In this document: in pieces, positions 1 to 64,000 of the stretch
How the letters are laid out: every line of letters starts with the position of its first letter
Position numbering within the stretch: the first letter of the stretch is position 1
NCBI GenBank assembly: GCA_020073365.1
Contig: JAIQFL010000003.1
Coordinates: forward strand, 1-64,000
DNA: 64,000 bases
DNA from: Terriglobia bacterium
Lineage (GTDB): Bacteria > Acidobacteriota > Terriglobia > Bryobacterales > Bryobacteraceae
Direction of reading: 5' to 3'
Position numbers and translations under genes: made by a program
The notes under the pieces: model-generated
The model's database searches: none
What the model saw: the letters and a program-made list of their open reading frames with translations, nothing else
What the model was told of the DNA's origin: nothing

Positions 1-1257
1 GCCAGCGTAGCTCCACTCGCCGCCGACTGAACCCAAGGTGCCGGCTCCAGTGACTTCAGAAGGCTGGAAATCCCCCAGGCCTTTGAGCGCTGTCTCCGTC
101 GATGGGTTCAAGTCCGCCGACCCGCCAATGAGATTTTGGATGTTCTTCGCCAATGCGTTCAAGGCGTGCCCACCTGCCACGCGCGTGGACATCGGTTTAT
201 CCGAGGAATTCCAATTCGGCAAACCGGCAGCCCAGTTCTCGGGCAACTCTCCACTCAAGAGCAGATCGAACTCCGCTCCCTCCTTCGGGAATTCATTATT
301 GTAGGCCTCGAGTCTCTTCTGCCACTCCCGTTGCGCGCTGGCGCCCTGGTCGATTGCCTCACGGAAGCGATCCACAGCCTCCTTCGGGAGATAAAACTTG
401 TCCGTCGCCGGCCAGCCCAGTGCTCTTTTCGTCGCCAGCAGCTCTTCTTCACCGAGCGGGCTTCCGTGTGCTGAAAAGTTGTCCTGCTTCTTTGGGCTGC
501 CATACCCGATATGCGTGCGCACGAGAATCAGCGACGGTCGCCGCTCCTCTTGCCGCGCCTCCTGGATTGCCTTGGCGATGTCCTCGGTATCGTTTCCGTC
601 CGTCACCGCGCAGGTGTGCCAGCCGTCGGCGTCGAACCGGCGCGCAACGTCCTCGGTAAAAGTCATATCCGTGGCGCCCGAAAGAGAAATATGATTCTGA
701 TCGTACAAACAAATGAGTTTGCCGAGGCGCAGATGCCCGGCAAGCGATGCGGCTTCCTGAGTGATCCCCTCCATAAGGTCTCCGTCACCGCAGATGGCAT
801 ACGTATAGTGATCCACGATCTTGTGCCCCGGCCGGTTGAAACGCGCCGCCAGCCATGCTTCCGCAATGGCCATCCCCACTGCGTTCCCGAAGCCTTGACC
901 GAGCGGCCCAGTCGCCACTTCGACGCCGGCTGTATGCCCACGCTCAGGGTGTCCCGGCGTCTTGCTGCCCCACTGCCGGAAGCGTTTCAGTTGTTCCAGC
1001 GGCAGGTCATAACCCGTTAAGTGGAGCAGACTATATAGCAGCATCGATCCATGTCCGGCCGAGAGCACAAAGCGGTCACGGTCGAACCAAAGCGGATCCT
1101 TTGGATTGTGCTTCAGAAATCGAGTCCACAGCGCATAGGCCATGGCCGCTGCACCCATTGGCAAGCCCGGATGTCCGGAATTGGCATTTTGCACCGCATC
1201 CGCGGAGAGGATGCGGATGGTATTGATGCACAGATTCTCCAGGGTTTGTGTATGCAT
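1..1257 (-). CDS. tkt: Transketolase, N-terminal 419 residues (runs off the left edge)
   Basis: Transketolase moves two-carbon ketol units between sugar phosphates and regenerates pentose phosphates for the Calvin cycle. The frame stays open from an ATG at 1257 to base 1. Visible are the GHPGLPMG segment near residue 29, the GPLGQG stretch, and GDGDLMEG near residue 155, the thiamine-diphosphate/Mg binding motif. The reading ends inside the start of the pyrimidine-binding half, so roughly the last third of a family-typical 650-700 residue enzyme lies outside the window. An AGG about eight bases before the ATG is a weak ribosome site. It is the last visible gene of the Calvin-cycle operon, 169 bases after prk, and probably serves as cbbT. 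Confidence 0.93.
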
Positions 1258-1426
1258 GTCTGGCCTGTCGTTCTTCCCTTTGTTGACAATCTCCGTACTG
1301 TGGGATGAAATCGTGCCGGTGCCGACGCCCAGCCCGCACCTGGTTGGCCGCAATCCACAGCGCGACGATCTCCCGGCCGATGCGCCGTGCTTTGATTCCG
1401 TGCCGGTCACGCGGTCAGTCCAACGA

Positions 1427-2485
1427 TTATCGCAGTTGGCCGATCGTTTCAGGAGCCGGCGCGAGAGCCCCGGTCACGGTGGAGGCCGATGGCACTCCGG
1501 CTTTGCTCACCCGGCTGAGAGCCGCTACCGGTGGCGCAAACAGCCTCTGAGTATTCTCGCCGCACTCACGTAACAGATGATAAGTCAACAGCAGTTGAGT
1601 GAGCGCCAGCGGGTCGCTCTGCCGCTTCACGCCGCGATCCTGATAGACTCCGAACTGATCGGCGCCGATCGGGTCTACGCCGGGCAGATGGCGCCAGATT
1701 GTCTCCTCCAGATATGCCGCCTGCTCCGGTGTGACGCTGCCGTCGATCTCAAGAATGTCCACGGGACGGCCGGTGTCGCGCCCCAACAAAAGGCGGATGC
1801 CCGTGTCCTGACTCTGCTTCTCGGACAGGTAACTCATGTCGGGATGAGGAATGGTCGGCCGCAGAATGAGCCGCACGTTGAGATGTCCATTGGCCCCTTC
1901 CGCGGACACGCCGTAGGGAGGGTAGAACTGCACGACGATATCGGCACGTTCGCGCTGCGTGCGAATGAACTCGCGGGAATCGGCTTCCCGTTTCTCCAAC
2001 TCGGCCAACACCTGGTCCACCGTGTAGCCGCGCTTGGCAGTATCCCGCCTGATCTTCCACACCCGGCGCAGATCCTCGGGCGGTTCGAGATACACCTTTA
2101 CGTCGTAGAACTGGCGCATCACGCCCGAATGAAATCCGAGCAGCCCTTCCACAATCACGAACTCCCGGGGCTTGATGTACTCCGGCCGGATCAGTGTGCC
2201 GGTGGCGTGTTCGTACACCGGTTTCAGGATCGGCTGGCCATAGTGCAGGCGCTCCAGTTGCAGTTCCAGAATATCGAGATAATTGCAATCCGGATCGAGC
2301 GCGGTGATATTCAGCGCCGCGCGTTGAGCCCGGTCGTATTTGTGATAGTCGTCCGTGCACATGTGCGTGACGCGGTGCGCGCCGAGCAGGTTGGTCAACC
2401 CCTGGGTGAGGGTCGTCTTCCCCGCGGCGCTGTCGCCCATGATGCCAAGCAGGACCGGTCTTCGGCCCGTCATTTTAGGACTCAT
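1427..2485 (-). CDS. prk: Phosphoribulokinase, class II-like
   Basis: Phosphorylates ribulose 5-phosphate with ATP to ribulose 1,5-bisphosphate, the RuBisCO substrate. The protein has 352 residues. The P-loop GDSAAGKTT is at residues 17-25 and the TDDYHKYDR segment near 44-52. The sequence (DDYH..DR, ALDP..NY, P.Y.H.TG) resembles the cyanobacterial/plant (class II) and actinobacterial enzymes more than the roughly 290-residue proteobacterial CbbP. The C-terminus carries a [16 protein letters not shown] stretch. AGAGGAG stands six bases before the ATG and overlaps the cbbX stop codon, so translation is probably coupled. No frameshift or missing motif was seen. Confidence 0.93.
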
Positions 2486-2494
2486 CGTACTCCT

Positions 2495-3451
2495 CTATCT
2501 GTCGCCCTGACACTGCGGGGCTTTGGCCGGCGAATCTGCGGCGGCGCCATCCAGCCCTCCCTGAAATACTCTGCTCTGCCGGATATCGACTGCGTCGATG
2601 CGCGCCAGTTCCTGTTTGACAACGCGCCCTCCCTGTTCGACCAGGCGAACGGCCTGGCGCAGCTTGATCCGGTCAATCGCGTTGCGCACACTGCGGGCGT
2701 TGGCAGAGTGCGGCTGCGCGGTGCGCAACTGCAGATACTCCCTGAAGGCCGCTCTCGAGTCTTCGTCGAATGCGTACATCTGCTGGCGGGCCATCAGTTC
2801 GGCGATCTCGATTAATTCTTCGAGCGAATAGTCGGGGAAATCGATGTGATGCGCGACGCGCGAATGCAAGCCGGGATTGGACAGAAAAAAACTGTCCATG
2901 CGCTCCTTGTATCCGGCGAGAATCACCACCAGGTCGTCGCGCCGATTCTCCATAAACTGGAGCAGGATCTCGATTGCCTCCTGGCCGTAGTCGCGCTCGT
3001 TCTCGGCGCGATACAGGTAGTACGCTTCATCGATAAACAACACCCCGCCCATGGCCTTCTGCAGGATCTCTTTGGTTTTGGGCGCCGTGTGGCCCACGTA
3101 CTGTCCAACCAGATCGTCGCGAGTAGCCACCACCAGGTGCCCCCGGCGCACATACCCGAGACGATGGAGTAACTTCGCCATGCGCATCGCGACTGTGGTC
3201 TTTCCGGTGCCTGGCCGGCCCGTGAAACACATGTGCAAGGACGGAGGATCGGCGCAGAGCCCCATTTGCTTGCGAAACTTTTCCACCAGGAGCAGCGAGG
3301 CAATCTGGCGGATTCTCAGTTTCACAGGGAGGAGGCCGATCAATTCGGCATCCAGCTCTCCCAGAACATCCTGGATATTGGATTCGCGCACGGCTACATC
3401 GATATCCACCACTTCATCCTGTGCCGCTCGAGTTTCAGACAAGCATTCCAT
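2495..3451 (-). CDS. cbbX: CbbX, AAA+ activase of red-type RuBisCO
   Basis: CbbX is a hexameric AAA+ ATPase that strips inhibitory sugar phosphates from red-type form I RuBisCO by pulling on the large-subunit C-terminus. The 318-residue protein shows Walker A GRPGTGKT at residues 78-85, the [14 protein letters not shown] pore-loop region near 113-125, Walker [10 protein letters not shown] ending at D141-E142, and the sensor regions that follow. The length is typical of the family. The gene starts 10 bases after the rbcS stop and ends 9 bases before prk. Its position between the RuBisCO and prk genes matches proteobacterial cbbLSX operons and supports assignment of the RuBisCO to the red lineage. 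Confidence 0.96.
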
Positions 3452-3461
3452 GGGGAGTGCC

Positions 3462-3914
3462 CTATCCTCTACCGTTTCCAGACTCCGCCCGCTCGCCGTC
3501 GTAGCGTTCGCCTTCGGGCTGGTCCGCCGCGTACGAGTGCAGCGTGTACCTGATGGCGCGGCCGGCCACTTCCTGGCGGTCGAGCCGGAAGCCGGGCTCC
3601 CGCTTCGGCCGGTTTACCAGGAAGGAGAGCGCCACCGTCTCCCGTCCTCTCACCGGATTGTTGGCATTGACCTTGATGTAGTGGTTGGGGAAGGCCTTCC
3701 GGCAAGCATTGATTTCGAACAGGATCGCAGCCGGGTCGAGCACTTCGAACATAGGAAGGGCCCACATGTCCCAGTAGGAGTTCCGCGGATGCGGATCGTC
3801 GGTGTACTCGATGCCGATCGACCAGCTATTCTTGATGCAATAGTCGATCTGACTGGCGATCTGTCGATCGGTCAAGTCGGGTAAAAAAGAGAAAGTGCCC
3901 TGCGTAAGTCTCAT
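3462..3914 (-). CDS. rbcS: RuBisCO small subunit, form I red type
   Basis: The small subunit caps the L8S8 RuBisCO hexadecamer. The real start is the ATG at 3914, preceded by GGAAGGA seven bases upstream; a longer open frame in the same register covers rbcL antisense-like sequence and is not used. The 150-residue protein opens with [16 protein letters not shown], contains [10 protein letters not shown] and [10 protein letters not shown], and ends in the region [20 protein letters not shown] followed by an extended tail. That C-terminal hairpin extension is characteristic of red-type (IC/ID) small subunits. It lies 14 bases after the rbcL stop. Confidence 0.96.
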
Positions 3915-3928
3915 AACGTTCCTTCCGC

Positions 3929-6287
<2,359 letters not shown>

Positions 6288-6374
6288 ATGAGTTCATTTG
6301 AACAGCAAGTAGTTGAAGTCAGTAACTGGGTTTCGAGCTCGCGTTTCAAAGGGATCGTACGTCTCCACCCATAG
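6288..6374 (+). pseudogene. Possible isocitrate lyase N-terminal remnant (28 codons)
   Basis: An ATG at 6288 has a well-spaced AGGAG six bases upstream. The first two dozen codons read like the start of fungal/mycobacterial-type isocitrate lyase (MSSFEQQVVEV...W, then SSRFKGIVR). The frame stops after 28 codons, where the sequence switches to the antisense end of a DUF1998-like remnant. The match is short and made from memory of the family, so it is tentative. The good ribosome site with immediate loss of homology suggests a truncated gene at a rearrangement junction. Confidence 0.35.
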
Positions 6375-6998
6375 GATCTCCAGCGCTCGGTTACGCCCAT
6401 CGGCGCTCCTTGCGGTTTGGACGATCACATCGAGGTCATCGTCATCCAGCTCGAAGTGCCTTCGCGCGCCTTCAAGCATGGCGGTGCCGATTGACCAGGC
6501 CCAGGCCACTCCATCCTCTCCCTGCTCTTCCATGCCTTCCACAAGGAGCCGCAACGTGTCCGCCTTGGCCTGTTGACCGAATGTCACCGATCTCGGTTCT
6601 CCATTGCATCGCCTTGCGTGCGGGTCCTGGTCGGCGCGTGGATTGCGCGCTTGCCTCCGGCCGCGGCGCGGAGCATCGGGAGCTGGCTGCGGTTGTACTA
6701 CCAGTCGCACCATCTCGCCACAAGCGGGGCACATCCGGAAGCCTTCGGGGCGAGTCCCATCGGCGCCGCCATCCCCGTCAGATGGCAAGCCCATCGGACC
6801 ATGATTGATCCACCAGATCTGTTCCTGGCACCGCAATTCCAAGCGACAGTCGCCGACCGCCCACGCCCGCGCCCCAACGTCCTGCTGTGGATGGGGCCGG
6901 ACGTCATAGCTGCCCTGCTGGCGCTCCTCTTCGCTAACCGGCTCCACCTCCTCCAACCAGGAAGCGGGACGTGGTCGCGCCCATGGAGGCCGCCGGAC
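6352..6998 (-). pseudogene. DUF1998 / Zn-ribbon C-terminal fragment of a DEAD-like helicase
   Basis: An open frame on the minus strand lacks a proper ATG (its first start-like codon is TTG at 6956). It contains WWINHGP followed by GFRMCPACGEM, then a Cys-containing linker. The last part, with TFGQQAKADTL, the alanine-rich helix and an LWVETYDP end, looks like the DUF1998 domain found at the C-terminus of large helicases such as DISARM DrmB. The helicase core is missing upstream, and the frame continues into antisense sequence of the neighbouring lyase-like remnant instead of the expected PGG segment. It therefore appears to be a remnant of a larger, possibly defence-related, gene. Confidence 0.5.
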
Positions 6999-7599
6999 TC
7001 ATTCGCCGAAAGTGGTTCGAGCGACATTCGGTTGAATACCCAGGCAGATAAGCTTCGACTCCAATCTTAAGTATGCGCAAAGCACCTGTTATAGTTGAGC
7101 GAAGCCGCCATTAGGAGGAGAACGTCACTTATTCGAACCAGGGGGAGTCACGTCCGCCAATATGTGGCCAGGAAGAGTCTGCGTGGCTCCGGCGCTGGAT
7201 TAGGCGGGTCCGCACCACGCGAAGGGGCACGACTGCGAATACGGCCGGCGTGGCGCGTTTTCCGGCGCGGGGTGGTGGTGTCAGGCCACCTACACGGCAC
7301 AGATCGGTGTAATTCCCGCACGCACACGCACCCTCGGCAATCGACGAATCACGTGCACAAATCCGGAATCTCACGTTCTCCAAGCTCAATCCTTTCAGGC
7401 ACTTGCCGAACTGGCGCGGTTGACCGCACTCACAGTTTAGGTCGTGTTCAGTTAATGTCTGCAGGGGCAGGAGTTCAGGGCGGCAGCAAGCATGAAGCTC
7501 GAACGGACGCGCACGGCCACTGTGTTCGAGCGGGCTGTCGGTCGACGTTGCGGGACTCTGCGCGAGAATGTGTGCGTTGCGAACTGGCCTCGCCGGTCG
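6999..7599. other. Decayed intergenic stretch
   Basis: No intact gene. On the minus strand around 7390-7450 a frame encodes CECGQPRQFGKC, which resembles the core of a SEC-C zinc motif, but the flanking sequence fits nothing and the frame cannot be tied to a start. The rest looks like degenerate coding sequence. Confidence 0.4.
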
Positions 7600-7870
7600 G
7601 CGCCCGCCACGAATTCCATCACCGGCGCACCCTGCTCGATGCCATAGACGGTCGCGATGTTGGGGTGATTGAGCGACGCAGCGTCTGCGCTTCGCGTTGG
7701 AAGCGGGCCATGTACTGCGCATCATTGGCCAGCCCGGCGGGCAGTACTTTGACGGCTACGTCGCGATTGAGCTTGCTATCGCGGGCGCGGTACACCTCAC
7801 TCATTCCACCGGCACCGATGGGCGCAAGGATTTCGTAAGGGCCGAGTTTGTGGCCGGCGGAGAGCGGCAT
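7600..7870 (-). pseudogene. Ser/Thr protein kinase N-terminal fragment (frameshifted)
   Basis: The ATG at 7870 starts a Pkn-type bacterial kinase: [23 protein letters not shown] is the glycine-rich loop, and VAVKVLP carries the ATP-binding lysine. Around 7685 the frame is lost, but a neighbouring frame continues the kinase homology (SLNHPNIATVYGIEQG and then VMEFVAG) until about 7605, after which nothing is recognisable. The catalytic loop is absent, so no kinase can be made. A second such fragment with the same orientation lies at 9960-10086, on the other side of the ankyrin gene. Confidence 0.8.
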
Positions 7871-8042
7871 AAAGATTCAGCTAAGTTTAACCGATCAAAA
7901 AGCCGATTGGTCCTGGGCGACTCCGGGTACTGGAAGGATGGCCGACAATCCATTCGCCGTTTCGGATGCTCATCCGCGCGAGTGAGCCGGGTGTATACTG
8001 ATCTGACCGCGTAACGCTGCCACAGATAGCGGAGGAGGATCG

Positions 8043-9885
8043 ATGAAACTTTGGATCGGGATAGTGTGCTCGGTTTTGGCCAGCCTGGCGGGAGATGCTT
8101 CCACCGCACGCATTCAGGAGGCTGCCACCAGGGCGGTCGCGATCATTCAGAAGAGCCAAAACAACTGGTATGCCAAGGCGAGCTGTGTCTCCTGCCATCA
8201 GCAGGTGTTCCCGGCGCTTGCATTCCGAGCGGCGCGGGAGCACGGCATCCCGGTTGACGAAAAGGCGGCGCACGCCGACGCAGCCGCTGCGTTCGGTTTC
8301 TACTCCAACCTGGAACGGGCGGCAGAGTTCACGTACGTCATCGATCCAGCCTTGAATGACAGCTATGGCATGATTGCGGCCAACGCGGCAGGGGTGCGTC
8401 CCAGCCTGGTGACCGCTGTTTACGCGCGTTTGGTCGCGGCCCGGCAGGAGCCGGATGGGCATTGGGAAACCGGCGACGTAAGACCGCCCCAATCTTATAG
8501 CCCGTTCACGACGACCGCGATTACTGTGCGCGCGATTCAGCTCTACGGCCACCCAAGCCAGAAGGCCGACGTCCTGACGCGGGTGGCACGCGCGCGGAGC
8601 TGGCTGGTCTTCCCACCTGCCTCGCGCGACCGAGGAGCGCGTGTACCAACTGCTGGGCGCCTCCTGGGCCGCCGCGGATCCGGCCACGCTCCGGAAGATG
8701 GCCACGGAACTCAAAGCCACGCAGCAGGCCGATGGGGGCTGGAGCTCGCTTGATGGACGCTCGAGCGATGCCTATTCCACCAGTAACGTGCTGGTCGCGC
8801 TGCATGAAGCGGGTGGCGTTGCAGTTCAGGACGCCGCCTGGCAGCGCGGCATCGCCTACCTGCTGAACACCCAGGCCGCGGATGGCTCATGGCATGTGGT
8901 ATCGCGGCTGCATCCGCCGGCGCCGGTGAGTCCCAAGTATTTCGAGACCGCCCACCCTTACGGCCACGATCAGTTCATTTCCGCGATGGGCGACAGCTTG
9001 GCCGTGATCGCGCTGGCCGGCGCGCTCGGACCGGCGAAGCCTGGGCCGCTGGTCCTCAAAGAAGCGGAGCCGGCGGGCATCGAGCCTTGGGCCGAAACGC
9101 TGCTGTTCGGCGGCGCCGCCGATGTGAAGAAGTTGCTGGACGGGGGGTTCGATCCCAACTCCGCGACCAAGGCGGGAGGGGTCACCGCCCTCATGCTGGC
9201 TGTGCCGGACGTCGAAAAAATGAAGGTGTTGCTCGATCGCGGCGCGAACGCCGACGCGCGGGCCAAAGACCGCTACTCGGCGCTATTGGTGGCGGCCCAA
9301 TATCCCGGCTCTGGCGCCGCTATGAATCTGTTGCTGGACCGCGGAGCAAAAGTGCGCCTGCCGAAGGGCCATGGCGCACCACCATTCAACGCTTTCCCGA
9401 TAATCCTGGCAGCTTTTTCCGGTAACTTCGAAATGATCGGCCGTCTCCACAAAGAGGGCGACCGGGTGGACGATAAGATGATTCTCCTCGGCATGTTTCC
9501 CGCGACGCCGCTGCTGCAACTGGCAACCACGCATCGCATCGACTCTGTTCGCGCGTTGCTGGACGCCGGCGCCAGGGTGGACGAGGCGGATGACGACGGC
9601 ATCACGGTCCTGTCGTGGGCAGCTATCGGGAACCGGGTGGATATGGCGCGCCTGTTGATGGAGCGCGGCGCGGACGTGAATTACGTCGATAAGAAGGGGA
9701 TGACGCCACTGCTGTACGCGGCTTCGATTGACTTTGGCGATTCGGCGATGGTCGACTTGCTGCTCAAATCCGGCGCCCGGACGGGCGCGCGCACAACGGA
9801 GGGGCTGACGGCGCTGGATTTGGCGCGCAAGTACAACCACACCCATCTGCTGGCGAGCCTGGAGAGGCCGGGGGCTTCAAAGTAA
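8043..9885 (+). pseudogene. Secreted CxxCH / cyclase-repeat / ankyrin-repeat protein, frameshifted
   Basis: Two overlapping frames make one gene. GGAGGAGG precedes the ATG at 8043, and a TATACT -10-like box lies at 7994-7999. The first frame encodes a signal peptide, a CVSCH haem-type motif at residues 48-52 and terpene-cyclase-like alpha-alpha repeats. Near 8610 the homology moves to the +1 frame (HLPRATEERVYQLLG), which continues the cyclase-like repeats (QQADGGWSS, QAADGSWH) and then at least five ankyrin repeats to 9885. The simplest reading is a one-base insertion in a roughly 610-residue periplasmic protein. It could be a real pseudogene or a sequencing error. Function unknown; comparable architectures occur in acidobacteria as far as I recall. 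Confidence 0.75.
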
Positions 9886-9959
9886 TTCGTAAGATGCCCT
9901 TCGCGTCGCTGGCTGTCGCCCACCGGCCGTCAGCCTAACCCGGGCTAAGATGGGCCGCC

Positions 9960-10095
9960 AGGACTTCACTGCGACCTCACGGCCGAGGCGCGTATCCCGC
10001 GCGCGATACACCTCGCCCATGCCCCCAGCGCCAATAGGAGCATCGATTTCGTAGGGGCCCAAACGAGTTCCTGTGGAGAGAGGCATGGAGTTCAC
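9960..10095 (-). pseudogene. Ser/Thr protein kinase N-terminal fragment
   Basis: From the ATG at 10086 (or an in-frame GTG at 10095 that overlaps the stop codon of the preceding fragment) the frame encodes [23 protein letters not shown] and EVAVK, the start of a bacterial Ser/Thr kinase. Homology stops right after the ATP-binding lysine near 9965. Only about 42 residues of kinase remain. The GTGA overlap suggests it was once the second gene of a tandem kinase pair. Confidence 0.8.
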
Positions 10096-10958
10096 TGCTT
10101 CGCGCCGGCCTGCCAGTTGATTATCACGTTCATTGACTGTATCGACCCGATTTCCAAAAGGTTGTCCATCAGGAACCGCTTGCCATCCTGGCTGACACCA
10201 AAAGCCGCGTTCAACGGCGTTTCCGTCTCAAACAGCGGTTTCGGTACGCTGTGCCCGAATGTAGCGCCGCTTTTCACATCCGCGGCCATCAGTTGACCAT
10301 TTCCGGAGATGAAGAAGAGTTCCCTGCCGTCGCGCCTCCATACCGGATGTGTGCCGCCCGCAGCCGAAACCTGCCACTTGCCCTCCTTGCCCGGGAATGT
10401 CTGGACGTAGACCTCGTACTCTCCCGTTTGGTCCGACTCGTAGGCCAACCAGCGCCCGTCCGGGGAGAGCTTTCCGTTACGCTCCGAGGCAGCCGTTTGC
10501 AGGAAAGGAAACGGCTTCCGATCACCGGAGAGCGGCAGGACCCAAACATCGAATGCGGTGTGTACTCCGGCGTTCTGGAAATTGACGACACGCCCGTCGC
10601 GGGACCAGTCGGTGGGAACCGTAATAGTCGGCGTTTCGAACAGGAGTTCTTCCTTTCCGGCTCCCGTTGCGGGTTTCTGGTAAAGACCCCGCTCTCCGGT
10701 GCGGTTGGAACAAAACAGGATCCGGCTGCCGTCGGGCGACCAAACCGGCGACAGATCCGTTTTGGGATCGAACGTAAAGCGGGAGTCCGTTCCGTGCACC
10801 AGATCGTGCAGCAGGATGTAGGGCGTGCCCGCTACCGGGTCCGACCGATCCTCGGCCACTGTTGCGCCGTCTGGCGAGATGGCCGGATCGCTGCCGTCGC
10901 CGGGCGGGCCTACAGTCCCCAGCGGCTTCCCAGCGCGGTCAAACCACAGCAACCGGAG
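10092..10958 (-). pseudogene. TolB-like propeller C-terminus of a Ser/Thr kinase (N-terminus lost)
   Basis: About 286 residues of PD40/WD40-like beta-propeller repeats are visible: LLWFDRAGKPLG, SPVWSPDGSRILF, GKLSPDGRWLAYESD and HPVWRRDGRELFF. In Solibacter-type acidobacteria this is the sensor half of membrane Ser/Thr kinases, whose kinase domain and membrane helix should precede it. Here the upstream sequence ends within 80 bases at the next gene and contains neither. The frame itself is clean, so a translated fragment is possible but the kinase is gone. A stand-alone TolB-like protein is the alternative. Confidence 0.7.
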
Positions 10959-11036
10959 ATTCCATATCCCCGTTGAGAGAGACGTCAGAGGATGCCACCC
11001 GGTGATCTGGTCTGCATTATCCGAAGTATCATCCGA

Positions 11037-11984
11037 TCAGTGAACGCTGACCAGCGATTGTATGCTGGCCATCACCGCCTGCCAAGCGGGCGATTGCGGG
11101 TTGATCCCGTCAAAGTGACCAGCACTGTCCATTGTTAGCAGGCGAACCGGGTCGCCTGCCTTCTCAGCCGCGGCCACATACTGCTTGAACAGCGTGATCC
11201 ACGCCTCGCCAAGCGTGCCCGCTACGAATATCTCCTGTCTGGTCCCGATGGGCAGCAGCCCACTTGCCGAACCCTCTCGATAACGGCTAGGGAACTCCGC
11301 CGGCGTACCGCCGATGAACTGCGTGATCACCGGGCCACCGCACACCGACTGCTCGATCGCGCGGTCCGCTTCGAGATCCGGGGGACCATCGACACTCACG
11401 ACACCATTCAGCGGAAGTGGCGAATTCGTATACAGCATGCTGCTCTTCGGCAGCTTGCCTCGTGCACCTAACCACAACGCAAGTTGACCACCCGACGAAT
11501 GACCGACCGCCACCGCATGCTTAAGGTCCAGATGATAGCGAGGCGCCAGTTCGCGCAAATAGTCCGTCGCTCTGCTTAAGTCCTGGTAGGTCCCGGGCCA
11601 GCCGCCGCCCTCATTTCCGAGGCGACGGTATTCGACATTCCACGAGGCGATACCCGCTGTCGCAAGCGCCGCGGCGATCGGGCGCAGCAGTTCGAAGGAA
11701 GTGACACTTTCAGGCAGGTTGCGCAGATGGACCTCCCAACATCCACCATGGACAAGGATGGCAATAGGAAACTGCCCTGCACCAGCCGGCAAACGCAACT
11801 CACCAAATTGCAGCGGGCTCTTGCCGTAGGGAAGGCGCTCACTCGCAGATGGTGTCGCCTGCTTGACCAATTCCAGCGGATTCGTGGTCTGCCCTTGCAG
11901 CAGACACATGGGAAACAGCATTAGCGCAGCGAGCCGCTGATACGTGGAATTCCGGCTGGGGCCAGGCATGCTGCGGAATGGCAT
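11037..11984 (-). CDS. Secreted alpha/beta hydrolase (esterase/lipase-like)
   Basis: A 315-residue protein starting at the ATG at 11984, which has CAGGAG nine bases upstream; the longer open frame reaching 12395 lacks such support. A hydrophobic segment at residues 18-30 looks like a signal peptide. The HGG oxyanion motif is at 79-81 and the nucleophile elbow GHSSG at 161-165 (Ser163); a late DSAGHFDG supplies the likely catalytic His. It belongs to the BD-FAE/hormone-sensitive-lipase-like group of alpha/beta hydrolases and should cleave ester bonds of an unknown substrate in the periplasm. It is divergent from the following Oar receptor. Confidence 0.85.
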   Translation of the reverse strand: MPFRSMPGPSRNSTYQRLAALMLFPMCLLQGQTTNPLELVKQATPSASERLPYGKSPLQFGELRLPAGAGQFPIAILVHGGCWEVHLRNLPESVTSFELLRPIAAALATAGIASWNVEYRRLGNEGGGWPGTYQDLSRATDYLRELAPRYHLDLKHAVAVGHSSGGQLALWLGARGKLPKSSMLYTNSPLPLNGVVSVDGPPDLEADRAIEQSVCGGPVITQFIGGTPAEFPSRYREGSASGLLPIGTRQEIFVAGTLGEAWITLFKQYVAAAEKAGDPVRLLTMDSAGHFDGINPQSPAWQAVMASIQSLVSVH

Positions 11985-12321
11985 CGGCGATTTTCTCCTG
12001 AAGTCAATACTAGCAGACCCATGGCGATGTTCCTTCTCTTGATCCTTTATCCGAACCATCCGAACCCCCTGCCCGGGCCGATGGCGAGCGGTTGACGGGT
12101 AACCGGAAGTCGGACGGCTCCAGCGCGGCAAGTCGCCTCCGCCGGTCGAGACCTGGTACTCGGGACCCGGGTGGCCTTCGCACGACAGGGTAGGAGGTAG
12201 CCTGCGGGGTTGGAGTATAATCACTGCTAGCCAGGAAGCCAAAAAGGGAAACCTGGATAAGAGGACAATAGGGCCTATTTGCCCCGTGTTGATGGACGGT
12301 TTGGGCTCCAGGAGGTCAGTC
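11985..12321. other. Divergent intergenic region with candidate promoter
   Basis: This 337-base gap separates the hydrolase (leftward) from the Oar receptor (rightward). It contains a perfect TATAAT at 12216-12221 on the plus strand about 100 bases before the receptor start, without a good -35. No small gene was seen. Confidence 0.5.
12216..12221 (+). promoter_or_regulatory. Candidate -10 box of the Oar receptor gene
   Basis: TATAAT matches the sigma-70 consensus at all six bases and lies in the gap in front of the receptor gene. No TTGACA-like -35 stands 16-18 bases upstream, so this is only a candidate. Confidence 0.3.
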
Positions 12322-15300
12322 ATGTTTCGTCGCAGCGTTGTTTCGGTTTGGCGGCTACTCGCGTCAACCTTGTTACTTACTGTTGCATGCGCCATGGTTC
12401 ATGCTCAGGGTCTCGGAACCATTGTCGGAACGGTGACAGATCCGTCCGGCGCGGTGGTTCCCAACGCCGAAGTAAAACTGGTCGAGGAAGGGACATCCGC
12501 TTCGCGCGTGGCCACCAGCAATGCACAAGGTTATTACGTCTTTCCCTCGCTTCGTCCCTCGACGTATTCTCTCACCGTCGACGTGCGTGGGTTCGCCACC
12601 TTTACCCAGAAAGGCATCACCTTGCAGGCCGACCAGAGCGCCGCGGTCAACGTGAGCCTGACGGTGGCGGTAGCGGGCCAAGTGGTGAGCGTCAGCGCAG
12701 ATGCGTCTCTGATCACCACGGCCACAGCCACTCTGAGCGAAGTGGTGGATACGCGGCGGATTGTCGATCTGCCGCTGGATGGCCGAAATGCCGCCAGCCT
12801 GGCGCTCGCCACGGCCGGCACGCTGCTCGCGCCCAATGCCGACGGCGCGGATCAAGGGAATACCAAGACCTTTCCAACTGCCGTCCTGGTGAGCTCCAAC
12901 GGGGCGAGACAGAATCAAACCAGCTACCGGCTGGACGGCGCCACGAACACGGACATCTATACCAACGTCAACCAGCCATTCCCCAACCCGGACGCCCTCC
13001 AGGAATTCAGTGTCCAGACCAGCAACTACTCGGCGAAGTACGGAGGCAGCGCGGGCGGCGTGGTGAACGTCGTGACCAAATCGGGCACCAACGACCTGCA
13101 CGGTTCCGCCTTTGAGTTCGTCCGCAATGCCGATTTCAACGCGCGCAACTTCTTTGCGGCCAAGGTCGACCCGTTGAAGCGCAATCAATTCGGCGGAGCC
13201 TTCGGCGGCCCGGTGGACATTCCGCACGTCTACAACGGCAAGAACAAAACCTTCTTTTTCCTGAGCTACGAGGGCACGCGCATTAACACGATTGGAGGCA
13301 CATCGTCGGAATACGTGCCCACTCCCGCCGACCTGAACGGCGATTTCTCGGCGTACCTGAGCGCCTCCGACCCCGCCAATGCCATAGGCAAAGCGACCAC
13401 GATCGTCGATCCGCTGAGCGGCACTGCGTTCCCGAACAACCTGATTCCGACCAGCCGTTTCGATAAGGCCGCCCTGGCTTTCACCAAGTACCTTCCGGTG
13501 GGCGTGGGGAGTGGGCTGACCTACTACGCACTACCCACCATCCAGGATTTTGACGAGGCGACGGTAAGGGTCGATCACACCCTCGGCACCAAGGATCATC
13601 TGACCGGGCGATACTTTTTCGATCGCTTCGCCAACACGGGGTTCCTGAACCTGGCGAACTATCCGGCGCAAAGCAGCAACGCCGTCATCGATTCGCACAA
13701 CTTCATGCTCAACGAAACGCACGTCTTCACGCCGACTTTCCTGAGCGACTTCCGGGCCAGCGTCAGCCGCCAGGTCTCCAACCGGGGGCCGGCGGATGGC
13801 AGCATTGACGCCACCCAACTGGGCGTGAAGATGTACCAGGCGCCCGGCGACCACATTCTGGAATCCCTCAGCGTGGCCAGCTTTTTCAGCGTGGGGCAAT
13901 CCGACCCGGCTACCTTCACCCGCGACCAATACTCGCTGAGCGAGGATCTTTCGCTGGTGCACGGCAGTCACAACCTGATGTTCGGGGTGAATGCGATTCG
14001 CTCCTGGGTGATGATCCGGAACCAGTTCCATCAGCCGGGCGCGTTCGGGTTTACCGCCGATGTCACCAATCTCTCGATGGCCAGTTTCCTGCTCGGGTAC
14101 ATGCGCACTTTCCTGCAGGGCAACGGCGAGTTCAAGGACAACCGCATCAACAGTTTCGGGCTCTATTTCCAGGATGACTGGCATGCCACGCGGAACCTGA
14201 CGATGAACCTCGGCCTGCGCTTCGACCCGTTCTTCCCCTGGAAGGAGACCAAAGGCCGCACCGAGATTTTCAGCCCCAGCGCCTATGCCGCCGGCACGGT
14301 CTCAACCGTTTTCACCGGCGCGCCTCCGGGATTGCTGTTCCCGGGAGATCCCGGCGTTCCGCCTTATGGGAATTACGCGAGCTACAGAAACTTCGAGCCG
14401 CGCTTCGGTTTTGCCTACGACGTGGGGGGCAAAGGAAAGACCAGCATCCGTGGCGGCTTCGGGATGTTTTACGACTCGCTGCAAAACGGAATCTACAACA
14501 ACCGCTTTGTGGACACCAGCCCGTTCAGCGTTCAGGTGAACCTCAACCCGGTAAACCCCAACCCGCCGATTTCAAACATGGTACCGTTCAGCAACCCGTA
14601 CCTGGGGATCACGAATCCGTTCCCGGCGCCGTACCCTCCGCCAAAGAATATCGTGTTTCCTCTGCCGGATCTGGCGGCAAGCTATGACGTCGGTCACGGG
14701 GGAACCTACCAGACTCCGGTGACCTACCAATGGAACCTGACCATCGAGCAGCAGTTGAGGGGAGACTGGATGGTCCGGGCCGCTTACGTCGGTTCCCATG
14801 CTTCGCACGGGATGGAGAACGTGGAACTATCCCCCAACGTGTACCCGACGGGAAAGCACCTGTACCCGCAGTACAGCAACATTGCCATGGGCATGAACGA
14901 TATCAACTCCAACTACCACTCGCTGCAATTGACCGCACAGAAGCGGTTCAGCAAGGGATTCACGATTCTGGCCAACTACACCTGGTCGAAGTCCATTGAC
15001 GACTGGCCTTATGGCCAGGACATCACGACCGTGGTGGCGGGCGGCAACTCGCCGATCCCGTGGTACATGCCCGGGCGGCACCAATTCGACCGCGGTCCGT
15101 CGGACTTCGACCGCAAGCAGCACTTCGTTGCCTCGTTTGTCTACAACCTGCCGGCGCTCAGCAAGGCCCCCGCCGTTCTACGCTTTGTGGCGGGCGGATG
15201 GGGAATGACCGGCATCTTCAACGCGGAAACGGGCTATCCGTTCACCGTTACGTACGGCAAGGACGCCTCGGGAACCGCGCTTTCCTCGGACCGCGCCGTT

Positions 15301-15681
15301 CTGCTCAGCAACCCCACTTATGGGTCGGGCGCCTGCGGCACCGCCGCACCGTGCGTGGATTATCTGGTCCCGACCGCTTTCGGGGCGCCCGCGGCGGGGA
15401 CCTTCGGCAACATCGGCAAGGGCTCCCTGCGCGGTCCCAATTTGATCTCTTACAACGGCGGCCTATTGAAGGATTTTCCGCTGCGCAAGGAGCGTCTGAA
15501 ATTCCAGTTCCGGGCTGAGTACTTCAACCTGTTCAACAGGGTGAATTTCTCCAACCCGGCCACCTCGCTCACGGGCGCCGGCTTTGGCCGCATCACCAGC
15601 ACACTGGGCACGGGGGTTGGGATCACGGGGGCGCCGGGCGACCCGCGCATCGGCCAACTCGCCCTCAAACTCGTCTTTTAA
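12322..15681 (+). CDS. Oar-like TonB-dependent outer-membrane receptor (1)
   Basis: Large outer-membrane beta-barrel of the Oar type, thought to import or bind large substrates using TonB energy. The start at 12322 is chosen because CCAGGAGGTC directly precedes it and the next residues form a signal peptide ending at VHAQG; an in-frame start at 12286 lacks this. Residues about 33-115 are a carboxypeptidase-regulatory (CarboxypepD_reg) domain beginning GTIVGTVTDPSGAVVP. A plug follows with VDLPLDGRNAAS and KYGGSAGGVVNVVTKSG, then a long barrel ending in the aromatic C-terminus LALKLVF. About 1119 residues, complete. Confidence 0.9.
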   Translation: MFRRSVVSVWRLLASTLLLTVACAMVHAQGLGTIVGTVTDPSGAVVPNAEVKLVEEGTSASRVATSNAQGYYVFPSLRPSTYSLTVDVRGFATFTQKGITLQADQSAAVNVSLTVAVAGQVVSVSADASLITTATATLSEVVDTRRIVDLPLDGRNAASLALATAGTLLAPNADGADQGNTKTFPTAVLVSSNGARQNQTSYRLDGATNTDIYTNVNQPFPNPDALQEFSVQTSNYSAKYGGSAGGVVNVVTKSGTNDLHGSAFEFVRNADFNARNFFAAKVDPLKRNQFGGAFGGPVDIPHVYNGKNKTFFFLSYEGTRINTIGGTSSEYVPTPADLNGDFSAYLSASDPANAIGKATTIVDPLSGTAFPNNLIPTSRFDKAALAFTKYLPVGVGSGLTYYALPTIQDFDEATVRVDHTLGTKDHLTGRYFFDRFANTGFLNLANYPAQSSNAVIDSHNFMLNETHVFTPTFLSDFRASVSRQVSNRGPADGSIDATQLGVKMYQAPGDHILESLSVASFFSVGQSDPATFTRDQYSLSEDLSLVHGSHNLMFGVNAIRSWVMIRNQFHQPGAFGFTADVTNLSMASFLLGYMRTFLQGNGEFKDNRINSFGLYFQDDWHATRNLTMNLGLRFDPFFPWKETKGRTEIFSPSAYAAGTVSTVFTGAPPGLLFPGDPGVPPYGNYASYRNFEPRFGFAYDVGGKGKTSIRGGFGMFYDSLQNGIYNNRFVDTSPFSVQVNLNPVNPNPPISNMVPFSNPYLGITNPFPAPYPPPKNIVFPLPDLAASYDVGHGGTYQTPVTYQWNLTIEQQLRGDWMVRAAYVGSHASHGMENVELSPNVYPTGKHLYPQYSNIAMGMNDINSNYHSLQLTAQKRFSKGFTILANYTWSKSIDDWPYGQDITTVVAGGNSPIPWYMPGRHQFDRGPSDFDRKQHFVASFVYNLPALSKAPAVLRFVAGGWGMTGIFNAETGYPFTVTYGKDASGTALSSDRAVLLSNPTYGSGACGTAAPCVDYLVPTAFGAPAAGTFGNIGKGSLRGPNLISYNGGLLKDFPLRKERLKFQFRAEYFNLFNRVNFSNPATSLTGAGFGRITSTLGTGVGITGAPGDPRIGQLALKLVF

Positions 15682-15810
15682 CTGGCCTGGAGCGAACGAA
15701 GGCCTTGGCGAGCACGCCCGCCGCGATTGTGATCAACCTACGAGCAGCCGGCAATTCTGGCCCGCAGAGGTAGCAACGCTTCTAGAATCCGATCCGTCAG
15801 CCTCCATTCC

Positions 15811-16818
15811 TCACACATGTTCGAGGACGATGACCACGTGTCCCTTCTTGTGGCCCGCCTCCGCATGCCGGTGGGCCTCGGCGATCTCGTCCAGTGAATA
15901 GCGTCTGTCTATCACGGTCCTCAGTTTTCCGGCCTCGATCAGCCCCTTGAGAAAAGACTGATCCCCGGCGGCGCCGCGTGCCACTCCGCTAATTACTTTC
16001 GCGGCGCCCGTCATTGAAACCCACATCCCTCGAAGCATCCCTCCAAGAATCGACGTCAGTCGTCCAGAACCCCCTACCCGAACGTAGAGGCCGCCTCGCT
16101 TAAGGGATTTCAGGCTGCGCGAGAACCCGCTCTTGCCCACCGTGTCGAAGACCATGTCATAGACCCGGCCGGCCCTCGAGAAATCCTCCCTGGTGTAGTC
16201 CACCACCTCGTCAGCGCCGAGAGACTTCACCAGGTCCAGATTGGCGGTGCTGCACACCCCCGTGACCTGCGCCCCGAAGTGCCTGGCCAGTTGGACCGCG
16301 AAAATCCCGACGCTCCCGGACGCTCCGTATATGAGCACTTTCTGTCCCGCTTGGATCTTTGCTTCCCTCAGGAAATGCAACGCCGACACCCCGCCAAACA
16401 AGACCGCCGCGGCTTCCTCATGCGTCATGTTGACCGGCTTTATCGCCAGTGCGCCATCCTCAGGCACGCATACGTACTCGGCGTGGGTGCCGAACTTGAA
16501 CCCGGTCGACCCAAATACCTGGTCGCCCGCGGCGAACCGGGTCACGGCCTTGCCCACTGACTCGACTGTTCCGGCGAACTCCATCCCCAGTATGTTGACC
16601 TTCTTTGGCCGCCAAAGGCCGATCATGAATCTTACGAGGAATGGATCGGCTTTTCTCATCCTCCAGTCCGCCGCGCAAACCGTCGTCGCATGAATGCGAA
16701 CAAGGACTTCGTTGTCCTTGGGAGCAGGCTTTTCGATGTCCTTGATCTGGACAACGTCCGGAGGGCCGTATCTGGTATAGACGGCGGCTTTCATGCGGGG
16801 CCGGCCTGCTTCTTCCAT
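15811..16818 (-). CDS. Medium-chain NAD(P)-dependent alcohol dehydrogenase / quinone-oxidoreductase-like
   Basis: Cytoplasmic MDR-superfamily oxidoreductase of 327-335 residues. The GroES-like N-terminal part contains GMEFAGTVESVGKAV, and the Rossmann part carries the nucleotide motif YGASGSVG and later SLGADEVVDYTREDF. No structural zinc cysteine cluster is visible, which fits the zinc-independent quinone-oxidoreductase/RTN4IP1-like branch; the substrate is unknown. The start may be 16818 or, by comparison with the family (MKAAVYTRYGPP), 16794. It begins 10 bases after the permease stop on the same strand and may be co-transcribed with the PadR module. Confidence 0.87.
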   Translation of the reverse strand: MEEAGRPRMKAAVYTRYGPPDVVQIKDIEKPAPKDNEVLVRIHATTVCAADWRMRKADPFLVRFMIGLWRPKKVNILGMEFAGTVESVGKAVTRFAAGDQVFGSTGFKFGTHAEYVCVPEDGALAIKPVNMTHEEAAAVLFGGVSALHFLREAKIQAGQKVLIYGASGSVGIFAVQLARHFGAQVTGVCSTANLDLVKSLGADEVVDYTREDFSRAGRVYDMVFDTVGKSGFSRSLKSLKRGGLYVRVGGSGRLTSILGGMLRGMWVSMTGAAKVISGVARGAAGDQSFLKGLIEAGKLRTVIDRRYSLDEIAEAHRHAEAGHKKGHVVIVLEHV

Positions 16819-16828
16819 CTCTGAACGT

Positions 16829-19361
16829 TCACTCGTCGCGTAGTAGTTTCACAGGATCAATCGACAGCGCGCGTTGCGCTGGAATCCACGTAGCCAGCAG
16901 GCCCAGCAGCAACATGGTGAGAACAACGCCGGCCAATACCACCGGATCGCGGGGAGTTGCTTGATACACGATATGAGCCAATACCCGGCTCGCCAGAATT
17001 CCGAGTATCAATCCTGCTGCCGAACCAAAAACCAGCGACTTCAAAGCTCGTCCCAACGCCGCCCGTAGGACTTCCTTCCGCGGCGCGCCGAGGGCGATAC
17101 GAATTCCCAATTCCTTCAGCCGCTTGCTGACCGAGTACGCGGCCATCCCAAAAATCCCGGTGATCGAGAGCATCGCGCCCATCATGCCCAGCACACCCAG
17201 CGAGGCCGTCGCCACACGCGAAGGAAACAGAACTACGTCCAGAAGGCTGTTCCACGTTTTGGTATCAAGGGGCAACCCCGCATCCAGCTCGCGGAGTTTG
17301 CTCCTCATGGCCGCGGCCAGTTGATGCGGATCGCGGCGCGAGCGCACCATGACATAAGCCTGACTCGATGGCGATCGCAGGAACGGGAGAAAGATCGCCG
17401 GCTGTTGATCTTCAGTGACGCTCAAATATTTCCCGTCTTCGACAACACCCACTACCTGTACACGCGTCCCATCCTGCATCCGGAAATATCTGCCGACTGC
17501 GTTGGCCACCGAGCCAAAGAGCTTGCCGGCAAACGCCCGATTCGCCACGGCGACGGCAGGCGCGTGTTGGTCGTCATGCCATGTGAAGTCCCGGCCCATT
17601 AACAAGGCTGTTCCGGCCGCGCCGAAGTATCCGGCAGATATGTCGTACCTGTAGGGCATCGCAGCGACATTCGTTTGGCGCAGATCTCTGGTTTCATCCT
17701 TGAAGATATTTGCCCTGCTGCCCGCGCCATAGGCTAACGGAGGATAATTGTTAACCAATCCCGCTCGCTCTACGCCAGGAATTGTTTCCATCGCATCGAT
17801 CATGCGCCTTTGCATGTCGGGCACTCTATCACCGCTATAGCCGGCCATTGCCAGGTCTACACTGAGCAGCATCGTGTTCCGCTCAAAACCGAAGTTGCCG
17901 TATAGCGAGCGCACCAGTCCACGGACGGCGACCATCGAAGATGTGACGAGAACGGCACAGATGGCAATCTGCAGGACAATGAGCGCGTCGCGGACGGTCA
18001 TGCGCCCGAATCGGCCGGTCGGTCCCGCTTTGATGATCTGGTATGGATCGGCCCTCAGAACCTGGCGCACTGGAACAATCCCGAACAGTAATCCGCTAAC
18101 CAAGGCCAAAACCAGAGCGATCACATACACTTTTGCGTCCGGACTCACGGGCAAAAGAATGGGGATCCCGGGAAATGGGTTCCACGTGCTCAGCTTGCGC
18201 AAGAGCACGACGCTGCCCAGAAGTCCCGCGGTGCCGCCGGCGAGGGAAATGAGCACGGCTTCGGTCAATAGCTGCCGCAGGATGCGGTTGCGGCTCGAAC
18301 CAAGCGCAAGTCGCAGTGCAACCTCGCGCGAGCGGTCCGCAGCGTGAGCCGCAAACAGGCTGCCCAGGTTGGCGCACGCGGCCAGCAGGATCAAGCCGGC
18401 GAGCAGCATCAATCCCGCGACGAATGCCCGCGCCGGACGGCGAAAAGAAGTAAAGCCTGCAGCGTTCGTGTCGGCCACTACTGTTGTCGCCGCGCGCGTT
18501 CAGCACAGACCCTCCGTCCACCTGTCCCTGGTTGACGATCGGCATAAAGAAATCGCCATGGACAAACAACAAGGTGCCGTGGAACCCCGGCGGCGCTACA
18601 CCCACGATGGTGAAAGGATGCTTGTTGAGCCGGACAACACGGCCCACCACGCCTCGATCGTCCTGAAAACGGCTGTGCCAGTAGTCATGGCTGAGTACGA
18701 TATACGGGACGCTGTTGGGACCGTGCTCATCCTGGCTGTGGAAGAAACGGCCAAGGTACGGCTGAATCCTTAGCACGTCGAAGTAGTTGCCGGTCGCGGC
18801 AAAGCCCGTAGCGCGAGCTGGATCGTCATTGCCCGTATCCAACCCTACAAAGGCGAAATTAAAAGCTGCCAGACCATCGAAGCTGCGGTTGCGATCGCGC
18901 AAATCGACGTAGTTGGGATACGACTGCCACCCGGAGCCGTCCCCGTACTCGGTTCCGTAAAGGCTATCGGCCTGAGGCACATTGAGCGGGCGAAGGATCA
19001 GCCCGTTCAACACACCAAAGACGACGGCGTTCGCGCCAATTGCCAATGCCAGCGTCAAAACGGCGACGATGGTGAATCCGGGAGACTTGCGCAACACCCG
19101 AAGGCTGAAGCGCACATCGTTTATAAGAGTCTCGATGAAATTGCCGCCGATGGCTTCGCGGCATTCCTCTTTGAACCGCTGATGGCCGCCGAACTCGATG
19201 CGCGCGCGGCGTTCTGCCTCGGCGCGATCCAGGCCCGAACGTTCAAGATCGTCGGCGCGGTGCTGGATGTGTGAGCGAAGCTCCTCCTCCATGTCATCCT
19301 CGATCTGAGAACGATGAAAAAGCCTGGCGGCAACGGAACGTAAGTAAGCCAGGAATCTCAT
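16829..19361 (-). pseudogene. ADOP-family (MacB/FtsX-like) permease with frameshift and internal deletion
   Basis: An 'acidobacterial duplicated orphan permease': two FtsX-like units without their own ATPase. The ATG at 19361 overlaps the PadR stop (ATGA). The first 290 codons hold the PadR-linked cytoplasmic segment, the first membrane helix (SPGFTIVAVLTLALAIGANA) and most of a MacB-type periplasmic domain. Near 18490 the frame breaks and homology resumes in another frame at AAGFTSFRRPARAF, with the FtsX helices, the second periplasmic domain and the C-terminal helices ending at 16829. The linker normally present at the junction (several dozen residues) appears missing, so this is a deletion rather than a one-base slip. 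Confidence 0.8.
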
Positions 19362-19699
19362 ACTTCCTCCGGTTGGGCGGCAAGGGCACAGGCAATGGCT
19401 TCGGCAAGGCGGTTCCACCCCTCAGTTTCCTCTCGCAGGCGCTTGCGCCCCAAGGCCGTGAGTTCGTAGAACTTCGCGCGCCGATTGTTGTCCGATGTGC
19501 CCCAGCTTGCCTTCAGAAGGCCCTGACGCACCAGACGGAACAATGCGGGATAGAGCGCTCCCTGCTCGATGAGCAGCGCTTGCTCGGAGATTTGTCCGAT
19601 GCGCAAAAGAACTCCGTAGCCATGAAGGGGACCGAGAGAGACGGCCTTCAGAATGAGCAGATCGAGAGTTCCTGGAAGAAGCTGGGCCTGGCCGGACAT
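19358..19699 (-). CDS. PadR-family transcriptional repressor
   Basis: A 113-residue winged-helix regulator starting at the ATG at 19699 with TTAGGAG upstream; an in-frame GTG at 19705 is less likely. It shows the PadR signature LLPGTLDLLILKAVSLGPLHGYGV, then QGALYPALFRLVRQGLLKASWG and TALGRKRL. In acidobacteria such genes typically sit in front of ADOP permeases, and here the stop codon overlaps the permease start, so the two are translationally coupled. A perfect palindrome over its promoter and ribosome site suggests autorepression. Confidence 0.93.
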   Translation of the reverse strand: MSGQAQLLPGTLDLLILKAVSLGPLHGYGVLLRIGQISEQALLIEQGALYPALFRLVRQGLLKASWGTSDNNRRAKFYELTALGRKRLREETEGWNRLAEAIACALAAQPEEV

Positions 19700-19703
19700 G
19701 TAC

Positions 19704-19724
19704 ACTCCTAAGACAATTAGGAGT
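19704..19724. promoter_or_regulatory. Probable PadR operator (perfect 8-5-8 palindrome)
   Basis: ACTCCTAA and TTAGGAGT form a perfect inverted repeat around GACAA. The right arm overlaps the -10 box and the left arm overlaps the ribosome site of padR, so protein bound here would block both transcription and translation start. The size and spacing suit a dimeric winged-helix protein. Confidence 0.6.
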
Positions 19725-19751
19725 CTATCACGATCTTTCCTAAGCTGTCAA
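19722..19751 (-). promoter_or_regulatory. Sigma-70 promoter of the padR-permease operon
   Basis: On the minus strand TTGACA (19751-19746) is followed after 18 bases by TAGACT (19727-19722), a full-consensus -35 with a four-of-six -10. It lies directly upstream of padR and overlaps the palindrome. Confidence 0.55.
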
Positions 19752-19958
19752 GGAGAGTATCGGCGGAGAGAATAAGCAGAGAGAACAAGCCAGCCTTGGT
19801 CGAGCCTTATGGGCTGCACCGAAAAGCCGGCCGCCCGCAACGAGAACGCCCAAATCGTCACGTTGGCGGCCGCATCCATTTTCCGCCGAAGAATCTCACC
19901 AGCGGAGACGCCGGGAGGGCCGCCAACCCGTTGGGTCGGCGACAGCCGACGACCGGCC

Positions 19959-21365
19959 CTACTCTACATCCAGCCCCAGGAACTGCTTCGCGTTGGCGTA
20001 GCAGATGTTCCGAATCATGGGGCCGGCCAGGGCGTCATCGTCGGGGATCTCGCCCGCCTCCACGTCCTTGCCGAACAGGTCGCACAGCACCCGCCGGAAA
20101 TACTCGTGCCGGGGGTACGACATGAAGGATCGGGAATCCGTCAGCATGCCCAGGAAGCGCGAGATCAGGCCGCAGTTGGAAAGCGCGTTCATCTGCCACT
20201 GCATGGCTTCCTTCTGATCCAGGAACCACCAGGCGCTGCCGAATTGGATCTTGCCGGCTATACTGCCATCCTGAAAATTGCCGATCATAGTGGCGAGTAC
20301 GTAGTCGTCGGCCGGATTCAGGTTGTAGATCACGACCTTGGGCAGGGCGTTGTCCAGGTCCAGGCGGTCCAGGTAGTTGCCCAGAGCGTCGGCTTGCGGC
20401 CAGTCGCCGGCGGAGTCGTAGCCGGTGTCGGGCCCCAGTTCGCGGTATCGGCGCGTGTTGTTATTGCGCCGCGCGCCCAGGTGAAGCTGCTTGGTCCAGC
20501 CCCTTTCCGCGTCCAGGCGGCCGAAGAACAGCATCAGGTACCCGGCAAAGCGGTTGTGCTCTTCCGGTGTGGCGGCGTGGCCTGTGCGCGCCCGGCCAAA
20601 GATTTGACAGGCCTCGTGCTCGGTGGCGAACTCGCCGTAAGCGTGGCAGAGACCATGATCGGAGAGCCGGCCGCCCATCTGATGAAAGAAGTCGTGGCGC
20701 TTTTTCAGGGCGCCCGCGAAATCGGCCAGGGTCGCAATACTGGTGTTGCTGGCGGCCTCCAGACGATTCACCCAGGGGTTGAACACCTCGGGGACGTGGA
20801 CGTTCAGCGCCTTGTCGGGACGGAACGCGGGGAAGACCTTGGTCTCCAGGTCCGAGGCCGCAATCGCTTTGTGGCAGGCCAGGTCGTCGGTGGGGTCATC
20901 GGTGGTGCAGACGGCCTTCACATGGAACTTGCGCAGGATGCCGTGGGCGCGCAGGCCGTCGCTGGCCAGCAGCGCATTGGCCTGTTCCCAGATCCGCGGG
21001 GCGCTCCGCTCATCCAGCAGCTCGTCGATTCCAAAGTAGCGCTTCAACTCCAGGTGGGTCCAGTGGTACAGCGGATTGCGCAGGGTGTGTGGCACGGTGC
21101 GGGCCCACGCCAGGAACTTCTCTTCGTGCGACGCGTCGCCGGTACAATACCGCTCGTCGATTCCGTCGGCCCGCATGGCCCGCCACTTGTAATGGTCGCC
21201 TTCCAGCCAGATCTCGAAGAGGTCCTGAAAGCGGCGATTGCCGGCAACGTCCGGGGGCGGCAGATGACAGTGATAGTCCAGAATGGGTTCGGCTTCGGCG
21301 TACTCGTGGTAAAGACGCCGGGCGGTCTTGGTGGTCAGCAGAAAATCGTCGTGGATGAAAGACAT
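19959..21365 (-). CDS. uxaC: Glucuronate (uronate) isomerase
   Basis: Isomerises D-glucuronate to D-fructuronate and D-galacturonate to D-tagaturonate, the first step in uronic-acid catabolism. The start at 21365 gives 468 residues, the usual family length; the open frame extends far upstream without homology. Key features are MSFIHDDFLLTTKTARRLY at the start, DYHCHLPP with metal-ligand histidines near residue 32, CTTDDPTDDL in the middle, and NPADDYVLATMIGNFQDG and SDSRSFMSYPRHEYFRR near the end. The ribosome site is weak. It points to growth on pectin or glucuronate-containing polymers. The divergent neighbour is a secreted peptidase. Confidence 0.96.
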   Translation of the reverse strand: MSFIHDDFLLTTKTARRLYHEYAEAEPILDYHCHLPPPDVAGNRRFQDLFEIWLEGDHYKWRAMRADGIDERYCTGDASHEEKFLAWARTVPHTLRNPLYHWTHLELKRYFGIDELLDERSAPRIWEQANALLASDGLRAHGILRKFHVKAVCTTDDPTDDLACHKAIAASDLETKVFPAFRPDKALNVHVPEVFNPWVNRLEAASNTSIATLADFAGALKKRHDFFHQMGGRLSDHGLCHAYGEFATEHEACQIFGRARTGHAATPEEHNRFAGYLMLFFGRLDAERGWTKQLHLGARRNNNTRRYRELGPDTGYDSAGDWPQADALGNYLDRLDLDNALPKVVIYNLNPADDYVLATMIGNFQDGSIAGKIQFGSAWWFLDQKEAMQWQMNALSNCGLISRFLGMLTDSRSFMSYPRHEYFRRVLCDLFGKDVEAGEIPDDDALAGPMIRNICYANAKQFLGLDVE

Positions 21366-21428
21366 GGGTCTAAAGCACGATTGGAACACAACTCTAAAGT
21401 TTTTGCGAGGGCTGCCGAAGAGTAAGGT

Positions 21429-23910
21429 GTGGTGCATATTCCTGTCCGGCTGTCTGGCGCGCTGGTGTTGTGGTCCATCGCGGGCTACACCCTGCTTGCT
21501 CAGCAGAACCATCTCGCCGGGCCGGTCGAGCGCGGCCGAACCGTTCGCCTGGGTACGGTGCATCCCGGAGTAAGGGTTGGCGAGGACCAGGGGCCTGTCG
21601 ATCCTTCCCACAGGCTCGGCCTGGTCACCCTGGTGCTGAAGCCGGCGCCCGCGCAGCAGGCCGCGCTCGAGGGTCTGCTGGAGGAACAGCAGACGCCGTC
21701 TTCGCCGAATTACCATCGTTGGCTCACGCCCGAAGAGTTCGCGGATGGTTTCGGCGCGAGCCAGGACGATATCGCCCGCATCCGGGCATGGCTCCTCCGG
21801 CAGGGGCTGACCGTGGAAGAGGTCGCCCGCAGTCGCAATTGGATTGCGTTTAGCGGCACGGCCGAAGAGATTGGACGCGCCTTCGAGATAGGGTTTCACC
21901 GATACCGGGTCGAGGGCCGATTGCATTTCGCCAATTCATCGCGGCCTTCGGTTCCCGCGGAATTCGAGGGGCTGGTGGGTGGGCTCTCGGGCCTGGACGA
22001 TTTTCGTCTGGCACCGCCCGCCCGGCCGCGTCCGGCCTTCAACGCTTCCAACGGGGATCATTACCTCGCACCCGACGACCTGGCCGTGATTTATAACATC
22101 GCCCCGCTGTATCGATCCGGCATCGACGGCGCGGGGCAGAATATCGCCATAGTCGGCCAGACCGCCATCGATTTGGCGGATATCCGCGGATTCCGTGGCA
22201 TGTTCCAGTTGCCGGAGCGGGATCCGCAAATAGTCCTCGTCGGGCCGGACCCAGGCATCACCGGCGACCTTGCCGAAGCCAACCTCGACCTGCAGTGGGC
22301 CGGTGCAGTAGCGCGCAATGCCAACCTCATCTACGTGTATTCCGAAGATGTGATGACCTCGGTCCGGTACGCCATCAGTCAGAATCTGGCCTCCGTGATC
22401 AGCATGAGCTACGGCGGATGCGAACAACTGATGGCGGGCGGTTCTCCGGCTACCCTGCGGGTGCTCGCCCAGCAGGCCAATGCGCAGGGCATAACGTGGA
22501 TCGCGTCTTCGGGCGACAACGGCGCCGCCGGGTGCGACAGCGTGGGTGCGCCCGCCGCCATCAACGGGCTGGCGGTGAATTTCCCGGCAAGCCTGCCCGA
22601 GGTTACCGCCGTGGGGGGCACCCGGTTCGACGATGCTGCTACATTCTGGAGCGGAACCAACGGCGCCAACTACCTCTCCGCCCTTTCCTACCTGCCGGAG
22701 AGAGCCTGGAACGGTTCCGGTCCGCCTACCGGTCTTCTGGCGAGCGGCGGCGGAGCGAGCATGTTCTACGCCAAGCCCTGGTGGCAGGCGGGACCCGGCG
22801 TACCCCGCGATGGCGCACGGGACGTGCCGGATGTCGCGTTGGCCGCCGCCCCGGATTGATCCGTACCTCATCGAGTTGGGGGGCATTCTGAGCCTGTACG
22901 GTGGCACCTCCGCTTCGGCGCCGGTGTTTGCGGGCATGGTGGCCTTGCTGAACCAGTATCTGGCCTCGCAGGGAGCCCCGCTCCAGTCCGGCTTGGGCAA
23001 CATAAACCCCACGCTCTATCGCCTGGCACAGATCGCTCCCGGGGTCTTCCACGACATCACCGCTGGCGACAATCTGGTTCCTTGTGTGGTCAGCACGTTG
23101 GACTGCGCCGACGGCAAGATCGGCTACAGCGCCGCGCCCGCCTACGATGTAGTGACGGGATTGGGTTCCGTAGACGCTTACCAATTGATCAGCCAGTGGA
23201 ACCCTCGGAGTGCGTCCGCCACCATGACCCTCACCGCTGACCCGGGCAGCATCGCACTGAACGACGCGACCCGGTTGACCGTCACGGTCAAGAGCTCCGA
23301 TAGCGCTGTCACGCCGGCCGGCAGCATCGATTTCTATCTCGGCGCCATGTGGCTGGGGAGCGTGGCACTTTCGGGTTCTGACGGAACCGCTGGGGCAGTC
23401 CTGACAGTTTACGGAGGCCAGTTCGCGGTTGGCAACGACACCGTCACCGCGTACTACAGCGGCGACGTCAGCTTCAACGCCTCTTCCGCATCCACGGTGA
23501 TCGCGGCCTCGCTTCCCCTTGCCAACTCCGCCGTGGTTCCCTCCGTCACCCCCAACCCTGTCTATCAGCAGCAGCCCGATGCCGACGGATACGTCTGGCG
23601 CTTCACTCTCAAGCTGGCCGAAATGGCCGGTGTGGCGACCACGCTCACGGACTTCACTTTCAACGGAACCAGCCGTGCTTCCGAGATTCCCAACCTGTTT
23701 GGCAGCGCCACAATTCCGCCGGGGGGAACGCTGTCGGCACCGCTGCGAGCGAAGGACATCAGCCCTCCAGCCGCTCTGGTTCTGGGTTTCTCGGGTGTGG
23801 ACGCGGATGGACGGCTATGGTCCCAACAGATGGCCGTGCCGCTCTACAGGCAGCCGTTTGTGGTTGGCCTGTCGACGGCCGGCGTTCCGACGCCACACCA
23901 CCCGCCGTAG
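21429..23910 (+). pseudogene. Pro-kumamolisin (S53 sedolisin) protease with Ig-like domain, frameshifted
   Basis: Secreted acid protease. The first frame (21429-22859, GTG start with AAGG upstream) holds a signal peptide, the pro-kumamolisin propeptide (SSPNYHRWLTPEEF) and most of the catalytic domain, including EANLDLQW with the catalytic Glu and Asp, and the SSGDNGAAG oxyanion-Asp region. A stop appears just after DVALAAAPD. Homology continues at once in another frame (DPYLIELGG, then GGTSASAPVFAGM with the catalytic Ser) to 23910, followed by a bacterial Ig-like repeat domain. The break lies in a GCC-repeat near 22845, so a sequencing or slippage indel is plausible. Total about 820 residues if repaired. 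Confidence 0.82.
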
Positions 23911-24144
23911 GCTGGTTCGGCAATCCCCCGGGTGCGTTAACGAACTCGGGATCGGCATCCCTTTGCGGTCCGGAGCACACGCCGTCGCGAGACAAGGATT
24001 CCTCGTCGGGAAAACCCGCGTGCGTGAGACGGCACGGGTCCCGCAATCTCCACATTTTGTCTGCTGAAGGAGTTTTACCCGCGCGTTGGAAGCCGGCCAA
24101 AAGACGGCTGCGGCATGACCTCCAGGATCACATCCTGCCCTACT

Positions 24145-26193
24145 CTACTTCAAGATGCTGTACATATTCGAGAAATCGTCGGTCCAGACGCGGAACGGCC
24201 TTTCCGGCCGCAGTTCCTTCGCGTCCTTCCGCAGTTCGGGATGGGCGGCCGACGTAGCGCGATCCATGATCAGGGTCCAGGAACAGGAGAAGCACAGGAA
24301 ATCCTCGTCCGCGGGCTCGTAGTGATACGTGAGCGCCACCTTGTCGAGAGCATTGGCGGCGCGCTCCATCACCGGCTCCAGATTCAGATAGGTGTTCGAA
24401 ATGTTGACGGCCAGGATGCCGTGCGGCTTCAGGTGGCGGAAATACGTCTGGAAGGCTTCGCGCGTGATCAGGTGCACCGGGACCGAATCGCCGGAGAACG
24501 CATCCATCACCAGAATATCGAACTGCTGGCTGTCCTCCGCGTCCAACAGCAGGCGGCCGTCGCCGATGGCAACTTCCACCCGGGCGGGCGTGTCCCGCAG
24601 ATAACTGAACTGGTTGCGCGCTATGTCGAGAACCAGCGGATTGATTTCATAAATCCGCAGGGTGTCACCGGCCCTCCCGTAAGCGGCCAGGGTGCCACAT
24701 CCCAGTCCCAGAATCCCTATCCGCCGCGGTGAACCGGCGTTGGCCCGCATCAGCCGCCCGATGCCGGAAGCTGCGCAGAAGTAGGTGATCGGCTCGCGCC
24801 GGTGCTCCTCGCGCAAACTTTGCTCTCCGTGATTAATCACCCCATGGACGAATCGCCGGACAGCAGCCTCCTGGTTGCCGGGATCGAAGATGTCTCTGAC
24901 GCGAAGCTGGCCGTAGAAATTGCGCTCCACCACCAGGTACCCCTTCACCATCCTGTGCATGATTCCAACGAGAAACCAGAGGTAGCCGCTGAGCGCGAGC
25001 GCCAGGGCGGCCATTCCCCATCCCTTGCGCAGACCCGCGAGCCGCCACAACTCCTTCGCAAATACCAGGCACGCGACCGTCGCACACAGCGCCAACCCGA
25101 TGGGGAATTCATAATAGGCGCGGAACAGGTTGGGAGCCACCAGGCCCACGAACAGTCCGCCCATCGCTCCTCCCAGCGATACGATCACGTAGAAACCGGT
25201 GAGGTAGCGCGGGTGCGGCTTCAGGCGGGCCAACTCGCCGTGGCACACCATCGAGCACACAAACAGCGCCACCGCCAATAGAAAGATGACCAGGCGGATG
25301 GGCATGGCGGCGTGATTCCACCACAGACGGTATGCCATGAAGAGCAACGCCGCGGCCAGCAATGGAACGAAAACCACGCGCCGGTAAAATTGCGGGGCTT
25401 CGAAACAGATGATGAAGCTTAGCAGGTACACGCTGAGAGGCAGAAGCCACAGAAAGGGGATCGCGGCCACGTCCTGAGTGAGATGCGTAGTGACTGCCAG
25501 AAGCAGCACCGACGCGCTGGCGGCCAGGCCCAGCCACAGGAGGCGTACCGCCCAACCGGGTTCTGAGTCCCACGGCTGCGGACCATCCGGAGCGGCCGCC
25601 TGAACCGTCAGGGGTTGCCCCGAAGCTCGCCATGCCGTGGCCCCGCAGACCACCGCAAAACAGATATAAGCGGCGGACCACATCAGCCCCTGCGTCTTCG
25701 TGGGGAGGTTCGGCTCGATCAGCAGGGGATAGCTCAGCAGCGCCAGCATAGAGGCGAAATTGGAGAGGGCGAAGAGGCGATAGGGCAATCCTCCCTTGTG
25801 GTTCCGCGCATACCATGCTTGCAGCAACGGGCTGGTGGAGGACAGCAGGAAATAGGGCAGCCCGACCGTGACGGCGAGCAACGCCAGTATGCGCAGCGAC
25901 GGTTGCGCAACGCCCGCCGATTTCCAGGCCGGATTGGGCAGAACGGGCAGGGTGGCGAGGCTCGCCGCCAGCAGCGCGATGTGTGCCGCCGCCTGCTTGC
26001 GGGCTCCGGGCATCCGATGCAGCCAGTGCGCATAGAGGTATCCCAGCAGGAGCGCCACCTGGAAAAACAGCATGCAGGTGCTCCACACCGCCGACGTGCC
26101 GCCAAACCAGGGCAGGATCGTCTTGGCGATAATCGGCTGCACCTCAAACAGAAGGAAAGCGGACAGGAAGATGGTGAGGGCGTAGAAAAGCAT
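24145..26193 (-). CDS. Membrane-fused spermidine synthase-like protein
   Basis: A 682-residue protein with about a dozen hydrophobic helices in its N-terminal two thirds (MFS-like; begins MLFYALTIFLSAFLLFEVQP) and a C-terminal Rossmann methyltransferase-like domain related to spermidine synthase. The latter has RIGILGLGCGTLAAYG as the nucleotide-binding glycine loop, YEINPLVLDIA, GDGRLLL and DILVMDAFSGDSVPVHL. Such fusions are common in environmental bacteria and have no proven substrate; aminopropyl or methyl transfer at the membrane is possible. The gene is complete and stands alone, convergent with the sedolisin. Confidence 0.88.
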   Translation of the reverse strand: MLFYALTIFLSAFLLFEVQPIIAKTILPWFGGTSAVWSTCMLFFQVALLLGYLYAHWLHRMPGARKQAAAHIALLAASLATLPVLPNPAWKSAGVAQPSLRILALLAVTVGLPYFLLSSTSPLLQAWYARNHKGGLPYRLFALSNFASMLALLSYPLLIEPNLPTKTQGLMWSAAYICFAVVCGATAWRASGQPLTVQAAAPDGPQPWDSEPGWAVRLLWLGLAASASVLLLAVTTHLTQDVAAIPFLWLLPLSVYLLSFIICFEAPQFYRRVVFVPLLAAALLFMAYRLWWNHAAMPIRLVIFLLAVALFVCSMVCHGELARLKPHPRYLTGFYVIVSLGGAMGGLFVGLVAPNLFRAYYEFPIGLALCATVACLVFAKELWRLAGLRKGWGMAALALALSGYLWFLVGIMHRMVKGYLVVERNFYGQLRVRDIFDPGNQEAAVRRFVHGVINHGEQSLREEHRREPITYFCAASGIGRLMRANAGSPRRIGILGLGCGTLAAYGRAGDTLRIYEINPLVLDIARNQFSYLRDTPARVEVAIGDGRLLLDAEDSQQFDILVMDAFSGDSVPVHLITREAFQTYFRHLKPHGILAVNISNTYLNLEPVMERAANALDKVALTYHYEPADEDFLCFSCSWTLIMDRATSAAHPELRKDAKELRPERPFRVWTDDFSNMYSILK

Positions 26194-26300
26194 CAGTGCC
26201 TCGTTCCGGCAAAATCCAAGTGTACGATTTCAGGCGAAACTCGGCACTGATGCGGTGGCGGTGGGACAGACGATCGCTTTTGGTCGTCTGTCCGCCCGGC

Positions 26301-29300
26301 TCAGAACTCCAGACGCAGGCCGAACTCGATCCAACGCGCGCTGTTAGTGCGATTGGGCGGCGTGTAGGTGCCCGTGATCACTCCGAAGGCCCCCTGGTTC
26401 TGCAGGTTGAGGCCCGGATTGTTGAAATTGGCATGGTTGAAGACGTTGAAGAAATCGGCCGAAAAGCGGGTGGTCACTCGTTCCGTGATCTTGGTGATCT
26501 TGCCGAAACTCACATCCATATTCTTGAAGGGCAGGCCATAGATGGGATTGCCCTTGCCGGTGCGCGTATCGCTGCTCAGATTCACAAAACGAACCTGCTG
26601 GAACACGGCGTCAGGGTTGCTGAACAGGTTCATTCCAGTGCCGTTGGCGCCGCCTGCGGTCGTGCCGGTCGAGGTGCCCACTACGCCATGGTTCAATCCT
26701 ACGCCGCTGATGGGACCGGTGAATATGGCTGCCGTACTGGGTGACAACTGCAGGCCGCCACCGAAGGCCGGTGCGTTTTCTGTGACAGTCAAGGGCAGGC
26801 CGGACCACGCCGTAATAATCCCCGAGGTGTACCAGCCTCCGATGATCTTGTCGACGAAATTCCTGGTGCTGAGCATGTGTCCTTTGCCGATCGGCAGGTC
26901 GTACACGTAGTCGGCATTGAATACGTGCCTCCGGTCGTATGACGAGGGACCGTAATCCACTCCCGGGTGGAAGCTATTCCCGTAAAAGCCGGCGTTGTTC
27001 TGGTTCGAAAGGCCGTCATCGAGCGCCTTGGAATACGTGTAGTTGGCCCGCACCGTAAGGCCGCGGGAGAGGCGCTTGGTCAAAGTCACAATCCCCGCCT
27101 GGTAGTTGGACTGGCCGATGTAAGTGCGCAGGAACTCCATTTGCGCCTGATCGTTGTTGTACAACGGCAGCCCAAGCTGGCGCCGGTAAGTGCCCAAGGT
27201 TGAGAAGAGATTGCTCACGCTCGCGTTTACGATGTTCGAGCGCTGCTGGCTGATCAGGTACGCGGTCGCAGTGCCGTTGAATCCCTTCAACGCCGCGAGT
27301 CCCGGCAACTGGTTCTCAAACCACGGCTGTGCGGCGGGAGTCTGGCCTGCGCGCAAGGCACTCGCGATATTATCATAGGCCTGCGCGAATGACTGGCCGG
27401 ACGCCTTGTCCACGAACATGTAGGGCGAAGACGTCAGGTTCACCGCTTGCGGCAGGTGACGCGCGGTGCGGCCCACGTAGTCGAATTCCACGATCATGTT
27501 GCCCGGCAACTCGCGCTGTACACTGAGGTCGACGTTATAGCTGCGCCCGATCTTGGTAAAGGGGTCAACTTGAAAAGACAGAGTCTCCCCGAAATTCGTG
27601 GCCGGAATTACGGGCGACGTAACCTTGGAGGGAGTAGGCAGCGGAAGGGTGCCATCCACGCCCACGCGGAAGTTAGAGAGACCCGGGTTGGCAGTACCCG
27701 CGGAAGCGTTGCAACCGGGTCCTCCCGCACCGGTAAGGTTGCATGCCGGCGTCTGGATGTTAATGGTCTGGTCGAACCCCACTCCCAGCATGGGGATTTC
27801 CACCGCTTGCACGGTGTTCGAACGGTCGTAAATGAGCCCGAAACCGCCGCGAATCGACGTCTTCCGGTCCCCCAGCAATCTGTTCAGGAAGCCGTTGTGA
27901 CCGGATGGGCTCCACGCGAAGGCCGCGCGCGGTCCGAGATTGCCCCAATCGATGTTATAAACCGGCACGTGGGCCAGATTCACCGGCGCGTAACCCACCG
28001 TCGGATTGTAGACCTGGCCCTGAAGCGCCATCTGCATCTTGGTCTGCAGGAACTTGTTCGGGTCGATCAACTGGTTTGTGGTGGCATCCAACATCACGGT
28101 CTGCAGATTGTTCTTTTCCGTGGGCGCGGTCTGCCAGCCGTACGACAGCCCGTAGGTAAGAGTCAGGTTGGGTTTCACGCGCCATGAATCCTGGATGTAG
28201 AAGTACGTGGCGTACTCCATAGTGTGGTTAACCAGATTGGTGCCGAACGGAACCGGGTTCAGGTTGGCATCGCGCACCGCCAGCACGTTGATGTTGTCTA
28301 TGAGGCCAAGCATCGACGCGTAATAGCGGCCCCAGTTGGTCAAGTCCGACGATTTCAGGCAGTTCGACGTGACCGAACCCCCGCATGTCAGAGGGGAGTT
28401 CAGCGATGGGATGTTGAGGAAGTCGCCCGACGCGTTGCCGTCAATGTTGGCCACCAGCGAGCTGATGGAGCCAACCACCTTGTCGGCGCGCACGTGGGTG
28501 AACGGGATCTGGTCGATGTTGGTGCCGAACTGGATGGTGTGTTTACCCCGGATCTTGGTCATGTCGTCGATGAACTGCCGGTCCTGACTGTAGGCGGCCT
28601 GGTAGCGGGCGCGCTGGGTGTCCATGTCAATCGGCGAATCGAGAAAGGCGCTGGTGCCCGAGCCGATGAGCAATGCGATGGGGCCGGCGGATGTGCTGGT
28701 GCCCGGAATATTCAACTGGCCGGCGGCAACCGTGGGAGACGTCGCCGCACTGGGGCTGTTATCGCGAACGAATCCGAACCGGAACACGTTGATCAACGTC
28801 GGCTGGATCTGCCACGTCAGCGCGCCCGAGATCAGCAGACCGCGCTGTGGGGTCTGAATGACCGATTGAGGCTGTCCGTTGACGATCGAGATATCACCGG
28901 AGCCGGTGGTGATGGAACGGAAGTATGTGTAACTGCCGTTGAAAGTAAGCTTGTTGCTGAAATTATGGTCCAGCCGCATCACGCCGTAGTCTGTCTGGAT
29001 GGGAGTCGGAATATTGGCCAGATAGGCGCCCGTGTTCAGACCATCGCCTCCCGAGAGGTTGGGTAATGGCATTAACGCCCACTGGGCCTTTACCGAAGGG
29101 CTCATTCCCAAGCCTCGCGGGTCGCACGCGCTATTTCCATTGGGCCCGCAGACTGCCGCGGTAGCGAGGTTGAACTGCTGGATGTTCCCGCTGGGGTCGC
29201 GGAACTCGACGATCCCCTGTTTCAAAGTGGCGGTCGGGACGGTGCGCTGCACCTGCGCGATGCTGGCGAAGCGGCGGCCTTCGAAGTTTGCGAAGAAGAA

Positions 29301-30212
29301 TGTCTTGTCCTTCAGAACGGGTCCGCCCACGCGTGCGCCGAACCGATTATCCCGGATGGCTGCCTTTTTGATGCCGGCGTGGTTGTTGTCCCACGTGTTG
29401 GAATTCAAAGCGGAGTTCTGAAGGTACTCGTACAGTGCGCCATGGAAGGCGTTGGAGCCGTGCCGCCCGATGAGGGTCATCTGGCCGCCCGAGGCGCGTT
29501 CGAAGTTCGCATCCGGGTTCGCCGTGGTCACTCGAAACTCTTCCACGCTGTCGGCGGGAGTCGGGACGGAGGTGCCGGTGGCGACGACGTTCTGCGTGAT
29601 GTCGACGCCGTCCAGGGTGACGGTGTTCTGATCGTCGATGGCGCCCGAGACACGCATCTGAAGCCCGTTGCCCCCGGCCACCACACCGGGCTGCAGGTTC
29701 ATCAACTCGGTTACATTCCGTTGCAGCGTAGGCAGACGCAGGATCGAGTCGGTGGTCAGCGCGTTGCCGATCTGTGCGTCCACTGTCTGCAACTGGGCCG
29801 TGGCGGTGGCACTTACCTCCACGACTTCTTTATCCCCCCCAACTTCGAGACGGATGGGCATCGGGACGCTCCTGTTCACCTCCACCACCACTCCCGAAAC
29901 TTCCGCGGTGCGGAATCCCGCCAGTTTGACCGTGATTTGATAGGTGCCCGGCATCACGTTAGGAAAGACATAGCCTCCGGACTCATTGGTCAACTGCGTC
30001 TGCATGGCATTGGTGCCGACGTTCAGCAGTTGCACTTCAGCTTTGGGCACCATGGCGCCCGTGGGATCGGAGACAGTTCCGACGATGGTTCCGGACGTGG
30101 AGCTTTGGGCAGCCGCGCCGGGTGCAAAGACGACGATACAGTATGAGGGGACAAGCGCCAGCAGGCATACCGCCCGGAAACGGTTAGCGACACACCCATT
30201 GTGTTGGCTCAT
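26301..30212 (-). CDS. Oar-like TonB-dependent outer-membrane receptor (2)
   Basis: The longest protein of the window, about 1303 residues. The ATG at 30212 has AAGGAG nine bases upstream; the frame is open to 30323 but the added residues are not a signal sequence. After a signal peptide ending AAAQS comes the carboxypeptidase-regulatory domain (GTIVGTVSDPTGAMVPKAEV), a plug region (LQRNVTELMNLQPGV and QNTVTLDGVDITQN) and a long beta-barrel ending EFGLRLEF. As with other Oar proteins the ligand is unknown; outer-membrane uptake of oligomers is the usual inference. No fused sensor is visible. Confidence 0.9.
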   Translation of the reverse strand: MSQHNGCVANRFRAVCLLALVPSYCIVVFAPGAAAQSSTSGTIVGTVSDPTGAMVPKAEVQLLNVGTNAMQTQLTNESGGYVFPNVMPGTYQITVKLAGFRTAEVSGVVVEVNRSVPMPIRLEVGGDKEVVEVSATATAQLQTVDAQIGNALTTDSILRLPTLQRNVTELMNLQPGVVAGGNGLQMRVSGAIDDQNTVTLDGVDITQNVVATGTSVPTPADSVEEFRVTTANPDANFERASGGQMTLIGRHGSNAFHGALYEYLQNSALNSNTWDNNHAGIKKAAIRDNRFGARVGGPVLKDKTFFFANFEGRRFASIAQVQRTVPTATLKQGIVEFRDPSGNIQQFNLATAAVCGPNGNSACDPRGLGMSPSVKAQWALMPLPNLSGGDGLNTGAYLANIPTPIQTDYGVMRLDHNFSNKLTFNGSYTYFRSITTGSGDISIVNGQPQSVIQTPQRGLLISGALTWQIQPTLINVFRFGFVRDNSPSAATSPTVAAGQLNIPGTSTSAGPIALLIGSGTSAFLDSPIDMDTQRARYQAAYSQDRQFIDDMTKIRGKHTIQFGTNIDQIPFTHVRADKVVGSISSLVANIDGNASGDFLNIPSLNSPLTCGGSVTSNCLKSSDLTNWGRYYASMLGLIDNINVLAVRDANLNPVPFGTNLVNHTMEYATYFYIQDSWRVKPNLTLTYGLSYGWQTAPTEKNNLQTVMLDATTNQLIDPNKFLQTKMQMALQGQVYNPTVGYAPVNLAHVPVYNIDWGNLGPRAAFAWSPSGHNGFLNRLLGDRKTSIRGGFGLIYDRSNTVQAVEIPMLGVGFDQTINIQTPACNLTGAGGPGCNASAGTANPGLSNFRVGVDGTLPLPTPSKVTSPVIPATNFGETLSFQVDPFTKIGRSYNVDLSVQRELPGNMIVEFDYVGRTARHLPQAVNLTSSPYMFVDKASGQSFAQAYDNIASALRAGQTPAAQPWFENQLPGLAALKGFNGTATAYLISQQRSNIVNASVSNLFSTLGTYRRQLGLPLYNNDQAQMEFLRTYIGQSNYQAGIVTLTKRLSRGLTVRANYTYSKALDDGLSNQNNAGFYGNSFHPGVDYGPSSYDRRHVFNADYVYDLPIGKGHMLSTRNFVDKIIGGWYTSGIITAWSGLPLTVTENAPAFGGGLQLSPSTAAIFTGPISGVGLNHGVVGTSTGTTAGGANGTGMNLFSNPDAVFQQVRFVNLSSDTRTGKGNPIYGLPFKNMDVSFGKITKITERVTTRFSADFFNVFNHANFNNPGLNLQNQGAFGVITGTYTPPNRTNSARWIEFGLRLEF

Positions 30213-30904
30213 CGAGTTTTCTCCTTGAATCTGATTGGTTTCGCGATACTGCAAAGGTAGGGTGCTGATGCGCTTCGGTCCGCGCAGCCGAGGGCCCCAA
30301 CCAACACCGACACTTCGCTCCAACTTAGCAAAGTCCCCTCAGACGGATAGGATTCCGCCCCGTGGCACACAAAAACTCCGTGAGCGACGTTTTGGGCGAT
30401 GGTAAAATTGATTTACGAAATTGTCAAGAGGCCCCTGCGTAAATTCTGACATAGGGGTTCGCTGGCAGTGGCCCCTGCACCATAAAACATCGTTAACTTA
30501 ACGTTAACTCTGGGGACTTCTGCCGCGATCCACCATAGTAAGCGCCTCTGGCGTCCCAGTGCGACCCGTCCCTACGGGCGTACTGATGGTACCGGTCCCC
30601 TCTCCGAGATCCATAACCGAAGCATACTTGTGGTCGCGCGACGATCGTGCCTATCCTGTGAATCGGGAACCCTATGCCCCATCTGTTTGGCATCATTCTT
30701 TGCATCTTGATCTTGGCCGGCCTCGCGGCATTGGTGAGGTTGGAGTACAAGCGCGCCCGGCAGGGTCCTCGCCGGTCATCAACGGTTTTTCTACGTCGAC
30801 CCGACAAACGCTCATCCCTGTCTTCGTCAGCCACGGCACAAAGTCAGAATCGCCCGCTTCAGCACGGAATTGGACACTGAGTCTGCCCCTGACTCAGGCC
30901 TCAC
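30213..30904. other. Intergenic region between Oar receptor 2 and the glycoside hydrolase-like gene
   Basis: About 690 bases. The part near 30385-30510 is AT-rich. It contains GGCCCCTGC twice about 40 bases apart and GTTAACTTAACGTTAAC near 30491-30507. A 68-codon plus-strand frame at 30674 could encode a tiny membrane protein and is listed separately. No RNA gene was recognised. Confidence 0.45.
30674..30880 (+). CDS. Possible small membrane protein
   Basis: A 68-residue frame beginning MPHLFGIILCILILAGLAAL, one clear hydrophobic helix, followed by a basic, low-complexity tail. The ribosome site is poor (GGGAACC) and the tail looks like noncoding sequence. No family was recognised. It may be the truncated start of a real membrane-protein gene or chance. 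Confidence 0.25.
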   Translation: MPHLFGIILCILILAGLAALVRLEYKRARQGPRRSSTVFLRRPDKRSSLSSSATAQSQNRPLQHGIGH

Positions 30905-32380
30905 TCACTTCTCCACCGCGAAGGGAACTTCCAGCATCGAACAAACTTCCGTAAACCGCGGCCCCCGCTGGTCGTACGCGACCACGCGCAGGACGTGCCG
31001 GCCCGCGGCCACGTCCACCATGTCCCACCATTCCTGGTTGTTCAGCAGGAACGGCGCGTTCCTGCGATAGCTGTAGGGAGCGCCGTCGAGAAAGAACTCC
31101 ACGCGCTTGATGGGCCATCGCGGATGGCGGTCCTTGACGATCGCCTCAATCCCGGCAGGCTCTTTGAGAACCTGTCCCGGTTTGAGCCCGGCCAGGTCGA
31201 TTTCCGGAGCGTCGTCGGCGGAGTACTCCGGTCTCGGAGGAATCGGAGACCCGGTGAGCCGCGCCACCTGTTCGAAGAACTGCCCCTTCACGGGCGTGTT
31301 GATCCTCCAGTTCACGGGCGGCGCCTGGAAGCCGTCGCGGTAATTGCTCAACCCATTGTCGTAGTAGCCCCATCCCACGTGTTCCTGAACGGCGGCATGC
31401 AGGTTGAACGTGCTGACGCCATCTTCGTTGATGATTACGGGCCGTTCATAACCCAGCCACCGCCGCATGGCCTGAATGCTCTGGCGGACCTCCTCGGGCG
31501 TCTGCCCGTTGGTATGGAACATGACGTAGTCGACGGCCCGCATGGCGGCTTCCCCGCGACTGCCGCGCGGCATGATGCCGCCCGACCAGCTCATCGACAC
31601 CGGGATCTGGTGCTCCACCGTCTGCTGCGCCAGCAGTACGGCGTCGAGCGCGCCGTTCGGCTGCAAGATCCGGTGCTTGTAGCTGCTGGCGTTGGTCTCG
31701 TTGTTGATCTCGATCAGGATGTTGCGATGCGGAAGGCTCTTGAGGAAGCGGCACCCTTGCACGATCGCCTCCTTGACGTACCGGTCGTCGGGAGTGATTT
31801 GGATGCGCTCGTTGGACCCGAAATAGAAGAATCCGACGATAGCGACCATGCCGAGGCGGTCGGCCTCGGCAATCACCCTTCGCAACCGGCCGGCATACGC
31901 CGGCTTCAAGTTCCCCAGTGGATCGAAACCGCTGTTGTTGTGAGGCTGAAGGGAAACCCTTTCGCCGTAGTTGCCGTCCGGCGGTCCGCCTCCTTGCAGA
32001 TTCACGGTAAAAGCAAGCAGCCCGCAACGTCGCCAGTCGGGGAGCGCGGCAAGGAACTCGCGGACGTTGCGTTCAGGGTCCCAAGGCCCATCGGGGTAGT
32101 CCCAGAATATAGCCCCGAGGGTGTTGGACTGGTACGGGTGAAGCCGGGACCCCTGGTTGGGATAGTTGGCGTCGTCGAAGATCGCTTGCACGGCGCGGAC
32201 ATTCAGCAGCGTGCCGGCCAGATTCGAATTCGCGGACGGAAATCCCGAGGCGGGAGTGTAGGAGGGCTGCCCGTTGATGGTGAACTGGGATCCGCGGATG
32301 CCGGCCACGGTGGGTCCGGCGGTTTGTGCGCTGCCCAGCGCCGGGAGAAGCGGCAATATCAAAAAGATGCGCGTGAACAT
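30905..32380 (-). CDS. Secreted glycoside hydrolase-like protein (clan GH-A type barrel)
   Basis: A 491-residue protein with signal peptide (ending at LGSAQT). The middle resembles a TIM-barrel glycoside hydrolase: WDPERNVREFLAAL, a strand with MVAIVGFFYFG, NILIEINNETN, where Asn-Glu would be the acid/base, and later VIINEDGVSTF, where the Glu could be the nucleophile. The last 90 residues look like an Ig-like beta domain (VEFFLDGAPYSYRRNAPF). The exact family and substrate cannot be told from the sequence alone. The gene is complete; the long antisense frame on the plus strand is a compositional shadow. Confidence 0.75.
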   Translation of the reverse strand: MFTRIFLILPLLPALGSAQTAGPTVAGIRGSQFTINGQPSYTPASGFPSANSNLAGTLLNVRAVQAIFDDANYPNQGSRLHPYQSNTLGAIFWDYPDGPWDPERNVREFLAALPDWRRCGLLAFTVNLQGGGPPDGNYGERVSLQPHNNSGFDPLGNLKPAYAGRLRRVIAEADRLGMVAIVGFFYFGSNERIQITPDDRYVKEAIVQGCRFLKSLPHRNILIEINNETNASSYKHRILQPNGALDAVLLAQQTVEHQIPVSMSWSGGIMPRGSRGEAAMRAVDYVMFHTNGQTPEEVRQSIQAMRRWLGYERPVIINEDGVSTFNLHAAVQEHVGWGYYDNGLSNYRDGFQAPPVNWRINTPVKGQFFEQVARLTGSPIPPRPEYSADDAPEIDLAGLKPGQVLKEPAGIEAIVKDRHPRWPIKRVEFFLDGAPYSYRRNAPFLLNNQEWWDMVDVAAGRHVLRVVAYDQRGPRFTEVCSMLEVPFAVEK

Positions 32381-32604
32381 GTCAATTGGCCAAGCTGGGG
32401 CGCAGCGGGCGCCGTGCAGCGAAGCAGGCGGGCGTGCGAAACATGCGCATGGGCCGCGGAGTATTCATCGAACCCCACGTCTCCTCGCTCAATGATAGCG
32501 CCTGCTGAAATGAGCCATCGTGCATAAGAGGAATTGGCCTGGACGCGGTGAGCCGGGAAGAAAACGTGGCTACGTGCGTCTAACGGTCCCGAAAGGAGTT
32601 CTTG

Positions 32605-33054
32605 ATGTTGCGACTTGGTATTGCGGCATGCGCCTTTGTGGCGCTGGCCCTGGCCGAGGGGTTTACCTTCAAGATCGGCAGCCCGGTGGCGTCCCAGGAT
32701 TTTCAGTTCAAAGCGGCCGCCTTTGTGTTTCGCACGGAAGGCTGCGCGGAGCCTGCGAAGTCGCAGGTCGGCGGCACCGCCGAAGGGCTCGTGAAAGGGG
32801 CGCGGCGGTCGGTGGCTCTTAAGGTCATGCCGACCTCTAAACCAGGCGTCTACGCCGTTTACCAGAACTGGCCCGCTGAAGGGGAGTGGGTAGTGAATCT
32901 CAAGGGCACGTGCGCCGAGGCGAACGCGGGTGCGCTTGTCCCGGTCGGCCCGAAAGGCTTTATCAGAGAATCCTCGAAGTTCTTCCCTCGTCCGGCGACG
33001 GACGCGGAGATCGAAACTTCGTTAAAAGCGCTTACTCAGGGAGGGAACAAATGA
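32605..33054 (+). CDS. Secreted small protein of unknown function
   Basis: A 149-residue protein with signal peptide (LRLGIAACAFVALALAEG). The ATG at 32605 has GAAAGGAG eight bases before it. The mature part is probably all-beta, with two cysteines (EGCAEPA and KGTCAEA) that could form a disulfide, and a C-terminal FPRPATDAEIETSLKAL helix. I do not recognise the family. Its stop overlaps the start of the next gene (ATGA), so the two products are probably made together and may work together in the periplasm. Confidence 0.75.
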   Translation: MLRLGIAACAFVALALAEGFTFKIGSPVASQDFQFKAAAFVFRTEGCAEPAKSQVGGTAEGLVKGARRSVALKVMPTSKPGVYAVYQNWPAEGEWVVNLKGTCAEANAGALVPVGPKGFIRESSKFFPRPATDAEIETSLKALTQGGNK

Positions 33055-34301
33055 AATTCGAGATACGTTTTGTGCCGGCGATTGCGCCGTTTCTGGTCAT
33101 CTCCGCCGCGGCATTTCTGCTTGCGGCCGATAGCTATTCCGAGCGGCCCGGCAGCCCCACGCCCAAGCCCGGCGGCCTGACGGTCCACGAGTGGGGAACG
33201 TTCACCTCGGTTGCGGGCGAGGATGGCTCAGCCATCGATTGGGACGCCTTGGGCGGCAAGGACGATCTGCCCGGATTCGTCAACGACAGCGGAAATCGCT
33301 GTACCAAGTGGAGACTCACGGGCACCGTCCGTATGGAGACGCCGGTGCTGTATTTCTATAGTCCGCGAGAGTTGGATGCTCACGTGAAGGTCTTGTTCCC
33401 CCAAGGGCTCATCACCGAGTGGTACCCCCAGGCCGAATACGAGGTCTATCAAAAAAGCAGGTCCGACGGCTCCGTGAGTCGTCTGGCACCAAACCTGAAC
33501 GGCATCGACACATCATTGAGGAGTTTGACCGGCGGCATCGAGTGGAAGAACATCAAGATCCAACCGGGCACCGCACCGGCGCTGCCCACCGAGAGCGCTC
33601 CCAGCCGCTACTACGCCGCGCGTGGAACGGACGCCACTCCGATTACGGTGGGCGGTCAGCACGAAAAGTTCCTGTTCTATCGCGGCGTGGGACGCTTCCC
33701 GGTTCCTCTCTCGGCCCGCGTTTCCAGTGACGGAAAGATCGTGGTCGAAAACCGCGGCCACGACCCGGTGCCCGGCGTGATCCTCTTCGAGAATCGCGGT
33801 GGACGCCTGGGGTATCGCAACGCGGGCGCGCTCACGGATGTTGTGACGCTCGAGCGGCCCTCGCTCGACGGCTCATTCCCGCAATTGGAGTACGATCTGG
33901 AGAACGCGCTCGTCGCTCAGGGGCTGTTTTTCAAGGAGGCTCAAGCCATGGTCGAGACGTGGCGCGATTCGTGGTTCGAGGAGGGCTCGCGCCTGATCTA
34001 CCTGGTCCCTTCGAGCGCCATCGATGCCATGCTTCCGCTGGAGGTGGATCCCGCTCCGTCTCAGACGGCACGGGTGTTTGTCGGACGGATCGAGTTGATT
34101 ACTCCCGAAACCCGGCGCTCGGTGGAAGAAGCCCTTGCCAGGAAGGACTGGGCCACTATCGATCGTTACAATCGTTTCCTCGACCCGATTCTGAAACGCA
34201 TGGGTTCTGAGAATCCCTCCATGGCGAGCCAGATCGAGCGGTTTCACATCGAGCAGGCGGCCCGGATTCAGGGGTCTGTCAGCGCCGGGCGTTGCCGCTA
34301 G
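33051..34301 (+). CDS. Secreted protein of unknown function, coupled to the preceding gene
   Basis: A 416-residue protein. The ATG at 33051 follows GGGAGGGAAC and overlaps the upstream stop by four bases; a longer open frame is shared with that gene and not used. An N-terminal hydrophobic signal is followed by LTVHEWGTFTSVAGEDG, a motif I recall from uncharacterised acidobacterial and planctomycetal proteins, and by METPVLYFYSP. The rest is predicted mixed alpha/beta without a recognised catalytic motif. The function is unknown; an exported partner of the small protein in front is the best inference. Confidence 0.75.
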   Translation: MKFEIRFVPAIAPFLVISAAAFLLAADSYSERPGSPTPKPGGLTVHEWGTFTSVAGEDGSAIDWDALGGKDDLPGFVNDSGNRCTKWRLTGTVRMETPVLYFYSPRELDAHVKVLFPQGLITEWYPQAEYEVYQKSRSDGSVSRLAPNLNGIDTSLRSLTGGIEWKNIKIQPGTAPALPTESAPSRYYAARGTDATPITVGGQHEKFLFYRGVGRFPVPLSARVSSDGKIVVENRGHDPVPGVILFENRGGRLGYRNAGALTDVVTLERPSLDGSFPQLEYDLENALVAQGLFFKEAQAMVETWRDSWFEEGSRLIYLVPSSAIDAMLPLEVDPAPSQTARVFVGRIELITPETRRSVEEALARKDWATIDRYNRFLDPILKRMGSENPSMASQIERFHIEQAARIQGSVSAGRCR

Positions 34302-34424
34302 ATGTAAACCCGCGTCGGCCAGAACTGGACGGCCAGGATGAACGCGGTGACGCAGAGGGTCGCATCCCGGTCGTCCCTTCCGTGTCGCAACTGACGGACA
34401 CCTTCGGGTGGAAGCCCGGAGATT

Positions 34425-36572
34425 TCACCGGAAATTCTCCACCAGCATCAGATCGCTGCCCCATTGGACCGAGCGCGAAATGACGAAACGCTTGCGGTCA
34501 GGCGACACAGCCAAGCCCATGCTGAGGTGTCCCTCGATCTGGGCCAGTGCCCGGCTTTTCCCACTGGTGAAATCGAGGAACTGGAGGGAGGTCGTTCCCC
34601 CGGGGCCGGGCCCGGGGACGTAATAAATGCCGTCGTCCACGACAGCGAAAGCCCTTTTAAAAACCGATTTGAGGACCTGGTGTTCGGTTCCGCCTCCAAC
34701 GGGGATTCTCCAGAGAGCATCCGGCCTTTCGACACTGTCCGTCTTCGTGTAGTAAATGGCGGCGCCGTCAGGTGACTCAAACGCCGTGTGTGCCCCCTTC
34801 GCCGTGATCTGTGTTGGTTCTCCCCCGCTGGCCGGCATGCGCATGATCTCATCCCTTCCGCCGCGGGTGGAGCCAAAGTAGATCCACTTTGCGTCGTTCG
34901 ACCAACTTGGGACGTAGTTGTCGCCAGGCTGTCGGGTCATGCGCCGCGGCTGACCACCCGCGGCATCGATGACATAGATGTCCCAACGCCCATCGGCGCC
35001 CAGGGAGTCGAACGCGATCGAGCGCCCGTCCGGCGCCCAGCGCGGCGTCCCCGAGTAGAGGCTCCCGTATGTCAACTGCTGCGCGTCCAAACCATCCTGG
35101 TTCGCGATCCAGATTTGGGAAGCGCCGGTCCGCTGAGACATAAATGCGATCTTGCGCCCATCGGGGGAGAATTGTGGACTAATTTCATGAAAGGTCGACG
35201 CGACCAGCCGCTTCAGCGAGCCACGGGCGTCAATCTGCCAGAGATCATAATCGGTTACCCCTCTCGAGTAGGCCAGGCGCCGGCCCCGCCGGGAGTTTGC
35301 CGGGGAGTGCGCTTTCTCTCCGGCGAAGGCGAGCGGTTGCGCTCGAGCCATTCCAGATGGCGGGACCCGCCACAACGTGTTGTCGGCGGGATTCCCGAAA
35401 CCGGAGAACACCAGTTGCTTCCCGTCTTCGGTCCACGATAATCCCGTCATCGCCGTGGCTTCTTTGGTGAGTCGCCGGGGATCCATTTTGGCGTAATTCG
35501 AATCAAGGTCTAAAAGGAAAAGTTCGCAGGCCGTATAACCCGCCTCGCAACGAATGAAAGCCAAGCTTCGCCCGTCGGGTGAGAAATCCGGGGCAAGGTC
35601 GAAGCCGGAAGTTCTCACGGTTGTGAGACGCCGCTTTTCCCCTTGCTCAACCGGAATGAGAAACACCCCCGGCGACTGGTCGGGCGGACCTCGATCAATG
35701 GTGGCCAGCCATTTCCCGTCCGGGGACCAAGACAACTGCCTGCCGGCGCTCAGCTCCAGGGAATAGGGCGGCAGGTTGCCGATTCTCACCTCGGCGACCT
35801 TGCGCTCGGGACCGCCCACAGGGGGCACCACGTAGATCACTGAATGTTCTGTGTCAAGCTTGCGCAGAAAGGCGATCTGGCGGCCGTCCGGCGACCAGGC
35901 AGGAGACCAGTCCACTGCCGGATCGCGAGTCAGCCTCAACGGCGGGTCCGCGCCGATCACCTTCACGTAGATATCGAAGTTGTCTTGCTTCTCTCCGTCC
36001 CACTGGAACGCTACCTGTGTGCCATCCGGCGAAAAATCGGAAGAGTTTTCTATGCCGGGGTAGCTGGTCAGAGGAACTGGAATCATAGGTAGCTCCTGTT
36101 CGCGCTGGGGCGCCAGCAGCCACACCGTTGCGGCCAGTATCGGGACGGCTGCGGCCCACATCCACCACCGCCGCTTCCCCGGGGGTCGCTCAGGTGGCGG
36201 AGGAGCCGAAAGGGGCTCGGGTGCAGCGGTCGTTGGAGCGCCCTCCACGGGCGCGATGAACCGATAGCCCCGGGACGGCAGCGTCTCGACGAACCGAGGA
36301 GTCTCCGGGGAGTCCCTCAGCGCCTCGCGGATCTTGTTGATGGCGATGTTCAGGCTGTGGTCGAGATCGCCGAATGCCAAGCCCTCCCAGACCTTCTGGC
36401 GCAGTTCCTCGCGGGTGACCACATCGCCCGGCTTTTCGAGCAACGCCAGCAACACCCGAAACGGCCGTTCCTGAAGCCGGATGCGGACTCCGTGCTTGCG
36501 CAGGATCCCTGTCTGTGGCTCCACCTCGAAGACTCCGAAGCGGATGATGCCACTCGCTTGCGATTGAGGCAT
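34425..36572 (-). CDS. Winged-helix / TolB-propeller membrane regulator (CadC-like)
   Basis: A 715-residue putative one-component regulator. The start at 36572 follows GGGGAG; the frame is open to 36770 without homology. Residues about 8-105 are an OmpR/PhoB-type winged helix (FGVFEVEPQTGILRKHG, then DLDHSLNIAINKIREALRDSP and FVETLPSRGYRF). One membrane helix follows (WWMWAAAVPILAATVWLL), then a large periplasmic part with many TolB/PD40 repeats (SPDGTQVAF, SPAWSPDGRQIAFL, APDGRSIAFDS). The architecture suggests a periplasmic signal controlling DNA binding at the membrane. It diverges from the metalloprotease gene. Confidence 0.88.
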   Translation of the reverse strand: MPQSQASGIIRFGVFEVEPQTGILRKHGVRIRLQERPFRVLLALLEKPGDVVTREELRQKVWEGLAFGDLDHSLNIAINKIREALRDSPETPRFVETLPSRGYRFIAPVEGAPTTAAPEPLSAPPPPERPPGKRRWWMWAAAVPILAATVWLLAPQREQELPMIPVPLTSYPGIENSSDFSPDGTQVAFQWDGEKQDNFDIYVKVIGADPPLRLTRDPAVDWSPAWSPDGRQIAFLRKLDTEHSVIYVVPPVGGPERKVAEVRIGNLPPYSLELSAGRQLSWSPDGKWLATIDRGPPDQSPGVFLIPVEQGEKRRLTTVRTSGFDLAPDFSPDGRSLAFIRCEAGYTACELFLLDLDSNYAKMDPRRLTKEATAMTGLSWTEDGKQLVFSGFGNPADNTLWRVPPSGMARAQPLAFAGEKAHSPANSRRGRRLAYSRGVTDYDLWQIDARGSLKRLVASTFHEISPQFSPDGRKIAFMSQRTGASQIWIANQDGLDAQQLTYGSLYSGTPRWAPDGRSIAFDSLGADGRWDIYVIDAAGGQPRRMTRQPGDNYVPSWSNDAKWIYFGSTRGGRDEIMRMPASGGEPTQITAKGAHTAFESPDGAAIYYTKTDSVERPDALWRIPVGGGTEHQVLKSVFKRAFAVVDDGIYYVPGPGPGGTTSLQFLDFTSGKSRALAQIEGHLSMGLAVSPDRKRFVISRSVQWGSDLMLVENFR

Positions 36573-36761
36573 CGGAGATCTCCCCGCCATACAGAAGAAT
36601 AGCACCCGCAACCCCGAAATTGAAGCGTCTTCTCCGGAGACCCATCGCCAAAGGTCTTTATTGTTCAGCAGATTACCTGGAGACGCAGGCTGTAGGCTCC
36701 GAGACACCGATTTGCGCCGCCGTGAATGGAGGTTCCAGTAGGTCAGGCCCAGGATCGGGCC

Positions 36762-37370
36762 ATGAAACACTCCATGCTGATAGCGGGAATCCTGGTGGCG
36801 GCGGCCGTGACTGCCCAGGCCCGCGACCCCAAACCGGTTGATGTGATGATTTACGTGAAAGGTGACAACAAGCCGCCCGGTTCCGTTGACTTCGGGGCGA
36901 GGGCCACAGTGACCTGGATGTACGCCCGGATCGGCGTTCGCCTCGTCTGGCGCGATGGCGAGCTGGGGAGCAGCGCCGCATCCGGCAGTCCGGTGATGAT
37001 CCAGCTACGGTTTACCGAGGAACTCCGGGGCGATCTTAGCCCGGAGGCTTTGGCCTATGCTTTACCATTCGGTTACGGAAGGACCGCTATTACCGTCACC
37101 TACGACCGTATCAGCTTCGTAGCCGGCAGGTCGAGCCGGGCACAAGCCATCCTGGCACACGTGCTGGCGCACGAGATTGGCCACATCCTGCAGCGCACTA
37201 ACGGGCACGCCGAGACCGGTGTCATGAAGGCGCACTGGAAAGGGCAGGACTACGACGCCATGAGCGTGAAGCCGCTAGAGTTCACCTCCGTCGATGTGGA
37301 CTTGATAAAAGAGGGGTTGAATGGGTTGAAGGCTCGAGCGGCGAGCCTTTCAGAAAAGGCTTCCCGATAG
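36762..37370 (+). CDS. Secreted small zinc metalloprotease-like protein
   Basis: A 202-residue protein with a signal peptide (residues 1-20). It contains LAHEIGHILQRTNGH, an HExxH motif (H137, E138, H141) with a possible third ligand H149, and a downstream TGVMKAHW resembling a metzincin Met-turn. The HExxH-to-third-His spacing is longer than in classical metzincins. The natural substrate is unknown. The start at 36762 is preferred over 36726 because it leaves a proper signal peptide. Confidence 0.75.
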   Translation: MKHSMLIAGILVAAAVTAQARDPKPVDVMIYVKGDNKPPGSVDFGARATVTWMYARIGVRLVWRDGELGSSAASGSPVMIQLRFTEELRGDLSPEALAYALPFGYGRTAITVTYDRISFVAGRSSRAQAILAHVLAHEIGHILQRTNGHAETGVMKAHWKGQDYDAMSVKPLEFTSVDVDLIKEGLNGLKARAASLSEKASR

Positions 37371-37961
37371 CATCAGGCATCGACGCTTCCCCGTTCGGAA
37401 ACCCCCGCCCATCCGTCTTCCCGGCCAAACGGGGCTTATTTTAACGCCTATAGGGTCGTCCCAGGAGGAACCCCAGGGACGGGAGGGATGGGTACTGCGC
37501 TAAATCTGCACTTTTGGCGCACGACCCAGGGAAGCGGGCGTCCGCCCCACTTTTCAGATCGTGTGTCCGAGCGAGGCGTGGCCTGCGCTTCCGTTATCCG
37601 CGGAAGCGCAGGACGAGGGGGTTCCGGGCGGGCCGTAGTTTTCGGAAGATGCGATTTGGCCCGTGCAATCTTCCGGATGCAGTTCTTTTGGCGAGCGAAC
37701 CGGTGAGCCCTTCCCCTCGACAAGACCGAACGGATATCCTCCGATCAGCCGTTCGATCCAGCCTCCTGAGAGGGGAAGGTGGCCCACTTCATGCCCTACT
37801 TAATGCACCTCGCTAACCAAACCAACTTGTAAGCATAACCCTTTTATTTTCAAAGAAAGACAGCGGCGCGTGGGTGTCCACAGTCTGGGCACCATCAAAC
37901 GGCGTGGTCATGTTGTCTACTTCATGGACAGGCCTCCGCCAATGCGATAGACTGGGACGCC
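37371..37961. other. Intergenic region with a strong hairpin, no gene seen
   Basis: About 590 bases between the metalloprotease and the enhancer-binding protein. The only clear structure is the 12-bp-arm palindrome at 37582-37612. Short frames here have no ribosome site or recognisable product. Confidence 0.5.
37582..37612. repeat. Inverted repeat (12-bp arms, 7-base loop)
   Basis: CCTGCGCTTCCG and CGGAAGCGCAGG are perfectly complementary. The stem is GC-rich, and no T-run follows on either strand, so it is not a textbook terminator. It may be a degenerate mobile palindrome. Confidence 0.6.
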
Positions 37962-39491
37962 ATGGGACCCCTGCCTCTTACCGAGTTGCATGAAAAGCTA
38001 GCCGCCATTCTGACGATCTGCCAGAAGATGAACTCGGAGCGGGATCTGGGAGCGCTGCTCGACCTGATAGCCCGGGAAGCCACCAGCCTTCTGGATTGTG
38101 ACCGCGCCAGCATTTTCCTTCTGGATGAGGAACGCAACGAACTCTGGTCCAAAGTTGCCTTGGGAAGTGAGGAAATTCTCAGATTCGACGCGCGCCTGGG
38201 AATCGCGGGAAACGTTGTGCTGACCGGGAACACTATCAATGTGCGGGACGCCTACGGAGACCCCCGTTTCTACGGCGCCATCGATGGGCAAACAGGCTAC
38301 CGCACGCGAAACGTGTTGGCTGTGGCGGTGAAAAACCAGATGGGACAGATCATTGGTGCGTTCGAGGCTTTGAATAAGCGGTTCGGAGCGTTTACCACGC
38401 GCGATGAGGAATCGCTTGCGGCGCTGGCCTCGCATGCCGCCATCGCCATCGAGACCGCCCAACTGGTTGGGGAACTGCGCCGCAACCAGGACGAGCTGGT
38501 GCAGCAGAATGCGCACCTGTGGCGTGAGGTGGAGAACAAGTTTTCCACGCATGGCATTATCGGGACGGGGCAGAAGATCCAGCAGGTAGTCCGCCTGGTG
38601 GAACGGATCCGGGACAGCCTGGTCAGCGTCCTGATCACGGGCGAGAGCGGCACCGGAAAAGAACTGGTGGCCAAAGCGGTGCACTACACCAGCCCCCGGG
38701 CACGCCGGCCGTTCGTGGCCCTGAACTGCGCCGCGCTGCCGGAAACTCTGCTGGAGAGCGAACTGTTTGGAATTGAGAAGGGCGTGGCCACCGGGGTGCA
38801 GCCGCGGATGGGCCAATTTCAGAAGGCCGACGGCGGAACCCTGTTTCTCGACGAGATCGGCGATCTCAGCCTGACGGCTCAGGCCAAGATCCTGAGGGTG
38901 CTGCAGGAGCGCGTGGTGGAGCGCGTGGGAGGGCGCGCGCCGATGCCGGTGGATGTCCGCCTGCTCGCCGCCACCAACAAGGACCTGGAGGCGGAGATCG
39001 CCAAAGGCAATTTCCGCGAGGATCTGTATTACCGCATCAAGGTAATCCATATCCACATGCCCCCCCTGCGCGATATTCGGGAAGAAATTCCGCTGCTGGC
39101 CAACCATTTTCTGAAAGAGTATTGCCGGGAGACGGGCCGAAGCCAGATGGAGTTTTCGACGGCCGTGATCCGCAACCTGACGGGCGCTCCGTGGCCCGGA
39201 AACATACGCCAGTTGCGAAATGAAGTGATGCGCCTGGCGGCCTGCTCCCGCTATGACGCCATTACCGAAGACGATCTGTGGGAAGGCATGCCCTCCACCG
39301 GGCATGAACCCCCACCCGCCAAGGTGGTGAAGGCGCAGTCACTGAAGAAGGCCGTTGCCGATTTGGAGCAGCGAATGATCGCGGAAGCGTTACAGGTGAC
39401 GCGCAACAACCAGCAGCAAGCCGCCAGGCAACTGGGACTGAGCCGGCAGGGCCTGATCAACAAGATGAAGCGCTACTCGCTTTTGGCGTAG
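37962..39491 (+). CDS. GAF-AAA+-Fis enhancer-binding protein with variant GAFTGA loop
   Basis: A 509-residue NtrC-class regulator. Residues about 10-165 form a GAF sensor domain. The AAA+ domain has Walker A GESGTGKE at 227-234 and Walker B TLFLDEIGD near 293-301. The C-terminus is a Fis-type helix-turn-helix (NNQQQAARQLGLSRQGLINKMKRY). The sigma-54-contacting loop, normally GAFTGA, reads GVATGV at 274-279. The conserved Thr is kept but the Phe is lost, so sigma-54 activation may be altered or this may be a known subfamily variant. The signal bound by GAF and the target genes are unknown. Confidence 0.92.
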   Translation: MGPLPLTELHEKLAAILTICQKMNSERDLGALLDLIAREATSLLDCDRASIFLLDEERNELWSKVALGSEEILRFDARLGIAGNVVLTGNTINVRDAYGDPRFYGAIDGQTGYRTRNVLAVAVKNQMGQIIGAFEALNKRFGAFTTRDEESLAALASHAAIAIETAQLVGELRRNQDELVQQNAHLWREVENKFSTHGIIGTGQKIQQVVRLVERIRDSLVSVLITGESGTGKELVAKAVHYTSPRARRPFVALNCAALPETLLESELFGIEKGVATGVQPRMGQFQKADGGTLFLDEIGDLSLTAQAKILRVLQERVVERVGGRAPMPVDVRLLAATNKDLEAEIAKGNFREDLYYRIKVIHIHMPPLRDIREEIPLLANHFLKEYCRETGRSQMEFSTAVIRNLTGAPWPGNIRQLRNEVMRLAACSRYDAITEDDLWEGMPSTGHEPPPAKVVKAQSLKKAVADLEQRMIAEALQVTRNNQQQAARQLGLSRQGLINKMKRYSLLA

Positions 39492-39517
39492 GAACCCGTA
39501 GGATCCCCGTTGGCCTT

Positions 39518-39545
39518 TTGGCCACAGAAGCGCTCGGTGTATACT
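39518..39545 (+). promoter_or_regulatory. Candidate sigma-70 promoter
   Basis: TTGGCC (39518-39523) and TATACT (39540-39545) are separated by 16 bases, about 50 bases before the next gene. The -10 is good; the -35 matches only its first three bases. Confidence 0.3.
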
Positions 39546-39593
39546 ACATCAATCGAAAAACACGAGTTAGGCAGGGCAGAAAGGGATGTTCTT

Positions 39594-39974
39594 ATGGGCC
39601 TCCAATCGAACTTCTTCCGTCGTATCCCCAAGCTTGAGGCAGCGGCCGTGTCCGACCCGGCCCACATCCTGCCGGGCGCCGTCGGGGACCACGTCGCCAT
39701 GATCCAGCACGCGTTGATTGCGCTTGATGGGGCCGATATCGCCCGGACGGAGGTGGCGACCAAGCGCTACGGCCGATCGACTGCCGACGCGGTGCTCTCC
39801 TATAAGAAGAAGCGCGGTATCATCAACCGTAGCTACCAGACCCAGGCCGATAACATCGTCGGTAAGATGACGATCGCGGCACTGGACAAAGGGATGCTGC
39901 AACTGGAGCGGACGATCAAGGTGCAGACGATCCAGTGCGACTTTGGAGGACAACGCCACGGACCTGAAGCTTGA
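39594..39974 (+). CDS. Putative peptidoglycan-binding-like domain protein
   Basis: A 126-residue protein without signal peptide, starting at 39594 after AAAGGGATG. The segment GAVGDHVAMIQHALIALDGADI...YGRSTADAVLSYKKKRGI...ADNIVGKMTIAALDKGM follows the pattern of a PG_binding_1-type three-helix domain (pairs of helices with a GxxT..AL...Q layout). It precedes a putative metalloprotease by 140 bases on the same strand, so the two might act on the same target. The family call is moderate; a role outside the cell wall is possible because no export signal is visible. Confidence 0.6.
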   Translation: MGLQSNFFRRIPKLEAAAVSDPAHILPGAVGDHVAMIQHALIALDGADIARTEVATKRYGRSTADAVLSYKKKRGIINRSYQTQADNIVGKMTIAALDKGMLQLERTIKVQTIQCDFGGQRHGPEA

Positions 39975-40114
39975 GGAACATCCTAAGTCGAGGGTGTGGT
40001 AAGTGGCCGATCATCAGCACCGGGTAGGTGACTACGTTGGTCGTCGCGCGGGCGTCGAAATGGCGCCCGAGGCGCTTCGCTGGTAAAGACCATGCCCCAA
40101 AGGGAGGACGAGCG

Positions 40115-40804
40115 ATGCCCACTCAGTGGATTCAGGCCGTCAAGAACAGCCACCAGCTAACGGTCTTCGCTACCAGCAGCGTGACTAAGGGACCGTGGAG
40201 CAGTGTGTTCACCAACGCCCTGCAGGAGTTCAACCGGCTGTCCGGAGCAATGCAGCTTGGGGTCACGTTCGTCCCCCCCACTCCATCTACACCGGCGCCG
40301 GACCCGTCGTCGGTGACAACGGGAACGAACGTGAAATTCGACACGGCGAACGGCTCCGTCCATGAGGACGTCCTCAAGAACAAGTTCGGCCAGGTCTTGA
40401 GCAGCTTCACAGAAAACGTGAGCGGGACCGCGATGATCGGACTGACGAAGCCGCCCCAGTGGCAAGACGATAAGGGCCAAACCCGGCAATTCAGGGCCTT
40501 CATTTATGTACCTGCCACGCCCATGGTTAACGCCGGCCCCACTGGTCAGCAGATACAGCGCGGGGTCGGGGACGGGGTGAAGTTGTTTATCGCCGTTCAC
40601 GAGTTGATCCACGCCTGCGGGTTGTCTAATGGCGATCACAGTCCGGAGAGCGACCCGGACGTATTCGTCGCTCAACCCCAACCCCTCCCTGGAGCGACGC
40701 CTCAGGGCGACAAGCTCATGCTTCGCCTTCAACCCCAGGTGGTTGCGCCGCCCATTATCATCAGCACCCGGACGGCGGGTCTGATTCGGTCCATTTGGAC
40801 CTAA
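40115..40804 (+). CDS. Putative HExxH metalloprotease-like protein
   Basis: A 229-residue protein starting at the ATG at 40115 with AGGGAGG upstream. The segment AVHELIHACGLSNGDHS gives an HExxH zinc motif (H162, E163, H166) with a possible third ligand, H175. The N-terminal part has no signal peptide, and the C-terminal residues are Pro-rich and beta. I do not recognise a named family. Its partner may be the peptidoglycan-binding-like gene just upstream. It converges on a penicillin-binding protein gene whose stop overlaps its own end by four bases (40801-40804). Confidence 0.65.
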   Translation: MPTQWIQAVKNSHQLTVFATSSVTKGPWSSVFTNALQEFNRLSGAMQLGVTFVPPTPSTPAPDPSSVTTGTNVKFDTANGSVHEDVLKNKFGQVLSSFTENVSGTAMIGLTKPPQWQDDKGQTRQFRAFIYVPATPMVNAGPTGQQIQRGVGDGVKLFIAVHELIHACGLSNGDHSPESDPDVFVAQPQPLPGATPQGDKLMLRLQPQVVAPPIIISTRTAGLIRSIWT

Positions 40805-43173
40805 CGGGCTAGGGAATCGGGCTGGGAGACGATCCGGTGTGTACCGAGTGCATGCCATTCACACTCATCCACCGGCTGGGTGCCATTGATGAACACCTCA
40901 GTTCGCGGTTCCGGACAATTCTCGCCGGCGCGCTGGCCGGAATCGGCGCAGATATTCACCGACACCACTCCCTGCGGCGCCTGGAAAGCCTTGGCATCGC
41001 GGTACCCGCGCATCCCGGCGGCACGCTTCATGAACTCGACCCATATGGGCAACGCGGAACGGGCGCCTTCCAGCTTCAACTCGCGGTTGTCATCGAAGCC
41101 CACCCAAACCACGCATAGCAGTTGGCTGGTAAAGCCGGCGAACCAGCCGTCGCGCGAGGTTCCGGTCTTGCCGGCGGCCGGCAAGGTAAAGCCGCGCGAG
41201 CGGACCGCGGCGCCGGTACCGCTGCGCAACACTTCCTGCATCATGCTGACCATCAGGTAGGCCACGCGCCGGTCAAGTGCCGGGCGCTGGTCGGGTTGGT
41301 CCTGGTAGAGCACCGTTCCGTCCGGTGCGCGCGCCAGCGAAATCGTCGTCGGCGTTACGTGCGTCCCCTGGTTGGCGAATACGGTGTAGGCGCCTGCGAT
41401 TTCGAGGGGCGTGGTTTCGTACGCCCCGAGCGCCACGGAGGGAGTCGGTTTGATCGCATTATTCAGTCCGGCACGCCGCGCCATGGCGACGACCTTGGCA
41501 TAACCCACTCGTTGCGCGAGCTGAACGGTTGCCACGTTCAGCGAGTGGGCGAGGGCGCTCCGCAACGTGACATCTCCCATGAACTCGTGGCCGAAGTTGC
41601 CAGGCTGATAAGGCGTGTCGTTAAAGGCGAAACTGGTGGGGGTATCGTTCAAAATGCTGGCCGGCGTGAAGATCTGCCGGCCGCCCTCGACGGCCGTGTC
41701 GAGCGCGGCCGCGTACACAAACGGTTTGAAAACCGATCCGGGCTGCCGCATGGCGAGCACGTGGTTCAACTGGCTCGCTCCATAGTTTCGCCCGCCCACC
41801 AGAGCTTTCACTTCGCCGGTGTGGGGATCGAGCGCGATCAGGGCCACCTGCGGCTGGTCTGTGGGAATCTCGAGGGATTTCTTCTTGCGCAGTTGCTCAT
41901 CCACCGCCTTCATGCCGATGTCGATGGCCTCTTGCGCCGCCTGCTGTAGGTCGGGATCGAGCGTAGTGTAAATGTATCGGGTGTGCTGGTTGCGGTCGGC
42001 CAGCTTGTTCTGTAGTTCGTCATTCATCAAGTCGATGAAATATTGAGAAGCCACGCTCTCGGGCCGGTCGGGCGCAATGGTGACCGGTGCATCCACTGCC
42101 TGCGCGTACTGTTCCCCGTTCAAGTAGCCGTTGCGGTGCATGAGGGCCAGCACCCGGTTGCGACGGTCACGGGCGCGCTCCGGGTAGCGTCTGGGGTTGT
42201 AAAAGCTGGGCCGCTGCACCAGCCCGGCCAGCAGAGCGGCGTCGGCGGTGGTGAGTTGCGACAGCTCCTTTCCAAAGTACGCCCGCGCGCCCTCGCCGAA
42301 CCCGGTGATACTGAAGGTGCCGCGGCGGCCAAGGTAGACCTCGTTGGCATAGTCCTCGAAGATCTGCTGCTTAGTGAGCTTCTCTTCGAGGTGCATGGTG
42401 AGAAACAGTTCTTCGATTTTTCGTTTCCAGCGCTTGTCAGGCCCCAGCCAGAATCCGCGCGCGAGCTGCATGGTCAGGGTGGAGGCGCCCTGCTCCTTGT
42501 GCCCGGACTTCACATCCACGTAGGCGGCCTTGAGAATTCGCGTGAAATCGAACCCGGAATGGTGAAAGAAATTCTTGTCTTCGGCGGAGATGACCGCGTG
42601 GACCAGGGTTGGAGGGATGTCGGCGAAACGCACCAGGTGACGCTTTTCCCGTTGTTGGGAGAGGTTCGTGATGAGCTGCGGTTCCAGCTCAAACACCTGC
42701 CGCTCGGTGCGATCCCGCAGCGAAACGATTCGCGTGAGCTTTCCGTCGGCGAATTCCAGAACCCCAGGTTCACCGCCCGCGTACGAGTCGCGGCCAGGGA
42801 ACACTTCCACCGCCCGGGATCTCACGTTATACCATCCCATGGTATTGCTACGGGACGTTGAGTACCCGCTATGGCGCAGGCGCGCGACGACTTCTTCCAC
42901 CGTGAGGGGATCGCCGACCGCTACGGTTCGCGGCCTGGTGTAAATGCTCAGGGTGTTCGAGAAGGCGCCTGCGGCAAGGCGGCGATCGATGATCCGCGCG
43001 AATCTCAGGTAGAAGAAGCCGAAGATGAAAACGACGGCACAGCATATACCGAGGATCCACGCGGCGCAGATGCGGCCCTCGCGCCGCTCGAAAAATCCGG
43101 GTAGGGGTCTCGCCCCGTCGGGTTGGATCTCAGTAACACCTGGTTCGGTCCTGTTTTCCTGGAGTTCCAACAT
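40801..43173 (-). CDS. Class A penicillin-binding protein (PBP1-type), copy 1
   Basis: Bifunctional peptidoglycan glycosyltransferase/transpeptidase of 790 residues. A short cytoplasmic tail and one membrane helix (AAWILGICCAVVFIFGFFYL) are followed by a UB2H-like region, the GT51 domain with SAEDKNFFHHSGFD (catalytic Glu) and QGASTLTMQLARGF, and the transpeptidase domain with QPGSVFKPF (SxxK, catalytic Ser), SLN (SxN) and KTGTS. The layout matches PBP1B-like proteins. A second gene with the same layout lies at 50672-53302. The start at 43173 is followed at once by a normal N-terminus. Confidence 0.95.
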   Translation of the reverse strand: MLELQENRTEPGVTEIQPDGARPLPGFFERREGRICAAWILGICCAVVFIFGFFYLRFARIIDRRLAAGAFSNTLSIYTRPRTVAVGDPLTVEEVVARLRHSGYSTSRSNTMGWYNVRSRAVEVFPGRDSYAGGEPGVLEFADGKLTRIVSLRDRTERQVFELEPQLITNLSQQREKRHLVRFADIPPTLVHAVISAEDKNFFHHSGFDFTRILKAAYVDVKSGHKEQGASTLTMQLARGFWLGPDKRWKRKIEELFLTMHLEEKLTKQQIFEDYANEVYLGRRGTFSITGFGEGARAYFGKELSQLTTADAALLAGLVQRPSFYNPRRYPERARDRRNRVLALMHRNGYLNGEQYAQAVDAPVTIAPDRPESVASQYFIDLMNDELQNKLADRNQHTRYIYTTLDPDLQQAAQEAIDIGMKAVDEQLRKKKSLEIPTDQPQVALIALDPHTGEVKALVGGRNYGASQLNHVLAMRQPGSVFKPFVYAAALDTAVEGGRQIFTPASILNDTPTSFAFNDTPYQPGNFGHEFMGDVTLRSALAHSLNVATVQLAQRVGYAKVVAMARRAGLNNAIKPTPSVALGAYETTPLEIAGAYTVFANQGTHVTPTTISLARAPDGTVLYQDQPDQRPALDRRVAYLMVSMMQEVLRSGTGAAVRSRGFTLPAAGKTGTSRDGWFAGFTSQLLCVVWVGFDDNRELKLEGARSALPIWVEFMKRAAGMRGYRDAKAFQAPQGVVSVNICADSGQRAGENCPEPRTEVFINGTQPVDECEWHALGTHRIVSQPDSLAR

Positions 43174-43518
43174 GGGGCACCTGGAGGAATCAGGAGCAAC
43201 TGCGGGGCCAAGCTAGACCGTGAGAAAACGAACGCTAGACCAAGGATGCATCTATTGCACTGTGTGACCATCAATACATGCCGGTTCGGTAATTATTGGC
43301 AGTGTCGATTGGCCTGGCGTGAAACAGATTGCTCAGAATACCGCTTCTGCGGCTCTGACCGTGTCTGAATCCCGCTGCTTTACGCGCACGGCGCCGAGCG
43401 GAGCCGCGACGGTGAGGAGTTGTGAAAGAACTGCCCGCATGCGGGCGAGGCAGACGGAACCGCCTGCCCCACCACGGAAGGCAAGGGCGCGCCAGAGGGA
43501 TATCTGCGAAATGGTGTG
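43174..43518. other. Intergenic region with palindromic repeat element
   Basis: The gap between L28 and the penicillin-binding protein holds no gene. Its upper half contains the 79-base element described separately; the rest shows nothing recognisable. Confidence 0.5.
43399..43477 (+). repeat. 79-base dispersed repeat, copy A
   Basis: The element starts CGGAGCCGCGAC and ends CCCCACCACGG, with two internal palindromes: GCCCGCATGCGGGC and the stem GGCAGACGGAACCGCCTGCC. An equally long copy in reverse orientation is at 53339-53417, with about 80% identity by eye. It is noncoding and lies upstream of a penicillin-binding protein gene in both places. Confidence 0.75.
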
Positions 43519-43710
43519 CTAGGCGACCTTCTTCACCTTACCGTCGCGGATGCAGGATGTGCATACGCGGATGCGGCGGCCGGCGCCATTTACCAGCGCC
43601 CGGACCGACTGCAAATTCAAATTCCATCGGCGCTTGGTAACGTTATGGGCGTGACTGATCCGGTTGCCGAACTGAGGTCCCCGGCCACAAACTTCGCAAA
43701 CTCGTGCCAT
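43519..43710 (-). CDS. rpmB: 50S ribosomal protein L28
   Basis: A 63-residue basic ribosomal protein with the zinc-type cysteine pairs of many bacterial L28 proteins: CEVCG near residue 5 and CTSC near 51. The family core GNRISHAHNVTKRRWNLNLQ is complete. The start at 43710 (MARVCEVCG) follows CAGGAG; the frame is open a little further upstream but without family sequence. It stands alone. Confidence 0.97.
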   Translation of the reverse strand: MARVCEVCGRGPQFGNRISHAHNVTKRRWNLNLQSVRALVNGAGRRIRVCTSCIRDGKVKKVA

Positions 43711-43827
43711 AAGACAGAAATCTCCTGATGTTTCGAAGAACAATTATATCAATGCGCGCATCTTCCGGGCAAGCCGGTCTGTTTTTGGCAAGCCGTTTGC
43801 AAGGCCATCGTGCTGGAGAGAGAGAGG

Positions 43828-44259
43828 ATGATGTATCCCAAAGCGGAGTGGCCGGGTACGACCGTTCTTGTAGTGGAAGACACCGACGCCATCCGCAGGA
43901 TGGTTTGCGCGATGCTCACGCAGAATGGATACAATTGTCTGGAAGCTTCCGACGGCGCCGAAGCGCTCCGCCTGCTGGAAGCGGTGGAGGACGTGCACCT
44001 GGTGCTCACCGACCTGATCATGCCCAACATGGACGGCGCCGAGCTGGCCAGGCATCTATCCGACAGCCGGCCCGAACTGAGAATCATATTCATGTCCGGA
44101 TACGCCGAAGATGTTGGCGCCCACCTGCTCGATCGAACCACTTGCTTCTTCCTGTCAAAACCGTTCACCCCGATGGCCTTGATGAAAGAAGTGCGCGCGG
44201 CTTTGGATCAGCCTTGGCAGGGCATACCCGACGTCCGCGCCGGCCTCCGTTCCGCATGA
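43828..44259 (+). CDS. Single-domain response regulator (CheY-like)
   Basis: A 143-residue receiver domain without output domain. The acidic pocket is EDTD near residues 17-20, the phospho-acceptor D62 is in VLTDLIMPNMDG, the conserved Thr/Ser position is MSGY, and K111 is in SKPF. This arrangement is typical of receivers attached to hybrid kinases or acting as diffusible phospho-relays. GAGAGAGAGG directly precedes two possible ATG codons (43828 and 43831). Its stop codon overlaps the start of a tiny membrane protein gene. Confidence 0.92.
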   Translation: MMYPKAEWPGTTVLVVEDTDAIRRMVCAMLTQNGYNCLEASDGAEALRLLEAVEDVHLVLTDLIMPNMDGAELARHLSDSRPELRIIFMSGYAEDVGAHLLDRTTCFFLSKPFTPMALMKEVRAALDQPWQGIPDVRAGLRSA

Positions 44260-44435
44260 AGCACACGTTTTGGCGATCGTTGATCGCGATTCTGGCCGGG
44301 AACGCGATTTACTTCAGCGTGCAGCAATGGCTGCCCCCGAAGGCGCAGCATCAGCCGTTCCGCATCGATTGGGGACTGGCCGTGGACTTCTGGATTTGCC
44401 TGTTCTGTTGGGGACTGCTCCGGCTCATCCGCTGA
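44256..44435 (+). CDS. Small conserved membrane protein (59 residues)
   Basis: Starts at an ATG overlapping the response regulator stop (ATGA). The protein has two hydrophobic helices (FWRSLIAILAGNAIYFSV and LAVDFWICLFCWGLLRLI) joined by LPPKAQHQPFRIDWG. I recall similar short proteins in acidobacteria and deltaproteobacteria but no function. Translational coupling with a receiver suggests a common role at the membrane. Confidence 0.7.
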   Translation: MKHTFWRSLIAILAGNAIYFSVQQWLPPKAQHQPFRIDWGLAVDFWICLFCWGLLRLIR

Positions 44436-44438
44436 AGG

Positions 44439-44894
44439 CTATTTCAACTTTTCCAACTTCTTGCGGATCTGGGCGGCGTTCTTGGCGTCGGGAGCCACCT
44501 CCAGGTACTTGGTGTAAGCTTCCTTGGCGGCCTGGGGGTCCTTCAGCTTCTCTTCGACCTCTCCGAGACGCAGCCAAGCCTCGCCGTACCCGTCGTTCCA
44601 CTTGGTAGCGCCGTGGAAGCGGTCCTCGGCGGCCCGGTATTTGCCCTGCTTGAAGTAGTAGTTCCCGACTCTGAGCCACTTCTCGGCCTCTAGCGGGTTG
44701 AAGGAGTACTCCTCCTTGGAAAGCGCCTTATCCTCTTCCGGCGGAATCTCTTCCTTTCCGGTGGCGGGAGGCTTTTGCCGCTTCTGCAGTTCGGGCTGGG
44801 TTTTCGAGGGCGGTTGGGACGGTGGAGTCTGGGGATCGTCCGCGTGGAGCGGCGCTACGCAGGCTATAAGCAGGGCCAGGATCCAACGTGACAT
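44439..44894 (-). CDS. Secreted TPR-repeat protein
   Basis: A 151-residue protein with signal peptide (SRWILALLIACVAPLHA), a proline/glutamine/lysine-rich linker, and two to three tetratricopeptide repeats in the C-terminal half (AEKWLRVGNYYFKQGKYRAA and GEAWLRLGEVEEKLKDPQAA). Such proteins scaffold periplasmic or outer-membrane complexes; the partner is unknown. It is convergent with the small membrane gene, four bases away. Confidence 0.85.
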   Translation of the reverse strand: MSRWILALLIACVAPLHADDPQTPPSQPPSKTQPELQKRQKPPATGKEEIPPEEDKALSKEEYSFNPLEAEKWLRVGNYYFKQGKYRAAEDRFHGATKWNDGYGEAWLRLGEVEEKLKDPQAAKEAYTKYLEVAPDAKNAAQIRKKLEKLK

Positions 44895-45235
44895 GATTTG
44901 ATTCTACCAGCGGGGACAGAGAACGATGCTCATGCCGCGTCGGCCCGATGTTCCGCCGGGGGGAGCACCCCATAGGCGCTAAGATAAGGGCGCCGTCAAG
45001 ATCACGGCTGCGCGCGATCCAGTCTTGGGACACATGTTTTGCCTGCAACGTCCCAGAAGGCCGTTCGGGCCCAATCACGAAGTCACAAGGGCTGCGAGAT
45101 CGATCCGAGCTTTGTACGAGTAGCCGACGATTCACCCGGAGGTTGTTCCACACCGCGTAGCGCACGGCGCGTTAGAAGTGCCCACGCCAGTCGATGTCCA
45201 TGACTGACGCGAGGCGCTGGCAGCGGCTCGACACT
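44895..45235. other. Intergenic region, nothing recognised
   Basis: About 340 bases between the TPR gene and the cytochrome gene, both on the minus strand. No frame with a ribosome site, hairpin or RNA gene could be supported. Confidence 0.5.
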
Positions 45236-46711
45236 CTACAGCGTTTTCAGGAACGCGATGAGTTGTGCACGTTCCTGGACGGACAGCTTCAAACCGAACT
45301 CATGCCCCACGACGGCTCGCCTCTTCACACCAACCGGATTCCATCCCGCAGGTTCGAAATCCGGCCGCAGGCGCGCGGGATTGAAGAACTCTTCGAGCGA
45401 CGCCAGCGACCCATCGTGCAAGAGCCGGCCCCGATACCACACGCCCTTGAGCGACGGCACCTTGTAATAGCCTGTCCCCTTGCGCGTGAGCATCGCGCCA
45501 GCGGGATCGGTACCGACCGACACCGGCATCACGTCCGGACTCGACCCATCAGGTAAAAATCCCCTCGCCAGAGTTAGCTTGTTATTCGTGTACAGAGGCG
45601 GCGTGTGGCATCTGGCGCAGTTCACGGTGAAGATCTTCTGGCCCGCGGCGGCCGCGGTGTCGAACCGGTTAGGATTAGGTGGTGGCTCGAGCGAGTAAAT
45701 GTACAGCGCCAACGCGTAGAGGGCTTCGTCCGATAGCCGGTAAGGGACACGCCGGCCGGTGCGCGGCACAATATCATAAGGGCCGAAATGCGGAGAATCG
45801 GCCGACATCACTTGCGCGGCATAGCGCATCAGGTCTTCGATTCCGCGATGTCGATGCGTGGCGGTGTGGTCGAAAAATTTGCGGTCTTTAATTCCGATCA
45901 GGTCGGGAATCTTAGTCGGATAGTAAATACTGCCGTCCCAACGCGCCGCCATGCCCATGCCGTTCGATGCATCATCCCACGCCCCCCACTCCTGGTTGGT
46001 CATGGTCTTGATGCGCGCGTGAATGTCGTTCGGAATCCACGGCACGGAATGGCTGCGCCAACGAATTGCCGGCGCGTCATCTCCCTGCGGCAGATATACG
46101 CCCGCGCCCAGATCGACGAAGCTGAAATCGAAATTCGGGAACGGCATATTCTCGGGCGCGCCATGATAGGGCTTGCCACCGGGCGCTGGTCCAGGCGCCC
46201 ATCGGAGATGGCAGCCGGCGCATTCTCTCAGCGCAATCGCGACGCCCTTCTGCGTCACAACCCAGCGAATGTACGGCATGGTGCCGTCGGGAAGAGGCTC
46301 GATGCTGCGCTCCGCGACGTACGCTCGCGAGCGCAATTTACGGATCAGCTCGGTGTCATAGCGACGGCTTGCGACGAAATCGAGTTCTTCGAAGACGCGG
46401 CGGCCGGCTTCGATCCAGTCGCGTTCGGTCTTCAGTTTCCCAGGCTCGACGAGCGGTTTGGGGCCGATGCTGTTCAGGAAATCCCAGTAGCCTTTGGGCT
46501 CGCGGTCGGGTGCGTAAACCGGGTACGTGCGGACGTTCTCCACCGGCGCGCCGTAATACTCTTCCTCCGTGAAGTGCCCCGTGGTGAATTTCTGTCCCAC
46601 GATCGGGAGTTGCCAACCCACGAATCCCTGCTCGTCCCACGCGCGCGGAACGCGAGGCTGCGCGGCAAGCAGCGATGCGACGAGCATCGAAAGGTAGATC
46701 CTCAAGCCCAT
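45236..46711 (-). CDS. Secreted di-haem cytochrome c
   Basis: A 491-residue periplasmic protein with signal peptide (IYLSMLVASLLAAQP) and two covalent haem sites, CAGCH at 164-168 and CARCH at 365-369. The second is in a standard cytochrome c domain (AAAAGQKIFTVNCARCH ... GTGYYKVPSLKGVW), with Met or His ligands not assigned with certainty. The N-terminal half shows no other family I recognise. It probably passes electrons in a periplasmic chain or a dehydrogenase complex; no partner gene is adjacent. Confidence 0.87.
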   Translation of the reverse strand: MGLRIYLSMLVASLLAAQPRVPRAWDEQGFVGWQLPIVGQKFTTGHFTEEEYYGAPVENVRTYPVYAPDREPKGYWDFLNSIGPKPLVEPGKLKTERDWIEAGRRVFEELDFVASRRYDTELIRKLRSRAYVAERSIEPLPDGTMPYIRWVVTQKGVAIALRECAGCHLRWAPGPAPGGKPYHGAPENMPFPNFDFSFVDLGAGVYLPQGDDAPAIRWRSHSVPWIPNDIHARIKTMTNQEWGAWDDASNGMGMAARWDGSIYYPTKIPDLIGIKDRKFFDHTATHRHRGIEDLMRYAAQVMSADSPHFGPYDIVPRTGRRVPYRLSDEALYALALYIYSLEPPPNPNRFDTAAAAGQKIFTVNCARCHTPPLYTNNKLTLARGFLPDGSSPDVMPVSVGTDPAGAMLTRKGTGYYKVPSLKGVWYRGRLLHDGSLASLEEFFNPARLRPDFEPAGWNPVGVKRRAVVGHEFGLKLSVQERAQLIAFLKTL

Positions 46712-47190
46712 AACGGGCTACCATTCTACCAATCCCCTAGAACAAACTCGTGCGCCAGATCGAAACCGACCTCCGGTCTTTCTTTCTTCGCACGCAGCCC
46801 GCAACGGAATTGGAACTGATTTAGCGAGCTTCAACCCGGGCCCGCATCAGGATAAAGCGGGTCCGAACCGTGAAGTGCCGCTCCGTCCGCATGACGCGCC
46901 ACTCGGACACTGGTCGGATTCGGGCGTGACGGGCCCGAAGTCCCGTTCGGGGACGCTGCAATGCAACTAAAACGGAGCCCAAGACCGGGTCGCGCGCAGT
47001 CGAGGTCATTTTGCCAGCGCGACAGATCGCCTGGAGCAGAATCTTCATGGAGTAGTGGGCCCAGGGCGGTGGTGAGCGCCACCCCCGCTATCGGCGATGC
47101 TGAAACATCTCGTGCGAGTCTCGATAGGCACGGGAGGTCCACGAAGCTTCGTTCCGGCGGCCGGAGCGGCACGATTCCCTCGGCCGTTGT
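46712..47190. other. Intergenic region upstream of the toxin-antitoxin pair
   Basis: About 480 bases without a supported gene; short frames lack ribosome sites and homology. The right end leads into the promoter of the toxin gene. Confidence 0.45.
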
Positions 47191-47225
47191 TTGACGCTCT
47201 ATTCGACTTATGCCAATATAGGCAT
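47191..47225 (+). promoter_or_regulatory. Putative promoter and operator of the higBA-like pair
   Basis: TTGACG (47191-47196) is a good -35. About 17 bases later the -10 region (CAATAT, weak) lies within ATGCCAATATAGGCAT (47210-47225), a 16-base palindrome with one mismatched pair. HTH antitoxins commonly repress their own operon by binding such a site. Confidence 0.4.
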
Positions 47226-47235
47226 GTACCAACGG

Positions 47236-47625
47236 ATGAAAACACTGACGTGGCTTGCAGATTCCCGTTCCAACGTGAAGTCATTTCCGGCTGGCGTCCA
47301 AGACGACATCGGCTATGCGTTGTACGCTGCGCAGGTGGGCGAACGGAGTGTTAAGGCCAGTCCACTGCATGGTCTTGGCGGCGGGGTGATGGAGATCGCG
47401 GCCTATGACGCGAGCGGAACCTACCGCGCGGTCTATACGGCCTCGATTGGAGAATCGATTTACGTGATCCACGCCTTCCAGAAGAAGTCCAAGACTGGGA
47501 TCGCGACGCCGAAGCCGGACATGGACCTGATCCGGCAGCGGCTCAAACAGTTGAGAAGTGAGGTGAAGAATGCCGAAAAGAAAGGCCCTCCAGCGGGAGC
47601 CCAGCACGGGCAACGTATTCGCTGA
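47236..47625 (+). CDS. HigB/RelE-superfamily toxin (phage Gp49-like)
   Basis: A 129-residue protein of the Gp49/HigB type, which includes ribosome-dependent mRNA interferases. The pattern MKTLTWLADSRSNVKSFPAGVQDDIGYALYAAQ, HGLGGGVMEIAAYDASGTYRAVY, YVIHAFQKKSKTG and TPKPDMDLIRQRLKQL is characteristic. The start could also be the ATG at 47224, which lies inside the palindrome. The C-terminal tail runs 56 bases into the antitoxin gene. The toxin-first order is that of higBA loci. Confidence 0.88.
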   Translation: MKTLTWLADSRSNVKSFPAGVQDDIGYALYAAQVGERSVKASPLHGLGGGVMEIAAYDASGTYRAVYTASIGESIYVIHAFQKKSKTGIATPKPDMDLIRQRLKQLRSEVKNAEKKGPPAGAQHGQRIR

Positions 47626-47893
47626 CCTAGGCGTGGCCGACGCTGGTGAGCATCTGATTAAAGCTGGGTTGGTAATTCGGATCGACCGGACCATCCGCCA
47701 ACGAAAGCTGACCCAAGCAGGCGCGGCAGAGATCATAGGCATCGATCAGCCCAAGATCTCAGCTATGCTGGCTGGTCAGTTCCGGGGATATTCGGTCGAA
47801 CGCCTCATGCGTTTCCTGGTCGCGCTAGGGCACGATGTGGAGATCGTCGTAAAGCCTAGAAAGCGCGGTACGGGCGAACTTCGCGTCGCATAG
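47570..47893 (+). CDS. HigA-like XRE-family antitoxin
   Basis: A 107-residue protein with a helix-turn-helix (RQRKLTQAGAAEIIGIDQPKISAMLAGQFRGYSVERLMRFL) of the XRE type that goes with Gp49-type toxins. The start has GAGGTGAAGA upstream inside the toxin gene. It should neutralise the toxin and repress the shared promoter. The C-terminus is basic (VVKPRKRGTGELRVA). Confidence 0.88.
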   Translation: MPKRKALQREPSTGNVFADLGVADAGEHLIKAGLVIRIDRTIRQRKLTQAGAAEIIGIDQPKISAMLAGQFRGYSVERLMRFLVALGHDVEIVVKPRKRGTGELRVA

Positions 47894-48033
47894 AGACCGC
47901 GGTGGCAGGTGACGTGGCACTAAAGCCGGATCACTTCCAACAAGTTCTGGTTCTGGGAAGTCGCAACCAAAAGCGGGCCTCGAGACTGGATCGCCCACCG
48001 CCGACTTCATCTTGGCAAACGGCCTTATCTTAG

Positions 48034-48231
48034 GAAGCCGAGCTCTCCCTCTATCAAGCCATGCGTGAGGCCAGAGTGCGCAAAGCCGATCTCGCGCGGC
48101 GGCTGGGCTGGCAGAAATCCAAGGTGGACCGGCTGCTGAACCTGAAGCATGCGTCCCGGCTCGATCAGATCGACCAGGCGCTCGGCGTCTTGCGGAAGTG
48201 GCTGGCGATCGCAGTGGACGATGCCGCTTGA
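48034..48231 (+). pseudogene. HicB-like antitoxin remnant (C-terminal HTH only)
   Basis: From 48034, directly after a TAG, the frame encodes ELSLYQAMREARVRKADLARRLG, KSKVDRLLNLKHASRLDQI and ALGVLRKWLAIAV, the C-terminal DNA-binding half of HicB-type antitoxins. The N-terminal RNase-H-like half and the HicA toxin are missing. An internal ATG at 48061 could start a 56-residue DNA-binding peptide. It adjoins the HigBA-like pair, a small toxin-antitoxin hot spot. Confidence 0.65.
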
Positions 48232-48279
48232 GGGGCTGCACCGCTCCGGCAGCTATAATAGAGTTACAGCTTCCCTTCG

Positions 48280-50091
48280 ATGGAACTCCGCGACAAGGTA
48301 TCGCAACTGCCCCTTACGCCCGGGGTGTATCTCTACAAAGATGCCGGCGGCCGCGTCATCTACGTGGGCAAGGCCAAGATCCTGAGGCATCGCGTTCGCA
48401 GCTACTTCTCGGACGACAAGCTGGCGGACGTCAAGACCGGCACACTGATCTCGGAAGCGCGCGACATCGACTACATCTCGGTCGACAACGAAAAAGAGGC
48501 GCTGGCCCTCGAAAATAACCTGATCAAGCAGTACAAGCCGCGGTTCAATATCCTGCTCCGCGACGACAAGACTTACCCGTACGTCAAGCTCACCAGTGAA
48601 AAGTATCCGCGGGTGTATGTCACGCGCCGGCTGCGCAAGGACGGCTCCACCTACTACGGCCCGTACTTTCCGGCCAACCTGGCGCATCGGCTGGTGCATT
48701 TCATCCACCGCCATTTCCTGGTGCCGTCGTGCAAGGTGGATCTCACCCGCTTCCACCCCAAGCCCTGCCTGCAATACCACATTCATCGCTGCCTGGGACC
48801 TTGCGTCGAAGGATTGACTACCGACGATATCTATGCGGGAGCGGTGCGCGACGTCAAGCTGTTTCTTGAAGGCCGCCACTCCGATCTGGCGCGCGGCCTG
48901 CGGGCGCGTATGGCGTCGGCTTCCGAAGACATGCGCTTCGAGGAGGCCGCGTCGCTGCGCGACCTGCTCGCCACCGTCGAGGAAATCGAAGAGCGGCAGA
49001 AGATGGCGGCGGCCAAGGGCGATGACGTGGATATCTTCGCGTGTTACGCCGAACCGCCCCTGGTGGCGCTCAACCTCTTCCACCTGCGCAACGGCCAGAT
49101 CGTGGACCGCCGCGAGTTCTTCTGGGAAGACCAGGCGGAGTTCGACGAACCGGAGTTCTTCTCCTCGCTGCTGCAGCAGCTCTACCTGGATCAGCAGTAT
49201 ATCCCTACCGAGATCCACGTGCCGGTGGACTTCGAGGACCGCGAGACCCTGGAGGAGCTGCTTTCCGAGAAGCGCAACCGCAAGGTGGAGATCCGCACCC
49301 CGCAGCGCGGCCAGAAGAAGGCGCTGCTGGACCTGGTGCAGACTAACGCCAAACACAGCTTCGACGCGCGTTTTCGGGTGCTGAAGCCCTCTTCGCGTGC
49401 CATCCAGGAGGCGTTGCAGGACGCCCTGAACCTGCCCGATGCGCCCGCCCGCATCGAATGCTTCGACATCTCGCATATCCAGGGCACCGACAAGGTGGCC
49501 AGCATGGTGGTGTGGGAAGAGGGCAAGATGAAGAAAGCCGACTACCGCAAGTTCATCATCCGGACGGTCATCGGCAACGACGATTTCGCCAGCATGCGCG
49601 AGGTGGTGACGCGCCGGTATTCGCGGCTCCTGGAAGAGAAAACGCCCCTGCCCGGATTGGTGCTGATTGATGGCGGCCTGGGACAGTTGCACGCCGCGGC
49701 CGAGGCCCTGGAGGCGATCGGTGTCAGCGACCAGCCGCTGGCGTCGATCGCCAAGCGTGAGGAGATCATCTACGTCTACGGCCAGGAGGATGAGCCGGTG
49801 GTGCTCGACCGCTTCTCGCCGATTCTGCACCTGGTGCAGTCCATCCGCGATGAGGCGCATCGCTTCGCCGTGACCTTCCACCGCTCGCGGCGCAATGCCC
49901 GCCAGCTCACCTCCGAACTCGACGCGATTGAGGGTGTGGGGGAAAGGACGGTGCAGAAACTGCTGAAGGAGTTCGGCAGCTCGGAATTGGTGCGCGCCGC
50001 GACCGAAGACCAGTTGGCCGCCGTAGTGGGCCGCGCCGCCGCGCGCCGCGTGAGATTGCACTATGTGGGACGGGCATCCTTGCCTGTGTAA
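48280..50091 (+). CDS. uvrC: UvrABC excinuclease subunit C
   Basis: Makes both incisions around a DNA lesion after UvrAB recognition. The 603-residue protein has the GIY-YIG 3'-nuclease (GVYLYKDAGGRVIYVGKAK) at the N-terminus, a Cys cluster (KPCLQYHIHRCLGPC), the UVR motif (MRFEEAASLRDLL), the RNase H-like 5'-nuclease domain (ECFDISHIQGTDKVASMVVW, LVLIDGGLGQL), and a C-terminal helix-hairpin-helix (DAIEGVGERTVQKLLKEFG). All parts are present in order. The large antisense frame is a shadow. Confidence 0.97.
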   Translation: MELRDKVSQLPLTPGVYLYKDAGGRVIYVGKAKILRHRVRSYFSDDKLADVKTGTLISEARDIDYISVDNEKEALALENNLIKQYKPRFNILLRDDKTYPYVKLTSEKYPRVYVTRRLRKDGSTYYGPYFPANLAHRLVHFIHRHFLVPSCKVDLTRFHPKPCLQYHIHRCLGPCVEGLTTDDIYAGAVRDVKLFLEGRHSDLARGLRARMASASEDMRFEEAASLRDLLATVEEIEERQKMAAAKGDDVDIFACYAEPPLVALNLFHLRNGQIVDRREFFWEDQAEFDEPEFFSSLLQQLYLDQQYIPTEIHVPVDFEDRETLEELLSEKRNRKVEIRTPQRGQKKALLDLVQTNAKHSFDARFRVLKPSSRAIQEALQDALNLPDAPARIECFDISHIQGTDKVASMVVWEEGKMKKADYRKFIIRTVIGNDDFASMREVVTRRYSRLLEEKTPLPGLVLIDGGLGQLHAAAEALEAIGVSDQPLASIAKREEIIYVYGQEDEPVVLDRFSPILHLVQSIRDEAHRFAVTFHRSRRNARQLTSELDAIEGVGERTVQKLLKEFGSSELVRAATEDQLAAVVGRAAARRVRLHYVGRASLPV

Positions 50092-50149
50092 TTTTTCCAC
50101 CCGCCGAAGATCAGGCCTGCTCGTTGCCGTATGGTGTACCATATTGCCT

Positions 50150-50521
50150 ATGCCAAACCAACCACCGACAAGCCTGCACGCTGCATTTGAGCTGGCCCTC
50201 AATTCCGCCGATCTGGAAGCGCTGACCGCGCTCTACGAGCCGGAGGCCGTTCTGTCCCAGCCCACCGCACCCGTATCGGGGTGGGATGCCATCCGGAAAG
50301 CGTACCGCGGCGTCCTCGCCTTGAAGCCTCAAATTCGTGTGGAAACTCTCGGCATGCTCGATACGGCCGAGGGGCTTGCCCTGCTGCATGGACGCTGGAC
50401 GATGACGGGCACCGGGCCGGATGGCGTCGAAATCCGCATGGAAGGTCGAAATACCGAGGTGGTGCGACGCCAGCCGGATGGCAGTTGGCGCTACCTGATC
50501 GATGACCCGTTCGCCCCATAG
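50150..50521 (+). CDS. SnoaL/NTF2-like (DUF4440) protein
   Basis: A 123-residue single-domain protein of the NTF2-like fold. The pattern LHAAFELALNSADLEALTALYEPEAVL, GWDAIRKAYRGVL, LLHGRWTMTG and RRQPDGSWRYLIDDP is that of DUF4440/SnoaL-like proteins. No catalytic residues can be assigned, and many members of the family have unknown ligands. It starts 58 bases after uvrC with a poor ribosome site. A strong hairpin follows. Confidence 0.85.
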   Translation: MPNQPPTSLHAAFELALNSADLEALTALYEPEAVLSQPTAPVSGWDAIRKAYRGVLALKPQIRVETLGMLDTAEGLALLHGRWTMTGTGPDGVEIRMEGRNTEVVRRQPDGSWRYLIDDPFAP

Positions 50522-50597
50522 ACTACCAATCGCTTAACGGTCGTGGCTCTGACAGTACAGTGGTGGCTCAGAAAGCCGCTGAATGCGCGCGACCTGC

Positions 50598-50647
50598 TGC
50601 GGAGCCGCGACCGTCAGTCAGGTCAGTTTGACGGTCCTGGCTCCGCA
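50598..50647. repeat. Long inverted repeat, possible bidirectional terminator
   Basis: TGCGGAGCC-GC-GACCGTCA is complementary to TGACGGTC-CT-GGCTCCGCA, with a 12-base loop and a two-base internal bulge. It sits between two convergent genes, as a two-way terminator would, but no T-run is evident. Its outer half contains the CGGAGCCGCGACCGT motif seen in other noncoding spots of the window. Confidence 0.7.
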
Positions 50648-50671
50648 TCGGAGCCGCGCCACGTCCCCGTG

Positions 50672-53302
50672 CTACTTCTTCTTAAACAGCCCCTTCAAAC
50701 GGTTAAAGAAGCCTTTTTTCTCGTTGGGCTTGGACTGCTCCTGGGCCGGCTGTTGCGCGGCCGCGCCGGCATCCGCAGCCTCCTGCCGCCTGGCGCGCGT
50801 GGCTGCCGCTCCAGGCGCCGAGAGGCCGTCCCCGGACGATCCGGTAATGCGCGGTGCGGTCTCCGCCGGCGAGAGTGCTGCCGGCTTATCGGACGATGGG
50901 GTTTCCCAGCCGGTAACCGTGGTGACCCCTTGACGCCCCGATCCGTGCAGCGGGCAGGTTCCCACGGGCTGGGTCCCCGCAATATACACTTCTCTTCGGA
51001 TCTTGGGGCAGGCCGCTGAGGCGGGCATGCCCGATAGCGGGTCGATATCGATGGAGACGATACCGTCCGGCTCCACGAAGGGCTTGGTGTCGCGATACTC
51101 GCGATACTGCAAGGCGCGCTTCATGAACTCCATCCAAATAGGCGCGGCCGAATGGGCGCCTTCCAGGTCGAGATCCCGACTGTCGTCGAACCCCACCCAT
51201 ACCACGCACAGCAACTCCGAGGTGTAGCCCGCGAACCACCCATCGCGGTCCGAGGTGCCGGTCTTGCCCGCGGCCGGGACGTTGAAGCCGTATCTGGCGC
51301 GCACCCCCCCAGCCGTGCCGCTTCTCAGGACCTCCTCCATGAGGCTGGTCATGAGGTACGCTACGCGCGGGTCGAGTACATGCTTCGGTTCCACTATTTC
51401 TTTGTAGGGGGTCTTGCCGTCCTGCGTCCGCACCTGCGTGATGAAGTTCAGTTTCAAGTAGTTACCCTGGTTGGCAAAGATGGTGTAGGCGCTGGCGGCC
51501 TCCAGCGGCGTGATGTCATACGATCCCAGGGCCACCGACGGGGTCGGGTGGATTTTGTAGTTCATGCCGGCGCGGTTGGCCATGTCCACCACCGCGTCGT
51601 AGCCCACCATTTCGGCCACCTTTACGGCGGGGATATTCACCGAGTGCGCCAGCGCTTCCCGCAACGTGATCTCGCCGCGGAATGTCTTTTCCATATCACG
51701 CGGCTCGTAAGAATATCGGCCGTTGTCGTACCAGAAGGTGGTTGGCTCGTCCACTACCATGGTGCTGGGCGTTAGGACGGGCGACCTGCCGGTCACGCCC
51801 GTTTCCATAGCCGCGGCGTAAACAAACGGCTTGAAGATCGACCCCGGCTGGCGCTTTGCCAGGGCACGGTTAAGCTGGCTCATACCGTAGTTTCGGCCGC
51901 CGGCCAGAGCCTTGACCGCGCCGGTGTGCGGATCGATGGCCACCAGCGCCACCTGTGCCTCGGGAGGTGTCTGCCCCTTGAACCGGCGCTGCTTCTTGAT
52001 CTGCTCATCCACGTTCTGCATGCCCAACCGCATGGCCTCGGAAGCGGCCCGCTGCAGGTGCATGTCGAGCGTGGTATAGACCCGAAAGGCATTGGACTGG
52101 AAGTTCTCATCCTGGAATTTGCTCTGCAGGGCGTCGTTCACCAGGTCCACGAAGTACGGAGCTTCCACCGATTGCGTCGCGCCTCTCGCCACTGTAAGGG
52201 GCGCCTCGATCGAAAGGGCGTAATCCCGATCGCTGATGTCGCCGTTGGCCCGCATCAGCCCCAGCACCACGTTGCGCCGCTCGCGCAGACGGTCCGGATG
52301 GCGGAACGGGTCGAAGTTGGCTGGCGACCGGGGTATGCCCGCAAGCTGCGCAGCCTCCGGGAGGGTGAGCTGGGAGAGGTCTTTCCCGAGGTACGCCTCG
52401 GCTGCCTGCCCGAAGCCCCGAATATTGAAGGTCCCACGCCAACCCAGATCGATCTGATTGGTGTAGTCTTCGAAGATCTCCTCTTTGGACAGCTTCTGCT
52501 CGAGCTGCAGCGTGATCATCACCTCGGCCAGCTTGCGCGTCCAGCGCTTGTCCTGGTTCAGAAAGAACATGCGAGCGAGCTGCATGCTCAGGGTGGAGGA
52601 GCCCTGCGCCTTACGCCCCTCCTTCAGATCCACGTAGACGGCCTTGATGATGCGGAACGGGTCGAAGCCACCGTGCTGGAAGAAGCGCTTATCCTCCGCC
52701 GCGGTGACCGCCTGGATCAACACCGTGGGGATGTCGTGAAACTTCACCATCCGGCGCTTCTCGCGGTTGGGGCCGGTGAGATTGGTGATGAGCTGAGGCT
52801 CCAGTTGGTACTGGCTGCGGGGCGTGTTGTCCCGGAGCGAAATAATCTGCGACACCCTGCCGCCGGCGAACTTGACCACTCCCGGTTCCTGGTCGAAGTA
52901 AGAATCGCGCCCCGGGAAGATGGAAATGGAATTCTCCGTGACCTGATACGAACCGACCAGGTTGCCGCGCGAATCCGAGTAACCGCTGCGCCGCAGCGCG
53001 GCCTTGATTTCCGCCGGAGAGGTGACGTCGCCCACTACCACCGATTCCGGTGCGGCGTACAGCTTGGCGGTATTCGCAAACGGGCCCGCGCGCAGCCTCT
53101 GGTCGATCACCACCGAGTATTTGTGATAGAAAAACAGGAAGACCGCGAGCCCCAGGATGGTCATCAGGGCAAACCCAACGACCAGAATGCGGCCGGAGGT
53201 TCCCAGAAAGAACTTCGCCAGGCCCGCATTCTTCGGCACCCGGACCTTCATTCCTCTTTTTTGCTTAGCCGCTACTCGTGGCACCAATTCTAATTCTCGC
53301 AT
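50672..53302 (-). CDS. Class A penicillin-binding protein (PBP1-type), copy 2
   Basis: Second bifunctional peptidoglycan synthase, about 860-876 residues. One membrane helix (ILVVGFALMTILGLAVFLFFY), then the GT51 domain (AAEDKRFFQHGGFD with catalytic Glu and QGSSTLSMQLARMFF) and the transpeptidase domain (QPGSIFKPF, SVN, KTGTSDRDG). A C-terminal low-complexity Ala/Pro tail ends in a basic FFNRLKGLFKKK. The start is 53302 or 53251; the frame open to 53371 runs through repeat copy B and is not protein-like. It is paralogous to 40801-43173, with divergent tails. Confidence 0.95.
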   Translation of the reverse strand: MRELELVPRVAAKQKRGMKVRVPKNAGLAKFFLGTSGRILVVGFALMTILGLAVFLFFYHKYSVVIDQRLRAGPFANTAKLYAAPESVVVGDVTSPAEIKAALRRSGYSDSRGNLVGSYQVTENSISIFPGRDSYFDQEPGVVKFAGGRVSQIISLRDNTPRSQYQLEPQLITNLTGPNREKRRMVKFHDIPTVLIQAVTAAEDKRFFQHGGFDPFRIIKAVYVDLKEGRKAQGSSTLSMQLARMFFLNQDKRWTRKLAEVMITLQLEQKLSKEEIFEDYTNQIDLGWRGTFNIRGFGQAAEAYLGKDLSQLTLPEAAQLAGIPRSPANFDPFRHPDRLRERRNVVLGLMRANGDISDRDYALSIEAPLTVARGATQSVEAPYFVDLVNDALQSKFQDENFQSNAFRVYTTLDMHLQRAASEAMRLGMQNVDEQIKKQRRFKGQTPPEAQVALVAIDPHTGAVKALAGGRNYGMSQLNRALAKRQPGSIFKPFVYAAAMETGVTGRSPVLTPSTMVVDEPTTFWYDNGRYSYEPRDMEKTFRGEITLREALAHSVNIPAVKVAEMVGYDAVVDMANRAGMNYKIHPTPSVALGSYDITPLEAASAYTIFANQGNYLKLNFITQVRTQDGKTPYKEIVEPKHVLDPRVAYLMTSLMEEVLRSGTAGGVRARYGFNVPAAGKTGTSDRDGWFAGYTSELLCVVWVGFDDSRDLDLEGAHSAAPIWMEFMKRALQYREYRDTKPFVEPDGIVSIDIDPLSGMPASAACPKIRREVYIAGTQPVGTCPLHGSGRQGVTTVTGWETPSSDKPAALSPAETAPRITGSSGDGLSAPGAAATRARRQEAADAGAAAQQPAQEQSKPNEKKGFFNRLKGLFKKK

Positions 53303-53338
53303 AGTGGGACGTGGACATCCGGTTTTGGGTGTGCCTGG

Positions 53339-53417
53339 CCGTGGTGGGACAGGCGGTTCCGCCTGCCTCACCCGCCTGCGGGCGATTCTTTCCCCGCTTC
53401 CTGCGGTCGTGGCTCCG
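53339..53417 (-). repeat. 79-base dispersed repeat, copy B
   Basis: Reverse-oriented copy of the element at 43399-43477, with the same length, the two palindromes kept (one with a single change) and about 80% identity by eye. It lies between the penicillin-binding protein gene and the preceding membrane gene. Confidence 0.75.
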
Positions 53418-53435
53418 ATCGGGTCGTCAGCAAGC

Positions 53436-53780
53436 CTACCGGCTGCCGGCCCCGGGATAGAAATGGAGGTTCACGGTATACCCGGGCAAATCCACCCTGA
53501 CGAAGTAGCGGATGTCGATGCGCAGTCCGTCCTGTGGATGGGTAATATGCACTTCATCCTCCGTGATCGGAAGTTCCAGTTGGCGGGCTTTTTCGACTAC
53601 CCAGGTGCGCAGCACATCGTCGGACTTCGTCTGGTTTTCCACACGGCGTGTAATATCCGACACGAAACTCTGCAGCTTCAGGTTACAGAAATAGTAGGGG
53701 GCAAACACTCCCAGGAGAAAAACCAGGCCAGCGAGAATGAGGACTGCGGCCCCGATACGCCAGCGCGGAACGCGGCTCAC
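53436..53780 (-). CDS. Small single-pass membrane protein, unknown function
   Basis: A 114-residue protein starting at a GTG that overlaps the upstream stop (GTGA); the frame is open to 53849 but the coupling favours 53780. It has one membrane helix (WRIGAAVLILAGLVFLLGVFAPYYF) followed by an extracytoplasmic alpha/beta part (SFVSDITRRVENQTKSDD, then EVHITHPQDGLRIDIRYFV). No family name is known to me. It is co-translated with the preceding membrane protein. Confidence 0.7.
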   Translation of the reverse strand: MSRVPRWRIGAAVLILAGLVFLLGVFAPYYFCNLKLQSFVSDITRRVENQTKSDDVLRTWVVEKARQLELPITEDEVHITHPQDGLRIDIRYFVRVDLPGYTVNLHFYPGAGSR

Positions 53781-54232
53781 GGCTGGTCGCCGGGTTCCTT
53801 GCTGGAGGCGCAGAGTTCCTCCCACAGATCGTCGGAATGCGGCGTCCATTCGGGGTTCTCCAGGCCGGAGATCTGCAGCTCATCCTCTTTCAAAGTCCCG
53901 TGGCCGTACGTGCAGATATATTCGATGCGCGGCCTGCCAAATTGGAGCATCCGGCTCCATGAACCGGTCTCGACCGGCATCCGCAGGCGCCGCAGGCACA
54001 CCCGGCAACGGTAACGCTGATCCCAGATGATGAGGTAGAAAGTCCCCGTGCACAAAAGAAACCACACCAGGACCGCCAGCGTAAAAGGCAGGTCGTAGCC
54101 GAAGCGCGGCGGCACGTACGTAAAGAAGTGCGGTACCTCCGCGGGCCAAGCACTGTTCAGAGCCACCAGCAACCCATACAGCAATGCTCCCCCAGCCACC
54201 AGCTTGGCTGCGAAATAGGCCCAGTAGCGCAT
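53777..54232 (-). CDS. Membrane protein with CxxC zinc-like motif, unknown function
   Basis: A 151-residue protein with two or three membrane helices (YFAAKLVAGGALLYGLLVAL and PFTLAVLVWFLLCTGTFYLII) and a soluble C-terminal part carrying CRVCLRRLRMP and ICTYGHG, a possible Zn site. It starts at 54232 near the left edge of a noncoding region. Its stop overlaps the start of the small membrane protein gene, suggesting a common complex. Confidence 0.75.
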   Translation of the reverse strand: MRYWAYFAAKLVAGGALLYGLLVALNSAWPAEVPHFFTYVPPRFGYDLPFTLAVLVWFLLCTGTFYLIIWDQRYRCRVCLRRLRMPVETGSWSRMLQFGRPRIEYICTYGHGTLKEDELQISGLENPEWTPHSDDLWEELCASSKEPGDQP

Positions 54233-54655
54233 ATAAATTAGACTCCCGATCCCTGTAATTAGTTTCTAACTTACCACGTTGGGACGGGCCTCGCGGGCTG
54301 TCTTTGGTACACGGTTTTCTGAAACTCCGGCGCGTATCCGAATGCCGCTCGCTACCGCGCGCCACCGGTTCTCCTCACGCCTTCCGGCGCGCCACTCTGA
54401 TCGGAGCTGCGACCGTAACTACTTACCGAGTCAAATTCTTGCCGAAATTGGCAGAATCCCTCGGCGCCATTGGGCGTGGTTCTCTCCGCGCTCTCTGCTT
54501 CCTCTGCGCCCTCAGGTTTTGACTTTGGCCTTTCTCCGCGGTACCTCCGCGCCTCGGCGTCTCTGCGGTGAGCTTGGTTTTTCCCTGTTTGGCGCCGGCC
54601 GCCGGGTTAGGGAGCGGTCTCCGCGGAATGCGCGGCCGAAGCTGAAACGACGCAC
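54233..54655. other. Noncoding region with GC-rich repeat motifs
   Basis: About 420 bases without gene. CGGAGCTGCGACCGTAA at 54402-54418 is a copy of the dispersed motif also found near 43399, 50600, 50649 and 53417. The quasi-periodic segment at 54478-54587 is listed separately. Confidence 0.5.
54478..54587 (-). repeat. Quasi-periodic CGCAGAG-like noncoding segment
   Basis: On the minus strand, CACCGCAGAGACGCCGAGG, CGCGGAGG, CGCGGAG, CGCAGAGG and GCAGAGAGCGCGGAG follow each other, built from a roughly 8-9 base purine-rich unit. Similar 'CGCAGAGACGCAGAG' stretches occur between genes of many environmental bacteria as far as I recall, without known role. Confidence 0.5.
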
Positions 54656-55564
54656 CTACCTGCGGAACAGATTCCGCAGGATGAACAGAATGTTGGCCGG
54701 CCGTTCCGCAAGACGACGCATGTAGTAGGGGTACCAGGCCTTGCCGAACGGGACGTAGAGACGCAGGCGATACCCTTCGGCGATGAGCCGGCGCTGGAGG
54801 TCGCGCCGTATGCCGTAGAGCATCTGGAATTCGAAGGACTCCCGAGGGATCTTCTGCGCCGTGGCGTAGGCCTTGGTCTGCTCGATCATTTTTTCATCGT
54901 GTGTCGCGATGGCGGGGTAGGCGCCTTTGTTCAGCAGAAGCTGCATCAACTCGACGAAGTTCCGGTCGACTTCGGACTTCTGCAGAAAGGCCACGCTGGC
55001 CGGCTCCAGGTAGGCACCTTTGCAAAGCCGGACCCGGATACCGCCGCTGCAAAGCTTTTCGACATCCTGCTTGGCGCGATAGAGGTAGGCCTGAATTACG
55101 ATGCCCACTGCGCCGTACCGCTCGTGCAGATCGGTCACCAGATCGATGGTGCGCTGCGCATACTCGCTCGATTCCATATCGACCCGCACGAAGCCCTTCA
55201 GCTCGGCCGCGCGCCTCACCAGTTGCTCCACGTTGGCCCGGCACTGGTCGTAGGAGAAGTCGAGTCCGAACTGCGTGAGCTTGAGCGAGACGTTGCCGGA
55301 TATGCCGGACTCGTGGAGGGCGGAGAGGGTGCGCAGGTAAACGTCCCGCGCGGCGGCTGCTTCTTCCAGTGTGGAGACGCTCTCGCCGAGATGGTCGAGG
55401 GTGATGGTGATGCCTTCCGCATTGAGCTTGCGGCTGACGTCCAGCGCCTGATCGAGAGTCTCCCCCGCCACAAAGCGGGTGGCGAAGCGCTGGGCCAGTG
55501 AAGAGGTTTCCATCCATCTCCGCAAGTGCTTTTGGTGCGATAGGTACAGGAGGAAGCGGCGCAC
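54656..55564 (-). CDS. Proline dehydrogenase (monofunctional)
   Basis: FAD enzyme oxidising L-proline to delta-1-pyrroline-5-carboxylate, membrane-associated. The GTG start at 55564 gives about 302 residues beginning VRRFLLYLSHQ, as in other monofunctional ProDHs; a longer TTG/GTG frame reaches 55600. The PutA barrel signature is present: TITLDHLGESV, NVSLKLTQFGLDF, VDMESSEYAQRTIDLV, VIQAYLYRAKQDV, GIRVRLCKGAYLEP, and near the end the conserved EFQMLYGIRRDLQRRL and YVPFGKAWYPYYMRRLAERP. No P5C dehydrogenase gene is adjacent. Confidence 0.95.
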   Translation of the reverse strand: MRRFLLYLSHQKHLRRWMETSSLAQRFATRFVAGETLDQALDVSRKLNAEGITITLDHLGESVSTLEEAAAARDVYLRTLSALHESGISGNVSLKLTQFGLDFSYDQCRANVEQLVRRAAELKGFVRVDMESSEYAQRTIDLVTDLHERYGAVGIVIQAYLYRAKQDVEKLCSGGIRVRLCKGAYLEPASVAFLQKSEVDRNFVELMQLLLNKGAYPAIATHDEKMIEQTKAYATAQKIPRESFEFQMLYGIRRDLQRRLIAEGYRLRLYVPFGKAWYPYYMRRLAERPANILFILRNLFRR

Positions 55565-55629
55565 GAACTCCAGCCTAGCACCGTGCGCCAAGGCCACCAA
55601 GACGACGGCGGCACTCTGCTAGACTGCGG

Positions 55630-55809
55630 GTGTTGGAATCCAGCGAAGAGATTCAGCCTCGGCCCGGAGAGCTGCGTTGCTCCCGCTGTTTTTCGCTCGA
55701 CATCGTGCCTTCTCTCCCCCGCGGACTCATCGATGAGCTGATGCGCAGATGGGGCCGCGTACCCAAGCAGTGCCGCTTTTGCGGTAGAAGGTTCAACGTG
55801 AAAGCTTAA
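55630..55809 (+). CDS. Small zinc-ribbon-like protein (59 residues)
   Basis: A short frame from GTG 55630 (or TTG 55633) to 55809 encodes LRCSRCFSLDIVPSLPRG, LIDELMRRWGRVPKQ and CRFCGRRFNVKA: two CxxC pairs spaced as in a zinc ribbon with an intervening helix. It faces away from proline dehydrogenase across a 65-base gap. I recall similar orphan ribbons in acidobacteria but no function. The ribosome site is weak. Confidence 0.5.
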   Translation: MLESSEEIQPRPGELRCSRCFSLDIVPSLPRGLIDELMRRWGRVPKQCRFCGRRFNVKA

Positions 55810-55981
55810 TCTCCAGGTCTGTCACCGCCGATGCAGTCAGACGCGAATGGGTTCAGCGGCGCCTCACGGGATAAGTTGGCTGGCGCAAAAATAGCTTCTC
55901 AGCCGGATTCAAGAATCACCGGAGTAGCATCGCGCGGTTTCGCGGTGGCAACCGGCGGCTCGCCGGAGGTATGGTAGAAAC

Positions 55982-56491
55982 ATGAGCGTCGCAGCCTTGA
56001 TCTCCGTTGAAGAGTACTTGCGGACCTCGTACAGCCCGGACCGCGAGTATCGGGATGGCGTGCTGGTGGAGCGCAACGTGGGCAAGAAATCGCATGCAGA
56101 ATTGCAGACCGCCCTGGGGCAGTATATCCGCAACAGACGAAAACAGTGGAATATCAAGGTGTATACGGAGATGCGGATCCAAGCTCGTGAAGGATGGTAT
56201 CCGATTCCGGACGTGTGCGTCTATCCCCTGCCCGAACCCGAGGGAGAGGTTCCGGAAAAGCCGCCATTCCTGTGGATCGAGATTCTGTCGCCGGACGACA
56301 GGATGACGGAGGTCTGGGAAAAGGCGAGGAACGCGATCGCTTGCGGCACCCCCTACGTGTGGATCATCGATCCGTACACGCTCGAGAGCGAACTGTGGAC
56401 TGCCTCTGGGAAAATGCAGGTCGCCGACCGAACTCTTCGGCTGCCGGATTCGCCTATCGTCATTCCACTGGCGGACGTTCTGGAGGAGTAG
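55982..56491 (+). CDS. Uma2-family (DUF820) endonuclease-like protein
   Basis: A 169-residue protein of the Uma2/DUF820 family, a PD-(D/E)XK nuclease-like fold. It shows ISVEEYLRTSYSPDREYRDGVLVERNVG, the core PDVCVY (Asp) and FLWIEILSPDDRM (E-x-L-S-P-D), and IIDPYTLE. The residues of the D..ExK-type centre are only partly recognisable. These genes are abundant in cyanobacteria and acidobacteria and often occur as dispersed paralogues; the role is unknown. The gene is complete and alone. Confidence 0.88.
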   Translation: MSVAALISVEEYLRTSYSPDREYRDGVLVERNVGKKSHAELQTALGQYIRNRRKQWNIKVYTEMRIQAREGWYPIPDVCVYPLPEPEGEVPEKPPFLWIEILSPDDRMTEVWEKARNAIACGTPYVWIIDPYTLESELWTASGKMQVADRTLRLPDSPIVIPLADVLEE

Positions 56492-56667
56492 TCGGCGGGC
56501 CTCCGGTCCGGCGTGCCATCCGGAGGGCAGCCGGCATTCCGGTGGCTTTTCCCTCCAGTGGGTGTTTTCCGACTCGCCCCAACAAAAACGTCAGGCGAAC
56601 CGTTCCGCCTGCCCCATGAGTCGCCACGTCTCCCAAGCCCCCACACAGCCAGGAGCCGCTCGGCCGC

Positions 56668-59600
56668 TCACCAGATCAACCGCAGTCCGATCTGGAGCCG
56701 CCGCGCGTTGGTGCCGTCGGGGAAACCTTGCGACGCGGTACCCTGCCCGACATTGGACTGGTAAGTGAGCGTGGGAACGCCCGCCACTGAAGAGTACACA
56801 TACTCGCGCGTGTTCACGCTCGTAAAGAAGCGGTGGTTGAAGATGTTGAATGCGTCAAACGTGAACATGGCCTTGGCGCGTTCCTTGATCGGGAATATCT
56901 TGGAAATCCGCGCGTCCAACTTGGATTGCTCGCCAACATCCAGACTGTTAATCGGCAGGAACGGAACGCGGCCACCCAGACCGCCGCTGGTGTAGCCGTT
57001 CAGCGTCCCGTTGTTGGCCGAGGTGAAACCGGTCGGGGCCGGAGTGGTGGACACCTGAACCGTTGGGGTCGCGTGCGGAGACGAGTTGACGAAAGCCAGG
57101 AGCGCGAGTTGCCAGTTGTCGATCAGGTACCTGGCAGCGGCGTTCCCATTGTGGATAAACTTAGGAGCCCAAACCGCGCTCAGGCCCAAACGCTGGCGGA
57201 CGTCGAGAGTGGAAGTGCCTTTCTCGCCGCGGTAATCCCCGGGGATATAGGTCTGCGGGCCGCCGCTGGCGAAGATGTTGGGAGTACCGGCGCCCCCTTG
57301 GCCTTCATCGATCGCGTGCGACCACGTGTAGGAAACCGAACCGGTAAACGATTGGGACATGCGCTTATTCAACTGGAGCGCCAGGCCGTTGTACCAGCTA
57401 TTAAGACCGGCATCCACCACGTTGATACGGGCGTAGCGGGGATCCACGCGGTTCTGGCGCACATAGATGGGAGTGGTGTAAGAGCCGGTCTGGTTGCCGC
57501 CGGCGTCGTTGATGCGGTACGTGAGACTGCCCGCCGGAGGTCCGATATTGATGTCGTTGACCGAAGTCAGGTGCAAGCCGCGGCTCCAGATGTAGGAGGC
57601 CGTGAACGACAGGTCATTGGTGAGCTGGTGCTCAATCGCGAGGTCTGCCTGCTGGGTGTACGGAGTCCGGAAGTCCTTGGAGGCGATGTTCAGGCTGACC
57701 GATCCGGCGGGCGGATTGAAGTTGCCGCTGTTGGGGAGCACGTTGGGAAAGACCGGGCCATTGGCTTTGTCGCTGGCGTTCGAGGAATTCAGCGAGATGG
57801 CCTTCTGGTAGAGACCGTTGCCCAGGAAGAAGGTGTTGATGAGTCCTCCGGGATAGCGGCCGTTAAATATGCCGTAGCCGCCGCGGACGACGGTCCGGTC
57901 ATTGCGGCCGAGTGTGTAAGCAAAGCCGATGCGCGGAGCAAATTCCTTGTTATAGGTTGGAATGCGCCCGGTGGCGGGATAGTCCGGATTGGTAAGGGTG
58001 GGTTGCGGCAGGGACGTGTAGTCGTAGCGCACCCCGAGATTCAACGTCAGGCGCGTCGAGGCCTTGTATTGATCCTGCAAAAATACGCTGTAGTCCGTGA
58101 GGTACAGGTCGACTTCGGGGTTGCCGATCGTCTGCGTGAACGTAGACCAGTCCTTGTTGCCCACGGAGTTGCCGGAGAAGTCCGACGCCAGCGCCGTCCA
58201 ACTCGGAAAGGTGTAAGTGCCGGTTCGGTTGAACAGCAGGTTGGTGTAGTCCTCCGTCCGAATGACTTCGCCGCCCAACTTCAGCGTATGCCTGCCTTTC
58301 GTCCAGGTCAAGGTGTCGGCGTACGAAAAGCGGTTCTCGCTGGGGTTGGTGCGTGGGTAGTCGGTCGCCGTACCGAGTAAGCTCTGGCCTGTTACGTTGA
58401 TGCCCAGGAATCCAATGCCGGGTATCGCGAGTTGGTCGTTCGGATAATCGAATTGCTTGTCCTTGAACCAGCCGAAGCGGAATTCGTTGACCATGGTGTT
58501 GGAGGGGATCGCCGTCCAGGTGAAACGGCCGTACTTGGAGCGAACCGATGAGTTGACGTTGTTGCCGACGCCGTTGCCGTTGTTCAGCACGGCCTGGGTC
58601 TGCAAGCCGTTAGGCGAGACCCAGCGGAGCACGTTCAGGCTGGCGCTGAAGGAATTGCGCTCGGTGGGACGCCAGTCCAGCTTGCCGAACCCGAGATCCT
58701 GAGTCGCCGTGCGATCCAGGGTCTGAAACTGGCGATCCAGGAAGCGGCGGGCGGTTTCGCACTGCGCGGCGCTGGCGGTACAAGTGGCGATGAAGTTTCC
58801 ATTGGTATCGAACAGCGAGCTGCCGGCGGCCGTGATTGAGGCGATCAGCGGGAAATTGCGGCGCATGGCTTCGTAGTTGGCAAAGTAGAAGAGCTTGTCC
58901 TTGACGATCTTGCCGCCGGCGCTGGCCCCGAGCTGGTTGCGCTTTTCCTCCGGGTTGATTGTGGCGAATGTGTCCTTGGCATTGAAATCCTGGTTGCGGA
59001 AGAACCAGTAGCCGGTGCCGTGGAAATCGTTCGATCCGCTGCGCGTCACCGTGTTGACTACGCCACCGGTGGCGTGTCCGAACTCGGCCGAGTAGTTGTT
59101 CGAGACCACCTGGAATTCCTGCACAGCGTCCTGCGAAATCTGCGAGGTGATGCGGGTGCGCCCGGCGTTCTCGTTATAGTACTGTTCGGTGGTATCGTTG
59201 CCGTCGGTAAGAAAGGAGTTGCCGCCGGCGATGCCGCGGAAAGAGACCAGGCCGAACGTGCCGTCGGGCACCACGGAGGGAGACAACAGAACAAACGAGT
59301 CCACACGGCGGCCGTTGATTGGCAGATCCAGGATCTGGCCGCTGCCAATCACCTGCGACACATCGGTCTTGGTGGAGTCTACCAGGGGCGCGGTCGCTTC
59401 CACCTGAATCTGCGTGGCGGTGCCGGCCACTGTCAGCACTACGTCGAGGCTCAGATTCTGGCCCACCAGAACCTGGAAGTCCTTCACTTCATACGTTGCG
59501 AAACCTGTCTTGCCGATCGTCACGGTATAGCCGGTGGCGGGCACCAGCGACGGCGCAGTGAAGAGACCGGCCTCCGTCGTGTTGAGAGTTCTCTTAATAC

Positions 59601-59760
59601 CTTTGGATTCGTTGGAAACCACTACCTGAGCATCCGGCACGGCTGCACCGGAAGCATCGTGGACGGTTCCGGAAATCGCTCCCAAGCCGGCTACCGACTG
59701 AGCAAAGGCCGCGCAGGAGAGCGCCAATGAAAGGAGTGCTACTGCTGTTGCTTTTCTCAT
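56668..59760 (-). CDS. Oar-like TonB-dependent outer-membrane receptor (3)
   Basis: A 1030-residue receptor with AAAGGTCAG before the start and the signal peptide MRKATAVALLSLALSCAAFAQ. The CarboxypepD_reg domain (GAISGTVHDASGAAVPDAQV) is followed by ILDLPINGRRVDSFVLLSPSV and a plug (FQVVSNNYSAEFGHATG), then a beta-barrel ending LQIGLRLIW. The plug and much of the barrel are close to the neighbouring receptor (4), a tandem paralogue 217 bases upstream on the same strand. The ligand is unknown. Confidence 0.92.
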   Translation of the reverse strand: MRKATAVALLSLALSCAAFAQSVAGLGAISGTVHDASGAAVPDAQVVVSNESKGIKRTLNTTEAGLFTAPSLVPATGYTVTIGKTGFATYEVKDFQVLVGQNLSLDVVLTVAGTATQIQVEATAPLVDSTKTDVSQVIGSGQILDLPINGRRVDSFVLLSPSVVPDGTFGLVSFRGIAGGNSFLTDGNDTTEQYYNENAGRTRITSQISQDAVQEFQVVSNNYSAEFGHATGGVVNTVTRSGSNDFHGTGYWFFRNQDFNAKDTFATINPEEKRNQLGASAGGKIVKDKLFYFANYEAMRRNFPLIASITAAGSSLFDTNGNFIATCTASAAQCETARRFLDRQFQTLDRTATQDLGFGKLDWRPTERNSFSASLNVLRWVSPNGLQTQAVLNNGNGVGNNVNSSVRSKYGRFTWTAIPSNTMVNEFRFGWFKDKQFDYPNDQLAIPGIGFLGINVTGQSLLGTATDYPRTNPSENRFSYADTLTWTKGRHTLKLGGEVIRTEDYTNLLFNRTGTYTFPSWTALASDFSGNSVGNKDWSTFTQTIGNPEVDLYLTDYSVFLQDQYKASTRLTLNLGVRYDYTSLPQPTLTNPDYPATGRIPTYNKEFAPRIGFAYTLGRNDRTVVRGGYGIFNGRYPGGLINTFFLGNGLYQKAISLNSSNASDKANGPVFPNVLPNSGNFNPPAGSVSLNIASKDFRTPYTQQADLAIEHQLTNDLSFTASYIWSRGLHLTSVNDINIGPPAGSLTYRINDAGGNQTGSYTTPIYVRQNRVDPRYARINVVDAGLNSWYNGLALQLNKRMSQSFTGSVSYTWSHAIDEGQGGAGTPNIFASGGPQTYIPGDYRGEKGTSTLDVRQRLGLSAVWAPKFIHNGNAAARYLIDNWQLALLAFVNSSPHATPTVQVSTTPAPTGFTSANNGTLNGYTSGGLGGRVPFLPINSLDVGEQSKLDARISKIFPIKERAKAMFTFDAFNIFNHRFFTSVNTREYVYSSVAGVPTLTYQSNVGQGTASQGFPDGTNARRLQIGLRLIW

Positions 59761-59977
59761 ATTCTGACCTTTTATTAATCTTTTTCGACCCTGAACTCAG
59801 AATACCAAAATCCCCTTGCAACGGTATTGACAGAACGTTCAAAGGGTCTGCCAAGGCTTCCTGCGCTGGTAACAACACTAACGCGCAGGCGCCTTTTTTT
59901 GACGCCTGCCCGTTGCCCTTCCGCGAGTCATTCAAGCCCGTGCCGGCTTCGGGCATTCCCGCCCGCCTCTCCTGAGG

Positions 59978-62900
59978 CTAGAACGTGAACCGCGCCGATA
60001 CTTGCATGCGGCGGGCCTGGGTGCCGTCCGGGAATCCGGCGTCGGCAAGGCCTTGGCCAAATGCAGTCGGCGTATACGTGAGCACTCCTTTGGCCTGGGT
60101 GTAGGCCTGATTGGAGAGACTCGTGTCTGCGATGGTGTTGCTGAGGTTGAACACTTCGAAGTTGAGGTACAACCGGGCGCGCGTCTCGCCGATCGGAATG
60201 ATCTTGCTGAGGCGGGCGTCGGACCGGTAGGACGGAGGTGTGTACAGGTTGTTCATCGGCAGGAAGGGCACGCGGTTGCTTAGCCCGGAGCCATTCAGCG
60301 TGCTGTTGCTGAACATGCCGGTGACCGGCGTGTCGTTCATCCGGACGGTTTCGCTGCCGGCCACGCGGCCACTCTGCAGCGTGGTGATGGTGGAGAGTTG
60401 CCAGTTGTTCACCACGTACTTGAAGAAAGCGCCGTCGCGATGGGTGATCACAGGCGCCCACACGAAGTCGAAAACCATGCGGTGCCGCTGATCCTCGGAG
60501 CCGCTGGCTTTATCGGCCTTGTAGTTCCCGTTGCTCGACCAATAGCTCGCGCCGCTCAGGAACAGGTTGTTGGTGCTACCGCCATAGCTTTGGCCATCGT
60601 CGATCTCATGCGCCCAGGTATACGAGAGATCCGCCTGCAGCCCGTGGGAGAGCCGCTTGTTCACCTGCACGGTCAGGGCGTTGTAGAAGCTGTTGACGCC
60701 GTTCTCATCCTGGTAAATGCCGCTATAGCGAGTGTCCGGCCGCGTGCCCGTGTAAACCGGGGTGGTGTAGCTTCCCACCTGGTTCCCTTTGTCGTCGTTG
60801 ACGGCGTAAGTGAAGCTGGTCGAGTTCAGCGGAAAGTTCAGGTCCCTGACCCCATACAATTGAACGCCGCGGCTCCAGATGTAGGAGGCCGTGATGGCCA
60901 GTTCATTCCCCACCTGGCGCTGCAGGGCGATGGTGCCTTGCTCCGAGTACGGGGTCTTCAGATTGGGAGCGGCGAACTGAATACTGGAGGCGCTGATGTT
61001 TGCGCCGCTGGGAATGGCGTTAAGGGTGTTCGGGAATACCGGACCGGCCGCCAACTGCGGCGCCTGCGTCCTGGCCAGCGAAATGCTTGTCTGCGAAACG
61101 CCGTTACCTGTGAACAGGTTGTCGATCGTCCCGCCGGCGAAGCGCGCATAAAACATACCGTAACCGCCGCGCACCACGGTCTTGTCGTTCACGCGATAGG
61201 CGAAGCCGATGCGCGGCATCACGTTGTTGCCGGCGGAGTTAATCTGCCCGGTCTGTGGGTAGTCCTTGTTGAATGTGGTGGGTTGCGGCAGTTGGGCATA
61301 CTCGTAGCGCGCGCCGTAGTTCACTGTGAGCTTGGGGGTGACGCGCCACTGGTCCTGCAGATAGAAGCCGTAGTCGTTGATGGGGGCGTCCACCACCGGG
61401 TTTCCGAATGTCTGGGAATAGGAATTCCAATTCTTGGCGCCGGTGGTATTGTCCGTGTAATCCTGCGCGAAGGCCGTGACGGTCTGGTAGGTGTAGCTGC
61501 CGAAATAGCCGCTGATGTAGTAGGTGTAATCGTTGGTCGTGGCGATGTCGGCCCCCAGCTTGAGGACATGGTTGCCCTTCGTCCAGGAAGCGTGGTTGAC
61601 GAACTGGTAGCGCCGCTCGTTGGGCTCCACCCGTGGCAGGTACGCTGCCGGTCCCAGTGCCTGGCCTCCGGCCGAAACACCCAGAAGCCCCAGGCCCGGA
61701 CCCATCAATGCGTTGTTGAAGGTGTCCGCCTGGCGGTCCGTGGACCAGCCCATGCTGGCCTCATTCACGAAGGCGGAGTTCGGAACCGACGTCCAACTGA
61801 GCCTGCCGTTGCGTACGCGCACGGAGTCGTCGCCGTTGCCCGTAAAAGCGCTTCCGCTGGTGGACGAGGTCCCCGTCTGGATGCCGTTGGGTGACAGAAA
61901 GCGTTGATAGTTGAAGCTGGCGCTGAGGCTGTTGCGGTCCGAAAGGTGATAGTCGAGCTTGCCAAAACCCAGATCCTGGTTGGCTTGCCGCGGGATCAGC
62001 CCGAAGAAGCGCGGCAGCAGCGCGTTGATCGCAGAGCACTGCGCCGGAGTCGCGGGCGCGCCGCAGCCGATCCAGGTCTGGGCGTTAGTATCCACGATGC
62101 CCGCCCGAATGATGCTGGAGACCATCGGAAAGTTCCGACGCGTGAAGTCGCCATTGAAGAAGTAGAACAGCTTGTCCTTGATCAGAGCGCCGCCCAGGCT
62201 GGCCCCGGCCTGGTGGCGAACCTCGTGGGGGTTGAAGGTGGCATAGCGGTCGCGCGCATTGAGCGTGCGATTGCGGAAAAACCAATAGGCCGTGCCGTGA
62301 AGCTGGTTGGACCCGCTGCGCGTCACGGTGTTGACCACGCCGCCCATGGCGCGGCCGAATTCGGCCGAGAAATTCGCCGAGACCACCTGGAACTCCTGGA
62401 CCGCGTCCTGGGAGATCTGCGAGGCGATGCGGGTGCGGCCCGCGTTCTCGTTGTAGAACTGCTCGGTGGTGTCGTTGCCGTCCACCAGGAAGGAGTTTCC
62501 GGCGGCGACGCCGCGGAACGTCAGTAGGCCGAAATAGCCGTCGTTGGTGACGCCCGGCGTCAGCAGCACGAAGGAATCCACGCGCCGCCCGTTGATCGGC
62601 AGATCGACGATCTGCTTGTTGTCGATCACCTGCGAGACATCCGTCTTGGTGTCTTCGAGCAAGGGAGCGGCGCCAGTCACGTCGACCGCAATGGTGTTCT
62701 GGGCGACGGTCAGATTGACATCGAGGCTGATATTCTGGCCGACCTGGAGAATCAAACCCTTGACCTCGTACGGAGCGAAGCCGGAGGCGGTAACCGTAAC
62801 CCTGTAGCCGGCTGCGGGCACTAGAGCGGGCGCTGTGAAGAGCCCGGATTCATTTGTGGCAAGGTCGCGGACGGTCCCCGTGGCATCGTTCGAGATCAGG

Positions 62901-63031
62901 ACCTTGGCGCTGGGCACGACCGCCCCCGAAGGATCCCGGACGACGCCGGAGATTCCCGCCAGCCCGCCGGATTGTGCGAAGGCGGAGGCGGATACAAGCA
63001 GAACCAGTAACGCAACGATTTTGAGACGCAT
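59978..63031 (-). CDS. Oar-like TonB-dependent outer-membrane receptor (4)
   Basis: A 1017-residue receptor with GGTGAGG before the start and the signal peptide MRLKIVALLVLLVSASAFAQ. Regulatory domain GISGVVRDPSGAVVPSAKV, plug with IVDLPINGRRVDSFVLLTPGV and FQVVSANFSAEFGRAMG, and barrel ending MQVSARFTF. It is the upstream member of a tandem pair with receptor (3); the plug-to-early-barrel part is nearly parallel, while the C-terminal barrel differs more, as expected if the pair diverged in ligand choice. Confidence 0.92.
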   Translation of the reverse strand: MRLKIVALLVLLVSASAFAQSGGLAGISGVVRDPSGAVVPSAKVLISNDATGTVRDLATNESGLFTAPALVPAAGYRVTVTASGFAPYEVKGLILQVGQNISLDVNLTVAQNTIAVDVTGAAPLLEDTKTDVSQVIDNKQIVDLPINGRRVDSFVLLTPGVTNDGYFGLLTFRGVAAGNSFLVDGNDTTEQFYNENAGRTRIASQISQDAVQEFQVVSANFSAEFGRAMGGVVNTVTRSGSNQLHGTAYWFFRNRTLNARDRYATFNPHEVRHQAGASLGGALIKDKLFYFFNGDFTRRNFPMVSSIIRAGIVDTNAQTWIGCGAPATPAQCSAINALLPRFFGLIPRQANQDLGFGKLDYHLSDRNSLSASFNYQRFLSPNGIQTGTSSTSGSAFTGNGDDSVRVRNGRLSWTSVPNSAFVNEASMGWSTDRQADTFNNALMGPGLGLLGVSAGGQALGPAAYLPRVEPNERRYQFVNHASWTKGNHVLKLGADIATTNDYTYYISGYFGSYTYQTVTAFAQDYTDNTTGAKNWNSYSQTFGNPVVDAPINDYGFYLQDQWRVTPKLTVNYGARYEYAQLPQPTTFNKDYPQTGQINSAGNNVMPRIGFAYRVNDKTVVRGGYGMFYARFAGGTIDNLFTGNGVSQTSISLARTQAPQLAAGPVFPNTLNAIPSGANISASSIQFAAPNLKTPYSEQGTIALQRQVGNELAITASYIWSRGVQLYGVRDLNFPLNSTSFTYAVNDDKGNQVGSYTTPVYTGTRPDTRYSGIYQDENGVNSFYNALTVQVNKRLSHGLQADLSYTWAHEIDDGQSYGGSTNNLFLSGASYWSSNGNYKADKASGSEDQRHRMVFDFVWAPVITHRDGAFFKYVVNNWQLSTITTLQSGRVAGSETVRMNDTPVTGMFSNSTLNGSGLSNRVPFLPMNNLYTPPSYRSDARLSKIIPIGETRARLYLNFEVFNLSNTIADTSLSNQAYTQAKGVLTYTPTAFGQGLADAGFPDGTQARRMQVSARFTF

Positions 63032-63158
63032 GGTACCTCACCAAATCGAGTTGACTCTCAGGTTAGCAGATCTCATTATCGTTTTCATGGGGGCCCTGGC
63101 GTATCCCGTCGTATTCTCTTTGGTTAGCATCGTGGCATACTGGAGCGTGCAGCCGGCC

Positions 63159-63833
63159 ATGGAGACTCTGCGGGACAGACTGGCGGTGGTCCGCAGCCGC
63201 ATCGCGCGGGCCGCCGAACAGGCGCGGCGCGACCCCGCCGGGATCACGCTGCTGGCGGTGACCAAGGTGTTCCCGGCGTCCGCCATCCGCGAGGCGTACG
63301 AATTGGGACTACGGGAGTTCGGTGAGAATTACGTCCAGGAGTTCGAGAAGAAGGCGCCGGAGGTCGCCGCTCTCGCGGGCGCCCGGTACCACTTGATCGG
63401 CCATTTGCAGTCCAACAAGTCCAGCCGGGCGGCGGAACTCTTCCACGTGATCCAGACCGTCGATTCGCCCAAACTGGCGCGGCGCTTGAACGAGGTCGGG
63501 CGCCCGCTCGACATCATGCTGGAGGTCAAGCTTTCCGGGGAACAGGCCAAGAGCGGCGCCGGTCCGGCGGAGCTGCCGGTATTGATCGACGCCGTGCGCG
63601 CCTGCCCGAATCTGAGGTTGCTGGGCTTGATGACCATGCCGCCGTGGTCGGATGACCCCGAGCCCTCGCGCCCCTATTTCCGAAGCCTGCGCGAACTGGC
63701 CGAAAAGCACGGTCTCCCCCAGCTTTCCATGGGCATGTCGCACGACTTGGAGACGGCCATCCAGGAGGGCGCCACCTGCGTGCGCATAGGTACCGCGTTA
63801 TTTGGCAAGCGCCGTCCTGCGCCATCCACGTGA
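63159..63833 (+). CDS. YggS/PROSC-type PLP-binding protein
   Basis: A 224-residue pyridoxal-phosphate homeostasis protein of the alanine-racemase-like fold. It contains TLLAVTKVFP with the PLP lysine, LGLREFGENYVQEFEKK, YHLIGHLQSNKS, LMTMPPW and LSMGMSHDLETAIQEGATCVRIGTALFG, all family hallmarks. The ATG at 63159 is favoured although GTG at 63147 is possible; the frame is open further upstream without homology. It diverges from the Oar receptor (4) gene. Confidence 0.95.
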   Translation: METLRDRLAVVRSRIARAAEQARRDPAGITLLAVTKVFPASAIREAYELGLREFGENYVQEFEKKAPEVAALAGARYHLIGHLQSNKSSRAAELFHVIQTVDSPKLARRLNEVGRPLDIMLEVKLSGEQAKSGAGPAELPVLIDAVRACPNLRLLGLMTMPPWSDDPEPSRPYFRSLRELAEKHGLPQLSMGMSHDLETAIQEGATCVRIGTALFGKRRPAPST

Positions 63834-63867
63834 AAAGCCTTTCGAAGCTGTGGCCCAATCTGTGGGA

Positions 63868-63940
63868 CGGCCCCCCCGGCCCGGGCCCGGAGGGCACCCC
63901 GCGCCCCTGGCCCCCGGCCCCCGGCCCCTGGCCCCGGCGA
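63868..63940. repeat. GC-rich low-complexity tract
   Basis: A run of C- and G-tracts with repeated GGCCCCC and GGCCCCTGG units follows the YggS gene. It looks like slippage-prone noncoding sequence, or a poorly resolved part of the assembly. A motif GAGCCCCGACCGTAGG resembling the dispersed repeat follows at about 63949-63964. Confidence 0.5.
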
Positions 63941-64000
63941 GCGCAGCGAGCCCCGACCGTAGGTTTCTACTCTCCCCTTCCCCCCGCCCGCACCGGTGTA

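Follow-up and report, generated by a model that had tools for sequence, protein, structure and literature searches.

A 64,000-nucleotide stretch of a Terriglobia bacterium genome (hereafter the window, which opens an 89 kb contig) carries a red-type form I RuBisCO cluster whose phosphoribulokinase (Prk) is a member of the class II-like family PRK07429. We consider it very likely both that this predicted kinase is active and supplies the RuBisCO encoded beside it, and that the short class I enzyme (CbbP) replaced the class II-like one near the origin of form IC RuBisCO. A first-pass annotation had paired the gene with red-type RuBisCO, placed it in the class II-like branch and taken the combination as a sign that the operon was put together from different sources or came from a Gram-positive or Chloroflexi-like donor. 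The mismatch is true: the window has a class II-like Prk, yet its RbcL is sister to that of form IC operons with class I CbbP. Its direction, however, is probably the reverse of the one first supposed, class I being the later replacement and the window's kinase not the newcomer.

The features of the cluster are listed in Table 1. All lie on one strand in the order rbcL-rbcS-cbbX-prk, followed by tkt, with gaps of 9, 10, and 14 nt among prk, cbbX, rbcS, and rbcL and a spacing of 169 nt between prk and tkt. The prk reading frame has the position and length first assigned to it and is on the minus strand; the plus-strand frame at the same coordinates is interrupted by a stop. The rbcL frame stays open upstream as far as a TTG at 5458, and an NCBIfam scan of 3462-3950 returned no family for rbcS. 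With rbcL-rbcS and CbbX side by side, the cluster is a red-type form I RuBisCO operon, and the pairing with prk that the annotation described holds.

Table 1. Genes of the RuBisCO cluster in the window and the basis of each assignment.
Feature	Coordinates	Strand	Basis
prk, class II-like phosphoribulokinase, 352 aa	1427..2485	-	ATG-to-stop ORF, family scores, structure model
cbbX, red-type RuBisCO activase, 318 aa	2495..3451	-	TIGR02880 482.6 bits, cut-off 459.25
rbcS, RuBisCO small subunit, 150 aa	3462..3914	-	tblastn/phmmer to rbcS of related and annotated loci
rbcL, red-type form I RuBisCO large subunit, 483 aa from ATG	3929..5380	-	family scan, RbcL tree
tkt, transketolase, 5' part, 419 codons, cut by contig start	1..1257	-	phmmer with Afipia tkt, 378 bits

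Judging from family, residues, and gene order, Prk would use ATP to convert ribulose 5-phosphate to ribulose 1,5-bisphosphate (class I CbbP catalyzes the same reaction), which would feed the red-type RuBisCO of the same cluster; CbbX would reactivate that RuBisCO and transketolase would help in pentose regeneration, giving the cluster a presumed role in CO2 fixation. The genome also encodes a full-length [NiFe]-hydrogenase large subunit (720.7 bits to PF00374; 581 bits against an NCBIfam cut-off of 600 bits), so that hydrogen could supply electrons.

The assignment of the kinase is clear: it scores 412.5 bits against PRK07429 (NF005655; cut-off 236), and it fails the class I model PRK15453 (NF011997) at 32.5 bits against a cut-off of 362. 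At 352 residues vs. about 290 it also lies outside the class I clade. Both sequence signatures that had been singled out, the P-loop GDSAAGKTT and the DDYH..DR segment (here DDYHKYDR), are present, as are all the segments of a class II-like Prk (P-loop, DDYH..R, WK..RD...RG), whose residues we take to have their catalytic roles in this protein; K144, R147, D148, R152, H48, and R52 are invariant across 43 aligned rows, canonical class II included. Identity over aligned columns is highest with three members of the same family (L002, L003, L005; 71-75%), followed by kinases adjoining form I-prime or deep form I RuBisCO (61-68%), the cyanobacteria-specific group (55%), Mycobacterium (48%), Meiothermus (46%), canonical cyanobacterial Prk (37-38%), Udk-like proteins (29-30%), and class I (21-24%, four rows).

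The structure model (pLDDT 84.4, built from 37 rows) ranked three cyanobacteria-specific PRK structures first (PDB 9qko, 9qkp, 9qkn; 53-55% identity, TM about 0.8 for the window protein and 0.9 for the chain), then archaeal and canonical Prk; we found no paper on these three structures in the literature searched. The cyanobacterial relatives share the Cys-less P-loop of the window Prk but differ in having no RuBisCO gene in the locus DNA examined (three loci). The actinobacterial-like C-terminus proposed for the window protein gains no support: the single actinobacterial relative found, a 314-residue protein on a Mycobacterium plasmid, stops before the tail in question, and the model gives residues 327-352 of the window protein a pLDDT below 50.

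Plant-type Prk has two regulatory cysteine pairs (PMC9978339). The window Prk has cysteines only at 43, 67, and 308; in the alignment to PDB 6gve, which keeps both N-terminal redox cysteines, Ala21 stands at the P-loop Cys19 and Cys43 at Cys41, so that one of the two N-terminal cysteines is kept, and the C-terminal pair is absent from the whole protein. The lack of a P-loop cysteine extends to 52 of 53 rows (GDSAAGKTT in 29, the ending -ST in 22 and -NT in one), the remaining row being most likely a protein (L048) that starts at residue 100. A search for CP12 (PF02672) gave no match in the host genome, and among 14 control genomes only S. elongatus was positive. Because the thioredoxin cysteine pairs are incomplete or missing and CP12 gave no match, the window Prk probably works without thioredoxin/CP12 light/dark switching. 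Canonical cyanobacterial and plant Prk differs in this respect and in its low identity, although the Calothrix enzyme also passes PRK07429 (449.5 bits) and has the catalytic segment in common with the window. The large group of Prk without thioredoxin cysteines may suit uses that need a Prk without a light switch.

We scanned one genome per species (84,980 species) with the window Prk, a search that reaches close relatives only, and obtained 47 loci: 26 in Chloroflexota, 14 in Acidobacteriota, three in Cyanobacteriota, two in Myxococcota (titled Deltaproteobacteria), and one each in Verrucomicrobiota and Planctomycetota (phyla from record titles), with none of the 47 in Pseudomonadota. A complete red-type rbcL-rbcS-cbbX set is clustered with prk in 24 of them and part of such a set stands at a contig end in five; nine have deep form I rbcL-rbcS beside prk, five have rbcL without rbcS, the three cyanobacterial loci are those described above, and one locus is cut off. 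In two of the 24 complete sets (L013 and L047) tkt is placed between cbbX and prk. The rbcL that adjoins the kinase without rbcS (L021, L022, L025, L035, L007) is form I-prime-like; that of L007 is cut by the contig start, and one of these loci is titled Planctomycetaceae.

Since these loci had been picked through Prk, we sampled a second time by RbcL alone. Among 396 Acidobacteriota genomes, RbcL (E <= 1e-100) was found in six, and the same six pass the PRK07429 cut-off; among 400 genomes of Chloroflexota (the phylum of Oscillochloris fontis) it was found in 28, and 25 of these pass, some with a Prk distant from that of the window (phmmer 220-400 bits vs. about 500). Two Chloroflexota genomes (G763 and G859) have a class I CbbP, which scores 445 and 448 bits against that of Afipia. 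One RbcL-positive genome (G574), whose contig stops with no kinase gene on it, gave neither kinase class, class I having been sought near rbcL only. In the sampled Acidobacteriota and Chloroflexota, a Prk of the PRK07429 family is the usual partner of form I RuBisCO. The annotation's view of Proteobacteria was borne out: class I CbbP was present in all eight red-type proteobacterial loci (all proteobacterial rows being plasmid-borne), and a ninth (L055) is not red-type and has no kinase. Its expectation came from that phylum and the host is an acidobacterium, so the kinase is odd only against that comparison; it is ordinary for an acidobacterial host. Of 364 plasmid records matched by RbcL, 115 were at least 60% identical, and 21 records matched the window Prk, the best two being red-type operons of Mycobacterium and Allomeiothermus.

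Several neighboring arrangements came to light. In the two class I Chloroflexota, rbcL, rbcS, cbbX, fbp, and class I cbbP form a proteobacterial-style cluster (L154, L155), with RbcL inside the form IC clade and CbbP among other class I rows. Another Chloroflexota locus (L164 of G867, 11415-15615) has two distinct class II-like prk genes flanking tkt, with 337 and 510 bits to the window Prk. Oscillochloris fontis (L092, contig C78) has an additional Prk-like protein 35% identical to the window Prk, a type also found in G758 (C95) and G573 (C91) that scores 220-226 bits, slightly below the PRK07429 cut-off. Plasmid loci of Azospirillum and Hirschia (L108, L109) that contain glycosyltransferase genes encode ~700-aa "phosphoribulokinase" proteins, with the Prk-like domain in the C-terminal part.

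In a tree of 49 RbcL rows, the window groups with its three family members (99/92), joined next by L012 and L105 (100/97) and then by two Myxococcota (99/94). These eight rows have the class I Proteobacteria as their sister group, the 16 rows holding together at 98/97. Non-plasmid rows had entered this tree and others of its kind through the window Prk or family, a bias that is removed in part in a 71-row tree to which RbcL-chosen Chloroflexota were added. There, an 18-row clade (99) consists of the window's eight and ten class I rows (eight Proteobacteria, two Chloroflexota), the ten standing on one side of a single branch (support 63), and kinase class switches once. The window is sister to the class I-bearing form IC clade sensu stricto, not inside it, in both trees. 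The lower branches (form I-prime, deep form I, the genome G801, and Meiothermus with the Acidobacteriota family f13) are all class II-like. With a single change of class on the RbcL tree and class II-like kinases on the deeper branches, class I is probably the replacement; the class I enzyme would have displaced the class II-like one near the form IC origin, and the window's clade would have retained the older kinase. Placing class I outside all other red-type rows is rejected by the RbcL data (p 0.0007 in one test, p 6e-5 in another), and class II-like is the older state under either RbcL arrangement considered below.

In the Prk tree (49 rows) the window again joins L002, L003, and L005 (100/100), and the Prk data accept the window's 8-row RbcL clade (AU p 0.39), which makes a separate prk donor unnecessary. 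In a 37-row tree of all Prk classes, class I is a single clade of ten rows (100) whose long branch (9.13 changes per column) joins somewhere among the class II-like rows, its exact position being unsure, and the window stays with its family members (98). The Prk data also accept form I-prime and deep form I kinases apart from the red-type ones (p 0.27; p 0.16), f13 with Meiothermus (p 0.089), and Acidobacteriota as a single clade (p 0.077). The trees that the annotation had proposed as its check, with Prk and RbcL both branching among class I operons as the refuting outcome, did not give that outcome: RbcL is sister to those operons, but Prk is outside the class I clade. As whole topologies, the Prk tree is rejected on RbcL data by the AU test and vice versa in both sets (38 and 24 rows; Robinson-Foulds distances 38 of 70 and 16 of 42), although Prk accepts the window's own RbcL clade. 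The whole-topology test used a simple model and quick trees in which many nodes are weak, and we therefore relied on the tests of named clades. Two f13 loci (L102 and L103, of G080 and G039) have the order prk-tkt-rbcL-rbcS-cbbX; their RbcL and CbbX group with Meiothermus, and their Prk is nearer the window's type.

That a form IC ancestor with class I CbbP took up a class II-like prk, perhaps together with cbbX, from a Chloroflexota-like donor would explain the position of the window RbcL beside class I operons, and CbbX lends it something: the window CbbX stays with the same three family members but groups with non-proteobacterial, Chloroflexota-like rows, and its data favor joining the window to the remaining class II-like rows over joining it to Proteobacteria (p for the arrangement seen with RbcL 0.004 if Mycobacterium is included and 0.062 if it is left out). 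The RbcL data, when the window's clade is forced together with the other class II-like rows, reject that shared history when 59 rows are analyzed with a simpler model (AU p 0.002, SH 0.08) but not in smaller sets (p 0.09 with 49 rows and Mycobacterium, Meiothermus, and f13 left free; p 0.198 with 35 rows and no Mycobacterium). RbcS does not reject a history shared with CbbX (p 0.318) and decides neither arrangement. Mycobacterium itself, forced to one side, gives strong and opposite site-wise signals (AU p 0.001 for RbcL, p 0.0008 for CbbX); without it neither RbcL nor CbbX gives p <0.05, so we do not claim the conflict as proven. It is a mild one, and the Chloroflexota-like affinity of CbbX may reflect a weaker mosaicism. 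For the kinase, the uptake described above is improbable: Prk accepts the RbcL clade, and with class II-like kinases on the deeper RbcL branches a swap into the window's lineage costs one extra change compared with a single class I swap. After the trees and AU tests we set it aside as the main reading, though the larger RbcL set rejects the shared arrangement.

That this genome recently acquired the entire cluster from a different phylum is a little less improbable, though still unlikely. CbbX is patchy (four of 101 family genomes, and no match in one genome of the same genus), and the PRK07429 cut-off is passed in only the six genomes of the phylum counted above; yet in each of the Prk, RbcL, and CbbX trees the window joins L002, L003, and L005, GC is 0.598 in the first 5458 bases and 0.612 in the rest of the window, and third-position GC is close as well (0.72-0.78 in four operon genes, 0.77-0.84 in six other window genes). 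Composition within the window gives no sign of recent HGT. It is most improbable that the gene is a uridine kinase or another sugar kinase merely adjoining RuBisCO. The protein is of the PRK/Udk superfamily, a relative in Methylacidiphilum fumariolicum is labeled "udk" (PMC3404531), and two Udk models give 87.6 bits (TIGR00235) and 98.9 bits; these scores are, however, far below the cut-offs of 220.3 and 180, the PRK07429 score is far above its own, W143-K144 is as in class II Prk and unlike three Udk-like rows, the genome has no PF00485 match besides this gene, and its clustering with RuBisCO genes is kept across phyla.

Replacement by class I thus remains the preferred reading, and the same arrangement of genes is known elsewhere. 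In M. fumariolicum SolV, the locus tags 70008-70010 are CbxX, Prk (named udk), and transketolase, as in the window, and 13C work cited in the same paper is said to show Calvin-cycle CO2 fixation by this organism (PMC3404531). In Methylacidiphilum sp. Yel (L019) the order rbcL-rbcS-cbbX-prk-tkt is that of the window and Prk is 65-68% identical; this Methylacidiphilum system differs in its phylum, in an RbcL outside the window's clade, and in an additional class I kinase (cfxP in SolV). In the genome of L019 (G014) the class II-like kinase is in the RuBisCO cluster and the class I kinase on a different contig (L089). The red-type cbb operon of Thermus brevis PS18 and Allomeiothermus silvanus (L107) also has the order rbcL-rbcS-cbbX-prk, and the L107 Prk passes PRK07429 (403.6 bits) like that of the window but is only 46% identical; unlike the window cluster, the operon adds glpX, rpe, and fba. 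T. brevis is reported to grow autotrophically, with Prk higher in autotrophic cells (PMC13019369). Form IC operons, the nearest by RbcL, carry a class I CbbP that is only 21-24% identical to the window Prk in the four rows compared.

Form I RuBisCO with Prk is described in Chloroflexota (PMC5826079), in Ktedonobacteria, where a form I clade has been proposed that covers six phyla, Acidobacteriota among them (PMC13374853), in Anaerolineae as form I-prime (PMC9802188), and in Methylacidiphilum and Thermus in the papers cited above. The pairing is thus known, and the operon of this acidobacterium adds a member to it; what it corrects is an expectation drawn from Proteobacteria, for in our samples kinase class tracks RuBisCO lineage, not host phylum. 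The window's clade offers a sister lineage that may help to date and explain the probable kinase change in form IC. We give about even chances to a more specific history, in which this clade of Acidobacteriota and Myxococcota is the surviving pre-swap sister of form IC, class II-like Prk having been present from form I-prime onward and displaced once by class I at the form IC base, after which the operon would have moved between phyla (the two Chloroflexota). If so, the point of the swap, and any simultaneous change of CbbX, could be read from the window's clade. We found no published account of a kinase swap in the literature searched; one may exist elsewhere.

The host genome (705 contigs, completeness 100%, contamination 6.05%) measures 12.1 Mb, a size that is unremarkable given a same-genus genome of 11.5 Mb. 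Four large ORFs elsewhere in the window (12286-15681, 26301-30323, 56668-59760, and 59978-63031) presumably resemble the TonB-dependent carboxypeptidase-regulatory receptors that we take to be typical of Acidobacteriota.
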